The notes under the pieces were generated by a model. The model did not search any database, was not told the origin of the DNA, and worked only from the letters and a program-made list of their open reading frames with translations. 64,000 nucleotides of DNA, from assembly GCF_000024005.1 (NCBI RefSeq), contig NC_013132.1, forward strand, positions 8,488,001-8,552,000, in the 5' to 3' direction. Origin of the DNA: Chitinophaga pinensis DSM 2588 (lineage in GTDB: Bacteria > Bacteroidota > Bacteroidia > Chitinophagales > Chitinophagaceae). The position numbers and the translations under genes are program-made. Of this stretch, positions 1 to 64,000 are shown piece by piece (the first letter of the stretch is position 1; each line of letters starts with the position of its first letter).

Positions 1-600
1 ATGTACAGCACGACCGCAGATCTGTATAAATGGCACCAGGCGGCCCAGCAGTATAAGATCATCTCAAAGACAGACTGGGAAAAGGCGTATACGCCTTTTA
101 TGAACCATTATGGCTATGGATGGGAATCTGACTCTATTGCAGGTAAACGTAAAGTTTCACATGGCGGCGGTATCCACGGATACATCACCAGTATCATGAG
201 AGTGCCGGAAGACGATGTATGTGTGATCGTACTGGATAATGCCTCCGACAGAGACGTCAGTAAAATAGCTTCGTCATTATTGGCCGTATTATACAATCAA
301 CCTTACATCATACCCAAAGAAAGGATCGCGATCAAACTACCGGAGACAACGCTGCAACAATATGTAGGCGAATATAACCTGCGTCCCGGCTTCAACATCG
401 TCATGAGCGTAAAGGATGGTATGCTGATGGGCCAACCTACCGGTCAGCGGGAATCCCCTTTATTTGCAGAGAAAGAAGATTTCTTTTTCCTGAAAATAGT
501 AGATGCACAGGTTGGGTTTACCAGAAACGAGCAACATGAAGTGACAGGCATGATCCTGTATCAGAATGACAGGGAACTGCCTGGTAAGAAGATAAAATAA
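1..600 (+). CDS. Serine hydrolase of the class C beta-lactamase/PBP-like family, C-terminal part
   Basis: The gene enters from the left edge, so the N-terminal half with the SxxK nucleophile motif is missing. What remains has the third active-site motif, seen as SHGGG followed by HGY near residue 58, which takes the place of KTG in beta-lactamase-like esterases and D-aminopeptidases. After it, residues 110-199 form a small beta-rich tail starting with a QQYVGEY motif, typical of the C-terminal domain found in many Bacteroidota members of this family. The family hydrolyses peptides, esters or amides in the periplasm or at the surface; the substrate here cannot be told. A hairpin terminator follows, so the gene ends its transcription unit. 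Confidence 0.8.
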   Translation: MYSTTADLYKWHQAAQQYKIISKTDWEKAYTPFMNHYGYGWESDSIAGKRKVSHGGGIHGYITSIMRVPEDDVCVIVLDNASDRDVSKIASSLLAVLYNQPYIIPKERIAIKLPETTLQQYVGEYNLRPGFNIVMSVKDGMLMGQPTGQRESPLFAEKEDFFFLKIVDAQVGFTRNEQHEVTGMILYQNDRELPGKKIK

Positions 601-620
601 AGTTTGCTGAAGATATATAA

Positions 621-655
621 CGGGCTTCCGGGATGATATTCCGGAAGCCTGTTTT
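621..655 (+). terminator. Intrinsic terminator after the serine hydrolase
   Basis: GGGCTTCCGG and CCGGAAGCCT pair around a short ATGATATT loop and are followed by GTTTTAT. It lies 20 bases after the stop codon at 600 and separates the first gene from the lipoprotein gene at 739. Confidence 0.7.
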
Positions 656-683
656 ATGCTTACTAACATATAAACAATTTATA

Positions 684-713
684 CTTTTTTATCATCTGTT
701 TAAGCTAATTTTG
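684..713 (+). promoter_or_regulatory. Bacteroidota-type promoter for the lipoprotein gene at 739
   Basis: TAATTTTG at 706-713 matches the Bacteroidota -7 consensus TAnnTTTG exactly. A T-rich stretch about 20 bases upstream could serve as the -33 element, though it lacks a clear TTG. The box ends 25 bases before the ATG, leaving a short leader. Based on motif match only. Confidence 0.45.
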
Positions 714-738
714 CCCCCTTCATTAATGCTATTCACCT

Positions 739-1719
739 ATGAAACTTGTTAAATTCAGTAATGTACTGCTGATCGTGGTTACACTCACATTGTTTTTTGC
801 CTGTAAAAAAGACAAGATAAATATCATCGAACCTGAGATAGACCCTGGTAAGCCGGCGGAGACGATGCCCGGCAATATACTGTTAAGAAAGACGATCCAT
901 TATAACAAATTCAGAGACGGTATAGGCGGTCCTTTAATGTCCGACACACTTATTTATAATGAGAAGGACCAGCTTATAAAAGTGGAACATGTAAACATCT
1001 TATCTAAAATTGTATATACATTCTCTTACAACGAAAATGGCTCGCTGTCAACTGTACGCAGCAAGTCAACGCTAGCTGAAGGTTATACAAATATCTACTC
1101 TCTGAAGTATAATAAGGGCCTGCTTGACAGTATTACATGGGTATCTGACATTCCCAACGATTCCGCTGATGGCGATCATGTTATAATAAACCCAACACGG
1201 AACGATCAGGGACAGGTAACGACAGTGAAGTATACCCTCTATTCTAAAACCAATTCATCAGTTTACTCAGCACAATTTGATTTTTTATGGACCCCGTCAA
1301 ACAATTTAGCATCCATGCAGGGAAGAACTTATGATTATACCGCTGATGACGTCCAACGTACGACCTTCCCATCCGTACAAAATAATCACGCAAATATTGG
1401 CCTGTCCAGACTACCTGCCGGCTACCTGTTCCTTTTGGCGTTGCGCGAGAACGGCCTGTCATACCAAAATGCCATGGAACCTTATCTGTTCACCACCTAT
1501 CTGTATACATCAGCAAAAAATGTCTTCAATGATGGAACAGGCAGACTGTACAACCGCAATACAAGATCAAATGAAGAGTTAATAAAGTACGTAGATTATG
1601 AGAACAAAGCAACGTTTGACCAGAATGGCGTACTGAAAACATTCAACTACTTCGAAAATAATATATACCCGGTGTGGGACATGGTCGGAATAGAGTTCTT
1701 TTACGAACAAAAGAAATAA
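739..1719 (+). CDS. Lipoprotein with strand-repeat fold (DUF4595-like)
   Basis: The first 22 residues form a lipoprotein signal peptide ending in a lipobox (LFFAC, Cys22), followed by KKDK, so the mature protein is probably lipid-anchored, likely in the outer membrane. The body has loosely repeated segments of the form YNEKDQL, FSYNENGSL and LKYNKGL, which resemble the strand repeats of DUF4595/YD-type proteins. No catalytic motif is visible. It stands alone, with its own promoter-like box upstream and a long hairpin terminator downstream. The lipoprotein assignment is firm; the family name is a resemblance and the function is unknown. Confidence 0.7.
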   Translation: MKLVKFSNVLLIVVTLTLFFACKKDKINIIEPEIDPGKPAETMPGNILLRKTIHYNKFRDGIGGPLMSDTLIYNEKDQLIKVEHVNILSKIVYTFSYNENGSLSTVRSKSTLAEGYTNIYSLKYNKGLLDSITWVSDIPNDSADGDHVIINPTRNDQGQVTTVKYTLYSKTNSSVYSAQFDFLWTPSNNLASMQGRTYDYTADDVQRTTFPSVQNNHANIGLSRLPAGYLFLLALRENGLSYQNAMEPYLFTTYLYTSAKNVFNDGTGRLYNRNTRSNEELIKYVDYENKATFDQNGVLKTFNYFENNIYPVWDMVGIEFFYEQKK

Positions 1720-1732
1720 TCCGACGATGTCA

Positions 1733-1789
1733 CATTTACAAAGAAAGCGGGGCGTTCCTATACCGGAAGCCCCGCTTTCTTTGTAAATG
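1733..1789. terminator. Perfect 20-bp inverted repeat, bidirectional terminator
   Basis: CATTTACAAAGAAAGCGGGG (1733-1752) is matched by its exact reverse complement at 1770-1789, with a 17-base loop. The GC-rich core flanked by A/T tracts fits a terminator working in both directions. It lies between the lipoprotein gene ending at 1719 and the leftward dehydrogenase gene ending at 1870. Confidence 0.75.
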
Positions 1790-1869
1790 TCTTTATCCAG
1801 CTATTGTTTCAGGATCTTTCCTTTGAACTGTTTTTCCCCATTTCTTACCTGCATGATATACAGCCTCCC

Positions 1870-2853
1870 TTACAGGCGGTGGATATTTTCAACAACCGCG
1901 TGTTCCAGCGCTTTCCCTTCAAATGTCCGGATAACATTTTTTGCTGCTATAGCGGCCATAGCATTACGGGTATCAATAGTCGCCGAACCGATATGCGGCA
2001 ACACAGCTACATTATGCATGTTCAGCAGCGGATTGTCTGCGGCCATAGGTTCAGGATTAGTTACATCCAGTCCGGCGCCCCAGATGGTTCCATTCTCCAA
2101 GGCAGCGATCAGGTCGGCTTCATTATGAATACCTCCTCTGGCCGTATTAACAAAGATGGCATTGGGTTTCATTTTACTGAATGCCTCCTTATTGAAGAGT
2201 TCTTTTGTTTCAGGTGTCAGGGCAGTATGCACAGAAACAACGTCACTCTGCTGTAGTAGTTCATCGAAAGATACACGTACAGCCCCCAGTTCCCTCTCTG
2301 CCTCTTCATTTGTACCACGGTTATGATAAATGAGTTTCATACCATACGCACCGATACATCGTTGCGCCAGCTCAAAGCCTATTCTGCCTAATCCCACTAT
2401 TCCCAGTGTTTTACCTTTCAATTCAAGACCAAGGTTAGCCGTAGGATCCCAGAAATTCCAGTTTCCCCGGATGATCTCCTTGTGCATATGAAAAGCTTTA
2501 CGGGAAGCAGCCAGCAACAGCAGGAAAGCCGTATCGGCAGTCGCACCGCTCAATACACCCGGCGTATTGCCCACTGCAATACCCAGTTCTTTTGCCGCTG
2601 CAACATCCACATTATCATACCCTACTGACATCATCGATACAATCCGGAGATGACTACATGCTTCCAGGAAAGCCCGGTTTACTTTCAGCGGACCAGACAC
2701 GATAATGGCATCGTAATCCTTCAGAATAGGTATGAGCTCTTCTTCAGACTGATGACGCCTTTCCGTCCATACCGTATACTCGATACCATTGTCTTTTAAA
2801 TGTTGCAACGCAATCTCAGGAACTGTTCTTGTTATGTACACGCTCTTTCGCAT
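1870..2853 (-). CDS. D-isomer-specific 2-hydroxyacid dehydrogenase (glyoxylate/hydroxypyruvate reductase-like)
   Basis: A cytosolic NAD(P)-dependent oxidoreductase that interconverts 2-oxoacids and D-2-hydroxyacids. With the start at 2853 it is 327 residues, the usual family length. The nucleotide-binding glycine motif GLGRIG is at residues 154-159. The catalytic residues are visible as Arg239 (NTARGG), Glu268 (NPEP) and His287 (LPHIGSAT). NR after the second Rossmann strand (YHNRG) hints at NADPH use, as in GhrB-type reductases, but this is inference. An in-frame ATG at 2979 would add 42 residues with no family counterpart, so the inner start is preferred. Monocistronic, with no metabolic neighbours to fix the substrate. 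Confidence 0.85.
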   Translation of the reverse strand: MRKSVYITRTVPEIALQHLKDNGIEYTVWTERRHQSEEELIPILKDYDAIIVSGPLKVNRAFLEACSHLRIVSMMSVGYDNVDVAAAKELGIAVGNTPGVLSGATADTAFLLLLAASRKAFHMHKEIIRGNWNFWDPTANLGLELKGKTLGIVGLGRIGFELAQRCIGAYGMKLIYHNRGTNEEAERELGAVRVSFDELLQQSDVVSVHTALTPETKELFNKEAFSKMKPNAIFVNTARGGIHNEADLIAALENGTIWGAGLDVTNPEPMAADNPLLNMHNVAVLPHIGSATIDTRNAMAAIAAKNVIRTFEGKALEHAVVENIHRL

Positions 2854-3037
2854 AGCTATATTAAATTTCAGGTTATCCATGCACAAAATACATAAATGAC
2901 GGTTTTCAGGGATGTTTTCAATAAAGTCTTTCAGATAATTTTGCACCCGAACAAAATTTACCTTTTCCCTCGTACCCATTAAGAGCAGGTCAATTTGGTT
3001 AAAGCGTTAGTTTTATTGTTTATTTTAGTCTAGTCTG

Positions 3038-3070
3038 ATAAGCCTCTCAGGATTTACCTGGGAGGCTTAT
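3038..3070. other. Orphan hairpin
   Basis: ATAAGCCTCTCAGG (3038-3051) pairs with CCTGGGAGGCTTAT (3057-3070) with one G-T mismatch and a 5-base loop, then a T-rich run. It looks like a terminator, but the genes on both sides point away from it. It could be a leader structure or mark the end of an unseen small RNA. Confidence 0.5.
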
Positions 3071-3335
3071 TTATTGCACCCGGTACGACTATCCTAACTA
3101 GCCACACCTGAGCTACATCGATGCTACCTTCCTGACTGGTGGTGGCTGTACTGTTTTGCCTGGTAAATAAAAGTCCCGGGAGAGCGCTTTTATGTAATTG
3201 AATGTTATTAAGACGATTAATAATTTATCTTCTTTTGCCGTTTTATTTAACGCAAAAATTTCTTTCAACTTACGTTGTAAAAATTGCCGAATAATAATAT
3301 CTTGCAGCAGGGCTAAACGCCCGCCCCTACTGCAT

Positions 3336-3373
3336 TAACAATTCATTTAAGATAATAACAATTCATTTAAGAT
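3336..3373 (+). repeat. 18-bp tandem direct repeat before the gene at 3382
   Basis: TAACAATTCATTTAAGAT occurs at 3336-3353 and again at 3356-3373, a 20-bp step, ending 8 bases before the start codon. It could be a regulator-binding repeat or a slippage duplication in the leader. Confidence 0.75.
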
Positions 3374-3381
3374 TCGTCATT

Positions 3382-4086
3382 ATGCGGATGTTTCTGACAG
3401 CACTGATTGTCATCCTTACGAGTGGCAAAATACTATACGCACAACAGGGAAAAACAGAGAGTGAAATACTTACTACATCCGTTGCCGAAAAGACGTTTGA
3501 CGATGCCGTAAAAAATACCTTTTTCCAACAACTGCCTGTACAGCGGGCTTATCGTTATAAAGATGTTTCCGGCACTTATTATCTGGCACTTTGCGAAAGC
3601 AGAGACGAGATCAAAGGGGATGATACCATCAATTATAAGATCAAAGCTATATTTCTGCAACAATCCACCACCAACGGATTTGTCAAAACAGGGGAACTGA
3701 ATGACTTCAGGAACAGTCATGATACAAAAGAAGGAATGGAAACTACTATCTGGTTCTGGACAAAATTCTGCGAACTGAAAGACCTTGATAACGACGGTAC
3801 CATCGATCCATTACTCGTATACGGTACCAATGGCATGAACGGACATGACGATGGCAGAGTAAAAATCATCCTGTACTATAAAGGACAAAAGATAGCCATC
3901 AGGTGTCAGAATACTGTTATGGATGAAGGACGTAACATCCAGGTAGACGCTACATTTTACACCTTAGCCCTGCCTGTTCAGCAGCATATCAGAAAGTTGA
4001 TGCACACACTGGCAGAGAAAGACCTGATCATCTATCCGACAGACTACGAAAAAGCAATGAATAAAAAACAATTACAGATACAATAA
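3382..4086 (+). CDS. Secreted protein of unknown function with EF-hand-like loop
   Basis: A 234-residue protein with a cleavable signal peptide (cut near YAQQ, residue 21). I do not recognise the family. Residues 125-140 contain LKDLDNDGTIDP, an Asp-rich loop of the EF-hand/dockerin type that could bind calcium. The rest is mixed beta and alpha with no catalytic motif. The next gene, an S41 peptidase-like protein, starts 17 bases downstream in the same direction, so the two are likely co-transcribed and may act together outside the inner membrane. The export prediction is solid; the calcium site is inference. Confidence 0.7.
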   Translation: MRMFLTALIVILTSGKILYAQQGKTESEILTTSVAEKTFDDAVKNTFFQQLPVQRAYRYKDVSGTYYLALCESRDEIKGDDTINYKIKAIFLQQSTTNGFVKTGELNDFRNSHDTKEGMETTIWFWTKFCELKDLDNDGTIDPLLVYGTNGMNGHDDGRVKIILYYKGQKIAIRCQNTVMDEGRNIQVDATFYTLALPVQQHIRKLMHTLAEKDLIIYPTDYEKAMNKKQLQIQ

Positions 4087-4103
4087 GCAACCAGAATCGA
4101 GGT

Positions 4104-5147
4104 ATGAAACTACAATTTTATAAATCAGCAGCCCTGCTGGGCGCACTATGCCTTCCGCTCTGCCTGTTAGCACAGCAACCTGCAAAGGATACAGATCATG
4201 TCGTGAGTAAAGAAGATGCTCATGAAATTATCGGGAAAATCAGCAAACAACTGGAAGAAGGTTATCCGTTCCCGGAGATCTCTAAGAAATATATTGCCAC
4301 CATGAAAAGCCAGGAAGCTAAGAAAGCCTATCAGGACCTTACGCCGGCGAAACTGGCCTGGAAGATCACCGACGACCTGCGTGGAACGCATAAAGATGTG
4401 CATCTCACCATTTTCCACAACAAAGATTATTACGAACAACTGACCCGGTCTTTCTCCAATACCCGTACGCCTGAAGACGACAGACTGGAACTTGAAAGAA
4501 AACGTCAGAACAACTATGGCTTTGATGCAGTGGAACTGAATAAAAAAACATCTACTGCCTATATCAAGATATCCGGTGGTTTCCATGGCGACCAGGAAGC
4601 ATTTGAAATGGCAGCCAATGCAATGAATATGGCCGCTTATTCCAAAAACATCATCATTGACATCAGAGACAATGGTGGTGGAACCGGTATGATGGGCCGC
4701 TTCCTCGCAGGTTATTTCTTCAATGCCGGCGATGAACGCTACTACCTCCACGGTTATCATAAAGACCGTACAAAAGATATCCAGGAATGGACATATCCTT
4801 TCGTACCTGGTAAAAGAATGCCGGACAGCAAACTATATATACTCGTTAATAAACGCACTGCATCCGCTACAGAAGGTTTCGCCTTTGCATTACAACAGAT
4901 GCACCGCGCTACGATCGTAGGCGATACAACAGCAGGCGCAGGTATCGCAGGTTCAATGATCCCGCTGAAAGAAAACATGGTCGTATTTATGCCTGTAAAA
5001 ATGGTAGCTGCCCCTGGTTCAGAAGAAGGCTGGGAAGGAAAAGGCGTTATTCCTGATGTGGCAGTGAAAGGAGAAGATGCAAGAACAGAAGCTGAAAAAC
5101 TGATCAAAAAAGAACAGGATGATATCGCCGCGGCAAAAACCAAATAG
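4104..5147 (+). CDS. S41 family (IRBP/tricorn-like) serine peptidase, secreted
   Basis: A signal peptide (cut after LLAQQ, about residue 26) precedes a helical N-terminal segment of the S41 N-domain type (about 30-115) and an S41 core (150-330). The core shows DIRDNGGGTG and the nucleophile motif TASATEG with Ser254. In CtpA-type enzymes the catalytic Lys lies 25 residues later. Here that position (279) is Ala, in GDTTAGAG, so the protein belongs to the IRBP/tricorn-like branch, which uses other residues. An upstream THKDVHL may supply the His. No PDZ domain is seen. It shares a transcription unit with the preceding secreted protein and ends at a strong terminator. It probably cleaves peptides in the periplasm. 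Confidence 0.8.
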   Translation: MKLQFYKSAALLGALCLPLCLLAQQPAKDTDHVVSKEDAHEIIGKISKQLEEGYPFPEISKKYIATMKSQEAKKAYQDLTPAKLAWKITDDLRGTHKDVHLTIFHNKDYYEQLTRSFSNTRTPEDDRLELERKRQNNYGFDAVELNKKTSTAYIKISGGFHGDQEAFEMAANAMNMAAYSKNIIIDIRDNGGGTGMMGRFLAGYFFNAGDERYYLHGYHKDRTKDIQEWTYPFVPGKRMPDSKLYILVNKRTASATEGFAFALQQMHRATIVGDTTAGAGIAGSMIPLKENMVVFMPVKMVAAPGSEEGWEGKGVIPDVAVKGEDARTEAEKLIKKEQDDIAAAKTK

Positions 5148-5166
5148 TACTTTCATCTACTGACAT

Positions 5167-5207
5167 AAAAAGAGGGTGTATCAATCGTTTGATACACCCT
5201 CTTTTTT
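5167..5207. terminator. Strong hairpin terminator
   Basis: AAAAAGAGGGTGTATCAA (5167-5184) pairs with its reverse complement ending at 5206, with a 4-base loop and A and T tracts on the two sides. It ends the S41 peptidase transcription unit. It can also serve the leftward PEBP gene that ends at 5256. Confidence 0.85.
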
Positions 5208-5255
5208 ATCTGGACACCTTTCAGGGACAAGCTGTTAAGTAAACGTGCGCTTCGG

Positions 5256-5798
5256 TTATGGATGTTGTGAATAACCTACAATAGACGCCTTGGCTAATAA
5301 GTTCTGATTCAGCAGCACTCCGACAAATGCAGCAGGCGTACTCTTGTCAGGGTTTATTTTTGTCTTCAGTGCAAACACCGTGATGATATACTGATGTGGT
5401 AATCCTGGCAGAGGACCAGGCCCCAGGTATCCTGGCATACCCGCATCATTGATACCATGAGCTGCACCTGCAGGCAATAATTTACGCTCAGGCGTACCAG
5501 CGCCGGCCGGCAATTCATGTACATCTGCCGGAATATTATACAGTACCCAATGCCAGAAACCACTACCGGAGGGAGCATCCACATCATACATCGTTACGGC
5601 AAAACACTGCGTACCCGCAGGCGCATTCTCCCAGGACAACTGCGGAGAGACATTCCCACCTGTATATCCCATCATTCCATTCAGTAACTGGCTATTGACA
5701 AACTGGCCGCCAAGATCATTACTCTTCAGTGTAAATGTCTGCGCTACGGCAGAACAGGCGAAGACCATCAACGCCAGGAACGTGTACATTCTTTTCAT
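5256..5798 (-). CDS. YbhB/YbcL family Raf kinase inhibitor-like (PEBP) protein, exported
   Basis: A phosphatidylethanolamine-binding-protein fold with a signal peptide (cut after AVAQ, residue 20). Family marks are SPQLSW near residue 50, the anion-pocket motif DVDAPSG near 73 (DPDAP in most members), FWHWVLYNIP near 82 and the GPGPLPGLPHQY loop near 125. At 180 residues it is normal for bacterial secreted members, whose role is not established beyond binding small anionic ligands. The AraC regulator gene lies 78 bases upstream on the same strand, so co-transcription or local control is possible. Confidence 0.9.
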   Translation of the reverse strand: MKRMYTFLALMVFACSAVAQTFTLKSNDLGGQFVNSQLLNGMMGYTGGNVSPQLSWENAPAGTQCFAVTMYDVDAPSGSGFWHWVLYNIPADVHELPAGAGTPERKLLPAGAAHGINDAGMPGYLGPGPLPGLPHQYIITVFALKTKINPDKSTPAAFVGVLLNQNLLAKASIVGYSQHP

Positions 5799-5876
5799 AG
5801 TACTTTGTTTTAAAGTACTGCAAAGCTACAATGCAGCTCAGGGGGAGTAGTAGGGCTAACAGCTCAGAAATTGTTG

Positions 5877-6758
5877 TTAAACGGTCAGTTTTTGTTGCTG
5901 GTATTCACTCGGTGTCAGACCATACACCTGTTTAAAGGATTGTGTAAAGCTGGAATGGTTTTCATAACCCAGCTTATGATAGATCTCACTGGGTTTCTCG
6001 CGCTGTACCAATAACATACCCACTGCCTGCTCCATCCTTTTTTGCAGGAACCAGCGCGTAGGAGAAGTACCGTATGTTTTCTGAAACTTCCGCTTATAGG
6101 TAGACAGACTCATATTGCACAAGAAGGCCAGTTCTTCGATAGTCACGTTGTTATAAAGGTTCGTCTCCGCCGATTTCCTGATCATCACTTCTTCCTGGTG
6201 ACCGCTCACATTTGCCCGGAGACTTAATAGCTGTTGTGGATAACGATCTGCCATATACAACAGCAATTCTTCAAATTTAAGTATCCTCAGGTCTATAGGC
6301 AGCGGTTTTCCTGACGCAGCCATCAGACAAAGAGAATGCACAAAGTTCTGCAGAAAGCTGTCCGTCTCAAACACCAGAAAAGGTTCTTCTGTGCGGTCAT
6401 GATTATCCTTTTCAATACATACATGCGGATATTTCAAAAAGAACCTTGTCAATGCAGCCGACTCAAAAGTAAGCACCACACTCTTGTAGAAACCCTCTTC
6501 CGAGATCTTCTTCTCACTCATGATACAGTTACCGGATGATAACAGTACAAACTGTGTGTTATTGATCACAGCATGCTTTTCCGCATAAAATACCCGCTTC
6601 TCTCCTTCCACCAGGAAGCTGAAAAGATTTTGTTCCAGGGTGACTTTACTTCTCACCCGGCTGTCCGTAAACTGATGCGCCAGTATATGTATCTCTTCTT
6701 TCCGGGTATTCTCCGGAAGCAGAAATGAGGGAACAGAATAAATTTGCTGCTTTACCAT
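5877..6758 (-). CDS. AraC family transcriptional regulator
   Basis: The C-terminal 100 residues carry the two helix-turn-helix units of AraC regulators: VTIEELAFLCNMSLSTYKR for the first and PSEIYHKLGYENHSSFTQ, then LTPSEY, for the second. The N-terminal 170 residues resemble a cupin-like sensing domain without a recognisable ligand motif. The start at 6758 (MVKQQIYSVP) gives 293 residues. An upstream ATG at 6812 would add a hydrophobic stretch with no place in this family, so it is not used. It reads toward the PEBP gene, its most likely local target. Ligand unknown. Confidence 0.85.
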   Translation of the reverse strand: MVKQQIYSVPSFLLPENTRKEEIHILAHQFTDSRVRSKVTLEQNLFSFLVEGEKRVFYAEKHAVINNTQFVLLSSGNCIMSEKKISEEGFYKSVVLTFESAALTRFFLKYPHVCIEKDNHDRTEEPFLVFETDSFLQNFVHSLCLMAASGKPLPIDLRILKFEELLLYMADRYPQQLLSLRANVSGHQEEVMIRKSAETNLYNNVTIEELAFLCNMSLSTYKRKFQKTYGTSPTRWFLQKRMEQAVGMLLVQREKPSEIYHKLGYENHSSFTQSFKQVYGLTPSEYQQQKLTV

Positions 6759-6831
6759 ACCATGCACGAAGATAAACAATATTACAGGGACAGTCCTTCC
6801 ATACACAATCACACCGTTACTACAGCAGCCT

Positions 6832-6880
6832 TAATTCTTAATTCCTAATTCCTAATTCCTAATTCTTAATTCTTAATTCC
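6832..6880. repeat. Seven tandem copies of a 7-bp repeat (TAATTCY)
   Basis: Seven uninterrupted units, TAATTCT or TAATTCC, run from 6832 to 6880. The array contains the stop codon (6873-6875, minus strand) of the DUF2459 gene and lies in the gap before the AraC gene. The same unit occurs in five degenerate copies, in opposite orientation, at 38084-38118. Short heptamer arrays of this kind are known from cyanobacteria and other genomes as slippage-prone repeats. Confidence 0.85.
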
Positions 6881-7589
6881 CGCCTCTGTACTGATAAAAG
6901 ATCCCCTTATCAAAAGGCGTCCACAGACAGGCTTTTTGTCCACCGCTTTTTAAACCGCTGTTTGCCCAGGTATTACAGGTATGAAACAGGCTATAGCTGC
7001 CTTTCGCTTCATAGAATGCATCTGTCTTACCATAGTTGGCATCCGTAACAATATGCATAACACGCCCTTGATCATCACGGTCAAAACTAGCCTGTATATA
7101 ACGGATTAATTTTGCATAATGCGCACTGTCTGTGCTCAGTTTTATACAATCACTGCCAGCTGACATGCTGTAATAGTAAGTCGCATGGATAGCGGATGTA
7201 CTGAGTCCGGTAGCTGCCTTAAACGCAGTGCTGAACTTCAGATCTGCCCAGGTAGGCGTTTCCAGGTAAAAGCCTTTATCTCCCCAACCAAAAGCGATCC
7301 ACTGTGCGGTAGTATCATTACTTTTCGTGTTGGAGAATAACACCTCTTTACTCCAGTCGATCTGTGCATTTCTAACAGGCATTACCAGGTCAGTATGTAC
7401 ACCGTTTGTGAGAATGAACAGTGTTATATCATTTCCGGAAGGTTCCTCTTTATCAACCGAAATACGCGAAAATACATAAGCTGCTGAGAGGTACAGGACT
7501 ACGAGAAATACAGGGGTCAGGATGATCCATCCAAGGATCTTGATAATTTTCTTCAATGCTGTTTTATTTACCGGAAGCCATGCTTCCAT
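6873..7589 (-). CDS. DUF2459/TIGR02117 family protein, membrane-anchored
   Basis: A conserved protein of unknown function. Residues 15-35 form one membrane segment, so the rest is probably periplasmic. Family marks are GVHTDLVMPV (about residue 68), WIAFGWGDKGFYLETPTWADL (about 102-122, split by Trp and Gly positions), and the late HTCNTWAN motif (about 206) with a conserved Cys and Asn. That Cys/His combination suggests a papain-like hydrolase fold, but this is inference. Its stop codon lies inside a 7-bp repeat array, and the last residues (GGN) are partly encoded by it. The gene stands alone. Confidence 0.8.
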   Translation of the reverse strand: MEAWLPVNKTALKKIIKILGWIILTPVFLVVLYLSAAYVFSRISVDKEEPSGNDITLFILTNGVHTDLVMPVRNAQIDWSKEVLFSNTKSNDTTAQWIAFGWGDKGFYLETPTWADLKFSTAFKAATGLSTSAIHATYYYSMSAGSDCIKLSTDSAHYAKLIRYIQASFDRDDQGRVMHIVTDANYGKTDAFYEAKGSYSLFHTCNTWANSGLKSGGQKACLWTPFDKGIFYQYRGGN

Positions 7590-7714
7590 CTGCTAAAATT
7601 AGTACTCTGGCGGTAGATTGTCAACTAATCCCCTAAGGGGTTATTTAAAAAATCGTAAACACTTTGTTTCACAAGCATATTATTATACATTACAGGAATT
7701 AAAATACAACTCCA

Positions 7715-8386
7715 ATGAATACCTACGAGGAACACTTCGAGGCCTCCTGCAAATTAAGGGATGAATACTGGAATAGCGTTGGCAAACTGGACCCTGATGT
7801 GATCGCACATGCGATCAATCCTTCCTTCATGGGCGGTCCGAGATGGCCCTCACTCAGACAGGCATACGCTACTATCCGTCAGCCGGAACGGACGATCATC
7901 GCCAGCGATGGACTCAGTGATCCATATGACGATATGGAGACGAATAATGCGAACGCCCCTTATAACGGATTCGGACTGGAAGTCTATGTCGCTTCCGAGC
8001 CAATTGAAGGACAGGTAAGCAACACCTGGCAGTTTCAGCTGGCCTACCAGGCAGCACAACTAATGGCCAATCATGGAAACGTGATAGGGCTGCTGGAAGA
8101 AATGACTTATATTACCAGTGAATTCTACGATGTGGATGTCCCCGCTGAATTTGTGAACCAGGAAGGAAGAGTGGGCGTAATTATGGGACTCCCCGATGAA
8201 ACTGTGCCCGATACGGTCGACCTTACAATCGAACCGGTTAAAATCGTCAACGTAAAATTACTGACACTGGCAGAACTTGAATATGTGACCCAACATGGCG
8301 CAGAAGGCCGTATGAAACTGGCCGAACTGCTCCTGCAGCAAGGAAACGCCACCCTGTCTGACCTGGACAGACCATCAGTAGTTTAG
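7715..8386 (+). CDS. Suppressor-of-fused (SUFU)-like domain protein
   Basis: A 223-residue cytosolic protein with no signal peptide or membrane segment. The stretch ERTIIASDGLSDPYDD followed by GFGLEVYVAS, and the central part around VGVIMGLP, resemble bacterial suppressor-of-fused domain proteins. Such domains are known as immunity or regulatory modules in bacteria. No toxin gene is adjacent: the neighbours are a DUF2459 gene and a GH71/99-like gene. The gene is acidic and ends at a 12-bp hairpin. The family call is a recollection of motif style, not a computed match. Confidence 0.5.
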   Translation: MNTYEEHFEASCKLRDEYWNSVGKLDPDVIAHAINPSFMGGPRWPSLRQAYATIRQPERTIIASDGLSDPYDDMETNNANAPYNGFGLEVYVASEPIEGQVSNTWQFQLAYQAAQLMANHGNVIGLLEEMTYITSEFYDVDVPAEFVNQEGRVGVIMGLPDETVPDTVDLTIEPVKIVNVKLLTLAELEYVTQHGAEGRMKLAELLLQQGNATLSDLDRPSVV

Positions 8387-8430
8387 TACATCATGATCGC
8401 GTAGAAAAGCATTGTATACTGCTATAAATG

Positions 8431-8468
8431 TGAATACCTGTGCACATCCCCATGTACACAGGTATTCA
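8431..8468 (+). terminator. Hairpin terminator after the SUFU-like gene
   Basis: TGAATACCTGTG (8431-8442) and CACAGGTATTCA (8457-8468) are perfect reverse complements with a 14-base loop, followed by TGTATTATAT. An ATG at 8468 overlaps the stem, which argues against translation of the next gene starting there. Confidence 0.65.
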
Positions 8469-8506
8469 TGTATTATATCTTGAGAAACAATCAAAACAAA
8501 CCCTCT

Positions 8507-10630
8507 ATGCGAAAACCCTCAGCATGGTCTTTAGTGTTCACGTTACTACTGACCATCACACTCCATTCCAACGCGCAGGTAGCGCCTGCAGCACAATCAG
8601 TGACCGGTAAACTGATGTGCGGGTACCAGGCCTGGTTTAACTGTTATGGCGACGGCTCGCCGATAGAAAGATGGTCTCACTGGAGCCCCGGCCGATATCG
8701 TTCAGACACACCTAAACCAGCACCCGGACGTATCACATTTGAAGCCTACCCGGACGTAACCGAATACCCGGCAGCCAACCTGTTCCAGACTGCTCTGGGT
8801 AACCTGAATGATGGCCGTAATGCCCGCTTATTCACCTCCTGGAAACAAACTACCATCGACCTGCATTTCTCCTGGATGCAACAGAATGGTATCGACGGTG
8901 TAGCACAACAACGCTTCCTGGGTCCGACAAGAGATGGCGTCTACAAAGCCAGTATGGATAGTCTCGTAAGCAGGATAAGACGCAGTGCCGAAAAATACCA
9001 GCGTATCTTCTACATCATGTATGATATGAATGCCGATGATACTGCTTTCTTTAAGGCAGACTGGCTGCATGTCGAGAATGATCTTCGTCCGCAGGAATCA
9101 CCCTATTATGCACATCAGAACGGTAAACCTGTTATCTGTATATGGGGCTTCGGACTGAATGAACGCAGCAATCAACCGGCTAACAGTCTGGCAATTATCA
9201 ACTGGCTGAAAGGCAAGGGATACTATGTGATCGGTGGCGTACCTGCCGGCTGGCGCACCGGTACCCGTGACTCCTATGCCGGTTATGAGAATGTATACAA
9301 AGCATTCAATATGCTGTCTCCCTGGGCAGTAGGCCGCTTTGGCAGCATCGCCGGTGCAGATAATTTCAAAAACGAGAACCTGGCCCCTGACCTGGCCTAT
9401 TGTAATGCCAACGGACTGGATTACCAGCCGGTTATATTTCCCGGCTTTGCCTGGAGTAACTGGAACGGCGGCACAAGGAACCAGATTTCCCGTAGCAAAG
9501 GAGAGTTCTTCTGGCGACAGCTTTACAATATCAAAAGCCTGGGCATGAATACCGCCTATATTGCCATGTTTGATGAATATGATGAAGGTACCGTTATTGC
9601 GAAAATGGCCGACAGCTACTTTGCCGTACCTGATAATCAGTATTTCCTGACCACCAGTGCAGATGGTACCTATATCGGCGCCGACTTCTACCTGCGACTG
9701 GCAGGCCAGGCCACTAAAGTCCTGAAAGGTACCGCTCCGCTGACGACCAATGTGACCATCCCCTATGCTACTGCACCACTCTGGTTCCGTACCAGTATGG
9801 AAGCACAGTATGATGCCACACTTACCTGGACAGACACCCCGGACCAGAGTGTTATTCCTACCAATGTGACCGGCGATAATGGTACCGGCACACCTATCTG
9901 TGGTATTGTACAGAACGAGACCAGTCGTACAGGGCCTTCTGCCATCCGCTTTGCAGGAAGGGCGAATTCCGCTGCTGCGAATGCCTATTGCGCTTATAAA
10001 GTGTTTGACGTCAATATTCCGGTCACCGCCAGTACCGGACTTAGTTTCTGGCTGCATCCTACCAATAACATCTCCCGTTATGTTACCGTAGATCTGATCA
10101 TGACAGATGGTACCTCCCTCCGGGATGCGGGCGCCGTCGACCAGCATGGCGTATCCATGCATCCGGGTGCAGGACATGGTACTGTCAACACCTGGTCACA
10201 GATAAACTGTAACATCGGCAGGTGGCTAAGCGGCAAGACCATTGACCGGATTATCGTTGATTATGTACATGGTAATGAAATCGGCAATTTTAAGACCTAT
10301 ATAGACGATATCATCATCAGTGATACCACTGCAGCAACTTTTGGCGCAAGGATGGCAGCAGCGCCTGAAATCACCGGCAATGAAGCAGGTTTCAGTGTCT
10401 ATCCACAGCCTGCCAGCAACCATATCACCTTACAGTTTGACAAAGGATGGCAGGGAAAGACCTCGCTGTCTATTCTCAGCACCGCAGGTCATCTAATTGA
10501 GCAAAAGCCCTTACAGATAGCGGGAAACAGTTTACAATACCCTGTTTCACAGCTAAAAAGCGGCATGTATTATCTCAGGTTGAGTAACGGGAAGAAAGTA
10601 GTCACAAAAGAGATTGTGATCGTACACTAA
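8507..10630 (+). CDS. Glycoside hydrolase family 71/99-like enzyme with T9SS sorting domain
   Basis: A large secreted enzyme of 707 residues. A signal peptide (cut after NAQ, about residue 24) is followed by a GH71/99-like TIM barrel (about 30-380). The barrel opens with VTGKLMCGYQAWF, has WMQQNGIDGVAQQRF near 125, and contains acidic pairs such as YDMNADD and FDEYDEG. A beta-sandwich region (about 470-610) looks like a carbohydrate-binding module. The last 75 residues, with VYPQPASN and LKSGMYYLRL, form a type A sorting domain for export by the type IX secretion system. Enzymes of this class act on alpha-mannans or related glycans; the exact substrate is unknown. The start at 8507 gives a normal signal peptide. 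Confidence 0.8.
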   Translation: MRKPSAWSLVFTLLLTITLHSNAQVAPAAQSVTGKLMCGYQAWFNCYGDGSPIERWSHWSPGRYRSDTPKPAPGRITFEAYPDVTEYPAANLFQTALGNLNDGRNARLFTSWKQTTIDLHFSWMQQNGIDGVAQQRFLGPTRDGVYKASMDSLVSRIRRSAEKYQRIFYIMYDMNADDTAFFKADWLHVENDLRPQESPYYAHQNGKPVICIWGFGLNERSNQPANSLAIINWLKGKGYYVIGGVPAGWRTGTRDSYAGYENVYKAFNMLSPWAVGRFGSIAGADNFKNENLAPDLAYCNANGLDYQPVIFPGFAWSNWNGGTRNQISRSKGEFFWRQLYNIKSLGMNTAYIAMFDEYDEGTVIAKMADSYFAVPDNQYFLTTSADGTYIGADFYLRLAGQATKVLKGTAPLTTNVTIPYATAPLWFRTSMEAQYDATLTWTDTPDQSVIPTNVTGDNGTGTPICGIVQNETSRTGPSAIRFAGRANSAAANAYCAYKVFDVNIPVTASTGLSFWLHPTNNISRYVTVDLIMTDGTSLRDAGAVDQHGVSMHPGAGHGTVNTWSQINCNIGRWLSGKTIDRIIVDYVHGNEIGNFKTYIDDIIISDTTAATFGARMAAAPEITGNEAGFSVYPQPASNHITLQFDKGWQGKTSLSILSTAGHLIEQKPLQIAGNSLQYPVSQLKSGMYYLRLSNGKKVVTKEIVIVH

Positions 10631-10647
10631 AAATACCTGGTAAAATG

Positions 10648-10684
10648 AAAAGCGCCTGTATCAAAAGGATGATACAGGCGCTTT
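10648..10684. terminator. Hairpin terminator between the GH71/99-like and rhomboid genes
   Basis: AAAGCGCCTGTATC pairs with GATACAGGCGCTTT around AAAAGGAT, with A and T tracts on the two sides. It ends the GH71/99-like gene and can also act on the leftward rhomboid gene ending at 10746. Confidence 0.8.
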
Positions 10685-10745
10685 GTTATCTGGATGCCCG
10701 ATAAATTCAGGTCGTCTTTCTAAGCGATTTTCAGCAGTGCAATGC

Positions 10746-11588
10746 TCATACCTCTTCAGAGTATTTCATCAGCATTTCCCGCTCCTTTTTGGTCAGACTT
10801 TTCATACCACGTTTATGGATCTTTTCCAGCAGGTAATCAAGATCCTGCTGCTCACCGGCACGTTCCAGGTGATACCTGTCGTCCATATCGTAATCACCGA
10901 CATGCGCTTTGAAATACCGGTTGTCGATAAATAGTATATGCGGACATTTAACGATAATGTAAACGAAAAGTGCGCCCGGGAGCAGAATAGACAATATGGT
11001 GCGATAATTTTCCGCAATTCCTTCGGGTACCATACACAATGCCACGACCATGCCGATCAATGCCCCACCCATATGTGCTTCATGTCCGATATTGTCCCTC
11101 CTGGACTTGATCCCGTAAATGGAGTATAAAACGAATAATGACCCATACGCCCATCCCGGGATGGAAAAGGGGATCCCGAAGAAGCCCAGCCGCATAGCAG
11201 GAAATAAAGCAATAGATGCGAAAATAACCCCGCAAACAGCCCCGGAAGCACCTACAGCGCTATAATCTCCATGGTTCCGGTGAATCAGCAGGGACAGCAG
11301 GTTACCTCCAACCAGGCTGGCAAAATATAAAGTCAGGTAAGCCGTAGGTCCCAGCTTTACTTCCAGACTATTACTAAACAGAAAAAGCGATACCATGTTG
11401 AAAAACAAGTGCATCCAGCTGACATGCAGGAAACCGGAGGTGATCAGTCGCTTGTAGTCCTTTTCAATCAGGATACGATCCACTTCAAACGAATACTTAT
11501 TAAAAAAGGAACGATCCTTTAGTCCTTTGTAAGACACTGCAATGTTTACAACAATCAGTAAGAGGTTAATAAGACCAATGTATGCCAT
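10746..11588 (-). CDS. Rhomboid family intramembrane serine protease
   Basis: A polytopic inner-membrane protease of 280 residues with about six membrane segments in the first 210 residues. The catalytic Ser115 lies in GASGAVCG and the His partner is His172 in HEAHMGG. The oxyanion-side motif HLFFN (His60, Asn64) is also present. The cytoplasmic tail (about 215-280) is charged and ends in KEREMLMKYSEEV. It cleaves transmembrane helices of client proteins; the client is unknown. The gene is alone, and its upstream gap of about 145 bases separates it from the divergent DinB-fold gene. Confidence 0.92.
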   Translation of the reverse strand: MAYIGLINLLLIVVNIAVSYKGLKDRSFFNKYSFEVDRILIEKDYKRLITSGFLHVSWMHLFFNMVSLFLFSNSLEVKLGPTAYLTLYFASLVGGNLLSLLIHRNHGDYSAVGASGAVCGVIFASIALFPAMRLGFFGIPFSIPGWAYGSLFVLYSIYGIKSRRDNIGHEAHMGGALIGMVVALCMVPEGIAENYRTILSILLPGALFVYIIVKCPHILFIDNRYFKAHVGDYDMDDRYHLERAGEQQDLDYLLEKIHKRGMKSLTKKEREMLMKYSEEV

Positions 11589-11734
11589 TCAATGCGGGTT
11601 TTAAAATAACTATAGGGAACGTCAGCCAGATATATCCTTATCCAATATTGCGATTAGTACAAATATATCCAATTCTGCCGTCATGAATTCGCGCTTTCAC
11701 GGAATTTTAATTAATATTAGCAAAAATCGCACCC

Positions 11735-12268
11735 ATGATTTCAAGACCTCAACCCGGCGAATTTATGCCCTACCAGGAAGTATACATTAACAGTGTCGGC
11801 GATGCAGAAGTACCCGCTATCACAGAAGAATTAAAGGACAGTACGTATGCGTTTTTTTCGAAGATACCTGAGGAAAAAGGAAGTTATGCCTACGCTCCGG
11901 GCAAGTGGACAATCAAGGAAACTTTGGGACATATGATCGATACAGAGCGTGTATTTGCGTACCGGCTGATGTGTTTTGCCCGGGGAGAGCAACAGGCGTT
12001 ACCCGGCTTTGAGCAGGATGATTACGTCCTGAACTCATTTGCCAATGACCGCTCCTTGCAGGAACTGGCAAATGAATTCAGGGTGGTACGTGAGTCGACG
12101 ATATACCTCTTACGTAATCTGAAAAAAGAGCAGGAAACAATTATGGGCATTTCCAGCGGGAATCCAATTTCTATAAGAACATTAGCCTATATCATTCCCG
12201 GCCATGAACTGCACCATCTGCGGATACTGAAAGAGCGATATTTACCTGGACTTAATATCCAGGTCTAA
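11735..12268 (+). CDS. DinB family (DinB_2) metal-binding four-helix protein
   Basis: A 177-residue helical protein of the DinB/YfiT-like fold. It starts with [10 protein letters not shown], as many Bacteroidota members do, supporting this start. The three metal-ligand histidines expected of the fold are probably in [10 protein letters not shown] (about residue 69) and [11 protein letters not shown] (about 152-160). Such proteins act in thiol-dependent transfers or detoxification, but most are unassigned. The last 27 bases overlap the 3' end of the opposing phosphodiesterase gene. Confidence 0.85.
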
Positions 12269-13492
12269 CCATGTATTTACAGTATTGGCACTTGTTTCCA
12301 GTACGATCTTATAAAAGCGGGAAGGTAGTTGCCCGACGTTGATCAACGCATGACGGTCCTGTACGGGTACAGTTGCCAGCAATTTGTACTCGTCAGTACC
12401 GCCCGTTTTGAAATTGTTGGTGGTAGTCACCCAGATCTTTACATTACCTGTATCCTGCAGGGCTGACCATTTCAGGTCGATATTATCCTGTATGAAATTA
12501 GCGTTTACATTCGCTATCGCCACCTTACCGATCATCGGAATACCATCTATTTCACGCGCCGTACTTACCGGAATATCCATATTCAGGTAACGGGCAATCG
12601 TAGGCATGATATCCACAATTCCCGGCTCATAATAACGGGCATATTCATTGGCAGGTTTATAACTGCTGACCATCCAGGTACTGCGCTGACGTGTGGATTG
12701 CCCACCATGATCACGACCGGTCTTTTCATCACGGCCATGATCTGTAGTGATCACCAGCATCCAGTCTTCCTTGAAGTGCTGTTGCCTGTAGGTAATCGCC
12801 TCCCAGAGACGGCCCATCTGTTTGTCCATCAGTTCTACTGCGCTGTAGAACTCCGGACTGTCGCCATAGCCATGCCCCATATCATCGGTATACTCCAGGT
12901 AGACCCATGACAGCGCAGGTGCGTCTTTTTTAATACCGGCAGTTGCCTCATCGATCACTTTTTCATCAATCGCGTGCATAAAGTCCCTTTTCCTGTCATG
13001 CGGAAAATGAACAGTATCCAGTTCATAACCATCCGCATGGAGATCGATATGTACATTTCCCGCCTGTGCCAGTCCATCCCCGGCCAGCTTGGTACGATTG
13101 TCCAGCCAGCTGGAATAGATCGCAACCTTCTTCGCAGGAAACTGTGTTTTAAACAGCCGGAAAAGGTTATAGTAATGATAGTTAGGATCCGTGATGTCGT
13201 TGTCAGGCACATTATGTTTGTTCACCCAGGTACCCGTCAGCAGACTGTTATACCCTACTGCCGATATGGTAGGCGTCTGGTTATAGGCGTTCTTATCACC
13301 GCCTACATGCATACGCGTATACCTGCCCGCATCAACAATGCGGTCAATAGCAGGCGTCTGTAGCTTTTCCAGTACATCTGCCGGAATACCATCTGCAATG
13401 ACAAACACGACCTTCTTTTCTCTTTGCTGTGCCTGCGCTGCTCCCCCTAAAAGGAGACATAGGCAGGAGGCCAGGTATATTTTCTTCATCAT
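12242..13492 (-). CDS. Secreted alkaline phosphatase superfamily phosphodiesterase/nucleotide pyrophosphatase
   Basis: A signal peptide (cut after AAQAQ, about residue 22) is followed by a type I phosphodiesterase/NPP core. Metal and catalytic motifs are visible: FVIADGIP (first Asp), [11 protein letters not shown] (nucleophile Thr), TDDMGHGYG, and ITTDHG with DHGGQ. The last 100 residues form a beta-rich domain with ITTTNNF-like strands, possibly a fibronectin-type add-on. It would release phosphate-linked groups in the periplasm or at the surface. It is the last gene of the sigma-FecR-SusC-SusD cluster, 23 bases after SusD, so it likely cleaves what the SusCD pair captures. The 3' end overlaps the DinB-fold gene by 27 bases. 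Confidence 0.85.
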
Positions 13493-13515
13493 GACTTAAA
13501 ATTATAAAATACAAC

Positions 13516-14979
13516 TTATTCCGCCTTCAGTAACCACATTATTCCGTTGATGTTGTCATTTCCGGAAAACTGACTGCCGATAGCTGCATTTACATTCGCC
13601 TGGTTATTCTGTAATTCAGATACAGGATACATCCAGCGTTTAGGCACTTTCTTATCATTCAGCACACCACCGCCGGATACATCAAATGCAGGTAAACCGG
13701 TACGACGTTGCTCATAAAAAAAGTTCCAGTCGCTGTTCATGAAAGAAGCAATGTATTTCTGGGTCATGATCGCTTTCAGCTGATCAGCAGCAGGATATGG
13801 ATTAGCCGTCAGGTAGTCGTCTATAGAAGACTGGGCAATACCGTAAAACAGCATAGAAGCCTGTACCCCTTTCTTATAGTAATCAGCTGCACTACCATTG
13901 ATCCATCCGCGTACAACGCCTTCTGCCAGAATAAACTGTAATTCTGCATAACCAACTGCGATGCTTGGCTCATTCACCGGATTGTTGAAATAACGGGATT
14001 TGATCTTAGATACTTCACCCGCCAGAACCTTCGTACTATTATCATTCAGGGGATCGCTTCCTTTTGCACCACCATATGCTGCGAAATCATTATCCGGCAG
14101 CGAAACCGACTTAGGTGCTTTCTCCGCAAAACGGAATAAACGCGGATCTTTCAATCCTTTCAGCAGATCAACGAAAGTGGCATCCAGGTAATAAGCCGTC
14201 TGCAGGTCGTTGTCATTGTAAGTAGGATAACGGGTACCCAGTACGTCATGAAACACCAGTTCACCGTTATCTGCATTACCTGTCATCAGTGGATAAGTCT
14301 CCGGATTGTTCACGATTTCTGCGAATCTTGCCTTCACATTCAAAGAAGCATTATTCTCCTTCAGGGAAAGACTCATGAGTGTACGCAGCGACAGTGTATT
14401 GATCAGTCTTTTCCACTGCTCCATAGTACCGCCATACAGGATATCCCCCTGTACTTCCGGCGTCGTATTCGTGATCAGTGCATTTGCCGCTTTCAGATCA
14501 TCGAGTATAGATACAAAGATGTTCTGTTGTTTATCATACACCGGCGACAATCCACCGTTCTCCCCTTTCAATGCATCTGAATAAGGAATATCACCAAAGG
14601 TATTCGTCAGCTTCAGGAAGTAGTAAGCCTTGAAGAATTTCACCAGCGGTATATATTCCGGCTTATCCATTCTGTTGGCTTCTTCTTCCATTTTAACAAC
14701 CTGGCGCAGGTCATTGTAAGTGTCGAAACCTGCACGTGTCCAGCCATAATATTGCTCATTGGATACGCTGTTCACAAACACCATCTGTCTGGTAGCCAGT
14801 GTAGCGCCTAATGTAGTAGACTGAAACGCATCCTGTATTACAGTGCTCAGCAACAGATCAGGAGTAGATACGGTAGGCTTGTTAGGATCTGTCTGGAAAT
14901 CCTCGAATTTCTTACAACCAGTTGCCACAATCAGCAGGGCGGCTGCTATGTTGAATATTTTTCTCATTGTTGCTGACAT
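13516..14979 (-). CDS. SusD/RagB family nutrient-binding outer-membrane lipoprotein (SusD-like 2 type)
   Basis: A surface lipoprotein that caps the SusC-type channel encoded just upstream. The signal peptide ends in a lipobox (VATGC, about residue 22), followed by KKFEDFQTDPNKP, a typical opening of the SusD-like_2 group. Helical TPR-like pairs fill the middle, with KFFKAYYFLKLTNTFGDIPYSDAL near 115-138 as a group hallmark and AELQFILAEG near 345. The ATG overlaps the SusC stop codon by one base (TAATG), which suggests coupled translation; a second ATG 12 bases later is possible. The ligand may be a phosphorylated molecule, judged from the phosphodiesterase that follows. Confidence 0.92.
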   Translation of the reverse strand: MSATMRKIFNIAAALLIVATGCKKFEDFQTDPNKPTVSTPDLLLSTVIQDAFQSTTLGATLATRQMVFVNSVSNEQYYGWTRAGFDTYNDLRQVVKMEEEANRMDKPEYIPLVKFFKAYYFLKLTNTFGDIPYSDALKGENGGLSPVYDKQQNIFVSILDDLKAANALITNTTPEVQGDILYGGTMEQWKRLINTLSLRTLMSLSLKENNASLNVKARFAEIVNNPETYPLMTGNADNGELVFHDVLGTRYPTYNDNDLQTAYYLDATFVDLLKGLKDPRLFRFAEKAPKSVSLPDNDFAAYGGAKGSDPLNDNSTKVLAGEVSKIKSRYFNNPVNEPSIAVGYAELQFILAEGVVRGWINGSAADYYKKGVQASMLFYGIAQSSIDDYLTANPYPAADQLKAIMTQKYIASFMNSDWNFFYEQRRTGLPAFDVSGGGVLNDKKVPKRWMYPVSELQNNQANVNAAIGSQFSGNDNINGIMWLLKAE

Positions 14980-17900
14980 TAGAATTTAAGGTTAAGGTTC
15001 ACACCGATGCTTCTTGTAGAAGGCGTCTGTAAGTTATCCACACCTGAATCCGGATCAACGTTCGGAATTTTGGCGAATAACAGCAGGTTACGGCCTACAG
15101 CAGAGATATCTGCCGCACGGAATACACGACCTTTCAGCCATTTGGAGGGTACCCTGTAGGTGAGTGTCAATTCTCTCAGTTTCAGGAAGCTCTGTGAATA
15201 GTAGTTGTAATTCACATCTGCACCATTGCTGGTGTTGGTCATGTAGTCGATATAATTCACACCCTGTGTATTAGGCGCAAATGTTCTGTTATCACTTACG
15301 ATATTACCATCAGCATCATAAGTAGCCTGACCGGAAGTGACTACCACACCTTTACCTACGAATGTTGATTTATTGTCATTGGCGTCATCTCTGAACTGAT
15401 TAACAGTACCCGGATGTGTACCACCCCACCACATTTTCTGGTTGGTAGTAGAATACATCAATCCACCAAGACGGCCATCCACCAGGAAACGCAGTGTGAA
15501 ATTGCCATATGAGAAACTATTCTCCAGACCGTAGATCAGATCAGGATCTGAATTACCTACAAAACGCTGGATGTTATCTTCTAACGGGAATCCATCTGCC
15601 CTGTAAATAATGTTACCGGAAGGATCTTTCTGATAAACATTTGCAAAGATCCTGTCTGTTCTGTCGCCTGCTTTCAGATAACCCAGTTTATTACCACCGG
15701 TAATCTCTTTCAGGTGACGACGATAAGTACTCAGGTTCAGCATCACATCCCATCTGAATTTATCTTTACGGATCGGTGTGGCAGTCGTTACAAATTCAAC
15801 ACCTCTGCGCTGATATACGTGACCATTTTCCAGTCTGCTGGCAAAACCGCTACCCAGTGATACCGGGATGCTCAGGATGTTGTTATAATCTTTCGTCTGG
15901 AAATAGGTCAGTTCAAAGCCCAGTTTATTACCAAAGAACTTGGCATCCACACCAGCCTCCCAGCTATCGGAAGTCTGCGGATGGAGCGAAGCGTTCATGA
16001 TAATATCCTTGTATTTCAAACCAGGTACGCCATCCCAGGTAGTACCTTTGTCATAGGAAGGCAGATAACCATAAGTATAGCTATCATCCAGTGTTCCGCT
16101 GGATACACGGGAAACAGCACCTCTTGCTTTCAGGAAAGAGAACCACTCAGGTAAACGGGTCAGCTGAGATATCACTACCGAACCGGATAAGGAAGGGTAG
16201 AAGAAACTATTGTTCTCAACGGGTAACCTGGAGATCTTGTCATTACGTCCTGTCAGGGAAAGATAGATCGCATTGTAGAGTTCTACGTCAACAATACCAT
16301 ATACACTCGCTGTTCTGCGTTCTTCCAGCGAGTTGGTAGATTGTACCGCATTCGCAGAGTTACCAAGATTGTACAGACCAGGGATGGTCAGACCATCTGT
16401 ATTACTGGATGCTGCTTTGAAATTACGATAGTAGTTGGAACCACCTGCCTGCGCATGCACCTTAAAGTGCTCACTGAAAGTATGGTTATAGTCTACGATC
16501 AGATCAGACACTACATCGAAATAGGTGTTGGAAGTAATTGTATACTGACCTCTTGATTTATTACCATAGCCGATATAGCTTTTAGGCTCATTATAGTTAC
16601 GGTTCAGGCTGTACTGATTAATACCGGTACGGAATTTTGCACTGAAAGAAGGACTGATCTTATAATCCAGATCCACAGAACCAAAAGAGTTATTTTTATC
16701 ATACCCTCTCAGGTATTCATATGCCTGGAAATAAGGGTTGTTATAATAAGAGATATTGTAGTGGCGCTGTTGTATACCTTCTTTACCCGGCACCCAATAA
16801 TTACGCAGATCACGTACATCGATATCCGGCCCCGTCCACAGGATAAGGTTGTACAGGTAGTTGGTAGGACCATAACCTGTCTCAGGGAAATTGTGTGTAT
16901 ACTCTTTATTGTAGCTGATACGACCGTTAATGCTGAAGTTCTTTGTCAGGTTGTAATTACCTGCCATGTTAAAAGAAGTATTCTTCAGGTCTGTATTAGG
17001 TACGATACCCTGCTGGTAGATATGAGAAGCAGAAGCCCTGAAAGTACCGTTATCACCTGATTTCGTAAAGCTGATATTGTTACTGGTGATAACACCTGTT
17101 CTGAAGAAGTTCTTCACATTGTCTTTACCACGGGACAGGAAAGGCAATGGTACCAGTTTGCCGGTAGTAGGATCTACAGGGCTGTTGAACTGCGGTGTTT
17201 CATGATAGCCACTTGGAGTGGAAGGATCGCGCTGATCCAGTTTAGGACCCCATATCCAGCCGAAACCTTCAGGGCCGCTACCAGAACCGTCAATATACTC
17301 GTACTCACCTTTAAAACCGTTACCATAAGTGGTCTGCACCTTAGGGATACGGATAAAGCTGGTCTGGAATTGTGTAGAAGAGTTAAAATCAACGCTCAGA
17401 TCTTTAGAACCACCTCTTTTGGTAGTGATCATGATAGCGCCGTTATAACCGATGGAACCGTACAGTGCGGATGCAGAAGCACCTTTCAACACGGTCATAC
17501 TTTCGATATCATCTGCATTGATTTTATAAAGATCGGCTGACTGATCAGGGATACCATCTATGACGATCAATGGTTTTGCACCACGCAGGGAAATACCCGG
17601 ATCCTGGAAGAGGTCAGTCGTATTTCTGATTGTCAGACCCGCAACGCGGCCTGTCAGTGAACTGATCACGTTCGGCTCACGTGCTTTCACGAGATCAGCA
17701 CCTTTTACTTCCTGTGCAGAATAACCAACTTTTGCCTTTTCCTTTTTGATACCCAGCGCTGTTACCAGTACTTCAGACAGTTTCTTTTCGTCATCCAGTA
17801 AGGTAACCTGATAGATTTCACCTTTACCAACCGTCAACTGATACGGCTGAAATCCTGTGAAAAAGAACTGTAAAACTTCGCCTTCGTTTGCTTTGATCTG

Positions 17901-18407
17901 GAAGTCGCCATTATCGGTAGAGATAGTACCACGTTTGGTACCTTTCACCATGATTGACACACCAGGTAAAGGTTGTTTTTTAGCATCCGTTACTTTACCT
18001 GAAACGGTTTTCTCCGCCGGATCTCCGGGGTTATTAACAACACCTGCTTTTACAATGATGTTATTATCCAGGCATTTGTAATTGAATGCAACCTGTCCTG
18101 CGAGCTGCTGTAATACGTTTTCCAGCGTTGTATTCCTCGCGTTAAGATTTACTTTTCTATCCATCAGTCCGGACTGGTCCACACAGATGATAGCATAATG
18201 AGTTTGCTGTTCGATCAGTTCGAACACTTCTTCCAATGGTTTATTATGTACGGTCAGGGAACAGGGTACCTTGTGCAGGTCTGCGCGCATCCCTGCCTTT
18301 ACGGTTGTAAATGGCAATGAAAACACACAGCAAAGCAACAGGCATAAAACTGCCTTACTGCGTGCGATACTCAGATGTTGGTAAAAAGGAAACATAAATT
18401 CATGCAT
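14979..18407 (-). CDS. SusC/RagA TonB-linked outer-membrane receptor with N-terminal STN signalling domain
   Basis: A 1142-residue active-transport channel. After the signal peptide (about 1-40) comes an STN domain (about 45-120, with NKPLEEVFELIEQQ and NTTLENVLQQLAG). This domain signals ligand binding to the FecR anti-sigma factor. Then follow a carboxypeptidase-like CNA-B strand domain (about 133-215, VSGKVTDAKKQPLPGVSI), a plug with SLRGAKPLIVIDGIPD and LKGASASALYGSIGYNGA, and a large barrel. The ATG follows the FecR stop codon directly, so sensor and regulator are made together. Its SusD partner overlaps downstream. Confidence 0.93.
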   Translation of the reverse strand: MHEFMFPFYQHLSIARSKAVLCLLLCCVFSLPFTTVKAGMRADLHKVPCSLTVHNKPLEEVFELIEQQTHYAIICVDQSGLMDRKVNLNARNTTLENVLQQLAGQVAFNYKCLDNNIIVKAGVVNNPGDPAEKTVSGKVTDAKKQPLPGVSIMVKGTKRGTISTDNGDFQIKANEGEVLQFFFTGFQPYQLTVGKGEIYQVTLLDDEKKLSEVLVTALGIKKEKAKVGYSAQEVKGADLVKAREPNVISSLTGRVAGLTIRNTTDLFQDPGISLRGAKPLIVIDGIPDQSADLYKINADDIESMTVLKGASASALYGSIGYNGAIMITTKRGGSKDLSVDFNSSTQFQTSFIRIPKVQTTYGNGFKGEYEYIDGSGSGPEGFGWIWGPKLDQRDPSTPSGYHETPQFNSPVDPTTGKLVPLPFLSRGKDNVKNFFRTGVITSNNISFTKSGDNGTFRASASHIYQQGIVPNTDLKNTSFNMAGNYNLTKNFSINGRISYNKEYTHNFPETGYGPTNYLYNLILWTGPDIDVRDLRNYWVPGKEGIQQRHYNISYYNNPYFQAYEYLRGYDKNNSFGSVDLDYKISPSFSAKFRTGINQYSLNRNYNEPKSYIGYGNKSRGQYTITSNTYFDVVSDLIVDYNHTFSEHFKVHAQAGGSNYYRNFKAASSNTDGLTIPGLYNLGNSANAVQSTNSLEERRTASVYGIVDVELYNAIYLSLTGRNDKISRLPVENNSFFYPSLSGSVVISQLTRLPEWFSFLKARGAVSRVSSGTLDDSYTYGYLPSYDKGTTWDGVPGLKYKDIIMNASLHPQTSDSWEAGVDAKFFGNKLGFELTYFQTKDYNNILSIPVSLGSGFASRLENGHVYQRRGVEFVTTATPIRKDKFRWDVMLNLSTYRRHLKEITGGNKLGYLKAGDRTDRIFANVYQKDPSGNIIYRADGFPLEDNIQRFVGNSDPDLIYGLENSFSYGNFTLRFLVDGRLGGLMYSTTNQKMWWGGTHPGTVNQFRDDANDNKSTFVGKGVVVTSGQATYDADGNIVSDNRTFAPNTQGVNYIDYMTNTSNGADVNYNYYSQSFLKLRELTLTYRVPSKWLKGRVFRAADISAVGRNLLLFAKIPNVDPDSGVDNLQTPSTRSIGVNLNLKF

Positions 18408-19415
18408 TTAGCGTGATTGATAGGCGTTGTTGTTGGTAAATCGGATCTTTTTTCCGTCGATGGTGTAATCAAGATTGTCCGTTGCTTTGATCACGTTCAG
18501 AATGTAATTGAGTGGCTTGTCATTAAACTTTGCAAACAGTTTGTAATGAGCCATAGCCGGGTCTGCGAAGGTGATCTCGACATCATACAATTGCTCCAGT
18601 CTGCGGGCAACCACCGCCAGTGTTTCGTTGCGGAATACCAGTAATCGGGACGTCCATCCGGTTACCGACTCCACATCGTAATCCCTGGTGCAGGCATGTT
18701 GTGCATGACTGTCATAATACAATTCCTGTCCTGGTTGTAGTTCATACGGTTTGGGCTGAGCGGGAACACTCACCTGTACCTTTCCGTCTACCAGCGATAC
18801 AGCAGCACTGTCTGCACCTTTATAATATGCGACATTAAAACGCGTTCCTAATACCTGTACGGACAATTGTCCTGCAGCTACGGTAAAAGGATGATGCGCA
18901 TCTTTGCTGACGTCGAAAAACGCCTCACCTTCCAGGAAGATTTTCCTGTCACCCTTTCCGAAATCGGGTGCATAACGGATACTACTTTGTGGGGCAAGAT
19001 GCACTATTGTACTGTCTGGCATAATCACTTTCAGTACCTGTCCGGGCAAACTCCTTTTCTCCATATAAGCGATAGCGTTACTATCACTATTCCGGCGCAG
19101 ATAAAATACACTAGCTGCTATAATACCTGCTACAGCAGCTGCGGCCGCGATCTGCGTACGGTATCGTTTAACAATAGTGATCAATCGGGATTGCTGACGG
19201 CTGCTGATACGTTGCTTTACATCCCGCAGTGCTGCATTCACCAATACTTCATCGTGCTGCTGATGGCTGCTCTGCCATATATCTTTCAGTACGCTGTAAG
19301 TCAGTCTGTTTTCTTCTGCGCTTTCCAGCCATTCAGCCAGGAAATCTTCTTCCCATGGGACGGTCTGTTCGTTAAAATGCCTGGTGATCAGTAAATAAAG
19401 CTCCTGCTGTTCCAA
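18408..19415 (-). CDS. FecR family anti-sigma factor
   Basis: An inner-membrane protein that holds the partner ECF sigma factor until the STN domain of the SusC receptor signals. The cytoplasmic N-terminal part (1-85) has the helical anti-sigma pattern (WEEDFLAEWL). A single membrane segment lies at about 88-106. The periplasmic FecR domain (about 120-215, PDSTIVHLAPQSSIRY) is followed by a DUF4974 STN-like domain (about 255-330, RRLEQLYDVEITF). It lies between the sigma gene and the SusC gene, 64 bases from the former and adjoining the latter. Confidence 0.93.
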   Translation of the reverse strand: MEQQELYLLITRHFNEQTVPWEEDFLAEWLESAEENRLTYSVLKDIWQSSHQQHDEVLVNAALRDVKQRISSRQQSRLITIVKRYRTQIAAAAAVAGIIAASVFYLRRNSDSNAIAYMEKRSLPGQVLKVIMPDSTIVHLAPQSSIRYAPDFGKGDRKIFLEGEAFFDVSKDAHHPFTVAAGQLSVQVLGTRFNVAYYKGADSAAVSLVDGKVQVSVPAQPKPYELQPGQELYYDSHAQHACTRDYDVESVTGWTSRLLVFRNETLAVVARRLEQLYDVEITFADPAMAHYKLFAKFNDKPLNYILNVIKATDNLDYTIDGKKIRFTNNNAYQSR

Positions 19416-19479
19416 TATTTTTCCGTTTACAAAGACAAGGACGATAAGATGGACCTCGCTCGTGACAGAAAAAAACGAG

Positions 19480-20043
19480 TTAACATATTGGTAACATTGG
19501 ATAGGCTGCTTTGAGGAATTTGAGTGCGCGGAACATATGTGTCTTAACAGAATTCAGAGATATATTTAACAGACCTGCAATCTCGTCATAACTGAATCCT
19601 TCATATCTGTGCATTTTAAATACAAGTCGCATCTGGGGCGGTAATTGTGCGACAAGGGACTGTATCTGTGAGGTAATATCCTTATACATTAACTGGTGAT
19701 CAGGCTGTTGATAACCAACGTCCGGCGTATCGGCCAGTGCTTCTTCCGGGAGGTTAAAAATTGTCTTACGCTTACGGTAATAGTCAAACACCCTGTTTCT
19801 TACAGAGACATATAAATAAGCGCTTAAAGTGGTGGAAATGTCTATCTGGCGACGGTTATGCCATAGGGTACAGAACATTTCAGCTACAATATCTTCTGCC
19901 TCGTCTGTAGGATATGGCAGAAGTACCTTGGCAAACTGCAATAATCCTTCATAATAACGTTTGAAGATAGCATCAAATGCATCTTCGCTGCCGGAGATGA
20001 ATAATTGCAGGTAGTGGTTATCATCGAAAGACTGGCGTGCCAT
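19480..20043 (-). CDS. ECF RNA polymerase sigma-70 factor (Bacteroidetes expansion family)
   Basis: A 187-residue ECF sigma factor. Region 2 lies at about 25-95 (DAFDAIFKRYYEGL, EDIVAEMFCTLW, SAYLYVSVRNRVFDYYR). Region 4 lies at about 125-180 (LPPQMRLVFKMHRYEGFSYDEIA, then SLNSVKTHMFRAL). It should direct polymerase to the SusC-SusD-phosphodiesterase promoter when FecR is relieved. A TAGCTTTG box on the minus strand (20049-20056) ends only five bases before the ATG. The transcript may therefore start at or next to the start codon, or that box is not the promoter in use. Confidence 0.93.
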   Translation of the reverse strand: MARQSFDDNHYLQLFISGSEDAFDAIFKRYYEGLLQFAKVLLPYPTDEAEDIVAEMFCTLWHNRRQIDISTTLSAYLYVSVRNRVFDYYRKRKTIFNLPEEALADTPDVGYQQPDHQLMYKDITSQIQSLVAQLPPQMRLVFKMHRYEGFSYDEIAGLLNISLNSVKTHMFRALKFLKAAYPMLPIC

Positions 20044-20418
20044 TGACGCAAAGCTAAGGGGCGGGCGCGGGTTTTAATGTTAGGTTTTTATTAAGTCTTG
20101 GTACGTATCATCCGGGGTTAATTATTAGACTTTTATACATGACGATACCTGGAAACGGGAGATACAGTAACCGGTATGCTGATACTTATACCTGAAAGCT
20201 TCTTTTCTATACTTATGCACCGTTAATGCTGGCTTCTCAACGGAAGTTCAACGAAAGATGACTATACTATAACTATAGTTCAGCTATTGATGGATGCAAT
20301 ATTATTCATCCGATATTATCTTCCTGCATATCTTAAAGATACAAAAAGCAGGTGTATCCCGTTTACAGGCAATCATTAAAAAATAACACGCAATAAGTTT
20401 CCGCTTGTTATAAGTTAC
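20044..20418. other. Non-coding gap upstream of the sigma gene
   Basis: About 375 bases without a credible gene. It holds the sigma promoter at its left end (TAGCTTTG on the minus strand, 20049-20056) and a short palindrome AACTATAGTT near 20270. No long repeat or RNA gene is seen. A terminator for the leftward gene at 20478 lies at its right edge. Confidence 0.5.
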
Positions 20419-20458
20419 AAAAAAATGCGCTGTCTACATTTATCTGTAAACAGCGCAT
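20419..20458 (-). terminator. Terminator of the small secreted protein gene
   Basis: ATGCGCTGTCTACA (20425-20438) and TGTAAACAGCGCAT (20445-20458) pair with one mismatch. On the minus strand a T6 run follows the stem at once. It lies 20 bases past the stop codon of the gene ending at 20478. Confidence 0.75.
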
Positions 20459-20477
20459 GCATTATTTCATACAATGA

Positions 20478-20915
20478 TTAAAAATAGATATCTACATAAT
20501 CCACTACATTATTCCCCTCACAATTGTCCATCTCTTGTAAACGCCAGTATTTTCTTGCACCTTTTGCCAGGAAGTGATACGTACCTGTTTTATCACATAC
20601 CTCTCCTTTGTTAATATTGGCGTATCTGGACTGTATCTTACCAGTGAATGTCATTTCTGCGAAAGTGACAACGGTCAGCATACCATCGATCGTAACAAAG
20701 TCACCATCTTCTCCAAGCTGTTCACCTTTTACGGTATAGGTGCCATCCTTTTGTTTCTTTATCTGCACCTTTCCGGGTTTATCCCAGCTGATCCATTGCA
20801 GTGTAAAATTATGTGTGCCTTCACGCATTTGTTTAGCAGACTGCTGCGCAAAAATATCTGAGAATACCAAGCTCAGGAAAAATGTCATACCAAGGAAAAG
20901 CCTTTTCATATTCAT
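20478..20915 (-). CDS. Small secreted protein of unknown function
   Basis: A 145-residue exported protein. The start at 20915 (MNMKRLFLG) gives a clean signal peptide cut after DIFAQQ. An ATG at 20966 is rejected because a promoter-like TTTTATTTTG on the minus strand ends only a few bases before it. The mature part alternates short beta strands (LQWISW, GKVQIKKQ, GTYTVKGEQ, EMTFTGKIQ) with two Cys near the end (EVCDKTG, MDNCEG) that could form a disulfide, and looks like a small barrel. I do not recognise the family. It is monocistronic with its own terminator, and its upstream region carries repeated CTGGTCT motifs. Confidence 0.65.
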   Translation of the reverse strand: MNMKRLFLGMTFFLSLVFSDIFAQQSAKQMREGTHNFTLQWISWDKPGKVQIKKQKDGTYTVKGEQLGEDGDFVTIDGMLTVVTFAEMTFTGKIQSRYANINKGEVCDKTGTYHFLAKGARKYWRLQEMDNCEGNNVVDYVDIYF

Positions 20916-21006
20916 ACCTGTTAGTTTTATCAATGCCGGAAATACGCCGGTGATTCCATCAACCAAAATAAAACTAAATCGTTAAACAATCATAGGCGTC
21001 CCTTTA

Positions 21007-21086
21007 CTGGTCTAGTAGAATACCATACCAGCTTCAATTTCATCTTAGCCAAAACCTTTGCTGGTCTTGCCTTTCAGTAGACCAGC
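21007..21086. promoter_or_regulatory. Repeated CTGGTCTA motifs, possible operator
   Basis: CTGGTCT occurs at 21007-21013 and 21061-21067, with its reverse complement AGACCAG at 21079-21085 and a partial copy (ACCAGC) at 21027-21032. The 21060-21067 and 21079-21086 copies form an 8-bp inverted repeat. The region lies upstream of the small secreted protein gene (start 20915) and downstream of the AraC gene, so control of the former is likelier. Confidence 0.35.
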
Positions 21087-21157
21087 GAAAAAAACATCTA
21101 AACGTGTTAAAAAAATATCTGACTAAAAAATGTGCTGCTTATATATAATAGTATATA

Positions 21158-22078
21158 TCACAACACGAGGCAATCCATACCTCCATGATCCTTCCTGCGC
21201 ATACCCCGGTAGTGCTCCGGACTGACATGCATACTCTTCTTGAACAGCCTTGAAAAATGGTAAGGATCATCATAGCCGATTGCAACACCGACCTGCTTGA
21301 TTTTCATATCTGTTGTATACAGCAAGAGGCAGGCCTGCTGCAGTTTCAGGTGAATGAAATAGTTCAGTGGCGACATGCCTGTCGTCTTTTTAAACAGCGT
21401 GGAAAAATGGGATGGAGAGAGCTCCACCAGCTGTGCCAGCTCTTCTACTGTCAGTGCAACAGTGAGATGCTGCTGCATATAGAGGATCGTTTCATTGATC
21501 CTGTCACGGCTCTGCTCCTGCTCCCTCGGCGTTTTATCCGGGAACAGGAAAGTGGCCAGAAAGTGATACAGATGCAGGTTTGCCTTGCCCAGGTTATCCT
21601 TTCCAAATCCCATTTTCAGGCATTGAAACATCGTATTCCATAACTGAATACCTTTTTCATTTCTGTGAATATGCCTTGGTCCGTCATATAAACCGATGTT
21701 GAATCCCTGGTTAAATGCGGCCATGTCTTTGCCTGTAAAGTGCACCCAGTAAATACTCCACGGGTTTTCATCATCAGATCCATAGCGTAAAGGAAGCTCC
21801 GTTGCAGGGATGATGACATATTCGTTCATGCCGACCTTGAATGTCCTGTCGTCTATTGAATACCAGCCCTTACCATGCGTACAGTAGATCAGTATATTAT
21901 CGATACAGCCCTTCTCTCTGTCTCTATAATGAAAGGCGGCTCTGGGAAAATAACCGATATGGGTAATATACAGCTGACCCAATACAGGATTGATTTTGAT
22001 TGCGTTTTTCCAGACTGACTCGGGGAGACTTATTAACTGTTCTCCTTCGAAGCCATCCCTTCTCTTCAAAGTCCCCAT
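21158..22078 (-). CDS. AraC family regulator with cupin domain, divergent from a fucose-type PUL
   Basis: A 306-residue regulator. The N-terminal half (about 40-160) is an AraC-type cupin with GYFPRAAFHYRDR and HGKGWYSIDD. The C-terminal half carries the two helix-turn-helix motifs, VEELAQLVELSPSHFSTLFKK near 225 and VAIGYDDPYHFSRLFKK near 272. It faces away from the SusC gene at 22268 across a 189-base gap that contains a TAGATTTG promoter box and two direct copies of ATGAAATAG. This layout is typical of a local activator of the adjacent PUL. Sugar binding is inferred from context, with L-fucose or a fucosyl oligosaccharide as the likely signal. Confidence 0.9.
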   Translation of the reverse strand: MGTLKRRDGFEGEQLISLPESVWKNAIKINPVLGQLYITHIGYFPRAAFHYRDREKGCIDNILIYCTHGKGWYSIDDRTFKVGMNEYVIIPATELPLRYGSDDENPWSIYWVHFTGKDMAAFNQGFNIGLYDGPRHIHRNEKGIQLWNTMFQCLKMGFGKDNLGKANLHLYHFLATFLFPDKTPREQEQSRDRINETILYMQQHLTVALTVEELAQLVELSPSHFSTLFKKTTGMSPLNYFIHLKLQQACLLLYTTDMKIKQVGVAIGYDDPYHFSRLFKKSMHVSPEHYRGMRRKDHGGMDCLVL

Positions 22079-22191
22079 AACGTGATTGTTGTTTTGATGT
22101 TTCTTGTAACTGAAAAATACTTATTCCTGCGGACATAATCGTGGAATAATTCATCAAAATAGACGAATTAGCTATTTACACCGCAGAGGTG

Positions 22192-22230
22192 ATGAAATAG
22201 ATTTGCCAGATAATTCCATTTATGAAATAG
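22192..22230 (+). promoter_or_regulatory. Promoter and direct-repeat operator of the SusC-SusD-GH95 operon
   Basis: ATGAAATAG is found at 22192-22200 and 22222-22230, exactly 30 bp apart (about three helical turns), a pattern used by AraC-type dimers. Between them TAGATTTG (22198-22205) matches the TAnnTTTG -7 consensus, with TTTA about 19 bases upstream as a possible -33. The SusC ATG is 63 bases past the box. Confidence 0.5.
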
Positions 22231-22267
22231 CATTTTTCACTAACACAATTTCCCAAAAGACTGGTTT

Positions 22268-25200
22268 ATGCCACGTATCCTCTCCATGTCCCGGTTACCC
22301 GGGGCGCTAAAACACGTATACCTATTAACGCTGTTTTCCACGTTCTTTGCCTACAACGCATTTGCACAACAGCCGGCCAAAATCACCGTCACAGGTACGA
22401 TAACCGATTCGTCAGGAGCAAAACTCGAAGGGGTGAACATCGTTGCGGAAAACAAGAAGAACGTCGCTACGTCGACCAACCAGACTGGAAAGTTCATCCT
22501 CGATGTCGAACCGGGTACAATGCTCCGGTTTTCTTTCGTAGGTTTTGAACAACAGTTTATCAGCGTTAACACTTCTACCAAAGTAATCAACCTTGTATTG
22601 AAACCCACCACCTTTAAGGCGGAAGAAGTAGTGGTGGTTGCTTACGGCCGTAAACAACGGAAAGAAGCAGTAGTGGGATCTGTTACCTCAATCGATCCCG
22701 GTGCGTTGAAAATTCCATCCAGCAACCTGACGAACGCAATGGCAGGACAAATTGCAGGGATGGTCGCCTTTCAACGCGGAGGCCAGCCAGGTCTGGACAA
22801 CTCCAACTTCTTCATTCGTGGTGTGACCACCTTTGGCTACAGTGCAAGTCCACTGATCCTTGTGGACAATATCGAACTGAGCGCCAATGACCTGGCACGT
22901 CTGCAGGTAGATGACATCGCCAGCTTCTCCATCCTGAAAGATGCCAGTGCCGCTGCACTGTACGGTGCAAGAGGCGCCAACGGTGTGATCCTGGTAACGA
23001 CCAAAGAAGGTAAAGCAGGTAAGGCGAATGTAAACGTCCGTTATGAACGTTCTATTTCCCGCCCGACACAGACGGTGAAACTGGCAGATCCTGTGACCTA
23101 CATGCGGTTGTACAATGAAGCGCTGACCACCAGAAATCCACTGGCAACGCCGCAGTATACACCGAATGACATCATCAACACACAGGCGACCATGGATAAG
23201 GCTCCGGGCCACAATCCATATGTGTATCCGGCAGTAGACTGGATGAAAACACTCTTCAAAGATCAGACTACCACACAACGTGCTAATTTCAGCGTGCAAG
23301 GTGGAACAGATGCTGCAAGGTATTATATCGCAGGTTCCTATGACAGGGATAATGGTATCCTGCAGGTAAATCCGGTGAACAATTTTAACTCTTCCATGAA
23401 GTTTGAGAACTATCAGCTTCGTTCCAATGTGAATGTAAAATTGACAAAAACTACAGAAGCAGTTGTTCGTCTCTGGGGTAATTTCAACGAATATACCGGT
23501 CCTATTACGGGCGACCGTTCCGGTCTGGCCAGCGACATGTATGACCGGGCGCTGCATACCAGTCCGGTAGCATTCCCCGCCTATTTTCCGGCAGATAGCG
23601 CCAACCTGCTGACCAAACATATCTTGTTCGGTAACTCACTGACCACTTCCGGCGGATTGCAATCCAATCCATATGCCGCTCTTATGTATGGCTATAAAAG
23701 CTTTTCAGAATCAAGATTGTCTGCACAGTTCGAGCTTAATCAGAACCTGAACTTTTTCACCGAAGGACTCGCCTTCCATGGCTTATTTAGTACCAACCGT
23801 TACGCCTATTTTGATCTGACCAGATCTTACCTGCCTTTCTATTATGATGTAGCTAACTATGACCAGCCAAGTAATACTTATTCATTGACATGGCTGAACA
23901 ATCAGCCCGGTAATGCACAGGAATTTCTCAGCTACTACCCTGGTAATAAAGATGTGAACACTTTTCTTTACCTGCAGGGCTCAATCGATTACGCTCGCGC
24001 TTTCGGTAAACATAATATCAGTAGCGCCATCATCGCTACCCGCCAGCAGAAGCTGAATGCGGACGCAAATGATCCGGAAACGAACCAGCCATCATTACAA
24101 TATTCACTGCCTTACCGTAACCTCGGACTGGCGGGTAGAGCGACTTATTCCTATGCCACCAAGTACTTCCTGGAGTTTAACTTTGGTTATAATGGTTCTG
24201 AACGTTTCTCTATGCAGAACCGTTGGGGCTTCTTCCCCACGATTGGTGCAGGTTGGGTAGTGTCCAACGAAAAGTTCTGGAAAGGACCAATATCCAATAT
24301 ACTGACCAGGTTTAAACTGAGGGGTAGTTATGGTCTTGTCGGTAATGATAATATCGATAACACCCGTTTCTATTACCTGTCTAATGTTAAACCGGATGAC
24401 GTCAACGGACCGTCTGCGGTATTCGGTACTAACAACAGCGTAAGACTGTACGGTACTACAATCCGCAACTATCCTAATCCTGGCGTAACATGGGAAACGG
24501 CCCGGAAAACAAACCTTGCCGCAGAAATGACATTCGTTGACAAACTGAATGTGACAGCAGAGATCTATCATGAATACAGATACAACATCCTGCAACAACG
24601 TGGTTATATCCCTGTTACCAATGGATTGGAAGCAGCGGTTAAATCCAATGTGGGTACCGCTTATGCAAAGGGTCTGGATCTGAATATCAATTACAAACAG
24701 ACCATCAACAAGAATTTCTGGGTATCCATACTGGCTAACTTCACCGCCACCGCGAATAAGTACGGCCGTTACGAAGAACCACAATACAAGTATGACTATC
24801 GTTTCCAGACAGGTCGTCCGATCAACCAGCCATTCGGTTATATCGCCGAGCGACTGTTTGTAGATGACAAAGAAGCAGCGAACTCTCCTACACAGTTGTT
24901 TGGTTCATCTCCGTTACCAATCGGCGGTGATATCAAATACAGAGATGTGAATAAAGATGGTATTATTAACCAGGACGACCAGGTACCTATTGGTCTGCCG
25001 ACCACTCCACAGATCATCTATGGTTTCGGTTTCTCCTTCGGATACAAAAATTTCGACCTGAATGCTTTCTTCCAGGGTCTTGCAAGAGAATCTTTCTTCA
25101 TCAATGCCACCTCAGAGGACGACAGATACTGGGGTAAATACGGAACTGCACCGTTTATCAATAACGCGCAGATCCTGCAGGCATATGCGGACGACCATTG

Positions 25201-25513
25201 GTCAGAAGAAAAACAGAACCTCTATGCGCTGTGGCCTCGTCTGTCCACTACTGACATCCTGAACAACCAGCAACAGAGCACCTGGTGGCTGAGAGATGGT
25301 AGTTTCATGCGACTGAAATCACTGGAGATAGGATATACCATTCCTAAAGACTTCGCCAGAAAAATGCATATCAGAAATATGCGTCTTTACTTCAGCGGTC
25401 TGAATCTCTTCACATTCAGCAGCTTCAAACTGTGGGATCCGGAACAGGCTGGACAGGGATTCGCTTACCCTATCCAGAAGGTGTTTAATTTTGGTATCAA
25501 TGTCAACTTATAA
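22268..25513 (+). CDS. SusC/RagA TonB-linked outer-membrane receptor of the fucoside PUL
   Basis: A 1081-residue channel that imports oligosaccharides. A signal peptide (cut near AFAQQ, about residue 34) is followed by a CNA-B domain (about 40-115, VTGTITDSSGAKLEGVNI). Then come the SusC linker (EEVVVVAYGRKQRKEAVVGSV, where most family members read GYG), the plug (FFIRGVTTFG, LKDASAAALYGARGANGVILVTTK) and the barrel. There is no STN domain, so control is by the AraC protein rather than a sigma factor. First gene of a six-gene operon; its SusD partner starts 10 bases after. Confidence 0.94.
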   Translation: MPRILSMSRLPGALKHVYLLTLFSTFFAYNAFAQQPAKITVTGTITDSSGAKLEGVNIVAENKKNVATSTNQTGKFILDVEPGTMLRFSFVGFEQQFISVNTSTKVINLVLKPTTFKAEEVVVVAYGRKQRKEAVVGSVTSIDPGALKIPSSNLTNAMAGQIAGMVAFQRGGQPGLDNSNFFIRGVTTFGYSASPLILVDNIELSANDLARLQVDDIASFSILKDASAAALYGARGANGVILVTTKEGKAGKANVNVRYERSISRPTQTVKLADPVTYMRLYNEALTTRNPLATPQYTPNDIINTQATMDKAPGHNPYVYPAVDWMKTLFKDQTTTQRANFSVQGGTDAARYYIAGSYDRDNGILQVNPVNNFNSSMKFENYQLRSNVNVKLTKTTEAVVRLWGNFNEYTGPITGDRSGLASDMYDRALHTSPVAFPAYFPADSANLLTKHILFGNSLTTSGGLQSNPYAALMYGYKSFSESRLSAQFELNQNLNFFTEGLAFHGLFSTNRYAYFDLTRSYLPFYYDVANYDQPSNTYSLTWLNNQPGNAQEFLSYYPGNKDVNTFLYLQGSIDYARAFGKHNISSAIIATRQQKLNADANDPETNQPSLQYSLPYRNLGLAGRATYSYATKYFLEFNFGYNGSERFSMQNRWGFFPTIGAGWVVSNEKFWKGPISNILTRFKLRGSYGLVGNDNIDNTRFYYLSNVKPDDVNGPSAVFGTNNSVRLYGTTIRNYPNPGVTWETARKTNLAAEMTFVDKLNVTAEIYHEYRYNILQQRGYIPVTNGLEAAVKSNVGTAYAKGLDLNINYKQTINKNFWVSILANFTATANKYGRYEEPQYKYDYRFQTGRPINQPFGYIAERLFVDDKEAANSPTQLFGSSPLPIGGDIKYRDVNKDGIINQDDQVPIGLPTTPQIIYGFGFSFGYKNFDLNAFFQGLARESFFINATSEDDRYWGKYGTAPFINNAQILQAYADDHWSEEKQNLYALWPRLSTTDILNNQQQSTWWLRDGSFMRLKSLEIGYTIPKDFARKMHIRNMRLYFSGLNLFTFSSFKLWDPEQAGQGFAYPIQKVFNFGINVNL

Positions 25514-25523
25514 ATGATTGCAG

Positions 25524-27440
25524 ATGCAAACCATCATAAAAATATTTATCAGCACAGCCTTATCTATATCTCTGCTGTCGTCCTGTAACAAATACCTGGA
25601 TGTAGTACCTGACGATGTCGCCACGCTGGAAAGTGCATTTGCTAACGCGAATGAAACCCAGGCTTATTTATTCGGATGTTATGCAACTATGCAGGCGCTT
25701 ACTGATATACGCCGTAACGCCGGCTTTACCACTTCAGGTGAGGTGATGTTCCCTTATCCATTACAAGACCAGACCACACTGGGCGGTGGCGGTGGAGACG
25801 CTGGTTTCAGCATCATGCGCGGCATACAGAACAGCGCCAATCCGCTTTTAAACTACTGGGATGGTTATAACATGGGAATTAATATGTGGCAGGCTATCCG
25901 TAAATGCAACATATTCCTGGAGAATGTACACATACCGCTTGATCTGCCAGAATTTCAACGTAAGAGATGGGCAGCAGAAGCAAAATTCCTGAAAGCCTAT
26001 TTTCACTACTGGCTGATCAGAATGTACGGACCTATTCCGATCGTAGATGTCAACTTACCGGTGAATGCTTCTATTGAAGATGTAAGAATAAAACAACAAC
26101 CGGTAGACTCCTGCTTCAATTATGTAGTACACTTACTGGATGAAGCGATTGTAGATCTTCCACCGGTGATACAGAACCTTGCTGCGGAACAGGGACGTAT
26201 CAGTTCCACGATCGCAAAAGCCGTAAAAGCAGAAGTACTGGCGACAGCTGCAAGTCCGTTGTTCAATGGTAACCGCGACTATGCCGCCATGAAGAGAAAG
26301 GACGGAACACAACTGTTTTCACAAGCTTACGACGAAAGCAAATGGCAACTGGCACTGACAGCCTGCCGGGAAGCAATTGATGCAGCTGCTGCTGCAGGCG
26401 CTAACCTTTATCAACTGAGACTGAGCGGAGGTATTGTGCATATGTCAGACGAAACACGCAGAATGCTGACAATACAGGGCGCTTTTGTAGATAGCTGGAA
26501 TCCTGAGCAGATATGGACATTGAATCCACAATTCGGCTGGCAATATATGGCGTCTCCAAGAGTCACTGCTGATGCTGCTGCGAATGTATTTGCCGTGTAT
26601 TCCAACTTCTCTGTACCTATCGGACAGTCAGAGCTCTTCTATAGCAAAAATGGTGTACCGATCAGTGAAGACAGAACCTTTGATTATAAGAACCGTTACA
26701 AACTGCAGGCTGGTGACGATTCACATGCCTACTATATCAAAAAGGGCTATACTACTGTAAAAGGCAACTTCAACCGCGAGCCACGTTATTATGCAGATGT
26801 TGCATTCGATGGTAGTGTATGGTTTGGTTCCGGTAACCTGGACGACAATAATCCGAATTATGTCAATGCGGTTAACGGATTCGCAGCACCACCCGATCAG
26901 CTGCGTTATAATGCGACCGGCTATTGGGCAAAGAAACTGGTACCTTATCAGACGACCTTCGGACAAACAAGCGTACAACAGAACTACTCCTGGCCATTTA
27001 TGCGCCTCACCGGCCTCTGGCTCTTATATGCAGAGTGTCAGAATGAAGTCAACGGACCAGGCGGCGATGCACTCCTCTGGATTGACAGGGTAAGAGAAAG
27101 AGCAGGATTAAAAGGCGTAGCAGAATCATGGTCACAGTACTCTACCAGTCCGAATAAGTACAATACCAAAGATGGATTACGTGCTATTATTCACCAGGAA
27201 AGAAGAATTGAAACCGCGTTCGAAGGCCAGGCAGGATGGGATTTACGCAGATGGAAAGAATTGCAGAATGTACTGAGTACGCCGTTGCAGGGCTGGAATG
27301 TGTTCAACAGAACAACGGAAGGTTACTATCAGCTGAGAATTGCACAACAGACTGTTTTCGGTGTAAGGAACTACCTCTATCCTATTCAGGACTACGATCT
27401 GCTCACGAATCCGAACCTGGTACAGACCCTTTACTGGTAA
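25524..27440 (+). CDS. SusD/RagB surface glycan-binding lipoprotein of the fucoside PUL
   Basis: A 638-residue lipoprotein that works as the lid of the SusC channel. The lipobox is LLSSC (about residue 21), followed by NKYLDVVPDD, a standard SusD opening. The TPR region shows KRWAAEAKFLKAYFHYWLI and MYGPIPIVD, and the family end motif is present in ERRIETAFEGQAGWDLRRWKEL. The ATG at 25524 is chosen over a TTG two codons earlier. It sits between SusC and two discoidin-like lipoproteins, which should add further surface glycan binding. Confidence 0.94.
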   Translation: MQTIIKIFISTALSISLLSSCNKYLDVVPDDVATLESAFANANETQAYLFGCYATMQALTDIRRNAGFTTSGEVMFPYPLQDQTTLGGGGGDAGFSIMRGIQNSANPLLNYWDGYNMGINMWQAIRKCNIFLENVHIPLDLPEFQRKRWAAEAKFLKAYFHYWLIRMYGPIPIVDVNLPVNASIEDVRIKQQPVDSCFNYVVHLLDEAIVDLPPVIQNLAAEQGRISSTIAKAVKAEVLATAASPLFNGNRDYAAMKRKDGTQLFSQAYDESKWQLALTACREAIDAAAAAGANLYQLRLSGGIVHMSDETRRMLTIQGAFVDSWNPEQIWTLNPQFGWQYMASPRVTADAAANVFAVYSNFSVPIGQSELFYSKNGVPISEDRTFDYKNRYKLQAGDDSHAYYIKKGYTTVKGNFNREPRYYADVAFDGSVWFGSGNLDDNNPNYVNAVNGFAAPPDQLRYNATGYWAKKLVPYQTTFGQTSVQQNYSWPFMRLTGLWLLYAECQNEVNGPGGDALLWIDRVRERAGLKGVAESWSQYSTSPNKYNTKDGLRAIIHQERRIETAFEGQAGWDLRRWKELQNVLSTPLQGWNVFNRTTEGYYQLRIAQQTVFGVRNYLYPIQDYDLLTNPNLVQTLYW

Positions 27441-27476
27441 AGCGTCGCATCTATTGATCAACACAACATTCACGGT

Positions 27477-28736
27477 ATGAAATTTAAAATGCGTCATATA
27501 CAACAGCTGCTGCTGTTATTCTTTATATCAGGCTTACTGCCTTTCTCCTGTAAGGAGATTGACGGTTACAACGAAATCGTATCTACTGACATGACCAAAC
27601 CGGATCCTGTCAAAGATGTAAAAGTGGTGAACTTTAACGGAGGCGCCTATATCACCTATACGCTGCCTAAATCATCCAATATCCTGTATGTACAGGCCAC
27701 ATACAAGATCAATGATAAGGTGAGCAGGGAAACCAAATCCTCTTATTATTCTGACAGTGTCACCGTCAGCGGTTTTGCAAAGAGTCAGGACTATGATGTG
27801 GAATTACGCGTAGTAAGCCGGGCACAGGTATCTTCTGAACCGGTGAATGTAAAAGTACATCCGGATACGCCACCTTATCTGCTGTCACGTCCTACGGTAA
27901 CCATGCGCCAGGATTTCGGCGGCGTACAGATAGACGCGATCAACATGGCAAAAGCCAATCTGGGCATCATTGTTATTGCACCTGATCAGACCAACAAGTA
28001 TCAGATTATCGCGCAGAACTATACGGATAAAGATACCATCTCGTTCAGTCTGCACGGTTATGATACCATTCCACAGAAGTTCGGCGTATATGTAACGGAC
28101 CAGTGGGGTAACATCTCCGACACATTGCTGTCTACTATTACGCCTGTTTACGAGGCACAAATGGATAAATCACAGTTCCGTAGCTATCAGCTGGGAACAG
28201 ATGCCAGAACCGGCTTCGGATGGTCAATAGAAAACCTCTGGAATAACAATACAGGCTCTCCGGGTTATCATACCGAACAACCGATACAACCGCTGGTATG
28301 GCCGGCAGTGATCACATTTGACATGGGTAGAGCTGCAAGGCTGAGCCGGTATACGATCTGGAACAGGGGTATTGATGGAAGTGGAACCTGGTTATGGCAG
28401 GCCGGTGCGCCAAGAACATGGGTATTGTGGGGACGTGAGGATAGTCCGGTAGATGAAACAATGCCGGATGAAAATCACCTTCCGCCGGTAGGTGGTATGA
28501 CGCCAAAAGGATGGATCAACATGGGTTTCTTTACAGCACCTGACAAACCATCCGGCTTACCGAATCCACAGTACAACAATACCGATCTCCTGTTCTGGAA
28601 CGCAGGTTTTAGTTACAACTTTTCCCTGAATCTGCCGAAAGTGAGGTACATGCGTTTTGAATGTGTTTCCAATATGGCGCAGACCAACAACTTCTTTAAC
28701 GTTACCGAACTGTCATTCTGGGGCGATCCGAGATAA
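27477..28736 (+). CDS. Surface lipoprotein with DUF4959, DUF5126 and DUF5000 domains
   Basis: A 419-residue lipoprotein with a lipobox ending in PFSC (about residue 25). The domain order fits the known DUF4959 - DUF5126 - DUF5000 proteins: a fibronectin-like N-terminal module (about 38-125, with PDPVKDVKVVN), a middle beta module (about 130-220), and a C-terminal discoidin-like DUF5000 module (about 240-419) rich in Trp and ending in NVTELSFWG. Such proteins accompany SusCD pairs as surface glycan-binding proteins. The next gene has the same type of C-terminus, so the two look like paralogues that bind different parts of one glycan. Confidence 0.85.
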   Translation: MKFKMRHIQQLLLLFFISGLLPFSCKEIDGYNEIVSTDMTKPDPVKDVKVVNFNGGAYITYTLPKSSNILYVQATYKINDKVSRETKSSYYSDSVTVSGFAKSQDYDVELRVVSRAQVSSEPVNVKVHPDTPPYLLSRPTVTMRQDFGGVQIDAINMAKANLGIIVIAPDQTNKYQIIAQNYTDKDTISFSLHGYDTIPQKFGVYVTDQWGNISDTLLSTITPVYEAQMDKSQFRSYQLGTDARTGFGWSIENLWNNNTGSPGYHTEQPIQPLVWPAVITFDMGRAARLSRYTIWNRGIDGSGTWLWQAGAPRTWVLWGREDSPVDETMPDENHLPPVGGMTPKGWINMGFFTAPDKPSGLPNPQYNNTDLLFWNAGFSYNFSLNLPKVRYMRFECVSNMAQTNNFFNVTELSFWGDPR

Positions 28737-28754
28737 CATTCAAAAAAGCAAACA

Positions 28755-29975
28755 ATGAAACGATATAAAATAGCTAACATATGTCTGCTGGGCGGTTTAC
28801 TCACCGTACTCGGGTGCAGCAAGAAACCTACGGACTACCGTGAATTCCTGAACGGGGAAGAATTAGTGTATCCAGGTAAAGTAACCAATCCACAGGCCAT
28901 GCCTGGTAATGGAAGAATACAGCTGGTATGGCAGCCAAGTCCTGATCAGAGCATTGTACAATACAGGGTTTTCTGGAACAATGGCGCCGACTCACTCACT
29001 ATTCCGGCATCTACACACAACACAACAGACACGGTAAAATGTACGATCCCCGGCTTGTCGGAATATGTATATTCTTTTACGGTCTATTCGTATGATGCAA
29101 AAGGCAATCGTTCTGTAGCAACAGAGATCAGCAATGCAAGGGTGTATGGCTCGGTATATACGGCAACACTCAACAACAGGCTGACAGATGCAGACAATCC
29201 TTTCACGGTGAATGAAGACAATTCAGTAACACTGCGCTTCGTTACACCTGATACGATCAACATTAACACCACACTGAAGTATACGAATCAGAGCAACCAG
29301 GAAGTCAGTAAATCACTGGCCCCTGCCGAAAGTATGCTCACACTGACCGACTATAAATTTGGTACACCTGTTCTGTATCAATCTTCCTATATTCCTGTGA
29401 CAAACGCCCTGGATACATTCTACACACTGCGTGCTGACACCTTCCCGACTATATTCCGGCTGGTACAATGCGACAAGAGCCTGTTCCGGGAACGTGATAT
29501 GTGGGGAGATATGGGTATCTACCAGTCAGATACCAGGGTCAGCAAACTGTGGGACGGCTCTGTTGGTCCGCAGGGATATCCGAATATCTTCCATGCGGAT
29601 GGCAACGGATCGCTGCCAAGAACACTCAGCTTTGATATGGGAAAAGTCTATAACAACCTGGGGGTGATCGAAGAAACAGGAAGAGATTGCTGTAACAATC
29701 CGGATCAATTCGAAGTATGGGGTATTGCAGATATCGACAATGCGATTCCTGAAATGAATCCGAATGAATCAGGATGGAAAGATGCCATGATGAATAAAGG
29801 ATGGACACTGTTGAAGGAAGTCATCAGAACAGACAACGGCAACAACGCCTACAAAACAAACCTGGTTGACAATCCTCCGCCGATACGTTATATCCGTATC
29901 AGGTTCCTCCATAACGCGAACGGAGAGACAAGTTATGTGAACCTGTCGGAAATTACCTTCTGGAACAAAGAATAA
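28755..29975 (+). CDS. Surface lipoprotein with DUF4998 and discoidin-like C-terminal domain
   Basis: A 406-residue lipoprotein with lipobox VLGC (about residue 21) and a KKPTDYREFLNGEELVYPGK segment marking the DUF4998 family. After fibronectin-like strands (about 40-135), the C-terminal 190 residues (WGDMGIYQ, LWDGSVG, LSFDMGK, RYIRIRFL, ending NLSEITFW) form a discoidin/F5-8-type sandwich. It lies 18 bases after the DUF5000 gene and 13 bases before the GH95 gene. Its role is probably carbohydrate binding at the surface. Confidence 0.8.
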   Translation: MKRYKIANICLLGGLLTVLGCSKKPTDYREFLNGEELVYPGKVTNPQAMPGNGRIQLVWQPSPDQSIVQYRVFWNNGADSLTIPASTHNTTDTVKCTIPGLSEYVYSFTVYSYDAKGNRSVATEISNARVYGSVYTATLNNRLTDADNPFTVNEDNSVTLRFVTPDTININTTLKYTNQSNQEVSKSLAPAESMLTLTDYKFGTPVLYQSSYIPVTNALDTFYTLRADTFPTIFRLVQCDKSLFRERDMWGDMGIYQSDTRVSKLWDGSVGPQGYPNIFHADGNGSLPRTLSFDMGKVYNNLGVIEETGRDCCNNPDQFEVWGIADIDNAIPEMNPNESGWKDAMMNKGWTLLKEVIRTDNGNNAYKTNLVDNPPPIRYIRIRFLHNANGETSYVNLSEITFWNKE

Positions 29976-29988
29976 GCACGATAAACTG

Positions 29989-32325
29989 ATGAAGATCTTA
30001 AAGAAACACGTTATTACCGCTATTGTCATGATGATGCCTGCTGCCCTCTGTAAAGCGCAGCAAAATCCGCTAACACTGAAATATGACAAGCCGGCGGCAG
30101 TCTGGGAAGAAACATTACCCCTTGGAAATGGACGACTGGGCATGATGCCGGATGGTGGCATTCAGACAGAAAAAGTTGTACTGAACGACATCACCTTATG
30201 GTCAGGGGCTCCACAGAACGCCAATAATTACGAAGCCTACAAGCAGCTGCCGAAGATACAGGAATTGCTGAAAGAAGGCCGTAATGACGAGGCACAGTCG
30301 CTGATGGACAAAGACTTTATCTGTACCGGTAAAGGCTCAGGAGACGTCCCTTTTGGCTGTTACCAGACATTGGGAGAACTACAGATACAGTTTGCCTATG
30401 ACAAGGCCGACAAAGTGGAGCCAACTGCCTATGAAAGGAAATTATCCCTGCAACAGGCAATTGCTTCCTGTAGTTATAAAGTAAATAACGTGACCTATAA
30501 CAGAGAGTACTTCACCAGTTTTGGAGATGACTTGTCTTTTATCCGGCTCACAGCCAGTCAGGCTGGTAAGCTGAACCTGCGTATCACTATGAGTCGTCCG
30601 GAAAAAGCAGCCACCCGCACTGAAAATGGCGAACTGCTGTTGTACGGGCAGCTGGACAGTGGTAACGATACAAAAGGTATGCAATACCAGGCAAACGTAA
30701 AAGCACAGTTGAAAGGTGGAACGATCACTACGGAAGAACATGCACTGGTGATCAAAAATGCGACAGAAGTGATACTGTATGTCGCAGCCGGTACTGATTT
30801 TCATAAAAATGATTTCAAAAAGCAGATCAGCACCGTGCTGGCGACTGCTGTAAAAAAACCTTATGAAGCTCAGAAACAGGCGCATATGCGTAATTACACG
30901 AAACTCTTTAACAGGGTACAGGTTGATCTTGGTAAAGGAACGGCAGGTACGCTGACAACTGATAAAAGATTAGCCGCATTTTATAACAATGCGGCTGCCG
31001 ACAATGAGTTACCGGTACTGTTTTATCAGTTTGGCCGCTACCTCACTATCTGCAGCACCAGGAAAGGATTATTACCGCCGAATTTACAAGGCTTATGGGC
31101 GAACCAGGTACACACTCCCTGGAACGGTGATTACCACCTGGACGTCAATGTACAGATGAATCACTGGCCGGTGGAAGTATCCAACCTCTCTGAACTGAAC
31201 CTGCCCCTGGCAGACCTCGTAAAAGGACTGGTAGCACCAGGTCAGCGTACTGCAAAAGCGTATTACAATGCACCAGGATGGGTAGCCCATGTTATTACGA
31301 ATGTATGGGGCTTTACCGAACCGGGAGAAAGCGCTTCCTGGGGTGCTACTAAGTCTGGCTCCGGCTGGCTGTGTAATAACCTTTGGGAACACTACGCCTT
31401 CACCAACGATAAAAAATACCTGGCGGATATCTACCCGGTACTGAAAGGATCTGCAGAATTTTATAACAGTCTGCTGATAAAAGACGAAAAAACCGGCTGG
31501 CTGGTGATGTCGCCTTCTTCTTCTCCCGAAAATGCATTTTACCTGCCAAACGGTAAACATGCCAGTATCTGTATCGGCGCTACTATTGACAACCAGATCG
31601 TACGTGACCTGTTCAACAATATTATCACCGCCTCTACTGAACTGGGTATCGACGCTGACTTCAAAAAAGAACTGCAACAAAAGGTAGCCCTGCTGCCTCC
31701 TCCAGGTGTAATCGCGCCGGATGGCAGGATCATGGAATGGCTGGAAGATTATAAAGAAACTGAGCCACAACACAGACATATTTCACACCTCTGGGGATTG
31801 TACCCTGCTTCTCTGATCACCGCAGAAAACACGCCTGATCTGGCAGCAGCAGCAAAAAAAACACTGGAAGTAAGAGGAGATGACGGACCAAGCTGGACGA
31901 TCGCTTATAAACTCCTGTTCTGGGCAAGATTACAGGATGGTAACCGCTCTTTCAAACTGCTGAAGGAACTGCTTAAACCAACTGCCAGAACGGATATCAA
32001 CTATGGTGCAGGTGGTGGTGTATACCAGAATATGTTATCTGCCGGTCCGCCGTTCCAGATAGATGGTAACTTCGGCGCAACAGCTGGTATCGCAGAAATG
32101 CTGATACAAAGTCATGCAGGATTTATCAACATCCTGCCTTCCATTCCTGACCAGTGGAAAGCAACAGGATCTGTAAAAGGATTAAAAGCCAGGGGCAACT
32201 TTACAGTAGACTTTGCATGGAAAGATGGTAAGGTAACGTCTTACCGTATCCTTTCTCCTACTCCACGCAAGGTGAAAGTAAAAGTCAATGGCGCTATAAA
32301 AGAAATCACAGCCAGCAAAGGCTGA
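29989..32325 (+). CDS. Glycoside hydrolase family 95 enzyme (alpha-L-fucosidase or alpha-L-galactosidase)
   Basis: A secreted 778-residue inverting enzyme with a signal peptide cut after CKAQQ. The N-terminal sandwich begins with the family mark WEETLPLGNGRLGMM (about 37-51). The (alpha/alpha)6 barrel holds DVNVQMNHWP (residues 385-394), the probable general acid Glu514 in SSSPENAF, and Asp692 in FQIDGNFG. In Bifidobacterium AfcA two Asn act with the Asp (NxN, from memory). Here the first of these reads Asp385, which may shift specificity. It is the only glycosidase in this operon and should cut terminal alpha-1,2-fucose (or L-galactose) from the imported or surface-bound glycan. Confidence 0.88.
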   Translation: MKILKKHVITAIVMMMPAALCKAQQNPLTLKYDKPAAVWEETLPLGNGRLGMMPDGGIQTEKVVLNDITLWSGAPQNANNYEAYKQLPKIQELLKEGRNDEAQSLMDKDFICTGKGSGDVPFGCYQTLGELQIQFAYDKADKVEPTAYERKLSLQQAIASCSYKVNNVTYNREYFTSFGDDLSFIRLTASQAGKLNLRITMSRPEKAATRTENGELLLYGQLDSGNDTKGMQYQANVKAQLKGGTITTEEHALVIKNATEVILYVAAGTDFHKNDFKKQISTVLATAVKKPYEAQKQAHMRNYTKLFNRVQVDLGKGTAGTLTTDKRLAAFYNNAAADNELPVLFYQFGRYLTICSTRKGLLPPNLQGLWANQVHTPWNGDYHLDVNVQMNHWPVEVSNLSELNLPLADLVKGLVAPGQRTAKAYYNAPGWVAHVITNVWGFTEPGESASWGATKSGSGWLCNNLWEHYAFTNDKKYLADIYPVLKGSAEFYNSLLIKDEKTGWLVMSPSSSPENAFYLPNGKHASICIGATIDNQIVRDLFNNIITASTELGIDADFKKELQQKVALLPPPGVIAPDGRIMEWLEDYKETEPQHRHISHLWGLYPASLITAENTPDLAAAAKKTLEVRGDDGPSWTIAYKLLFWARLQDGNRSFKLLKELLKPTARTDINYGAGGGVYQNMLSAGPPFQIDGNFGATAGIAEMLIQSHAGFINILPSIPDQWKATGSVKGLKARGNFTVDFAWKDGKVTSYRILSPTPRKVKVKVNGAIKEITASKG

Positions 32326-32351
32326 TCATATCCGATACCCTCATTCATTAT

Positions 32352-33143
32352 ATGCAACTCCTGACCGGTAAAATAATCTTACTGACGGGCGGCTCCTCCG
32401 GCATCGGATTCGAGTGTGCCCTGAAATATGCCGAAGCAGGCGCCATCGTTGTGATCATATCCAACGATGCGCCTGCTCTCGCATCAACTGTCAATATATT
32501 AGGTCATCCACATCATGCCATCTTCGCAGACATTTCACAATCAGCAGACGTGGAAGCAGCCATCCATGAAACATTGACGAAGTATGGCAGAATAGACGTT
32601 ATCCACAATAACGCCGGCATTGCCCATCCTTCCACTCCCTTACACGAAACCAGTGAAGCAGAATGGGACCAGGTGATGAACACCAATCTGAAAAGCATCT
32701 ATCTGACCACACGATATGGCATTACAGCCCTGAAAGAAAGCAGGGGCTGTATTATTAATACCAGTAGTCTGGTAGCGGAAATCGGGCAGGAAAATCATGC
32801 TGCGTACACAGCTAGTAAAGGTGCGGTCAACACGCTCACCAAATCCATGGCACTCGACTATGCGCCTTTTCAGATCCGTGTCAATGCGGTAGCTCCAGCC
32901 GGTGTATGGACGCCCATGTTGAGAGAATGGGGGAAGCACCAACCTAATGCACAGGGATTTGAACAGTATATGAATGATATACATGTGCTGGGGTATTGTC
33001 CGGAGGGAGATGTTATTGCAGATGCCTGCGTGTTTCTGGCGTCGGATAAGGCACGGTTTATTACCGGACATATTCTGCATGTGAGTGGTGGCGCGGAGTT
33101 GGGGTATAGGGCGGCGATGCAGGCAGCGGATGTGACTTTGTAG
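32352..33143 (+). CDS. SDR family oxidoreductase, candidate L-fucose dehydrogenase
   Basis: A cytosolic short-chain dehydrogenase of 263 residues. Cofactor motif TGGSSGIG is at 12-19, NNAG at 86-89, and the catalytic set is Ser139, Tyr152, Lys156. The region INTSSLVAEIGQ, the segment VWTPMLREW and the ending SGGAELGYR closely recall vertebrate HSD17B14, which oxidises L-fucose. Being the last gene of a GH95 operon, an L-fucose to fuconolactone step is a sensible guess. No lactonase or dehydratase gene is adjacent, so the rest of the pathway would be elsewhere. A generic 3-oxoacyl reductase-like SDR is the alternative. Confidence 0.8.
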   Translation: MQLLTGKIILLTGGSSGIGFECALKYAEAGAIVVIISNDAPALASTVNILGHPHHAIFADISQSADVEAAIHETLTKYGRIDVIHNNAGIAHPSTPLHETSEAEWDQVMNTNLKSIYLTTRYGITALKESRGCIINTSSLVAEIGQENHAAYTASKGAVNTLTKSMALDYAPFQIRVNAVAPAGVWTPMLREWGKHQPNAQGFEQYMNDIHVLGYCPEGDVIADACVFLASDKARFITGHILHVSGGAELGYRAAMQAADVTL

Positions 33144-33352
33144 ACCCGGCGGAATGTTAATTTGGGTGGTTTGCTGAAAGCGTATTGTAAAAGCACTCTC
33201 ATTCATTGTAAGAACGGACAAGGGGAAACGATAAAACTGAAAAATAATAGCAGATGTGGTCTCCTTTGTAATGGTATTACGAGATACGAAAAGATGCCTC
33301 TTACAGCTAGTCCCTCCCTACAAAACAAATACTCTCTGTAAAACACAAAACA

Positions 33353-34258
33353 TTAAATAAACTGCACCGGTATTCCGAACTGCCTCCCAAACTTTGTAAA
33401 ATACTCCCTGTAAGGACGTGCATCACGCTTACCACCATCTGACATGGCTACATTAGACACATACATCCGTTTCACATCTCTGTTAAAAAGGATCGCAGAA
33501 TGGATCTGTGCTTCCACATAATCCAGCAGGCCAACCATATTGGCGCCAGCGATATCATTACCTGTTGCAGCTTTATATAGTGCTTTCAGGGTATTCTCCC
33601 GCATATTCAGGATAATACGATCGGGATGTGCATAATTCGCCAGTTTATCAGCAGCCTGTATATCCGTTCTGTAATTAAATGAATCCCTGTCAAGCAGTGT
33701 ACAATTCAGTTTAACATGATCTTTCAATACCATAAATGAAGCGCCGTAATCTCCCGCTGCTCCATATTTATTATTCTTGAAGTTAACAGCTGCATATCGC
33801 GGACGCATACCGGAGGCAAAAGAGGGGTTATTACCTGTCAGCTGACTACCAAACTTCTTAATTCTGTCTATGACACTTTTTTCATTGTCTTTCATTCCCA
33901 GCTTTCCTTTTGCATTTGAATAGTCAAATAAGCGCTCTTCCGCCAGTTTGCGCTCAGTCATATATCCTGGCCGTTGTGGTGTTTCAAATGCATTCAATAA
34001 CCGGATGGCAGGACTAGTGTTACTATAGAATTTATCCACAGAAAAATTAACTGTCAGGTCCGCGTCTCTGAGTTTGTTGACCATTCTCGTATATACATCT
34101 TCAGCCTGCGTAGGAGGTACTTTCAGTTCGGTTATTACACGCATAAGCCCCTGGAGGCCATCCAGTTTTGCGGTGGAGGCGATATTCTTTCCCGTCATAG
34201 AAGCTACATCTACTGCTGCCAGTCTGGCCAGTGCTTCTTCCCTTTCCTTTGGTGTCAT
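33353..34258 (-). CDS. DUF3626-like protein, possible effector or ADP-ribosyltransferase-type fold
   Basis: An orphan gene of 301 residues (start at MTPKEREEAL; ATGs at 34291 and 34312 are alternatives). No signal peptide or membrane segment. Motifs that recall DUF3626 proteins are MRPRYAAVNFKN, GAAGDYGASFMVLKDHV, and YVEAQIHSAILFNRDVKRMYVSN near the C-terminus. The conserved Arg, Tyr and Glu in these positions suggest a toxin-like transferase, but this is inference. It has wide gaps on both sides and no obvious immunity or secretion gene next to it. The family name is a recollection, not a computed match. Confidence 0.55.
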   Translation of the reverse strand: MTPKEREEALARLAAVDVASMTGKNIASTAKLDGLQGLMRVITELKVPPTQAEDVYTRMVNKLRDADLTVNFSVDKFYSNTSPAIRLLNAFETPQRPGYMTERKLAEERLFDYSNAKGKLGMKDNEKSVIDRIKKFGSQLTGNNPSFASGMRPRYAAVNFKNNKYGAAGDYGASFMVLKDHVKLNCTLLDRDSFNYRTDIQAADKLANYAHPDRIILNMRENTLKALYKAATGNDIAGANMVGLLDYVEAQIHSAILFNRDVKRMYVSNVAMSDGGKRDARPYREYFTKFGRQFGIPVQFI

Positions 34259-34590
34259 ATTGCAATCAGTTAAGACTGATACAAAAGTCATGTATTCTCG
34301 GGGGCAGGCCAATCCCCTATTCCGGGGAGGGGAGGTACCTTATATCGGGGATATGCACCCTCGTTACAGGCATAATATATGTGGAACATGCAGATATGTG
34401 GAAATGATATGAAGCGCATCTCTGTTGGTCTAAAAATTATTATAATTTTCATCAGCGCCAAAGAACAGCGGCCTTATCAATAGCAACAACTTAGGCAGTG
34501 AATGTTGCAGATAGAACAGACAATCATTGATCAGGGGTATGTAATCTTCAATAAGTATAGTTACTTGCCAATATACAATTTTCAGCAAAG
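34259..34590. other. Non-coding gap between the DUF3626-like gene and a small membrane protein gene
   Basis: About 330 bases. The left part holds the leader and a possible promoter of the DUF3626-like gene (GACTTTTG on the minus strand near 34285, one base off the TAnnTTTG pattern in its first position). The middle is GC-rich (34300-34345, runs of CCCC and GGGG that can pair) and the right part is AT-rich. No RNA gene is recognised. Confidence 0.4.
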
Positions 34591-34629
34591 AAAAAGGGGG
34601 CCGCGACGGTATATCGCGGCCCCCTTTTT
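34591..34629 (-). terminator. Perfect 16-bp hairpin terminator
   Basis: AAAAAGGGGGCCGCGA (34591-34606) and its exact reverse complement (34614-34629) enclose a 7-base loop, with A and T runs on the two sides. It lies 18 bases past the stop codon of the leftward small membrane protein gene. Confidence 0.85.
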
Positions 34630-34646
34630 ATAAAAGACTTTTCAGG

Positions 34647-34967
34647 TTATTTATTTCCTAACTGATACTTCGGCATCACCAGCAGCCTTACAATTGTATG
34701 CGCTGACAGGGATAAAACAACCACCATTCCCAGGATCAGCAACTGTTTACCGGGTGTATCAAATACGTCCAGTATAGAGGAAGTATTGGTGCCAGCGAAT
34801 AACATCGCCAGCAGGAAAACCAGTCCTCCACAGACCCAAAGGGTGAGGTGTGAATAGAAATACCGTTTCTTCTGATAACCTTTTTTTCCAAATGATGTAA
34901 ACAGTAATACAACGTGGGCAATAAAGAAAAGCAGTGCCAGAATAGCAAGGGAGTTAAAAGCAATCAT
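34647..34967 (-). CDS. Small three-helix membrane protein
   Basis: A 106-residue hydrophobic protein with three membrane segments (about 5-25, 43-62, 75-97) joined by a basic loop (GKKGYQKKRYFY). No family recognised. The strong terminator just after it and a real upstream gap support it as a gene. The cytochrome gene lies about 100 bases upstream on the same strand, so co-transcription with it is possible but not shown. Confidence 0.65.
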   Translation of the reverse strand: MIAFNSLAILALLFFIAHVVLLFTSFGKKGYQKKRYFYSHLTLWVCGGLVFLLAMLFAGTNTSSILDVFDTPGKQLLILGMVVVLSLSAHTIVRLLVMPKYQLGNK

Positions 34968-35068
34968 GGTCTTACATTTGAGTTGTGTGTTCTGTAATAG
35001 TTAATACGACAAATAGGTAGATGTATCTACTTAAAGATATTGCTTTTAACAATTCCTCCCAAACCATT

Positions 35069-35497
35069 TTAGTGCTGATGAGGTGCTTCTTCTCCTCCTG
35101 CTGGCTTCGATGCCGGTTCTTTCTGTCCGTTGTGGCAGGTATAACAGGTGACGGTCATGATCTGCATACCTTTCTCATCCTTACCAGACTTAAAGTACTT
35201 CTTATTAATACGGAAGGTCATTTTCAGCATTTCACGCGCCGTTTCCTTCTCTTCCTTTGCATCGCTGGCGAAGTCCATTTTCTGCGGATTGTCCGGCAGT
35301 TTAGCATGACAGTAGTCACACTTAACGCCTAAAGCCTTGTTGTAGCTGCGCATCTCCTTCATCAGATCGTCATGGCTGATGTTCTTAGGTAATACTTTCA
35401 GATTTTTCGCCTTTTCCTCCGGAGGTGTGGATAAAGAGCATAATGTCGCTGCCAGCAATAGGGCCAGCGGTACCAGGTAGGTCCGTTTGAATTGCAT
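35069..35497 (-). CDS. Dihaem cytochrome c (photosynthetic reaction centre cytochrome c subunit-like family)
   Basis: A 142-residue exported protein. The start at 35497 (MQFKRTYLVP) gives a normal signal peptide; an upstream in-frame ATG adds 11 residues that would spoil it. Two haem-attachment motifs are present, CDYCH near residue 65 and CYTCH near 123. The surrounding sequence (KNLKVLPKNISHDDLMKEM) is typical of small Bacteroidota and Planctomycete proteins annotated with the reaction-centre cytochrome c family. This does not mean photosynthesis. It likely carries electrons in the periplasm, with partner unknown. The C-terminus is His-rich (EEAPHQH). Confidence 0.85.
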   Translation of the reverse strand: MQFKRTYLVPLALLLAATLCSLSTPPEEKAKNLKVLPKNISHDDLMKEMRSYNKALGVKCDYCHAKLPDNPQKMDFASDAKEEKETAREMLKMTFRINKKYFKSGKDEKGMQIMTVTCYTCHNGQKEPASKPAGGEEAPHQH

Positions 35498-35566
35498 ACA
35501 TGTAATAGTTAAGCTTCCTAAATCAGGCAAGGAACTTACAAAATTTCCTGATACTTATAGCATTTA

Positions 35567-36583
35567 TTACAAGAGTCCCAGTATTTTATGTTTAAGGCTG
35601 GGAAAACGGTATCCAACGGTAAGAGAGAAGTCGCTGTTTTGCAGATGCAGGTGTGCGGCGGGCAGGTGGTCCCGCGCATAGTCGTGGCTGGCACTGAGGT
35701 AGCTAAAGAAGTGATCCCCGTTATAGCCACAGTTGATCCGGCCAATGGCACTATACACAAGACTGATCTCTTTAGGGTTAAAACGGTTATCATACAGCGG
35801 ATACTGACCGCCGGCGCCTACCAGTAAGGTAGGACTGATCGTCCAGTGTCCGTCTTCCATCACGATATTGCAGGAATAGCCTACATAACCGATTGCCGAT
35901 ACCCATGCAGGTTGCGGTTTTACCAGTTCATAGACCATGGAATCCTTTGCTTCGTCCCCAATGAGGTTAGCCTTTGCAAAGCTGAATTGCTGGTATTCCG
36001 GACTAATCATAAACAGCCAGCTACCGGCTGTCTGCCGCTGCAAACTACTATAGAAATTAGCCGCGCTATAGGAGAAATGCTTCGGATTGGTGAAAAGGTA
36101 TAAGTTGGCGTCATACCTGCGGTAACGGATATTCTCAAAGGTCACCGGCGGATCCCTCCGGCGTCCACGTACTTCAAAAAGCATCCCGTCTACCCGTTGA
36201 AACCCGGCTTCCACACCAAAACGGTACCCAAACTGCGACAACTGAAGATTCCGGTTGCGCAATCCGGTGGTTCTGTCAGCCAGACTGGTATAAGGCAAAG
36301 TAAAATCGTAGAAAAGAGAAAGGTACTTGTAGTTCAGATTGAATCCGGTGTAGCCCGCATTATTCGCCAGTAAGCGGAAATACTCCCTTGGCGTCTTTTT
36401 CGTCTGGAAAATAAAACTGCTGCCGGAGTAACCACCATACAGCTGTATGTTGTTATCCTTTATGAAAGGTTTCACCCATGCAGTATCCCGGGTGTTCTGG
36501 GCGTACAAACAGCCTGCTCCTATAATTTGTATAAGCAGGAACAGGCTGATGTGCAGTTGTAGGTTTAATAAAAAGCGTTTCAT
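35567..36583 (-). CDS. DUF4421-like outer-membrane beta-barrel protein
   Basis: A 338-residue protein with a signal peptide cut after LYAQ (about residue 29). The mature part is a run of amphipathic strands with alternating aromatic residues (IQLYGGYSGSSFIF, YTGFNLNYKYLSLFYDF, FSLTVGYRF near the end), as in the DUF4421 family. It probably forms an outer-membrane barrel. The ATG follows the GH29 stop codon after a single base (TGAAATG), so both proteins are translated together. That link to a fucosidase is unusual, and it may act as a product porin; this is inference. Confidence 0.7.
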   Translation of the reverse strand: MKRFLLNLQLHISLFLLIQIIGAGCLYAQNTRDTAWVKPFIKDNNIQLYGGYSGSSFIFQTKKTPREYFRLLANNAGYTGFNLNYKYLSLFYDFTLPYTSLADRTTGLRNRNLQLSQFGYRFGVEAGFQRVDGMLFEVRGRRRDPPVTFENIRYRRYDANLYLFTNPKHFSYSAANFYSSLQRQTAGSWLFMISPEYQQFSFAKANLIGDEAKDSMVYELVKPQPAWVSAIGYVGYSCNIVMEDGHWTISPTLLVGAGGQYPLYDNRFNPKEISLVYSAIGRINCGYNGDHFFSYLSASHDYARDHLPAAHLHLQNSDFSLTVGYRFPSLKHKILGLL

Positions 36584-36584
36584 T

Positions 36585-37943
36585 TCATCTCAAAGTCAGC
36601 TCAATCACTGGTATCTCCACCGGAGGCTTTTTCAAAGGCATCGTGAGTACTAGATCATTGCTGCCCTGATTTTCCTTTCCAATATACTTTATTTCTGAAT
36701 TATCATGCAGGAATTGCACATATTTAACTTTTGGGTTAAATCCTGGCAGCACCAGTTTATTGAGTGGCCATGACAGTAAATGTAGGTATAGCTTACGGGT
36801 GGTCGGATTGTAGGTCAGCATCGTTCCGTTAGGCGCCCGGAACTCTTCTGGCGCCTGTGTACAGCCGTAGATGGAAGGACTGTTTACAGCCATCCACTCT
36901 CCGATTGCACCCAGTGCATCCTTTGCACGGTAGTCAAACAAACCCCGGGCGGTAGGACCTACATTCAGTAACAGGTTCCCTCCTTTACTCACAGAACCGA
37001 TCAACAGCTGCAATAATTGAGACGGGCTCTTCCAGCTGTCTTCATCGCGATAATATCCCCAGGAACCGGAGAAGGTCTGACAGGTCTCCCAGGCTACCTT
37101 TTTGCCGTTTACAGTCGGCCATTCCGCCACCTGCGTCTGTTCAGGGGTGACAAAGTCAAAGCCGTCCTCATAGTCATTCAGGTCGAGGCGGTTATCCACA
37201 ATAATCCCTGGTTGCAGCTTATGCATCATTTTCATCAGCTCCAGCGATCCCCAGTCGTCGCGGCCTTTACCGTTCTTACCAGGATAGGAAAAGTCCAGCC
37301 ACATGATATCGATCTTACCATATTTGGTGAGCAGTTCCTTGATCTGGTTATACATGTATTCGCGGTATTTGCTCATGTCCTTTCCCTGATTCAGCCTGGC
37401 ATAAGCGGTGTCGCTATCGCCAGCCGGCTGCTGCGGATGGTGCTTGTCTATCGTAAAATCAGGATGGTGCCAGTCCAGCAGGGAATAGTAAAAACCCACT
37501 TTCAGACCTTCCGCCCTGAAAGCATCTACCCATTCCTTTATCAGATCACGCTTTGCCTGGGTATTAGGGGCTTTATAATCAGTATATTTTGAGTCAAACA
37601 GACAAAATCCTTCGTGGTGTTTGCTGGTAATAACAGCATACTTCATTCCGGCGGCTTTGGCCATTTTAGCCCACTCCTTCGGATTATACAAATCCGGGTT
37701 GAACTGGTCAAAATACTGTTGATAATCGTCATTGGTCAGCTGTTCCCGCTTCTTCACCCACTCATGCCGGGCGGGTAAGGCATACAATCCCCAGTGAATG
37801 AACATACCAAAACGGTCATTGGTCCACCAGGCCATTCTTTTCTGCTGGTCTCCGGGTTTTTCAAAGCCAATCTTTTTCTGTGAAAAGGTTAACGGGCAAT
37901 AACATAACAAAGCTGCCAGCAGCAATAGGTAGTGTTTTCTCAT
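36585..37943 (-). CDS. Glycoside hydrolase family 29 alpha-L-fucosidase, secreted
   Basis: A retaining enzyme of 452 residues with a signal peptide cut near TFSQK (about residue 22). Marks of the family are FGMFIHWGLY near 45, SKHHEGFCLFDS near 108 and the nucleophile Asp in IMWLDFSYPG (about residue 216). A C-terminal beta sandwich follows from about 355. The start at 37943 is used because an upstream ATG would precede the signal peptide. A terminator separates it from the SusCD pair upstream, so it has its own promoter between 37,944 and 38,040. With the GH95 enzyme it gives the window two different fucosidases. Confidence 0.93.
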   Translation of the reverse strand: MRKHYLLLLAALLCYCPLTFSQKKIGFEKPGDQQKRMAWWTNDRFGMFIHWGLYALPARHEWVKKREQLTNDDYQQYFDQFNPDLYNPKEWAKMAKAAGMKYAVITSKHHEGFCLFDSKYTDYKAPNTQAKRDLIKEWVDAFRAEGLKVGFYYSLLDWHHPDFTIDKHHPQQPAGDSDTAYARLNQGKDMSKYREYMYNQIKELLTKYGKIDIMWLDFSYPGKNGKGRDDWGSLELMKMMHKLQPGIIVDNRLDLNDYEDGFDFVTPEQTQVAEWPTVNGKKVAWETCQTFSGSWGYYRDEDSWKSPSQLLQLLIGSVSKGGNLLLNVGPTARGLFDYRAKDALGAIGEWMAVNSPSIYGCTQAPEEFRAPNGTMLTYNPTTRKLYLHLLSWPLNKLVLPGFNPKVKYVQFLHDNSEIKYIGKENQGSNDLVLTMPLKKPPVEIPVIELTLR

Positions 37944-38042
37944 AACGGAATTAACGGTTTTAAAGGAAAGCAATCTTCACCTGTAATGGATACGGGGTTG
38001 CGTACCCGGGTTCCTAAAATAATAAACTCCTGGCGAAAAGAC

Positions 38043-38078
38043 AAGGGGCTGACCGGAATCTATGCCGGTCAGCCCCTT
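38043..38078 (-). terminator. Terminator after the second SusD gene
   Basis: AAGGGGCTGACCGG (38043-38056) pairs with CCGGTCAGCCCCTT (38065-38078) around an 8-base loop. On the minus strand it is followed by TTGTCTTTTC. It separates the SusCD pair from GH29. Confidence 0.8.
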
Positions 38079-38083
38079 TTTAA

Positions 38084-38118
38084 AGAATTAGGAATTAGAA
38101 ATTAAGAATTAAGAATTG
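38084..38118. repeat. Five degenerate copies of a 7-bp repeat (RGAATTA)
   Basis: AGAATTA, GGAATTA, GAAATTA, AGAATTA and AGAATTG follow one another without gaps. This is the reverse complement of the TAATTCY unit at 6832-6880. The array lies between the SusD stop codon (38132) and its terminator. Confidence 0.75.
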
Positions 38119-38131
38119 GGAAGCCTGACTA

Positions 38132-39421
38132 TTAAAACGCGGGGTCAGGCGGGATGTTTGTATTATCATTCCTTTCTACAAATGGGAATGGTAGCCAGGA
38201 GCGTTTACGTTCAGTTACCGGTCTGTTGAAACGGCGCTGATCTTCAAGTTCCATACCGCTCATAAACAATTCGATGTGGCGGTGTTTATAGATCAGTGCC
38301 AGTAGTTCGTCTTTAGTCGCTGCATCTTCCGCCGGCAGGTCCGCTCCAACACCAAAGGCATCTGCACCTGGCTGTTTGGTCACTACTTTATTCAGTTCTG
38401 TAAGACCATTACCCAGATCGTCCTTACGGGCGTAACACTCTGCCTTGATCAGCGTCATCTCACCTGGCAGGAATACGGGAATACCTTGTGCCAAAGCGGT
38501 ATAAAAGCCTTTTACACCGAATTTAGGGTTCGTACCTCTATTGATATAGAACGGCACACGTTTATCCGCTAAATCAGGCTGTAAACCTACCGGAAGCCCC
38601 ATTGCCGAATCGACTATCTGGTAGATATTGTTGGTAGTGGTTACCAGTGTGAAGATCGGATTGGTGATCACCGTATTATAGTTAAATGTAGAAGTACCAC
38701 TCACTTTATTAGCTGCAGCTAACGCTGTATCATAATCACCGGCAAAAAGCGAATAACGGGCCTTTAATGCATTCAGTGAGTTGACAATATTTACACCGGG
38801 AGGAATATTCGCCCTGAACCCGGCACTGATAGTGTCCTGCGCCAGTACATTCAACGCTCCATTGATAACACGTACCGCTTTTCTATAGCCTTCCTGATTG
38901 GTAATAAAAGGGACATTAGTGCCTATTGTATCAGGTACATTTGTCCAGAACATAGACATATTACCGATCGCCAGCGCTTTAAATAAAGATGCATACGCAA
39001 TCACACCAGTCCGGTAGTTAACGTCCGGAATAATCGCGGCGGCATTATTCAATACCCTGTCTGCATCAAAAATGATCTTATTGGACACCGACCACATACC
39101 TGTCACCACCGCATTGGTGTTTTGCAGACTTGCACCTCCTGCATATAATTGTCCTTCATCGGCATTACCCGCATTCACTACATAGGTTTCTCCTGTAAGT
39201 AAACTACCGGTTGTGATAGATGTATATAGAATACTTGTTCTATTGGCTGTATACCAGTTCTGCAAACCGACTGTCAGATCCGCCAGTGCATTCGGCGAAC
39301 TGATAGCCTGGTCATAAGATGGACCTGAAGGGTCCGCATATTCCTTTTTACAGGAAGCAGCAGTCAACAGTAGCACTCCTGCCAGAAAAGAACGGCTATA
39401 TTTATTGAAATACATTTTCAT
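38132..39421 (-). CDS. SusD/RagB family lipoprotein (second pair of the fucose region)
   Basis: A 429-residue lipoprotein with lipobox LTAASC (about residue 24) and KKEYADPSGPSYD after it. It is shorter than most SusD proteins but keeps the TPR-like helices and the late motif KHRHIELFMSGMELEDQRRFNR near 395. The start at 39421 gives the signal peptide; an upstream ATG at 39535 lies inside the SusC gene and is rejected. The gap to SusC is 19 bases. The end of the message carries a heptamer repeat array and then a terminator. Confidence 0.9.
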   Translation of the reverse strand: MKMYFNKYSRSFLAGVLLLTAASCKKEYADPSGPSYDQAISSPNALADLTVGLQNWYTANRTSILYTSITTGSLLTGETYVVNAGNADEGQLYAGGASLQNTNAVVTGMWSVSNKIIFDADRVLNNAAAIIPDVNYRTGVIAYASLFKALAIGNMSMFWTNVPDTIGTNVPFITNQEGYRKAVRVINGALNVLAQDTISAGFRANIPPGVNIVNSLNALKARYSLFAGDYDTALAAANKVSGTSTFNYNTVITNPIFTLVTTTNNIYQIVDSAMGLPVGLQPDLADKRVPFYINRGTNPKFGVKGFYTALAQGIPVFLPGEMTLIKAECYARKDDLGNGLTELNKVVTKQPGADAFGVGADLPAEDAATKDELLALIYKHRHIELFMSGMELEDQRRFNRPVTERKRSWLPFPFVERNDNTNIPPDPAF

Positions 39422-39440
39422 AATTCTTCGTTTTGATGGT

Positions 39441-42400
39441 TTAGAATCTGGCGCGCAGTGCAACATTATACGTTCTTGGAGCTGGTACGCTACCAAAATC
39501 AATACCGCGCAATACAGTACTCTGACCTGCCGCATTCACTTCCGGATCATATCCTTTGTAGTTATCCCATGAATGCAGGTTACGTCCGCCCACACTTACT
39601 GTGAGATCGCTCAGACCTTTAATTTTACCGATATTATAACTGAGGGATACTTCTCTCAGTTTTACAAAAGAACCATCGTCCACTCTCCACTCCTGGATGT
39701 TGTAGTTACCCGCAATAAATCCACGTGGTAATAAACCCAGGTCTTCCTGTTCAGCCACTTTACCATTATCCACACCCTGTCTTGTTCTGAAGTCAGCATT
39801 GAATACGTCAACACCCTGTACAAAGTCAACCTGTGTATGCAGACTGAATTTTTTATAGGTGAAGTCGTTGGTCAGTGTACCAGTCCAGTCAGGATTCGGA
39901 TCACCAATTTTTCTTTGTAAAGCAGTTACGCCGGTAGTTGGTGGCAAACCTGTATTAGGATCTCTTGCCGGTGTGTAGGAGAACGGTGTGTTCTGTACAC
40001 CTGCTTCTGTTACAGGAATACCGGCAGCTGTTTTCAGCTGGTTACCACTGGCGTCACGTGCAAAGAAAGTACCGTAGAAGAAGCCAATCGGCTCACCATT
40101 GGCAATCGCAACCGGTGCACCACTCACCGTTGAATACAGGATGATAGACTGTCCGATGTCGATTGCTTTGTTTCTGTTACGGTTGAAGATAGCCGTCATA
40201 TCCCAGTTGAAGCTCTTTGTTTTCACCGGCACTACATTCAATACTACTTCAAAACCTTTGTTAGAAAGAGACCCGATATTATCAAGACGGGTGCTGTAAC
40301 CTTGTGTAGGTGCAATTGCACGTGCGATCAGCAGGTCTTTTACCTTTTTGGTGTAGTAGTTCACAGAAAGGTTGATGCGGTTATTCGCAAAAGCCATGTC
40401 TGTACCGAACTCCAGTTCTTCCTGTCTCTCAGGTTTGATATCCGGGTTGGTGTAAGTGGTCGGAGATGTAAACGAAGCCGCACCTACAAACGCCATCGCT
40501 TTGTAGGTATTGAAACGTCCATAAGCAGGGATCCCTGTCAGGTTACCCGACTGACCATAAGCAGCCCTGAGTTTGAACAGGTTCCACCAATTGGACACAC
40601 CCAGATCTTTCCAGTAATCTGTACCTGACAACACATAGCTACCACTCAGTTTAGTATAGATCTGATTACGTTCATCCTGACCAAATACAGAAGAACCATC
40701 ACGTCTTAATGCACCAGTTACAAACAACTGATCACGGTATTTGAAGTTCTGCTGAATGAACTGACCAGAGATAGATAGTTTGGTTCGTTCATCTGTACCT
40801 GGTATCAGTGTAGCTGCACCACTTACGGTTTGCACAAATGGTGGTAAACCTCTACCCTGTTGCAGTGAGTAATGCACATTCTGATACTGCAAAGAATAAC
40901 CTACCTGTGTTACAGATGACAGGTCCGGCGTGATCTGCGCATTATAAGTCGCATTGATATCGTGGTTGATCAGGAAAGAATTATTAACACCGGTGCTCGC
41001 ATAACCGTTCTGCGTAGGATCCAGGTTAGCGCCGCCGCCGAAAAAGGACAGGCTTACATTATAAGCGAAAGGGGGAATGAAGGTAGTACCATCCTGGCTA
41101 TAGTTATCAATACCCATATGATAATCTATCGTCAGGTTTTTGAACGGCGTCAGTTTTAAACCTGCACCGGTGATAATCCTGCTGGTCTGTTGTTGTTGTT
41201 TAAAATCTTCAATGATAGAAACCGGGTTTACACGACCGCGCTCTCCGACTGCCACCAGGTTACCCAACGCATTTCTTTGTTGCAGATCGTAATAGTTACC
41301 GATGATGGTTACTGCATTCGTTGGAGAGAAGAAAGAGTTACCATCTGGTTTCTCGTTTGTCTTACTGTAGATATAATTTACAGAAGCATTGAAGCTCAGC
41401 CATTTGTTCAACTCCTGATCCAGGTTCAGCCGGAAACTGTAACGGTTGAAATCTGTATTTCTTACAATACCCTGATTGTACAGATAACCCGCAGATGCAT
41501 AATACCTCGTTTTATTCTGTCCACCAGTTACAGATACGTTATTATCAGTACCAACACCTGTGCGGAAAATATAGTCCTGGTAGTCATAACGCTGTATCGC
41601 AGTAGTATTGGTGATAGTCGGTGTCAGAATGGTCTGGGTAGACACATCCGGGGTACCGCCAAACTTTACCGGCGCCTGGTTCACATCCAGTTTCTTACGC
41701 AGCTCGTTTACATTGAAGCTGGTAGAGAAATTCACTACAGGAGCACCACCCGCGCCTTTCTTTGTAAAGATCTGTACAACACCGGCGTTCGCTCTGGAAC
41801 CATAGATCGCAGCTGCGGCAGCGCCATTCAGCACTTCTATACGTTCGATGTCAGCAGGGTTGATATCCACCATACGGTTCTGACCAACATTACCTGCAAA
41901 GCTGCCACCTGCATAAGATGCGTCGGCGTTGGTTACACGCGTAGTGGAGTTATCTATAATAACACCATCTATGATGTAAAGTGGCTCAGTAGAACCACTG
42001 ATCGTACTGATACCACGCAGTTTTACAGACATACCACCGGCAGGATCACCGGAGTTCTGTGTAATCTGTGCACCAGCTGTTTTACCCTGCAGGGCAGTGA
42101 GCACGTTAGCAGTAGCGCCTTTACTCAACTCATCTGCTTTGACACTGCTGACATAACTCCCTAACTGTTTTCGGGTAGTACCGATAGAAGCACCGGTGAT
42201 CACTACTTCATCCAGTTTGGATACGGACGTAGCCAGCTGTTGATTCAGTGTATAGGAGCTGGCACTGCCAATCTCCACACTACCTTCCTTCTGTGCAAAT
42301 CCGATACCTGTAAATACGAGTGTGTAACTACCGGGGTTCAGATCAGCATTGATGGTATAGTTACCATCCACCGATGTGGTTGCACCCAGTTTTGTCCCCC

Positions 42401-42563
42401 TGATGGCTACCGTGATGCCGGGTAGCGATGCACCCGTTTCATCTGTTACCTTACCGGACAGCTTTACCTGTGCGAAAGCAGCAACGGCGGTAAAGCACTG
42501 CAGGACCAGCAAAAGCAGCAGATACCTGCACCTGGCAAGCCGGAATAATTGATACATTCTCAT
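39441..42563 (-). CDS. SusC/RagA TonB-linked outer-membrane receptor
   Basis: A 1040-residue channel. The signal peptide (cut after AAFAQ, about residue 32) is followed by a CNA-B domain (about 34-112, LSGKVTDETGASLPGITV), a linker with LDEVVITGASIGTTRKQLGS, and a plug with SVKLRGISTISG and EVLNGAAAAAIYGSRANAGVV. The barrel follows, ending with NVALRARF. No STN domain. Its regulation is not evident: the DeoR gene lies 167 bases upstream on the same strand but its putative operator motif is not seen here. Ligand unknown; the GH29 gene downstream suggests a fucosylated glycan. Confidence 0.93.
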   Translation of the reverse strand: MRMYQLFRLARCRYLLLLLVLQCFTAVAAFAQVKLSGKVTDETGASLPGITVAIRGTKLGATTSVDGNYTINADLNPGSYTLVFTGIGFAQKEGSVEIGSASSYTLNQQLATSVSKLDEVVITGASIGTTRKQLGSYVSSVKADELSKGATANVLTALQGKTAGAQITQNSGDPAGGMSVKLRGISTISGSTEPLYIIDGVIIDNSTTRVTNADASYAGGSFAGNVGQNRMVDINPADIERIEVLNGAAAAAIYGSRANAGVVQIFTKKGAGGAPVVNFSTSFNVNELRKKLDVNQAPVKFGGTPDVSTQTILTPTITNTTAIQRYDYQDYIFRTGVGTDNNVSVTGGQNKTRYYASAGYLYNQGIVRNTDFNRYSFRLNLDQELNKWLSFNASVNYIYSKTNEKPDGNSFFSPTNAVTIIGNYYDLQQRNALGNLVAVGERGRVNPVSIIEDFKQQQQTSRIITGAGLKLTPFKNLTIDYHMGIDNYSQDGTTFIPPFAYNVSLSFFGGGANLDPTQNGYASTGVNNSFLINHDINATYNAQITPDLSSVTQVGYSLQYQNVHYSLQQGRGLPPFVQTVSGAATLIPGTDERTKLSISGQFIQQNFKYRDQLFVTGALRRDGSSVFGQDERNQIYTKLSGSYVLSGTDYWKDLGVSNWWNLFKLRAAYGQSGNLTGIPAYGRFNTYKAMAFVGAASFTSPTTYTNPDIKPERQEELEFGTDMAFANNRINLSVNYYTKKVKDLLIARAIAPTQGYSTRLDNIGSLSNKGFEVVLNVVPVKTKSFNWDMTAIFNRNRNKAIDIGQSIILYSTVSGAPVAIANGEPIGFFYGTFFARDASGNQLKTAAGIPVTEAGVQNTPFSYTPARDPNTGLPPTTGVTALQRKIGDPNPDWTGTLTNDFTYKKFSLHTQVDFVQGVDVFNADFRTRQGVDNGKVAEQEDLGLLPRGFIAGNYNIQEWRVDDGSFVKLREVSLSYNIGKIKGLSDLTVSVGGRNLHSWDNYKGYDPEVNAAGQSTVLRGIDFGSVPAPRTYNVALRARF

Positions 42564-42730
42564 AACTAATTTTTAATAGTAAAGCGATAAATGAAGGCAT
42601 GGTTTTCCCTTGTTCTTCAGAGGAATATTGCCTTGAATAACTGATTGATTACAGGTTGGCTGATAAGCGCATTTACGTTATTACAAATAGTGCCGGTGAC
42701 ATGACCAGCGTAAACTTTATGGCTGTTTTA

Positions 42731-43477
42731 TTATAAAATCTGAATACCCTTTTTCCTGTATGACTGCAATTTCTTAGAATCGGGAGGCAGCTCGGTAATT
42801 AATACATCGATCTCTTCTGCATCACAGATCTTTAATTGTTCTGATGTGTCGATCTTTTCTGAAATAGACAATACCACCACCTTCTTGGCAGTGCTGATCA
42901 TAGCTCGTTTTACCTGTACAACGTCCCAGTCATTGTCTGTCAGTCCGTCTTCTGCGTCTATTGCGTTATTACCCAGAAAGCACAGATCCGCTTTGATCAT
43001 TTTTATCTTTGAAATCGCTTCTCCCCCTACGGTGATCTTAGATCCTTTGGATAATTTATCCCCTATCACAATTACTTCTATGTTCGGATGATTCGCATAT
43101 TCAAAAGCAGCAGGCAGGCTAACGGTAATAAAAGTAGCCTGCAGATCTCTCGGCAGTACCCGCGCCAGTTCGGCAATAGTAGTACCACCTGTAGTTAATA
43201 CAAACATGCCGTCATGTATAAGCTGAACGGCTTTTAATGCAATGGTCTTTTTATCTTCTACGGCATATACATCCTGGGATGCAATACCCTGATGAAATGA
43301 ATTCGATAACGCGCCGCCATGTACTTTGATGATCTTTCCCTCCTGCGCCAACTCTGCAAGATCACGACGGATGGTATCTTCTGATACCTGTATCTGTTCG
43401 CTGAGATGGGAAGACAACACCTTGTTGTGCAGGTTTACCTGGTGAAGTATATAAGCGAGGCGTTCTTCCTTTAACAT
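42731..43477 (-). CDS. DeoR family transcriptional regulator of the MurNAc/GH9 locus
   Basis: A 248-residue repressor-type protein. The N-terminal winged helix is clear (ERLAYILHQ, VSEDTIRRDLAEL, KVHGGAL). The rest is the DeoR sensor domain, a sugar-phosphate isomerase-like fold with TTGGTTIAELA, GGEAISKIK and LGNNAID. The start at 43477 (MLKEERLAY) is used; a longer frame begins at 43519. It follows AnmK by 117 bases and probably senses a phosphorylated sugar from that pathway, such as MurNAc-6-phosphate or GlcNAc-6-phosphate. A TGCAAAAAAACGCA site upstream points to self-regulation. Confidence 0.9.
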   Translation of the reverse strand: MLKEERLAYILHQVNLHNKVLSSHLSEQIQVSEDTIRRDLAELAQEGKIIKVHGGALSNSFHQGIASQDVYAVEDKKTIALKAVQLIHDGMFVLTTGGTTIAELARVLPRDLQATFITVSLPAAFEYANHPNIEVIVIGDKLSKGSKITVGGEAISKIKMIKADLCFLGNNAIDAEDGLTDNDWDVVQVKRAMISTAKKVVVLSISEKIDTSEQLKICDAEEIDVLITELPPDSKKLQSYRKKGIQIL

Positions 43478-43514
43478 CAGGCAATCAATTTGGTTGAATA
43501 TAAGATTGAATTTC

Positions 43515-43528
43515 TGCAAAAAAACGCA
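43515..43528. promoter_or_regulatory. Candidate DeoR operator upstream of the DeoR gene
   Basis: TGCAAAAAAACGCA lies 38 bases upstream of the DeoR start codon and matches the TGCAnAAAAACGCA motif found three times between the symporter and GH9 genes. It is flanked by TTTC and GAAA, so the wider element TTTCTGC/GCAGAAA is also an inverted repeat. Confidence 0.5.
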
Positions 43529-43539
43529 GAAAACAAAAT

Positions 43540-43598
43540 ATAAACCCGCATTTTTTTGCTTCTTTAATGCAGGTTTCCAGAAAACAGTGCGGGTTTAT
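43540..43598 (-). terminator. Weak hairpin at the end of anmK
   Basis: ATAAACCCGCA (43540-43550) and TGCGGGTTTAT (43588-43598) are perfect 11-bp inverted repeats, but the loop is 37 bases long. The second arm covers the anmK stop codon. It may attenuate read-through into the DeoR gene rather than stop it fully. Confidence 0.35.
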
Positions 43599-44788
43599 GC
43601 AGGAAATGATATCTTACCCATGGTAACAGCAGGCATTCCTGGCCTACCAAAGTTGATGCCTTCGCCTGCTATCGCTTCATTAGCCAGTATTGCAAACAAT
43701 ACCGCCTCTTTTGCATCTCCGGCTATACCCAGTTCTCCAGTAGTTCGCAACTGTAATCTTGGCAAACGTTCTTTTATCCATCCCATCAGTAATGGGTTGT
43801 GTGCGCCGCCACCACTGGCGTATACCGCATAATCACTATCTTCGCGTAACACACTCTTCAGTGCATCCGTAATCGTATCTGCACTGAAACGGGTCAGGGT
43901 AGCCAGCATATCATAAGGTGATATCTCATTGGTACCACTTTTCAGTTGTGCTTGTTGTACATATGCTTTGCTGAATAATTCAGGTCCTGTCGTACGTGGA
44001 AACGGTTCTTTAAAGAAGGAATTATCCTTGAGGGCTGATAATAACTTTTCATCTACAACACCCTGCTTTGCAAACAATGCATCCTTGTCATATTCCACCT
44101 GGAAATACGTTCTTGCAAAAGCATCCAGTAAAGTATTACCCGGCCCTGTATCTGTTACAAAAACACCGGATGCTGCCAGATCTCCTGGTAAAAAAGTGAA
44201 GTTGGCAATCCCTCCCATATTCAACATCACCCTGTCTTCTCCCTGCCTGGAAAACAGACAATAATCTCCATACAATGCCAATGGAGCGCCTTCTCCACCT
44301 GCTGCTATGTGCTTCTGCCTGAAATCGCTGAAGGTGATAATACCCGTCTTTACAGCAATATGATCTCCATCCACAATTTGTAAAGTAGCGTTCGGGAAGT
44401 CCGGCAACTGATGTAATATCTTCGGACTATGATAAACCGTCTGCCCATGTGATGCGATCAGATCTACTTCCTTCGGAGATATTCCCCATTCAGACAAACA
44501 TTCCAATATCCACTTTGCGTGCAGATCGGCCAGCCAGGGATGAAGCAGACAAAGTTGCTGAAAAGGAATAGTGTCTTTTGCGAACACTTTCCTGATTGCA
44601 TCTTTCACGGCTACCGGGTAAGTCACCGTGTCAAACTTTTCCAGTGTAACACGTGTCTCCATTCCGCTGCCGCTGATCGCACATAATGCCACATCCAATC
44701 CGTCCAGCGAGGTACCTGACATCAGTCCGATGATACGTCTTACCGGCTTTTCCGCAATTGTAAATAGTTGCCGTAGATTGCTGTTCAT
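43595..44788 (-). CDS. anmK: Anhydro-N-acetylmuramic acid kinase
   Basis: Converts 1,6-anhydro-MurNAc, the product of cell-wall turnover, to MurNAc-6-phosphate with ATP while opening the anhydro ring. At 397 residues it is of family length. Marks are LMSGTSLDGLDVAL (about 20-33), LIASHGQTVYHSP near 113, NMGGIANFT near 192, and TDTGPGNTLLDAF near 213. It is followed closely by no other enzyme gene but is preceded by murQ with only 5 bases between, so substrate flows directly from AnmK to MurQ. Confidence 0.95.
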   Translation of the reverse strand: MNSNLRQLFTIAEKPVRRIIGLMSGTSLDGLDVALCAISGSGMETRVTLEKFDTVTYPVAVKDAIRKVFAKDTIPFQQLCLLHPWLADLHAKWILECLSEWGISPKEVDLIASHGQTVYHSPKILHQLPDFPNATLQIVDGDHIAVKTGIITFSDFRQKHIAAGGEGAPLALYGDYCLFSRQGEDRVMLNMGGIANFTFLPGDLAASGVFVTDTGPGNTLLDAFARTYFQVEYDKDALFAKQGVVDEKLLSALKDNSFFKEPFPRTTGPELFSKAYVQQAQLKSGTNEISPYDMLATLTRFSADTITDALKSVLREDSDYAVYASGGGAHNPLLMGWIKERLPRLQLRTTGELGIAGDAKEAVLFAILANEAIAGEGINFGRPGMPAVTMGKISFPA

Positions 44789-44793
44789 ACTGT

Positions 44794-45594
44794 TTATTTT
44801 CTGCCTTCAATGGCCGCTCTTACACTGCCTTTTTCTGCTATCAGCTGACGAGCCGTAGCCTCGTCTACATTCAATTCACTCATCACCATCCGCGTTGCGC
44901 GATCCACCAGTTTATGATTGCTCAGCTGCATATCTACCATCTTATTCCCCTTTACCCTTCCTAACTGTATCATTACTGAGGTAGAGATCATATTCAGTAT
45001 AAGTTTCTGTGCGGTACCAGATTTCATGCGGGTACTGCCGGTCAGAAACTCTGCACCTACTTCCGCTTCTACAGGATATTGTACCTCAGCTGCCAGCGGA
45101 CTCCCCACATTACAGGTAACACATCCGGTGACAATACCTCTCTCCCTCATTGCCTTTACACCACCAATCACATAAGGCGTTGTGCCTGATGCAGCGATAC
45201 CTATGACTACATCTTTCTCATTAATATGATAATTATCCAGGTCTTTTGCTGCCTGTTGCGTATCATCTTCTGCAAACTCTACAGCCTTCCGGATAGCCGT
45301 ATCGCCTCCTGCGATAATACCTATGACCATTTCATGCGGCACGCCAAATGTCGGCGGACATTCGGACGCATCCAGTATACCTAAGCGACCGCTGGTACCT
45401 GCTCCTATATAAAACAGGCGACCTCCCTGCTTCATCTTTTCAACTGTTGCAGTAACCAGTAATTCTATTTGTGGAATTGCTTTTGCCACTGCCAGCGGAA
45501 CCGTGATATCTTCACTATTGATCCCTTCCAACAGGGCGCGAACACTCATCTTCTCCAGATTATTAAAATGGGAAGACATTTCTGTAGTAAGCAT
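44794..45594 (-). CDS. murQ: N-acetylmuramic acid 6-phosphate etherase
   Basis: Splits the lactyl ether of MurNAc-6-phosphate to give GlcNAc-6-phosphate and D-lactate. The SIS-fold signature FYIGAGTSGRLGILDASECPP (split at residues 61-81) includes catalytic Glu78. Glu109 in VEFAED lies 31 residues on, the same spacing as Glu83 and Glu114 of the E. coli enzyme. The phosphosugar-binding parts GIAASGTTPYV and STRMKSGTAQK are present. It is 266 residues, a little shorter than E. coli MurQ. It lies between the symporter and anmK genes in one operon. Confidence 0.95.
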   Translation of the reverse strand: MLTTEMSSHFNNLEKMSVRALLEGINSEDITVPLAVAKAIPQIELLVTATVEKMKQGGRLFYIGAGTSGRLGILDASECPPTFGVPHEMVIGIIAGGDTAIRKAVEFAEDDTQQAAKDLDNYHINEKDVVIGIAASGTTPYVIGGVKAMRERGIVTGCVTCNVGSPLAAEVQYPVEAEVGAEFLTGSTRMKSGTAQKLILNMISTSVMIQLGRVKGNKMVDMQLSNHKLVDRATRMVMSELNVDEATARQLIAEKGSVRAAIEGRK

Positions 45595-45618
45595 AGCGTT
45601 AACTTTAAAATTTATGGA

Positions 45619-47100
45619 TCAGGATACCAGACCTCTTTTTTGAAAATCTTTAGAGCACAGCCACAACCCGATGAACATGAGCAAGCCGTTGATGATTAAC
45701 AATTCCAGACCTATTTTATAACCGCCGAAGATATACTGCTGGAAGTACTCCAGACCAAAGCATAATATTGGTGCAGCAATCGCTATCTGTGGTACCATAT
45801 CGTCATTTACCGTACGTTTTGTCAGAATGCCAAATGCAAATAAACCAAGTAAAGGTCCGTATGTATAAGAAGCTACTTTCAGAATTACAGAGATCATACT
45901 TGAGCTGTCAATCTGCCTAAATATCAGCACGACAACCATGAATATAACGGTGAATCCAAGATGTACAACCCTTCTGATATTCTTTTTCTGCTGCTCAGAT
46001 CTTGGTCTGCCAGTTTGCAGATTCAGTATATCAATACAGAAAGAAGATGTCAATGCAGTGATTGCACCATCCGCACTCGGGAACAATGCAGAGATCAGTG
46101 CAATGATGAAAATAATAGAAATGGCCGGTGGCATATACCGCGCATCCAGGGCTAATGTCGGGAATAACTTATCTGCGGATGCTGTTACGTTAATCTGCTC
46201 TGCAAACAGGTATAACAGTCCGCCGAGGAACAGGAAGAGGATAATCACGACCACAAAGATCACACTCAGGGTCATCACATTTTTCTGTGCATCTACCAGT
46301 CTTTTTACGGATATGTTCTTCTGCATCATTTCCTGGTCCATACCAGTCATAGTGATGGTTATAAACGCCCCACCCAGTACCTGTTTCAGAAAGAAGTGCG
46401 GACTATTCGGATCCCAGAAGAAGATCTGGGACATACCTTTGTCACTCATTGCCTGCAGACTTGTACCCACACTCAGGTCCAGGTGATTCAGGATATAGAT
46501 GATACAGATCACCAGGCCAGACAGCATACAGGTCGTCTGTAAGGTATCAGTATATACAATTGTCTTCACCCCTCCTTCAAATGTATACAACAGTATCATC
46601 ATCAGAATGATCAGTGTGGTGAGCCAGAAAGGAACAGTGAACTGATTACCGAAAGTCTCCTGCAACAGATTCTGAAGGATATTTACAACGAGATATAAAC
46701 GTGCGGTCGCTCCCAGTGTCCTGGATAATATGAAAAAGGAAGCTCCCGTTTTATAAGACCTGACGCCGAAACGCGTATTGAAGTAATTATAGATAGAAGT
46801 CAACTGAAGCCGGTAATACAAGGGCAGTAATACAAACGCGATCACTACATACCCCAGCATATTGCCGAAAGCTACCTGTAAATACGAGAATGCTGTTTTC
46901 CCCACATCTCCGGGCACACTCACAAAGGTCACTCCGCTCAGCGAGGTACCAATCATACCAAAGGCTACCAGCATCCAGTTACTGTTACGGTTGCCTATAA
47001 AGAAGGATTCATTATTGGAATTTCTGCCGGTATACCAGGCTACCACTAATAATATAAAAAAATATGCAATGACGATCGAGAACAAGAGGCCTGCTGTCAT
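45619..47100 (-). CDS. Sodium:solute symporter (SSS family), probable amino-sugar uptake
   Basis: A 493-residue inner-membrane carrier with about 13 membrane segments. Family marks include an early GRNSNNESFFIGNRNSNW region, GMIGTSLSGVTFVSVPG (about 53-69) and PPAISIIFIIALISALFPSADGAITAL (split, about 325-350). It is the first gene of the leftward operon with murQ and anmK (24-base gap), so it most likely imports MurNAc, anhydro-MurNAc or a related sugar; the same layout occurs in other Bacteroidota. Substrate is inferred from context only. Confidence 0.9.
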   Translation of the reverse strand: MTAGLLFSIVIAYFFILLVVAWYTGRNSNNESFFIGNRNSNWMLVAFGMIGTSLSGVTFVSVPGDVGKTAFSYLQVAFGNMLGYVVIAFVLLPLYYRLQLTSIYNYFNTRFGVRSYKTGASFFILSRTLGATARLYLVVNILQNLLQETFGNQFTVPFWLTTLIILMMILLYTFEGGVKTIVYTDTLQTTCMLSGLVICIIYILNHLDLSVGTSLQAMSDKGMSQIFFWDPNSPHFFLKQVLGGAFITITMTGMDQEMMQKNISVKRLVDAQKNVMTLSVIFVVVIILFLFLGGLLYLFAEQINVTASADKLFPTLALDARYMPPAISIIFIIALISALFPSADGAITALTSSFCIDILNLQTGRPRSEQQKKNIRRVVHLGFTVIFMVVVLIFRQIDSSSMISVILKVASYTYGPLLGLFAFGILTKRTVNDDMVPQIAIAAPILCFGLEYFQQYIFGGYKIGLELLIINGLLMFIGLWLCSKDFQKRGLVS

Positions 47101-47133
47101 ACCCGGGAATTATTATTTCAGTTGATAAAAACC

Positions 47134-47211
47134 TGCATAAAAACGCACATTCACGTTTAAATATAAACACAAAAACGCAAAATATCTAGTATTTGTATGC
47201 AGAAAAACGAA
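47134..47211. promoter_or_regulatory. Three evenly spaced candidate DeoR operators
   Basis: TGCATAAAAACGCA (47134-47147), AACACAAAAACGCA (47166-47179) and TGCAGAAAAACGAA (47198-47211) lie at exact 32-bp steps, three turns of the helix, between the divergent symporter (start 47100) and GH9 (start 47249) genes. The outer copies end 34 to 38 bases from the two start codons. A fourth copy precedes the DeoR gene. The motif and its spacing fit cooperative repressor binding that controls both directions. Confidence 0.6.
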
Positions 47212-47248
47212 TTAATTTATATTTTCACAGTACTTCAACCAAAACCGC

Positions 47249-49702
47249 GTGTATATGAAAAAGCTGCTCTTGCTGGTATTATCCACATTTATCAGCCATC
47301 CCCTTCTTGCGGACCTGATACGTATCAATCAACTCGGATATGCCCCCCGAGGCAGCAAGGTTGCGGTCTGGTGCAGTAAAGAACAAGATACATTAAAATA
47401 TTTTGAACTGGTCAACGCCGTCACCGGCAAAGTGGAGTATAAAGGAAAGGCAGGCAGGGCCGCAGGTGCTTATGGTCCGTTCACCCAAACTTCCCGGCTG
47501 GATTTCTCCTCTTTCACGTCGCCCGGGCAATATTATCTGCAAACCGCAAAAGCAAAATCCCCCGCCTTTCTCATCAGCGACAATGCTTATAAAGGAGCAG
47601 CCGACTTTTGTCTGCGATATATGCGTCAGCAACGTAGCGGTTTCAATCCTTTCCTGAAAGACTCCTGCCACACACATGATGGCTTTCCGGTATACAGTCC
47701 GGATACCACATTTATCCCCGTTTCGGGAGGCTGGCACGATGCATCTGATTATCTGCAATACGTCACCACTTCCGCTAACGCTACCTGGCACCTGCTGGCT
47801 GCCTGGCGTGACTTCCCAGGGGTATTTTCAGACTCATTACAAGCAAACGGACTCGCTGGCGGTAATGGTATAGCCGATGTATTAGACGAGGCAAAATGGG
47901 GCCTGGATTGGCTCATTAAAATGAATCCACGGGACGACAGGATGTATAATCAGATAGGGGATGACAGAGATCATCAGGGAATGCGTATTCCTAAACAGGA
48001 TACAAACTTTTATGGCCGCGGACTCGAACGTCCTGTCTATTTCTGTATCGGCGAACCTCAGGGATTGCTGAAATATAAAAACCGGGCTACCGGCACAGCT
48101 TCCACAGCCGGGAAATTTAGCAGCTGCTTCGCCCTCGGACAACAGTTATTCACAAACATCTATACCAGCTATGCTGATAGCCTTGGTCATAAGGCCAAAG
48201 CCGCCTATGCTTTCGGTATGGCCAAACCAGGCGTTTGTCAGACCGCCCCTGGACGCTCTCCCTATTTCTATGAAGAAGATAACTGGACAGATGATATGGA
48301 GCTGGCAGCCGCTTCCCTGGGAAAAGAATACCTCTCCAATGCGCTGGACTTTGCCCACCAGGAACCAGTCACTCCCTGGTTAGGAAAAGATACTGCCCGC
48401 CATTATCAATGGTATCCCTTCATTAACCAGGGCCATGCAGAACTTGCCAGACAAGTGAAAGGTCCGCAGAGAGATACACTGATCCGTTATTACCGGGAAG
48501 GAATAGACCGGGTATGGCAGAAAGCTTCCAGGAATGCATTTTACCGGGGTATTCCATTTATCTGGTGTAGCAATAACCTCACAGTTGCCTTTGCCATACA
48601 ATGTTACTGGTACCGGGAGCTGAGCGGTGATAATACTTATCTCCAGCTTGAACAGGCCTGCTTCGACTGGATCTTCGGATGTAATCCCTGGGGTACTGCT
48701 ATGGTATATGGATTACCCGCACACGGCGATACACCTACAGATCCCCATTCCTCTTTTACACACCTGAAACAGTATCCTATTGACGGCGGACTGGTAGACG
48801 GTCCGGTATATACCAATATCTTCAAAAACCTGATCGGTATCCGGTTGCAGGATGTGGATGAATATGCCGCATTCCAGAGTGACCTGGCCGTATACCACGA
48901 TGACTATGGCGATTACAGTACCAATGAACCGACGATGGACGGTACCGCGGTACTGATCTATCTGCTGGCAGCACAGGAACATGCTGCAAGAGAAAAAGGA
49001 TACACAGTTACACAAGGTGGTATCACCAGGATGGATAGTTCACACAAGGAAATCGCGCTGGTTTTTACGGCAGATGAATTCGGAGAAGGACTATCATCCA
49101 TCACACAAACTTTAAAACAGGGAAAGCTCAAAGGTTCCTTTTTCTTCACAGGTAATTTTTACCGCAATCCACTCTTCAGATCAGGTATTCAACGATTGTA
49201 TAAAGAAGGGCACTATCTCGGCCCACATTCAGATAAACACCTTTTGTATTGCGATTGGAAAAAAAGGGATAGTCTGCTGATAACACAGCAACAATTCACA
49301 AACGATATGCACAACAACCTCGTTGTAATGCAGGAACTTGGTATCGATACCGGTAAAGTGAACTGCTTTATTCCTCCCTATGAATGGTGGAATGACAGCG
49401 TTGCTGCCTGGTCGGCAAACCTAGGCTTACAGATTGTCTGCTTTACACCGGGTACCGGTAGTAATGCAGATTATACATATCCTGAAATGGGAAAAACCTA
49501 CAAAAGCAGCAAAACGATCATTCAGTCTGTAAAGACTTTTGAGCAGCAGAGAGCGGGAAAACTGAATGGCGTTATACTGCTGATCCATGCAGGGACAGAT
49601 CCCCGGAGAAGGGATAAACTGTACCTGCATTTACAACAGCTGATTAAATATCTTAAACAAAAAGGATATCGCTTTAAAAGGGTCGATGAGGGTACTATCT
49701 GA
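47249..49702 (+). CDS. Bifunctional GH9 glycosidase - polysaccharide deacetylase (NodB-like) fusion, secreted
   Basis: An 817-residue exported protein. After the signal peptide (cut near LLADL, about residue 22) comes the Ig-like GH9 N-domain (about 24-105, RINQLGYAP). The GH9 (alpha/alpha)6 barrel (about 110-585) has GGWHDASDY near 160 (base Asp) and the acid Glu in STNEPTMDG near 559. The last 210 residues are a NodB-type deacetylase: FTADE near 605 in place of TFDD, HSDKH near 660, FIPPYEWW near 708, and LIHAG near 778. Some GH9 enzymes are exo-glucosaminidases, so a deacetylate-then-cleave action on chito-oligosaccharides or peptidoglycan glycans is plausible. It is divergent from the MurNAc operon. 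Confidence 0.88.
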   Translation: MYMKKLLLLVLSTFISHPLLADLIRINQLGYAPRGSKVAVWCSKEQDTLKYFELVNAVTGKVEYKGKAGRAAGAYGPFTQTSRLDFSSFTSPGQYYLQTAKAKSPAFLISDNAYKGAADFCLRYMRQQRSGFNPFLKDSCHTHDGFPVYSPDTTFIPVSGGWHDASDYLQYVTTSANATWHLLAAWRDFPGVFSDSLQANGLAGGNGIADVLDEAKWGLDWLIKMNPRDDRMYNQIGDDRDHQGMRIPKQDTNFYGRGLERPVYFCIGEPQGLLKYKNRATGTASTAGKFSSCFALGQQLFTNIYTSYADSLGHKAKAAYAFGMAKPGVCQTAPGRSPYFYEEDNWTDDMELAAASLGKEYLSNALDFAHQEPVTPWLGKDTARHYQWYPFINQGHAELARQVKGPQRDTLIRYYREGIDRVWQKASRNAFYRGIPFIWCSNNLTVAFAIQCYWYRELSGDNTYLQLEQACFDWIFGCNPWGTAMVYGLPAHGDTPTDPHSSFTHLKQYPIDGGLVDGPVYTNIFKNLIGIRLQDVDEYAAFQSDLAVYHDDYGDYSTNEPTMDGTAVLIYLLAAQEHAAREKGYTVTQGGITRMDSSHKEIALVFTADEFGEGLSSITQTLKQGKLKGSFFFTGNFYRNPLFRSGIQRLYKEGHYLGPHSDKHLLYCDWKKRDSLLITQQQFTNDMHNNLVVMQELGIDTGKVNCFIPPYEWWNDSVAAWSANLGLQIVCFTPGTGSNADYTYPEMGKTYKSSKTIIQSVKTFEQQRAGKLNGVILLIHAGTDPRRRDKLYLHLQQLIKYLKQKGYRFKRVDEGTI

Positions 49703-50942
49703 CCTGGCCGTCGCCTCTGACGAACCATTTTTCTGTCACCAGTTTCTCTAAAGCAAAAGGTCCGCGTGCGTGCAACTTCTGTGTAGAGATGCCTATCTCA
49801 GCGCCCAATCCGAATACGCCACCATCTGTAAACCTGGTGGAAGCATTCACATAGACAGCCGCTGCATCCACCTCATTCAGAAAGCGTTCGCTGAGTACTG
49901 TATCCTGTGATACGATAGCTTCAGAATGTTTGGATGAATATTCCTGTATGTGTTGCAGGGCATCCTCTAATCCATCTACAACTTTCACTGAACACTTATA
50001 ATCGAGGAATTCCCGTCCGAAATCAGCCGGTGTAGCCTTGATCAGGTAAGGATATTCCAACGCCTGTAACAGGTTGAAAGATAGTTCATCTGCAAAGATC
50101 TCCACATCATAATCCTGTAAGGAATCAGCCAGCTGACGCAGTAACTCAGGTGCCACCTCTTTATCGACCAACACTGTATCCAGCGCATTACATACGGATG
50201 GACGGGATACTTTTGCATTGGTAATAATAGCGCTGGCCTTCTTCAGGTCTGCAGTCTTTTCCACATATGTATGACAAACACCTGCCCCTGTTTCGATAAC
50301 AGGTACTTTGGAATTTGCGCGTACATAGTCGATCAGCTGCTGTGAACCACGCGGGATAATGATGTCAATATATTTAACAGCTGTCAGCATTTCACCGATC
50401 AGCGCTCTGTCGACCGGTAATAACTGTACTGCATTGGGATCCGCATTAAATTCCTTCAGCACCTGCTGTATCAGGTCGACCAGGATAATATTGGTATGGA
50501 ATGCGTCTGTACCGCCACGCAGCACCGCCACATTCCCCGATCTGATACAGAGTGCCGCTACATCCAGTGTAACGTTCGGTCTTGATTCATATATAACGCC
50601 TACCACACCCAGGGGTACGGTACGTTTCTGTACCTGCAATCCATTGTCCAGCGTTCTTTCAACCAGTAACTGATTGGCCGGGTCCTGCAGACCAGCTATA
50701 TCATTCAGGCTATCGGCCAGCTGTTTGATACGGGCAGTATTTAATAATAAACGGTCTTTTTTGGGGTCCTGATCAGACATCTTATCCAGGTCCTTTTTAT
50801 TCTCCGCAACAATCGCATCGGTATGTGCTTCCACCACGGTGGAAAGCTTCCGCAGCAATTCCTGCTTTTGCGCATCTGGCAGTGTCTTCAGGGAGCGGGT
50901 AGCTGCCTGTGCCTTCTCCAGTAAAGGTTGTATAGATTCCAT
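49695..50942 (-). CDS. proA: Glutamate-5-semialdehyde dehydrogenase (gamma-glutamyl phosphate reductase)
   Basis: Second step of proline synthesis: NADPH-dependent reduction of gamma-glutamyl phosphate. It is 415 residues, of family length. Conserved segments include VYESRPNVTLDVAALCIRSGN near 115, RGGTDAFHTN, IIPRGSQQLI near 195, and the catalytic Cys in SRPSVCNALDTVLVD near 248. The proB gene is 24 bases upstream on the same strand. Its last 8 bases overlap the 3' end of the converging GH9 fusion gene. Confidence 0.96.
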   Translation of the reverse strand: MESIQPLLEKAQAATRSLKTLPDAQKQELLRKLSTVVEAHTDAIVAENKKDLDKMSDQDPKKDRLLLNTARIKQLADSLNDIAGLQDPANQLLVERTLDNGLQVQKRTVPLGVVGVIYESRPNVTLDVAALCIRSGNVAVLRGGTDAFHTNIILVDLIQQVLKEFNADPNAVQLLPVDRALIGEMLTAVKYIDIIIPRGSQQLIDYVRANSKVPVIETGAGVCHTYVEKTADLKKASAIITNAKVSRPSVCNALDTVLVDKEVAPELLRQLADSLQDYDVEIFADELSFNLLQALEYPYLIKATPADFGREFLDYKCSVKVVDGLEDALQHIQEYSSKHSEAIVSQDTVLSERFLNEVDAAAVYVNASTRFTDGGVFGLGAEIGISTQKLHARGPFALEKLVTEKWFVRGDGQVR

Positions 50943-50966
50943 CTTCCGGTATTTTAAAACAATTGT

Positions 50967-52001
50967 TTATAACAACACGATATCGTCAGCATGTGCGATC
51001 TCCAGGTTCTGCACCTTGCCTTCATCTGACAGCAGGTCGGAGGAAACTTTCGCACGCGCCACCGCTATAACATTATGTTCTTCATCGACGATCTCAAACA
51101 CCTCTCCGCCTTCAAATCTCTCCAGCACGGTCAGAACACCTACTGCCAGCAAACTACGTCTTTTCTGCAGAGCTGCGAGCGCACCCTCGTCTACCAGTAC
51201 ACGACCGGTTACAAGGCTGCCGCTGGCCAGCCATTTCTTGCGGGCAGGCATACTACATTCCTGCGGCAGACATAAAGTACCGGTATTACCGGCGATAGCG
51301 TTCAGGATACCATCAGTAGTATGGATACCGAATATCACTACTTTAATCCCCATACGGGTAGCCAGTCGGGCAAAAGTAAGCTTGGATACCATGCCTCCCA
51401 GGCCCAGATTGGACTTTTTAGTGTCTGCCAGTGACAGGATAGACTCATCGATCGCTTCTATCTTGGGAACGACCTTTCCTTCCCTGTCCAGGACACCTCC
51501 TACAGAAGTGCTGAACAGTAGCATACTGGCGCCAAAGCCCACGGCTATCAGGGTCGCCAGTTCGTCGTTATCTGAAAATTTCAGTTCCAGGTCGCTTACT
51601 ACATCATTCTCATTTGCGACGGGGATCACGCCACTGGTCCATAATTCCTCATATGTCTTCTTTAGCTGAAGAAACTGCGCCCTGTTGCTGAAATGCCTCC
51701 GTTCACAAAGGCTTTGAGCAATGGCAATGTCATATGGCGAGAAATAACGGGCATATTTGCTTAGCAGCAAGGGGTTACCTATCGCTGCCGCTGCCTTACG
51801 TTCGCTCATCGTACCTCCATAATTCTTAAGGTACTTCTTACCTGCAGCCACGGCCCCTGATGACACTAATACGATATTGTATTCATCCTTAAGATCGGCT
51901 ACCTGCCTGGCTATTGAAGCCACTATTGTTTCATCCAGCTCCCCATTTTCATGCGTAATGGAGGCTGTCCCAAATTTTATTACTAATATCGGTTTTGTCA
52001 C
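50967..52001 (-). CDS. proB: Glutamate 5-kinase
   Basis: First step of proline synthesis: ATP-dependent phosphorylation of glutamate. The amino-acid kinase domain (about 1-235) has KFGTASITHENG at the start, VSSGAVAAGKKY near 48, VIPVANENDVV near 130, and GGMVSKLTFARLATRMG near 196. A C-terminal PUA domain (about 255-340, ASGSLVTGRVLVDEGA) follows, as in E. coli. At 344 residues it is slightly short. It forms a proBA operon and leaves a 151-base gap to the divergent GH92 gene. Confidence 0.95.
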   Translation of the reverse strand: MTKPILVIKFGTASITHENGELDETIVASIARQVADLKDEYNIVLVSSGAVAAGKKYLKNYGGTMSERKAAAAIGNPLLLSKYARYFSPYDIAIAQSLCERRHFSNRAQFLQLKKTYEELWTSGVIPVANENDVVSDLELKFSDNDELATLIAVGFGASMLLFSTSVGGVLDREGKVVPKIEAIDESILSLADTKKSNLGLGGMVSKLTFARLATRMGIKVVIFGIHTTDGILNAIAGNTGTLCLPQECSMPARKKWLASGSLVTGRVLVDEGALAALQKRRSLLAVGVLTVLERFEGGEVFEIVDEEHNVIAVARAKVSSDLLSDEGKVQNLEIAHADDIVLL

Positions 52002-52152
52002 TGCTCGCTGAATTTGCCGACAAAATATTGAAAATGCCTCATTTTTTCATTATTTACATTTCATTTAAACTCTTTTACCCGGCTGTGACAAGTCGTTTAC
52101 CCCGGAACTTTTATTTTGCGGGGTTATCTAATCGCTAAAATACACATTGACA

Positions 52153-54462
52153 ATGGGCGCACGTTTGGTTACTCGTCTTTCATTAATCACTGCATTATCA
52201 TTATGCACGCAGCTTTCCCTGCAGGCCCAGGACAAGAACCTGGTGCAGTATGTTAAACCTATTATCGGTACGGAGAAGATGGGACATACCTATCCCGGAG
52301 CCACTGTACCATTCGGAATGGTGCAACTGAGCCCGGAAACAGATACCCTCCCGTATGAGATGAACGGCCGCTACAACCCGGACGTTTATAAATACTGTGC
52401 AGGATACCAGTATGTAGATAAAACCATTACAGGCTTCAGCCATACGCACTTCAGCGGTACGGGCCACTCTGATCTGGGAGATTTCCTGATCATGCCGACT
52501 ACCGGTAAGCTGCTCCTGAACCCTGGTACAGCGACAAATCCGGAAACAGGTTATCGCTCTACCTTCTCACATGATAACGAAGTAGCCGAAGCGGACTACT
52601 ATAAAGTAAAACTCGATAAATATAATATCACGGCCGAACTGACCACCACCAACCGTGTGGGCTTTCACCAGTATACCTTTGCCGAAGCGACAGACCAGGC
52701 GCATATCATCCTGGACCTGATGGCGGGCATCTATAACTATGGCAACAAGAATGTATGGACATTCGTAAGAGTAGAAAACGATACGCTGATCACCGGTTAT
52801 CGTCAGACTAACGGATGGGCGCGTACGAGGACAGAATATTTTGCAATGTCCTTCTCCAAACCGATCTCTCAGTATGGTCATCAGAACTATGCAAATGATG
52901 TATACAAGGGTTTCTGGCGCAAGTTTGATGTAGCGCACAACTTCCCCGAAATGGCCGGCCGTCAGATCAGGGCCTGGTTTGATTTCAAAGTGCAGGCAGG
53001 TGAAAAAATCAAGATCAAGTTTGCCCTGTCTCCGGTAAGCACCGAAGGAGCACTGGCTAACCTGCGTGCGGAAATACCAGGATGGGATTTCGATAAAGTA
53101 AAACAGGATGGTCAGGCACAATGGAACAAAGAACTGCATAAAGTGACTGCTCAGCTGAACAGCAATGACGAGATGATTAATTTCTATACGGCGATGTACC
53201 ACGCCTTTCTCAGTCCTACCACTTACATGGACATTGATGGCAGCTACCGTGGCCTGGATCAGAATAATCATAAAGCAGAAGGCTTTACCAACTATACGAC
53301 TTTCTCTCTGTGGGATACTTACAGAGCACTGCATCCTTTATTCAACGTTATCCAGCCTAAGCGTAACGCTGACATGGTACAGTCTCTGCTTGCACACTAT
53401 GACCAAAGCGTACAGCATATGTTACCGGTATGGTCTCATTATGCTAATGAGAACTGGTGTATGATCGGTTATCACAGCGTATCACTGATAGCAGATGCCA
53501 TCATCAAAGGCAACGCGCCTTTTGATCAGGAAAAAGCACTGGAAGCCTGTGTAACAACAGCAAGACATCGTAGCTACGATGGGATCGGTTATTACATTGA
53601 CAAAGGTTATGTACCGGAAGATAAGAGCGGTGCATCAGTATCCAAAACACTGGAATATGCATATGATGACTGGTGTATCGCACAGATCGCAAAGAAACTG
53701 GGCAAACAGGATATCTATGACGAATTTATCAAACGCTCTCTGAACTATAGCAATGTATATGACGCCAGCATTGGTTACATGCGCCCACGCCTGAATGATG
53801 GTACTTTCCGTGTTGCTTTCGATCCGCTGAAGACCGACAACCAGGGCTTCATTGAAGGAAATGCATGGAACTACAGCCTGTATGTACCACAATACCCTGC
53901 ACAGCTGATTGAGCTGAACGGTGGTAAAAAACGCTTCTCTAAACACCTGGATTCTCTGTTCACCATGCACCTGCCTGATGAATTCTTTGCAGAAACAGAA
54001 GATATCACCCGTGACGGTATCATCGGTAACTACGTACATGGTAACGAACCATCTCACCACGTGGCTTACCTTTACAACTGGACTGGCGAAGCATGGAAAA
54101 CACAGGAAAGAGTGCGTATGATCCTGAAGAAAATGTACCATCCAGGTGCAGATGGTCTGGGAGGAAACGATGACTGCGGACAAATGAGCGCATGGTACAT
54201 CTTTACCTCTCTGGGCTTCTATCCTGTATGTCCGGGATCAGATGAATACATCCTGGGTAGCCCTGCTGTAAAAGAAGCGAGTATTCAGCTGGAAAATGGT
54301 AAGACATTTACAGTAGAAGCGATCAATCAGAGTGACAAAAACGTATATGTACAGAAAGTGACCCTGAATGGTCAGCCTGTAACAAGAAATGCTATCAGCC
54401 ATGCTGATATCATGAACGGAGGCCGTCTGGTATTCCAGATGGGCGCCAAATCAAAGAAATAG
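52153..54462 (+). CDS. Glycoside hydrolase family 92 alpha-mannosidase, secreted
   Basis: A calcium-dependent inverting exo-alpha-mannosidase of 769 residues. A signal peptide (cut near SLQAQ, about residue 25) is followed by the N-terminal sandwich with VKPIIGTEKMGHTYPGATVPFGMVQ (split, about 35-60) and SHTHFSGTGHSDLGD near 98. The barrel has TFSLWDTYRALHPL near 375, the probable general acid Glu568 in FIEGNAWNYS, and base Asp in GNDDCGQMSAWY near 673. The ATG at 52153 is preferred over a TTG two codons before. TATTTTG at 52112-52118 may be its -7 box. A single gene between proB and a terminator; likely acts on alpha-1,2-mannosides. Confidence 0.94.
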   Translation: MGARLVTRLSLITALSLCTQLSLQAQDKNLVQYVKPIIGTEKMGHTYPGATVPFGMVQLSPETDTLPYEMNGRYNPDVYKYCAGYQYVDKTITGFSHTHFSGTGHSDLGDFLIMPTTGKLLLNPGTATNPETGYRSTFSHDNEVAEADYYKVKLDKYNITAELTTTNRVGFHQYTFAEATDQAHIILDLMAGIYNYGNKNVWTFVRVENDTLITGYRQTNGWARTRTEYFAMSFSKPISQYGHQNYANDVYKGFWRKFDVAHNFPEMAGRQIRAWFDFKVQAGEKIKIKFALSPVSTEGALANLRAEIPGWDFDKVKQDGQAQWNKELHKVTAQLNSNDEMINFYTAMYHAFLSPTTYMDIDGSYRGLDQNNHKAEGFTNYTTFSLWDTYRALHPLFNVIQPKRNADMVQSLLAHYDQSVQHMLPVWSHYANENWCMIGYHSVSLIADAIIKGNAPFDQEKALEACVTTARHRSYDGIGYYIDKGYVPEDKSGASVSKTLEYAYDDWCIAQIAKKLGKQDIYDEFIKRSLNYSNVYDASIGYMRPRLNDGTFRVAFDPLKTDNQGFIEGNAWNYSLYVPQYPAQLIELNGGKKRFSKHLDSLFTMHLPDEFFAETEDITRDGIIGNYVHGNEPSHHVAYLYNWTGEAWKTQERVRMILKKMYHPGADGLGGNDDCGQMSAWYIFTSLGFYPVCPGSDEYILGSPAVKEASIQLENGKTFTVEAINQSDKNVYVQKVTLNGQPVTRNAISHADIMNGGRLVFQMGAKSKK

Positions 54463-54480
54463 TCATTACCCGCATAAATG

Positions 54481-54522
54481 AAAGGGACGGATAAGAGGGA
54501 AATGCCTCTTGTTCGTCCCTTT
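54481..54522 (+). terminator. Terminator after the GH92 gene
   Basis: AAAGGGACG (54481-54489) and CGTCCCTTT (54514-54522) pair, with an inner AAGAGG/CCTCTT stem, then TTACTTTTTT follows. It lies 18 bases past the GH92 stop codon. Confidence 0.75.
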
Positions 54523-54561
54523 TACTTTTTTGTGTAAATTTATAAGTACTAACCCATACAT

Positions 54562-55074
54562 ATGAAAGCGATGCCACCCTCTTACAGCTTCAGGTTCCAC
54601 AACCTGGGCATTGGTGAAATACAGCTTGGAAAAAAGCCGGAACACATTCCGGGCATGTTACCTTTTCCCTCTTATGACTGTAAAAGCCATTTCCGCGTCT
54701 ATCCGGATCCCGCTCACTATCATGCCTTTACTGGTACCGCCAGAGGCACAATTGAACGGGATGACACCGGTATTGACCTGCAATACCTATTCACCGGTAT
54801 CAATGAAAGCGGATTCATAAACCGTATTTTTCTGTATCCACAGGAGGCCAACAAACAACTGGCATGGCGATTGAGCCAGTTATACGGCGAACCGTCCACC
54901 GGTCAGGCGCTGGCAGGAACGAAGAATGCCTGGATTACAGACAGCGAAACAGAGATAACACTATTCAGTCCAGCGGATGATAAAACAGCAGATACTGTCA
55001 TTGCTTTTCGCTTCTTTCATGATCTTCCGGCATTGAAGGAGTATATCATTGAAGGCAGCACGAAGTTGAAGTAA
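54562..55074 (+). CDS. Cytosolic protein of unknown function
   Basis: A 170-residue soluble protein, no signal peptide, no membrane segment. I do not recognise the family. The sequence has mixed beta and alpha character: GIGEIQLGKKPEHIPG near 16, a strand-rich centre (FTGTARGTIERDD, FINRIFLYPQ), and an amphipathic helix NKQLAWRLSQLYGEPSTGQ near 97. It starts right after the GH92 terminator and is followed by a hairpin and a long AT-rich gap, so it is transcribed alone. Codon use and GC match its neighbours, supporting a real gene. Confidence 0.7.
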   Translation: MKAMPPSYSFRFHNLGIGEIQLGKKPEHIPGMLPFPSYDCKSHFRVYPDPAHYHAFTGTARGTIERDDTGIDLQYLFTGINESGFINRIFLYPQEANKQLAWRLSQLYGEPSTGQALAGTKNAWITDSETEITLFSPADDKTADTVIAFRFFHDLPALKEYIIEGSTKLK

Positions 55075-55822
55075 TACAAAAGAAAAGGCCTGCTAAAAAG
55101 CAGGCCAGTTATGGTACTTTGGGGGGGACAATACAATTAGGGTTTTCAAAGGGTACAATATTTTAAATCAGCATTCAGGCTTAATTGCCTTCTCAATATT
55201 AGAGAAAATAAAGTTGATCTGACCTTCATGGAGAACGTAAACGAAGAATGCAGCACACATCCTTGAGTTACCTGTTATAACACGCAAAAAAACCACGGTA
55301 TAGCAAAACGCCTGTGACTCACACCAATAGCGCATTTTAAAGCGATAATTAACTGATAAACAGTATTTCCATTAGAGGTAAGTGGGGATAAAAAACCGGC
55401 AATAAATCAAGAGGAAATGTAGATTTACGCAAATACAAACTGCGTAAATCACTGTTGTTATATAACCGATGTTTCCCGGTAAGAAATCAGCCAATTTTCG
55501 ATTGTTATATAATAAGGGGGACATTCTGAACAAAAGCACACAGAAAAATCAGCAGTTACATGTGATTTTTTTTCACCACCGGTATTATGCGGTAAATTTA
55601 TACCGATATTCACGCAGTTTTAACTTCATATTAATACGAAATAAAAGCATAAATACACGGATTTTATATTAGATAAAACTATATATGATCTGATTATATA
55701 GTAATTATAAATTTCTCATGTTTGTAATGTTATGATAATCATAAACTTACAGCGAAATGCCCATGTTTTTAAACCTAGTTTTAGGTTGTTAACGAGATCA
55801 ATAAACCTAAAATACATATCTT
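55075..55822. other. 748-bp AT-rich non-coding gap with several repeats
   Basis: The longest gene-free stretch of the window. It holds: a GGCCTGCT/AGCAGGCC hairpin at 55087-55106, which on the minus strand is followed by TTTTCTTTT; a 55-codon minus-strand frame (55168-55335) ending before that hairpin; a perfect 10-bp inverted repeat GATTTACGCA/TGCGTAAATC (55422-55431, 55441-55450); direct copies of TGTTATATAA (55456, 55503); and AACCTA/TAGGTT near 55772-55787 with a third copy at 55805, before the next gene. A small RNA or short peptide gene on the minus strand is possible but unproven. Confidence 0.5.
55087..55106 (-). terminator. Hairpin with U-tract on the minus strand
   Basis: GGCCTGCT and AGCAGGCC enclose AAAA. 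The T-rich tail (TTTTCTTTTG) is on the minus strand, so it would end a leftward transcript coming from the AT-rich gap. It lies 12 bases past the stop codon of the rightward gene and may also serve that gene weakly. Confidence 0.5.
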
Positions 55823-56281
55823 ATGTCAGCCGCAAAAATCATGAAAGCAGGTCAGTTCGTAGATAACAAGCATGTGTCAATGTTACGAGAAAACTATAGA
55901 GAAAACAGATGGAGAGCTAATTCTGAGCGTCTTGGAAAACCTGATTCTCTGAGCGTATGGTACAGCCTGGACGAGCTGAAGCAATATATCGAGACTGCAG
56001 AAGCGGCAGGTGCAGATGGCATCAGGGTTTATTTCGGGGCATACCCATCCGTTTTCCCGGAAAACGTCTTACTCGAGGACAGACAGACAATAGCTTTTGT
56101 TGCTACACAGCAGAAAGCTAGTCAGACCGGTAAAACCGAAAATAAAGACATGTATGTTTCTACACCAAACGGACCGGAGATAATAGCATTCAACTTCGGA
56201 TTGCCTTGTCCACCCTACTGTACAGGCGATCCAAAAAGACCTGTTCACAAAATTGCAGAGCTGCAGCTTTCCAAAATGTAA
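55823..56281 (+). CDS. Conserved-looking small soluble protein of unknown function
   Basis: A 152-residue protein without signal peptide or membrane segment. I cannot name the family. It has a basic N-terminal helix (ENYRENRWRANSERLG), a Trp-Tyr turn (SVWYSLDELKQYIETAEAAG) and a striking ADGIRVYFGAYP motif near 70-82, then a loop with two Cys (GLPCPPYCTGDP) near 132 that could bind a metal or form a disulfide. It has its own leader with AACCTA repeats and a strong terminator. It lies just before the membrane protein/kinase/response-regulator genes, which makes a signalling role or target relation worth testing. Confidence 0.7.
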   Translation: MSAAKIMKAGQFVDNKHVSMLRENYRENRWRANSERLGKPDSLSVWYSLDELKQYIETAEAAGADGIRVYFGAYPSVFPENVLLEDRQTIAFVATQQKASQTGKTENKDMYVSTPNGPEIIAFNFGLPCPPYCTGDPKRPVHKIAELQLSKM

Positions 56282-56315
56282 CGTTTCCCCATCCATATAA
56301 AATCATGTTCTAAGC

Positions 56316-56345
56316 CTGCCGGATATACCATCCGGCAGTTTTTTT
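56316..56345 (+). terminator. Intrinsic terminator
   Basis: CTGCCGGA and TCCGGCAG pair around TATACCA and are followed by T7. A textbook terminator 35 bases past the stop codon at 56281. Confidence 0.9.
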
Positions 56346-56456
56346 AATAGGCATGAAACTATCTTATCTCCACTTTTACTAATTTACCATCCGCATTAAA
56401 GTCATTAGTAACAGTTTAAACATCTGCCACCAATAATCTATGTCCTGCGTACATAC

Positions 56457-57131
56457 ATGCTCGTGTTTTCTCATACGTCTCTATATCAGTTACCTATGCA
56501 TGTATTAATCATTATTATCTGTTTTATCACGGCATTGCTGGCTAAACTTCAGAAAGATCCTCCGCGGTACCTGAACTCGTTCATTATATATATACTGGTG
56601 ACTATTATTGTGGAAGTTGTGGCCTGGTGGTATAGCATTCATAACATACGAAACCTGATCTTTTATAACTTATATGCAATCATCAACTTTACCTATCTGA
56701 TCTTCCTGCTCCGTTCCTTTATGACAAATGCGAGACTGGTCAAGGTAATGGGAGTATTAATGTTTGCATATCCGATATTGGCACTGATTAACCTGCTGCT
56801 CATTCAGGGAACTAACACCATTTTTAATACTTATACTTTCCTATCGGGTTGTGTCATAGTAGTAACAGCCAGTGTCTGCTACTTCTATGAACGTATTAAA
56901 TATCCAGGACCGCATAGCTTACTAAAGGAACCCCCGTTCTGGGTATCCACTGGTTTGCTCTTTTTTTACACCTGCAGTCCGCCACTGACGGGAGTTATCA
57001 ATGCCATATCATTAATGCCATTTTATAACTTAAAGACACTTTATTTCATCAACCTTATGGTAAATATTATCCTATATTTATTGTTTAGCATTTCGTTCAT
57101 ATGCAATCTGATTTTCAGGAGGTATTCCTAG
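56457..57131 (+). CDS. Multi-pass membrane protein linked to a two-component system
   Basis: A 224-residue protein with six to seven membrane segments and short loops; no soluble domain. The pattern (FYNLYAIINFTYLIFLLRSFM in the middle, TLYFINLMVNIILYLLF at the end) recalls unassigned Bacteroidota integral membrane proteins that sit next to histidine kinases. Translation could also begin at the ATG at 56496, which removes a short polar lead. Its last 31 bases overlap the kinase gene, so it is very likely made with it and may be its sensory input. Family not named. Confidence 0.75.
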   Translation: MLVFSHTSLYQLPMHVLIIIICFITALLAKLQKDPPRYLNSFIIYILVTIIVEVVAWWYSIHNIRNLIFYNLYAIINFTYLIFLLRSFMTNARLVKVMGVLMFAYPILALINLLLIQGTNTIFNTYTFLSGCVIVVTASVCYFYERIKYPGPHSLLKEPPFWVSTGLLFFYTCSPPLTGVINAISLMPFYNLKTLYFINLMVNIILYLLFSISFICNLIFRRYS

Positions 57132-57937
57132 TCATTTTTACGTCCCTCTTCCTGCTTGTCTTACTGGTGGGCTTCATTGTTATTATGTTGATACTGAATC
57201 AAAAAAGCAGGCAGGCACAGGCGCAGGAACTTAGGCTGATGAAAGAAAGGTATGAACAGGAACTATTGAAATCACAACTGGAAATCCAGGAAAATGTATT
57301 TGGTCACCTTTCCCAGGAAATACATGATAATATCGGACAGTCGCTCACCTTCGTAGCACTTTCCCTGTTAACCGTACCAGTTGAAAATAACAGTGAGGCA
57401 CATGAATATATAGAAGAGAGCAGAAAAGCTTTACAGAAAGCGATCACAGAATTAAGAGATCTTTCCCGCAGTTTACACACAGACCGCGTTACTGAAATAG
57501 GCCTTGCCAACTCTATCGACTTCGAGCTGGAGAGACTGAAAAGGACCAATTTGTACGAAACTTCTTTTAATTTTGCCGACGTAAGGAACCTGCTGGACCA
57601 TCAGACCGAGATTATACTTTTCCGCATTGTACAGGAAATGCTCAATAACATTGTCAAACATGCAAAAGCCACTAAGGTAGAAGTCCGGCTTTCCCATAAA
57701 ACAGATATCATCATTCTGGAAATCAAGGATAATGGTGTAGGCTTCGATCCTGAAGCACTGTTTGCAAAACAGGAAAGATTGAAAGGCCTTGGGTTAATGA
57801 ACATAAAAAAACGGGCCTCCCTGATAGGAGGCACATTCCATATCAATAGTGCGAAAAATAGCGGAACAGCCATTCGGATCACTATACCCATAAACAAAGA
57901 GTCATTACATGAGCATAACCAGGAAAGCGAAATATAG
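57101..57937 (+). CDS. Sensor histidine kinase, HisKA_3 (NarX/DesK-like)
   Basis: A 278-residue kinase with one membrane segment (about 8-32) and almost no periplasmic part, so sensing must come from the membrane or a partner. A coiled-coil (about 35-65, KSRQAQAQELRLMKERYEQE) leads to the phospho-acceptor His75 in LSQEIHDNIGQSL. The ATPase domain has the N box QEMLNNIVKHAKA near 185, DNGVGFD near 214 and GLGLMNIKKRA near 235. Overlaps with the membrane protein gene (31 bases) and the response regulator gene (29 bases) indicate coupled translation of all three. Confidence 0.94.
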   Translation: MQSDFQEVFLVIFTSLFLLVLLVGFIVIMLILNQKSRQAQAQELRLMKERYEQELLKSQLEIQENVFGHLSQEIHDNIGQSLTFVALSLLTVPVENNSEAHEYIEESRKALQKAITELRDLSRSLHTDRVTEIGLANSIDFELERLKRTNLYETSFNFADVRNLLDHQTEIILFRIVQEMLNNIVKHAKATKVEVRLSHKTDIIILEIKDNGVGFDPEALFAKQERLKGLGLMNIKKRASLIGGTFHINSAKNSGTAIRITIPINKESLHEHNQESEI

Positions 57938-58586
57938 TGTTGCTATTGCCGACGACCATGTACTGGTAAGAAAAGCGCTTGGCAGGCTGATTAATACTTT
58001 TACGGATTACTTCATCCTCTTTGAAGCCAGCAACGGCGAAGAAGTAATCAAGATCATCAATAACCGTGAGTTACAGTTACCTGATATACTCATACTTGAC
58101 GTGAACATGCCAGGCATGAACGGTTACGAAACCGCTGCCTGGATCAATAACCATTTCCCTCAGATCAAAGTACTCGCGCTCTCAATGCTCAATGATGAGT
58201 CGGTCATTATCAAAATGCTTAAATCAGGTGCAAAAGGTTATATCATGAAGAATGTAGAACCGGATGATCTCAAAGAAGCATTTGATTCTATTATAAAGAA
58301 AGACTTTTATCTGCCCGATTATATCTCCGGAAAAGTCATCTCCGGTCTGCAGAAAGACGTATTATCTCTCAGTGAGAAGATCGAACTGACGCCAAAGGAA
58401 AAGACATTCCTGCAATTCCTCTGTACCGAACTTTCTTACAAGGAAATTGCCCAGAAAATGTTCGTCAGTCCACGTACCATCGATGATTATAAAAGCAGCC
58501 TCTGCGACAAACTGAAGGTAAAGACCCGCGTCGGACTCGTCATCTTCGGTATCAGATACGGTCTGATAGATATTAACACAGACTAA
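57909..58586 (+). CDS. Response regulator, NarL/LuxR family
   Basis: A 225-residue DNA-binding regulator. The receiver domain has Asp15-Asp16, phospho-acceptor Asp64 (LILDVNMPG), and Lys114 (GYIMKN). The output domain is a LuxR-type helix-turn-helix (about 158-220: LTPKEKTFLQFL, SYKEIAQKMFVSPRTIDDYKS). It is paired with the overlapping kinase gene. Its last four bases overlap the converging GH154-like gene. Target genes are unknown. Confidence 0.95.
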   Translation: MSITRKAKYSVAIADDHVLVRKALGRLINTFTDYFILFEASNGEEVIKIINNRELQLPDILILDVNMPGMNGYETAAWINNHFPQIKVLALSMLNDESVIIKMLKSGAKGYIMKNVEPDDLKEAFDSIIKKDFYLPDYISGKVISGLQKDVLSLSEKIELTPKEKTFLQFLCTELSYKEIAQKMFVSPRTIDDYKSSLCDKLKVKTRVGLVIFGIRYGLIDINTD

Positions 58587-59839
58587 AGCGCATGATCTTT
58601 TTTTACTGCCTTACCCGACCATGCTTTTTGGGCCGTCCACTCTTCCGGAGCCGCTGTCCAGAAAGTATGGTCTGCCGGCAGCCCCAATGCTAAAAATCCC
58701 GTCGTACAGAGGTATAAACTGCCCGTAGAAGTATACACATCCGCTATCTCCGGCTGATGTCCGCAAAAACCCAGCTGCAACCAGCCTTTCTTATCAAACG
58801 TACCTTCCGCTTCAAATATCCGCTTTATCACAGCTGTTAATGCCGCTCTTACCTGACCCGGTGTCAGCGTAGCGGGTAACTGCTCATGTAAGGCCAGCTG
58901 TACCAATGGCTGAAAAACCGCATTACGGTAAGTCATAGAACGTCCCACAACCGGGAATGTACCTTCCGGAGAGATCTGCCGCTCCTGTATCTCCCCGTAA
59001 CGCTGCATCCTGCTAATAGCCTGCTCATAGTCTTTCAGCGGCGCTTTGCGGGCGTCTGACAAGACCTTCAATATATCTGTCAGCATCGGCTGAATCACAA
59101 AACCATTGTAATAATCAAAGTGGAAATCCGTCCCGTCTCCGTACATCCCGTCACCTTTATACCACTCCTGGTGTTTCTTCACCGCATAATCCACCCGCAT
59201 ACCGTCCCACTCCTCTCCAAATAACAATAATGCCGCCTCTATGATACCCGCAAACAACAGCCAGTTATTATACCCCGGTCGAATGCTGCGCAGGCTTTTG
59301 AAGCCCGCTATTACCTGTTGTTTCACCGTATCGGGTAAGGGCTGCCATAGCTGTTTGGGGGCGCGGATAAATGCATGTGCCAGAAAGGCGCCATCTACCA
59401 GCGGCTGGCCATCAAACTGTCCCGTAAAATTCATCTGATCGGGACCGCCAGGTTGCACTCCCTGTGCGGTTGCCTTCAACGCATATTCGATAAAACGAGC
59501 CCTTATTTTGCCCTCTTCTGTTCCATCTGCACCCAGTTCCAGCCAGGGAGCAATACCGGCCATAGTACGGCCAAAAACCTCTAAATAAGTCACTTTTTCC
59601 ACAGGCTTGTTATATCCCGGCGCTACCTCCAGCGGCATCTGCTGACGTAGTTGTCCTGCGCTCAGTGATTTCATGACCGGCTCCGCAATACGGGCCAGCA
59701 ACTGTACCCAATACTCACGGTCTGCCTGTATTGCAACAATTCCTGCCGGCTTACTATCAGCCAGCAGGAATTGTCCTGGTTGTACCGCCCCTGCCATACC
59801 GGCCAGGGGAAAAGCTTTTATAAAATGACGTCTGTGCAT
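58583..59839 (-). CDS. DUF2264 (GH154-like) protein, exported, putative beta-glucuronidase
   Basis: A 418-residue protein with a twin-arginine-like signal (MHRRHFIKAFPLAG), suggesting export by the Tat route. The remainder is an all-helical barrel of the DUF2264 family, with YLEVFGRTMAGIAPWLEL near 84, QPLVDGAFLAHAFIRAP near 144, NNWLLFAGIIEAALL near 191 and DGTDFHFDYYNGFVIQPM near 232. The family was recently made GH154, with beta-glucuronidase activity in studied members (from memory). Its ATG overlaps the GH88 stop codon by one base, so both enzymes are made together and likely act in turn on uronic-acid-containing oligosaccharides. Confidence 0.85.
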   Translation of the reverse strand: MHRRHFIKAFPLAGMAGAVQPGQFLLADSKPAGIVAIQADREYWVQLLARIAEPVMKSLSAGQLRQQMPLEVAPGYNKPVEKVTYLEVFGRTMAGIAPWLELGADGTEEGKIRARFIEYALKATAQGVQPGGPDQMNFTGQFDGQPLVDGAFLAHAFIRAPKQLWQPLPDTVKQQVIAGFKSLRSIRPGYNNWLLFAGIIEAALLLFGEEWDGMRVDYAVKKHQEWYKGDGMYGDGTDFHFDYYNGFVIQPMLTDILKVLSDARKAPLKDYEQAISRMQRYGEIQERQISPEGTFPVVGRSMTYRNAVFQPLVQLALHEQLPATLTPGQVRAALTAVIKRIFEAEGTFDKKGWLQLGFCGHQPEIADVYTSTGSLYLCTTGFLALGLPADHTFWTAAPEEWTAQKAWSGKAVKKDHAL

Positions 59840-61038
59840 TATTTAGCCCATTGCTTGTACCGTAATAGTGCTTCTACAAAGTAATAATCTGCATAAGTCA
59901 GTGGTACATCCACTTCTGATTTATGTGGAATGGATCCTACACTGTGCATCAGGATGAAGTTGTTATTCTCTCCCTCTTTCGCCAGGTAAGCCGGACTCGC
60001 CAGACTTTCCAGCATTTTCTCCGCAGCATTCCAGTAACGTGTGGAAGTCGCCCCTTTCGTGTAACGGCTCAGTTCCAGTAATGCAGATGCTGCTACCGCA
60101 CCTGCTGAAGCATCTCTCGGTGCATTCGGAATGCCAGGCGCATCGTAGTCCCAGTAAGGGATCAGATCTTCCGGCATACGCGGATGATTCAGGATATAAT
60201 CAGCAATATGCTGCGCCTGTGCCAGATAAGCTTTGTCTTTGGTATCACGATACATCATGGTGTAACCATACAGGCCCCATGCTTGTCCACGGGACCAGGC
60301 AGATGTATCATTTGCACCCTGTGCTGTATTTCTGGCCAGTACAGCACCGGTGGTACTGTCATAACCAATTACATGATAAGAACTGTAGTCTTTTCTATAA
60401 TGATGTTTAATAGTTGTATTCGCATGTGTACGTGCAATACGGTCAAAAGAAGGATCCTTGCTCACACGGGTCGCCCAGTTCAGCAACTCCAGGTTCATCA
60501 TATTATCAATGATCACCGGAAACTGCCATTTGCCATGATCCCATGATTTGATGCAACCTACTTTGGGATTAAAGCGGGTAGACAAGGAACGCGCACTTGT
60601 CAGCAACACTTCTTTATACTTCGGATCTTTAGTAATACGATATGCGTTTCCTGCGCTGCAATACAACATAAATCCAAGGTCATGCGTCCCTTTATTATTC
60701 TTCTCTACCTCCACCTGTGCCGTACGTTTCAATGCTTCCTGCTTCAGGGTATTATCTTTGGAATATTCATACAAATACCACAGTGTACCGGGATAAAAAC
60801 CTGCGGTCCACCAATTCGTCTTTGCTGTAACAAAACTGCCATCTTCATTATTGGTTGTACGTGGCAATACGCTGTCAGGCACATGCTGCATCATCAGCTT
60901 GTACTGACGTACTGCCAAGTCCAGCGTTTTGTTGGCAGTAGCAATGAGTTCCTGTTTTCGGTTGCTCTGCTGAGCATACCCTGTTGTAATGGCGCCCGTA
61001 AGCAGGCATGTACAGAATAGGAGTGATAGTTTTTTCAT
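59839..61038 (-). CDS. Glycoside hydrolase family 88 unsaturated glucuronyl hydrolase
   Basis: Hydrates the double bond of the unsaturated uronic acid that polysaccharide lyases leave on oligosaccharides, which releases it. The protein has 399 residues from the start at 61038 (MKKLSLLFC), with a signal peptide cut near GYAQQ; a longer frame starts at 61101 but lacks sense. Catalytic Asp120 (GTHDLGFM) and Asp178 (IIDNMMNLELL) are in place, and WWTAGFYPG near 76 and SWSRGQAWGLYGY near 255 are typical. A LacI-type operator lies 59 bases upstream. First gene of the pair with the GH154-like gene. Confidence 0.94.
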   Translation of the reverse strand: MKKLSLLFCTCLLTGAITTGYAQQSNRKQELIATANKTLDLAVRQYKLMMQHVPDSVLPRTTNNEDGSFVTAKTNWWTAGFYPGTLWYLYEYSKDNTLKQEALKRTAQVEVEKNNKGTHDLGFMLYCSAGNAYRITKDPKYKEVLLTSARSLSTRFNPKVGCIKSWDHGKWQFPVIIDNMMNLELLNWATRVSKDPSFDRIARTHANTTIKHHYRKDYSSYHVIGYDSTTGAVLARNTAQGANDTSAWSRGQAWGLYGYTMMYRDTKDKAYLAQAQHIADYILNHPRMPEDLIPYWDYDAPGIPNAPRDASAGAVAASALLELSRYTKGATSTRYWNAAEKMLESLASPAYLAKEGENNNFILMHSVGSIPHKSEVDVPLTYADYYFVEALLRYKQWAK

Positions 61039-61059
61039 CTCGTGTAATTTTATTACCCG

Positions 61060-61110
61060 CACTACAAATTGTACGGTTATTAACCAATTATTTCTACGCA
61101 ATCGTTTGCA
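61060..61110 (-). promoter_or_regulatory. LacI-type operator and promoter upstream of GH88
   Basis: On the minus strand TGCAAACGATTGCG (61097-61110) matches the general LacI-family operator TGnAAnCGnTTnCA in all but the last base, with the central CG. TACAATTTG (about 61062-61070), near the -7 consensus with one extra base, lies between it and the GH88 start. The LacI-family gene itself is 52 bases upstream of the operator, so local repression is likely. Confidence 0.6.
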
Positions 61111-61130
61111 TATATGTATAAAAGAAAAGC

Positions 61131-61158
61131 AGGGTTGCTGTTGATTAACAGCAACCCT
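61131..61158 (-). terminator. Terminator of the LacI-family gene
   Basis: AGGGTTGCTGTT (61131-61142) and AACAGCAACCCT (61147-61158) are perfect reverse complements around GATT. On the minus strand CTGCTTTTCTTTTA follows. It lies four bases past the LacI stop codon and insulates the GH88 promoter. Confidence 0.85.
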
Positions 61159-61161
61159 ACC

Positions 61162-62229
61162 CTATTTTACTTTCTTTTTACTACTTGTTTTTCTTGTAGC
61201 AACAGTCGTCGCCGAAGACGCACGCTCTATCAGTTTGATAGGCACGATCTCTTCTGAATAACGCTGTGGATTGGATACCGGTTGCTGCATCAGATCGAGT
61301 AATGCAGCTGCTACACGCTCTCCCATCAATGACGGGAACTGATCCACAGACGTGATGGTAGGCGTAATAATTTCTGCACGCGGATCATTGGAATAACCCA
61401 CTATTTTAATATCCTCCGGTACGCGCAGATTCAGTTTGCGGCAATACTCAAGGATAGTAATCGCAGTTGTATCATTGGCAGCAAATACGCCATCGGGCCA
61501 GGGCTGTTTGGCAAAGATCTTCTCACACGCCTGTTGTGCATTCTCTTTCGTGAGTTCGTGATAGAACACACGCGATTTCTTGAATGGTATCTTATGCTTA
61601 CGCAAGGCGTTTTTGTATCCTGCCACGCGATCTACATAAAGACTACAGGTCAGTGGTCCGGAGATATGTACAATATCTTTACATCCCTTTTCTATCAGGT
61701 GTTCCGTTACAGTATATCCGCCGAGATAATCATCTCCCCTCACCACTTTCGCCTGATAATCTTTCGGCACACGGTCAAAGAATACCAGGGGTATATTGTT
61801 ATCCTTGAAGATATCAAAGTGAGAAAAGTCTGTTGTATACAAGGTACTGGAAACAGCCAGTGCATCGATCCTGGTGGAATATAATGTCTCCGCCAGCGCG
61901 ATCTCCTGTTCCAGCGAATCATTCGACTGACAGATCAGCACATGATAGCCATGTTCATACAGTTTGTTCTGAATAACGGTACTGATCGTAGCAGGAAAGA
62001 ACATAGAAATACGGGGTACGACCAGTCCGATAGTCCGGCTCTTGCTGTTACGCAAACCCGCGGCCATTGCATTGGGACGATAACCCAGCTTGTTCGCCAT
62101 CTTCTTCACCTTTTCCTTTGTCTTGACACTGATATTCGGATGATTGTTCAGCGCGCGGGAAACGGTAGATATGGAGAGTTTCAGCTCTTCCGCAATGTCA
62201 ACGATTGTCTTTTCAGTTCTTTTGCTCAT
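61162..62229 (-). CDS. LacI family transcriptional regulator
   Basis: A 355-residue regulator. The N-terminal headpiece is clear (TIVDIAEELKLSISTVSRALNNHP, hinge region with LGYRPNAMAAGLR). The periplasmic-binding-protein-like sensor domain follows (TIGLVVPRISMFF, FFDRVPKDY, VFAANDTTAI, IVGYSNDPRAEIITPTITSVDQ). It sits between the KduD/DUF4861 genes and the GH88/GH154 genes and most likely controls both. The operator upstream of GH88 matches the LacI type. The effector is probably a uronate or its catabolic intermediate. Confidence 0.94.
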   Translation of the reverse strand: MSKRTEKTIVDIAEELKLSISTVSRALNNHPNISVKTKEKVKKMANKLGYRPNAMAAGLRNSKSRTIGLVVPRISMFFPATISTVIQNKLYEHGYHVLICQSNDSLEQEIALAETLYSTRIDALAVSSTLYTTDFSHFDIFKDNNIPLVFFDRVPKDYQAKVVRGDDYLGGYTVTEHLIEKGCKDIVHISGPLTCSLYVDRVAGYKNALRKHKIPFKKSRVFYHELTKENAQQACEKIFAKQPWPDGVFAANDTTAITILEYCRKLNLRVPEDIKIVGYSNDPRAEIITPTITSVDQFPSLMGERVAAALLDLMQQPVSNPQRYSEEIVPIKLIERASSATTVATRKTSSKKKVK

Positions 62230-62251
62230 AGATCAGTATAAAGGTGTTGTT

Positions 62252-63019
62252 TTAACGCCCCATCCATCCTCCGTCAACAGTCAGTATCGTGCCATGTACA
62301 TAGTCAGCCGCCGCAGATGCCAGGAATACAACCGGTCCTTTAAAATCGGCTGGTTCTCCCCATCTGCCTGCAGGGATACGCTCCAATATAGAAGCACTGC
62401 GTTTTTCATCTGCACGTAATGCAGCTGTATTGTCGGTAGCGATATATCCCGGTGCTATTGCATTCACATTGATCCCCTTACCTGCCCATTCATTGGCGAA
62501 TGCCTTCACCAGTGAACCTACAGCTCCTTTACTGGCGGCATATCCGGGCACATTGATACCTCCCTGGAAGGTGAGTAGCGATGCTGTAAAGATAATCTTT
62601 CCGCTGCCTCGTTCGATCATTCCTTTACCGATTTCACGGGTAAGAATAAACTGCGCATTCAGATTGATATTGATCACTTCATCCCAGTATTCGTCAGGAT
62701 GTTCTGCCGCTGGTTTCCGGAGAATAGTGCCGGCATTATTCACCAGTATATCCACTACAGGATGATTGGTATGTACTTCTTTCACAAAGGCATAAAGCGC
62801 TTCCCGGCTTCCCAGATCACACTGGTAACCGTAGAATTGCCGGCCTGTCGCCTTCACCGCTTTCTCCACTTCACTTCCTTCTTTTTCCAGTGAGGCGGAT
62901 ACACCGATAACATCCGCGCCTGCTTCTGCCAGCGCTACCGCCATCCCCATACCAATGCCTCTTTTACACCCTGTTACCAGGGCGGTCTTACCTGTCAGAT
63001 CAAAAGATTGTAAGATCAT
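62252..63019 (-). CDS. kduD: 2-dehydro-3-deoxy-D-gluconate 5-dehydrogenase (KduD-like SDR)
   Basis: An NAD-dependent short-chain dehydrogenase that, in KduD, turns 5-keto-4-deoxyuronate-derived 2,5-diketo-3-deoxygluconate into KDG. With the start at 63019 (MILQSFDLTGK) it has 255 residues, the KduD norm; a longer frame from 63178 runs into the next gene and is rejected. Motifs: TGCKRGIG (16-23), NNAG (94-97), Ser147, Tyr160, Lys164, and the end TVDGGWMGR, characteristic of KduD. It lies 22 bases before the LacI gene and 19 bases after the DUF4861 gene. It fits the GH88 product. Confidence 0.88.
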   Translation of the reverse strand: MILQSFDLTGKTALVTGCKRGIGMGMAVALAEAGADVIGVSASLEKEGSEVEKAVKATGRQFYGYQCDLGSREALYAFVKEVHTNHPVVDILVNNAGTILRKPAAEHPDEYWDEVININLNAQFILTREIGKGMIERGSGKIIFTASLLTFQGGINVPGYAASKGAVGSLVKAFANEWAGKGINVNAIAPGYIATDNTAALRADEKRSASILERIPAGRWGEPADFKGPVVFLASAAADYVHGTILTVDGGWMGR

Positions 63020-63038
63020 AAATAGCAATAGAATTTTA

Positions 63039-64000
63039 CTAGTTGATGTTAATTTCCAGTGGAGAAGCCTGTTTGGCGGCAAATGTCTGCAGATAAGCAA
63101 ACCATGCTGCCGCACTGGTATAATACCCTGCCTTATTCCATGCAGCGCCGAAATAATACACAAACGAAGCTTTCCCACTCGCCTTTGCTGTTGCCAGCAA
63201 ATGCTGATCTGTCACCTTCATATGTCCCTTCTGCACTGGTACAACCAGTCCAAGACCTGTAATACCATCAGCGCCATGTTCAGGTTCCCAGTATCCCAGG
63301 ACACCTGTCTTTTCGTCCAGCAATAAGGTGCCGGGATCAGCACGTTTTACAATACCTGCTGCTACCGATAGACTATCCCCCTGCTGCAACGTATACAACA
63401 CGCTCATTTTATTCAATTGTGCACCGGCATCCAGGGAGATCGTTTTGACTACGGCAACCGTTTTGCCGTCTACCTGCCAGGGTTCATATCCCAACTGGAA
63501 AGTACAACGTAACGGACCGCTATCCAGCACTTTCCACGTCCTGTAATTTTTGGGGAAATAGAGGGAGTCATGCAGATAAGGTGCTATATCACCGCCTCCC
63601 AGGGTCATACCTACATGATAGTAATCCAGTCCCTGACCGTTGTCATGGTGATAGTCGTTCGTCTTGTACCACCTGTTCAATACCAGATCAGGCGTACGTT
63701 TCGTCCAGACGTCTATACCATGCGCATTTTCTGCCGGGAAATTCTCCAGGGCGGCGCCATACATACGGAATGCAATGCAGTCGTTCTCCCAGGCAAAATC
63801 ATCCTTGCGCTCAGGTACATAACGTGCGTAAGTACGTGGTTTTACAACTGCCGGCTGACCAGCAACCGCCGATATAATAACACTTTTATGCGCAGGTACG
63901 CTTACCTGTACCAGCAGCAACTGTGGCTGAGGAGAACCCTCATAAGCGATCTGGTAAGGCACTTCCTTTCCGGTTTGTTTATTCACCAGTTTAAAGGCGC
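63039..64000 (-). CDS. DUF4861 family protein, N-terminus beyond the window
   Basis: The reading frame stays open to the right edge (AFKLVNKQTGKEVPYQ), so the signal peptide and first part are cut off; at least 320 residues are visible. The motif VPERKDDFAWENDCIAFRMYG, the phrase GIDVWTKRTPDLVLNRWY, and YHVGMTLGGGDIAPYL are characteristic of DUF4861. Members occur in polysaccharide-lyase loci and are thought to act on uronate glycans, as lyase or hydrolase accessories, but no activity is known to me. Next to KduD, LacI, GH88 and GH154 it fits an exported part of a uronate-glycan locus. Confidence 0.85.
   Translation of the reverse strand, partial: AFKLVNKQTGKEVPYQIAYEGSPQPQLLLVQVSVPAHKSVIISAVAGQPAVVKPRTYARYVPERKDDFAWENDCIAFRMYGAALENFPAENAHGIDVWTKRTPDLVLNRWYKTNDYHHDNGQGLDYYHVGMTLGGGDIAPYLHDSLYFPKNYRTWKVLDSGPLRCTFQLGYEPWQVDGKTVAVVKTISLDAGAQLNKMSVLYTLQQGDSLSVAAGIVKRADPGTLLLDEKTGVLGYWEPEHGADGITGLGLVVPVQKGHMKVTDQHLLATAKASGKASFVYYFGAAWNKAGYYTSAAAWFAYLQTFAAKQASPLEININ

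Follow-up and report, generated by a model that had tools for sequence, protein, structure and literature searches.

The DeoR-family regulator encoded beside murQ and anmK in Chitinophaga pinensis DSM 2588 probably reads helically phased arrays of a short half-site, GCA. Judging from sequence comparison, it would thereby regulate its own gene and, in one clade, jointly repress the operon for a sodium:solute symporter (SSS), MurQ and AnmK and the divergent gene for a secreted GH9 enzyme fused to a CE4-like deacetylase, with a cell-wall sugar as the signal for release. The arrays, their conservation, their phasing and their co-localisation with the regulator gene are direct observations. The window analysed here is a stretch of 64,000 nucleotides (positions 8488001–8552000) of a genome consisting of a single contig of 9,127,347 bases. 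The original prediction had placed three 14-bp sites at an exact 32-bp period, starting at 47134, 47166 and 47198, and had assigned the neighbouring genes to one repressor acting on a single system.

The minus strand carries a run of genes for SSS, MurQ, AnmK, the DeoR-family regulator, a SusC-like receptor, a SusD-position gene and a GH29 fucosidase, and the gene for the GH9 enzyme with its NodB/CE4-like domain is divergent from the symporter gene on the plus strand (Table 1). Sites 1–3 lie in the 148-bp gap between the symporter gene, whose ATG is at 47100 on the minus strand, and the GH9 gene, which starts at 47249 or 47255 on the plus strand. The nearest solved chain to the symporter is 5nv9, a putative sodium:solute symporter. 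The SusD-position gene gave no match in a Pfam/NCBIfam search at 1e-3; of the SusC/SusD pair expected in a polysaccharide utilisation locus, the SusC member is recognised by a family model (TIGR04056). The regulator matches PF08220 with 54.8 bits (cut-off 21) and PF00455 with 133.4 bits (cut-off 31.8), and none of the 11 listed named NCBIfam DeoR equivalogs (GlpR, AgaR, SrlR, UlaR, DeoR and others) scores above its curated cut-off, the best being GlpR with 165.3 bits against 300, followed by AgaR with 128.1 against 260. The DeoR of a near relative (G036:C2) is 99% identical. All 16 aligned orthologues begin at the ATG at 43477 rather than at the TTG at 43519 that opens the longest reading frame, and the fourth predicted site, at 43515, is thus upstream of the deoR gene, as had been proposed.

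Table 1. Genes and putative operator elements of the locus, in coordinates of the window.
Feature	Position	Strand	Remarks
SusD-position gene	38132..39535	-	named from position alone
SusC-like TonB-dependent receptor, downstream of deoR	39441..42563	-	TIGR04056 above cut-off
DeoR-family regulator	42731..43477	-	HTH_DeoR and DeoRC domains; start set by alignment
Operator array upstream of deoR (putative)	43515..43550	+	GCA at 43516, 43526, 43548; offsets 0, 10, 32
Second, opposing array, deoR–anmK gap	43557..43600	-	overlaps anmK stop codon; two overlapping array-pattern matches
AnmK, anhydro-N-acetylmuramic acid kinase	43595..44788	-	NF007149 706.2 bits, cut-off 616
MurQ, MurNAc-6-phosphate etherase	44794..45594	-	TIGR00274 311.2 bits, cut-off 302
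Sodium:solute symporter (SSS)	45619..47100	-	PF00474
Operator site 1 (putative)	47134..47147	+	TGCATAAAAACGCA; GCA half-sites at 47135, 47145
Operator site 2 (putative)	47166..47179	+	AACACAAAAACGCA, 2 mismatches; one GCA half-site at 47177, left half degenerate
Operator site 3 (putative)	47198..47211	+	TGCAGAAAAACGAA, 1 mismatch; GCA at 47199, CGAA variant at 47208
GH9 + NodB/CE4-like polysaccharide deacetylase fusion, signal-like N-terminus	47249..49702	+	PF00759, PF02927, PF01522

The first 14 bp of the array before deoR, 43515–43528, read TGCAAAAAAACGCA, and the exact 14-mer TGCAnAAAAACGCA occurs at two places in the 9.1-Mb genome, both at this locus (43515 and 47134), with no occurrence of a reversed control. 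The segment TGCAnAAAAACG, said to be shared by three copies, is indeed found at 47134, 47198 and 43515 and is lacking at 47166. Within the window, 8 matches with at most two mismatches were found; 100 shuffles averaged 2.04, and not one of them reached 8. Four of the 8 lie beyond the named sites, either elsewhere or in the opposing array. At one mismatch or fewer the whole genome holds 25 places against 12 for the reversed control, so that many single-mismatch sites are due to chance. Across 79 Chitinophaga genomes the exact 14-mer occurs at 45 places in 32 genomes (reversed control, 17), of which 16 were assigned to the DeoR locus by comparing coordinates.

A scan of the window genome with the array pattern gave 12 matches and 4 for the reversed control, the 12 being divided between 4 at the DeoR locus (3 distinct arrays) and 8 elsewhere. 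Among the latter, L270, L271, L273, L274, L275 and L276 are inside or at the edge of open reading frames, and L272 overlaps two frames lacking a Pfam match that precede a dehydrogenase gene. The last, L277 (1501–1543; G000:C1:8329822), is array-like and upstream of a DUF4964/DUF5127 gene, and may be a chance match.

From the comparison of loci, the putative operator is read as an array of GCA half-sites, all pointing the same way and repeated in phase with the helix, and the original description of the sites as copies of a 14-mer is accordingly given up. The comparison covers 140 loci, namely 61 from Chitinophaga (window included), taken from 62 DeoR places with at least 61% identity, and 79 named loci, some of which (L191–L193, L195, L196, L198 and L202) duplicate Chitinophaga genomes. 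By shared 8-mers 105 of the 140 are non-redundant, 85 with a DeoR identity of at least 58% and 20 below that value. Conserved upstream of deoR in relatives is GCA-nAAAnnY-GCA, followed by further GCA at helical distances. GCA-N7-GCA is present within 160 bp before deoR in 80 of the 85 loci, where 5.9 are expected from 200 dinucleotide shuffles, and in 5 of the 20 loci of lower identity, where the same procedure gives 0.8. Differences in the recognition helix were considered as a cause of the loss of arrays at distant DeoRs, and none was clear.

Distances between GCA pairs in the 85 loci follow the helical repeat. The 10-bp distance is found in 80 loci; distances of 20, 21 and 22 bp in 42, 21 and 32; 30, 31 and 32 bp in 31, 25 and 46; 40, 41 and 42 bp in 13, 25 and 34; 51 to 54 bp in 15, 18, 13 and 15; and 62, 63 and 64 bp in 12, 14 and 19, against an expectation of 4 to 6. 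Between the peaks the counts are mostly below 10, with 11 at distances of 3 and 50 and 10 at 35, 43, 45, 55 and 60, and GCC and ACG spacings in the same loci show no helical peaks. This spectrum is that of a direct-repeat operator with a 10–11-bp period, as described for RhaR. Because GCA recurs in one direction at helical distances, a 14-bp palindrome or a single site is ruled out, and the 32-bp period of the window is three helical turns. GCA-TGC and TGC-GCA distances share the helical phase, which may stem from TGCA overlaps and from the opposing array. That array occupies the remainder of the deoR–anmK gap, and TGC-N7-TGC was found in 36 of 40 loci with a DeoR identity of at least 75%, a count that includes same-genome duplicates and carries no shuffled control. 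A fixed Bacteroidota-type -7 box between the half-sites was also considered and is present in only 9 of 80 loci.

The window and 20 relatives (L068–L087), together referred to as the window clade, share the gene order SusC-DeoR-AnmK-MurQ-SSS/GH9. Between SSS and GH9 the window has GCA at offsets 0, 10, 42 and 64 and CGAA at 73–76. When the SSS/GH9 gap is aligned for 20 of these 21 genomes (L087 left out), invariant columns number 32 of 42 within the sites and 20 of 112 in the rest of the gap (Fisher P = 2.6e-11, computed by column and ignoring relatedness; since the genomes are related, neither columns nor loci count as independent events). In the adjoining symporter coding sequence 31 of 60 columns are invariant. 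Sites 1 and 2 retain GCAnAAAAACGCA and AAAAACGCA, respectively, unchanged in all 21 genomes, and site 3 retains GCAnAAAnnCGAA in 20, being broken in L087; GCA is invariant where adjacent bases drift. The exact 32-bp spacing is a property of the window: in the 20 relatives sites 1 and 3 are 63 bp apart in 15, 64 in 3 and 65 in 1, with site 3 broken in the remaining L087, and the conserved feature is a spacing of about six helical turns.

The genes that carry an array were surveyed using a strict array on either strand within 220 bp upstream. Linked counts omit three duplicate window-clade genomes (L191–L193), except for SusC, and samples of 20 were chosen from 35 unlinked symporters (59–70% identity) and from 44 GH9 genes away from DeoR. 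In the window clade an array precedes deoR in 21/21 loci, SSS in 21/21 and GH9 in 20/21. By contrast, it precedes none of the 20 sampled unlinked symporters and 1 of the 20 unlinked GH9 genes, the exception (L188) being transcribed divergently from the gene of a DeoR paralogue. These two counts rule out a regulon that would take in every SSS and GH9 gene of the genus, and since the sampled unlinked genes are nearly devoid of the array, it travels with DeoR genes and not with the enzymes, the neighbours of DeoR varying by clade. The expectation that the motif would recur near the target genes in relatives held within the window clade and failed for the sampled unlinked symporters and GH9 genes.

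Other linked arrangements were also covered. None of 5 other DeoR-linked symporter genes has an array of its own; in these loci SSS lies on the same strand downstream of deoR, so that the deoR array may serve it. GH9 directly upstream of deoR on the same strand, in 7 other genomes, likewise has no array of its own (0/7). Where anmK is divergent from deoR the array is in the common gap in 13 of 14 loci, a count that overlaps that for deoR, whereas window-clade AnmK, inside the SSS operon, has an upstream array in 1 of 21. MurQ has one in 3/21 window-clade loci and 0/5 other linked loci. In loci without a DeoR of at least 56% identity MurQ has one in 4/6 (L130, L258, L262 and L263), and each of these four holds a DeoR of 48–55% identity within the same locus. 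The most constant neighbour of DeoR is a SusC-like gene downstream, present in 56 of the 61 loci from Chitinophaga and in 57 of the 79 named ones, and an array of its own before that gene was found in 0/21 window-clade loci, which rejects this placement for the clade, and in 1/36 elsewhere.

Several further arrangements were noted. In G026, G027, G028, G046, G055 and G071 symporter genes occur some 7 kb downstream of deoR. A TTGAC/GTCAA-type palindrome precedes many unlinked symporter orthologues (among L152–L156, L158–L162 and L164–L167), suggesting that these genes have a different regulator. GH9-CE4 genes away from DeoR (L172, L173, L176, L177, L179, L181 and L183) are often directly upstream of genes orthologous (72–75%) to the SusC of the window and to the gene following it. 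In L188 (G010:C1:1532000-1545000, positions 5038–5180) a GCA-N7-GCA array lies between a GH9 gene that lacks the deacetylase domain and a divergent DeoR paralogue of 48% identity, apparently an independent GH9–DeoR pairing. The three MurQ loci L258, L262 and L263 are from Saprospiraceae, unclassified Bacteroidetes and Lewinella, and have array-like sites upstream of MurQ with DeoRs of 51–55% identity.

That arrays follow regulator genes raises the question of which regulator reads them. It is conceivable, but unlikely, that they are read by one or more DeoR paralogues sharing the half-site, the neighbouring DeoR not being the regulator or not the only one. The recognition helix is nearly identical among the paralogues, the same kind of array is present on either strand in 18 of 20 paralogue loci (L128–L147), two of the three paralogues in the window genome have GCA-N7-GCA near their start (L293 and L294; the start of L295 was not located), and some paralogues have MurQ nearby. 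The exact 14-mer, however, occurs nowhere else in the window genome, and arrays at SSS and GH9 are seen only with an adjacent DeoR gene. Paralogues about 49% identical to the present DeoR and divergent from other SusC-like genes (L128, L131, L133, L134, L136–L138, L141 and L142) carry the same kind of array, and the array thus marks a DeoR subfamily. At L293 (G000:C1:1098449) GCA occurs at three successive helical turns before the start of the paralogue.

A reading without any specific protein, in which the repeats are phased A-tracts that produce curved promoter DNA, is the least probable and is given very little credence. Predicted curvature of the 80 arrays, computed with wedge values, does exceed that of dinucleotide shuffles (mean z 2.18; 47 of 80 above 2), and AAA-AAA distances have the same phase as GCA, with peaks every 10–11 bp; but curvature needs no GCA, which is the element kept invariant amid drifting bases, and the arrays track regulator genes and are nearly absent at unlinked SSS and GH9. 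A different sign of regulation, with DeoR binding the arrays and activating, or both activating and repressing, is in our view distinctly improbable. A DeoR-family activator does exist (NCBIfam NF007720, 'L-fucose operon activator', to which DeoR gives a sub-cut-off match). Nevertheless, the deoR array in the window flanks TATATTTTG, which resembles a -7 box, and the LacI- and DeoR-family sites of C. bescii, which lie in 5' UTRs or over promoters, are read as the sign of a repressor (PMC8579813).

The array distribution and the conservation of the sites together indicate that the neighbouring DeoR most likely autoregulates and, in the window clade, co-represses. In the proposed mechanism, DeoR subunits would read one-way GCA half-sites on one face of the helix (at 10, then 21–22, 31–32, 42, 52 and 63 bp), and the A-tracts between half-sites would bend the DNA. 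The array before deoR would mediate autoregulation of deoR and probably also of the SusC-like gene behind it, and in the window clade a second array, in the divergent region, would silence SSS-murQ-anmK and the secreted GH9-CE4 alike. DeoR binding is inferred, and repression rather than activation is deduced from the DeoR family and the position of the deoR array. The idea of one repressor and a single system thus keeps its support within the window clade, from the array counts at deoR, SSS and GH9 and from the tie of anmK to deoR described below, but in a weaker form, because the array follows DeoR and not the enzymes.

The link to cell-wall sugar comes from AnmK and MurQ, which convert anhydro-MurNAc to MurNAc-6-P and this in turn to GlcNAc-6-P and lactate. 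The sugars of this pathway are consequently the natural effector candidates, and the release signal would be a cell-wall breakdown sugar (anhydro-MurNAc, MurNAc-6-P or GlcNAc-6-P). AnmK, single-copy in the window genome (E up to 1e-40), is found at the same threshold in 29 of the 79 Chitinophaga genomes and adjoins the deoR orthologue in 28; in the remaining one, G025, it lies away from that orthologue, and this genome has a second DeoR place. In L120 (G046) the AnmK match, at 10888–12080, is in two overlapping pieces. In the family outside the genus, none of 9 sampled anmK loci adjoins a DeoR by tblastn; approached from the DeoR side, anmK is divergent in 7 non-Chitinophaga loci of the 79 named. 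MurQ occurs in 78 of the 79 genus genomes, and that of the locus is a second copy, the other copy in the window genome being 67% identical to it. Of 10 genus MurQ copies at 48–53% identity, eight (48–51%) have a gene for a DeoR paralogue no more than 10 kb away (in G002, G007, G009, G010, G025, G026 (L129), G028 (L130) and G055), which indicates that the pairing of MurQ with DeoR arose, or was kept, more than once. Most named loci have no MurQ or AnmK match in the stretch examined, and the SusC-like gene behind DeoR is less than 35% identical to that of the window in 37 of the 79; both findings speak against a purely cell-wall role.

GH9 matches at E up to 1e-120 were found in 72 genomes of the genus, 53 having the fused form by query coverage (one of these genes is cut by a contig end) and 19 having GH9 alone or a piece. 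All 47 aligned sequences, from which L189 was left out owing to an internal stop codon, carry the GH9 motif residues D164, D167 and E560; of the 44 with the second domain, all have H660 and H664, and 43 have D609. By sequence, most solved relatives are endoglucanases, and no match to an exo-glucosaminidase was decisive. The fusion may deacetylate and then cleave cell-wall or chitin fragments. A CE4 enzyme of Agrobacterium acts on anhydro-MurNAc ends (PMC10838918). A more far-reaching proposal, which we consider doubtful, is that A-tract/GCA-phased DNA, as much as seven turns of the helix, is wrapped by a DeoR oligomer into a small nucleoprotein spool that shuts the divergent promoters, and that it governs a dedicated anhydro-MurNAc route in which the secreted GH9-CE4 would take a NagZ-like role outside the cytoplasm, followed by SSS import, AnmK and MurQ. 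In E. coli the corresponding glucosaminide cleavage, by NagZ, is cytoplasmic.

Several known systems can be compared with this locus. The E. coli murQ gene is accompanied by MurR, a regulator of the RpiR family (model name NF012026). The present DeoR resembles MurR as a local regulator of a MurQ operon and differs from it in family and in operator. In Tannerella forsythia, a sodium symporter whose gene lies with murQ and murK takes up MurNAc (PMC5790795), and the locus resembles murTKQ as a Bacteroidota operon with a sodium symporter beside MurQ (PF00474 and TIGR00274 above cut-off); here, unlike there, AnmK (NF007149) replaces MurK, and DeoR and GH9-CE4 genes are linked. The word 'regulator' is absent from the main text of the Tannerella paper (PMC5790795). 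AxgR of Caldicellulosiruptor is likewise a local regulator of the DeoR family whose putative site is a tandem repeat, but for another sugar and in another phylum (PMC8579813).

RhaR, also of the DeoR family, provides the closest likeness of operator: its sites are direct repeats of 10–11 bp, four of them in tandem in a 38-bp gel-shift fragment, and for one site gel shift demonstrated binding of RhaR and release by a sugar of the pathway, L-rhamnulose (PMC3870299). Like RhaR, the present regulator is of DeoR type and stands with a sugar pathway and a direct-repeat array of that period, and the operator type is therefore already known. Where the RhaR half-site is given as TCGAAA, the half-site here is GCA with A-tracts, and at some loci the arrays are as long as six or seven turns of the helix; the setting here is Bacteroidota and the pathway looks like that of a cell-wall amino sugar. 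Relative to RhaR, the putative operator sequence, the array length and the pathway would be what is new.

Among the matches listed from the open-licence literature, none describes a DeoR-type regulator for the MurNAc genes of Bacteroidota, and within the same scope the present DeoR would, if the more far-reaching proposal is true, be the first described regulator of cell-wall-sugar use in this phylum. The arrays and their neighbouring regulator provide a concrete and cheaply testable candidate pair for Bacteroidota cell-wall-sugar catabolism, and a clean example of a regulator whose putative operator occupies a divergent promoter region in one clade and is absent from that region in other clades. 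The phased spectrum over at least six turns in 85 loci is, in addition, an unusually sharp imprint, at the level of sequence, of the way in which a DeoR oligomer may contact DNA.
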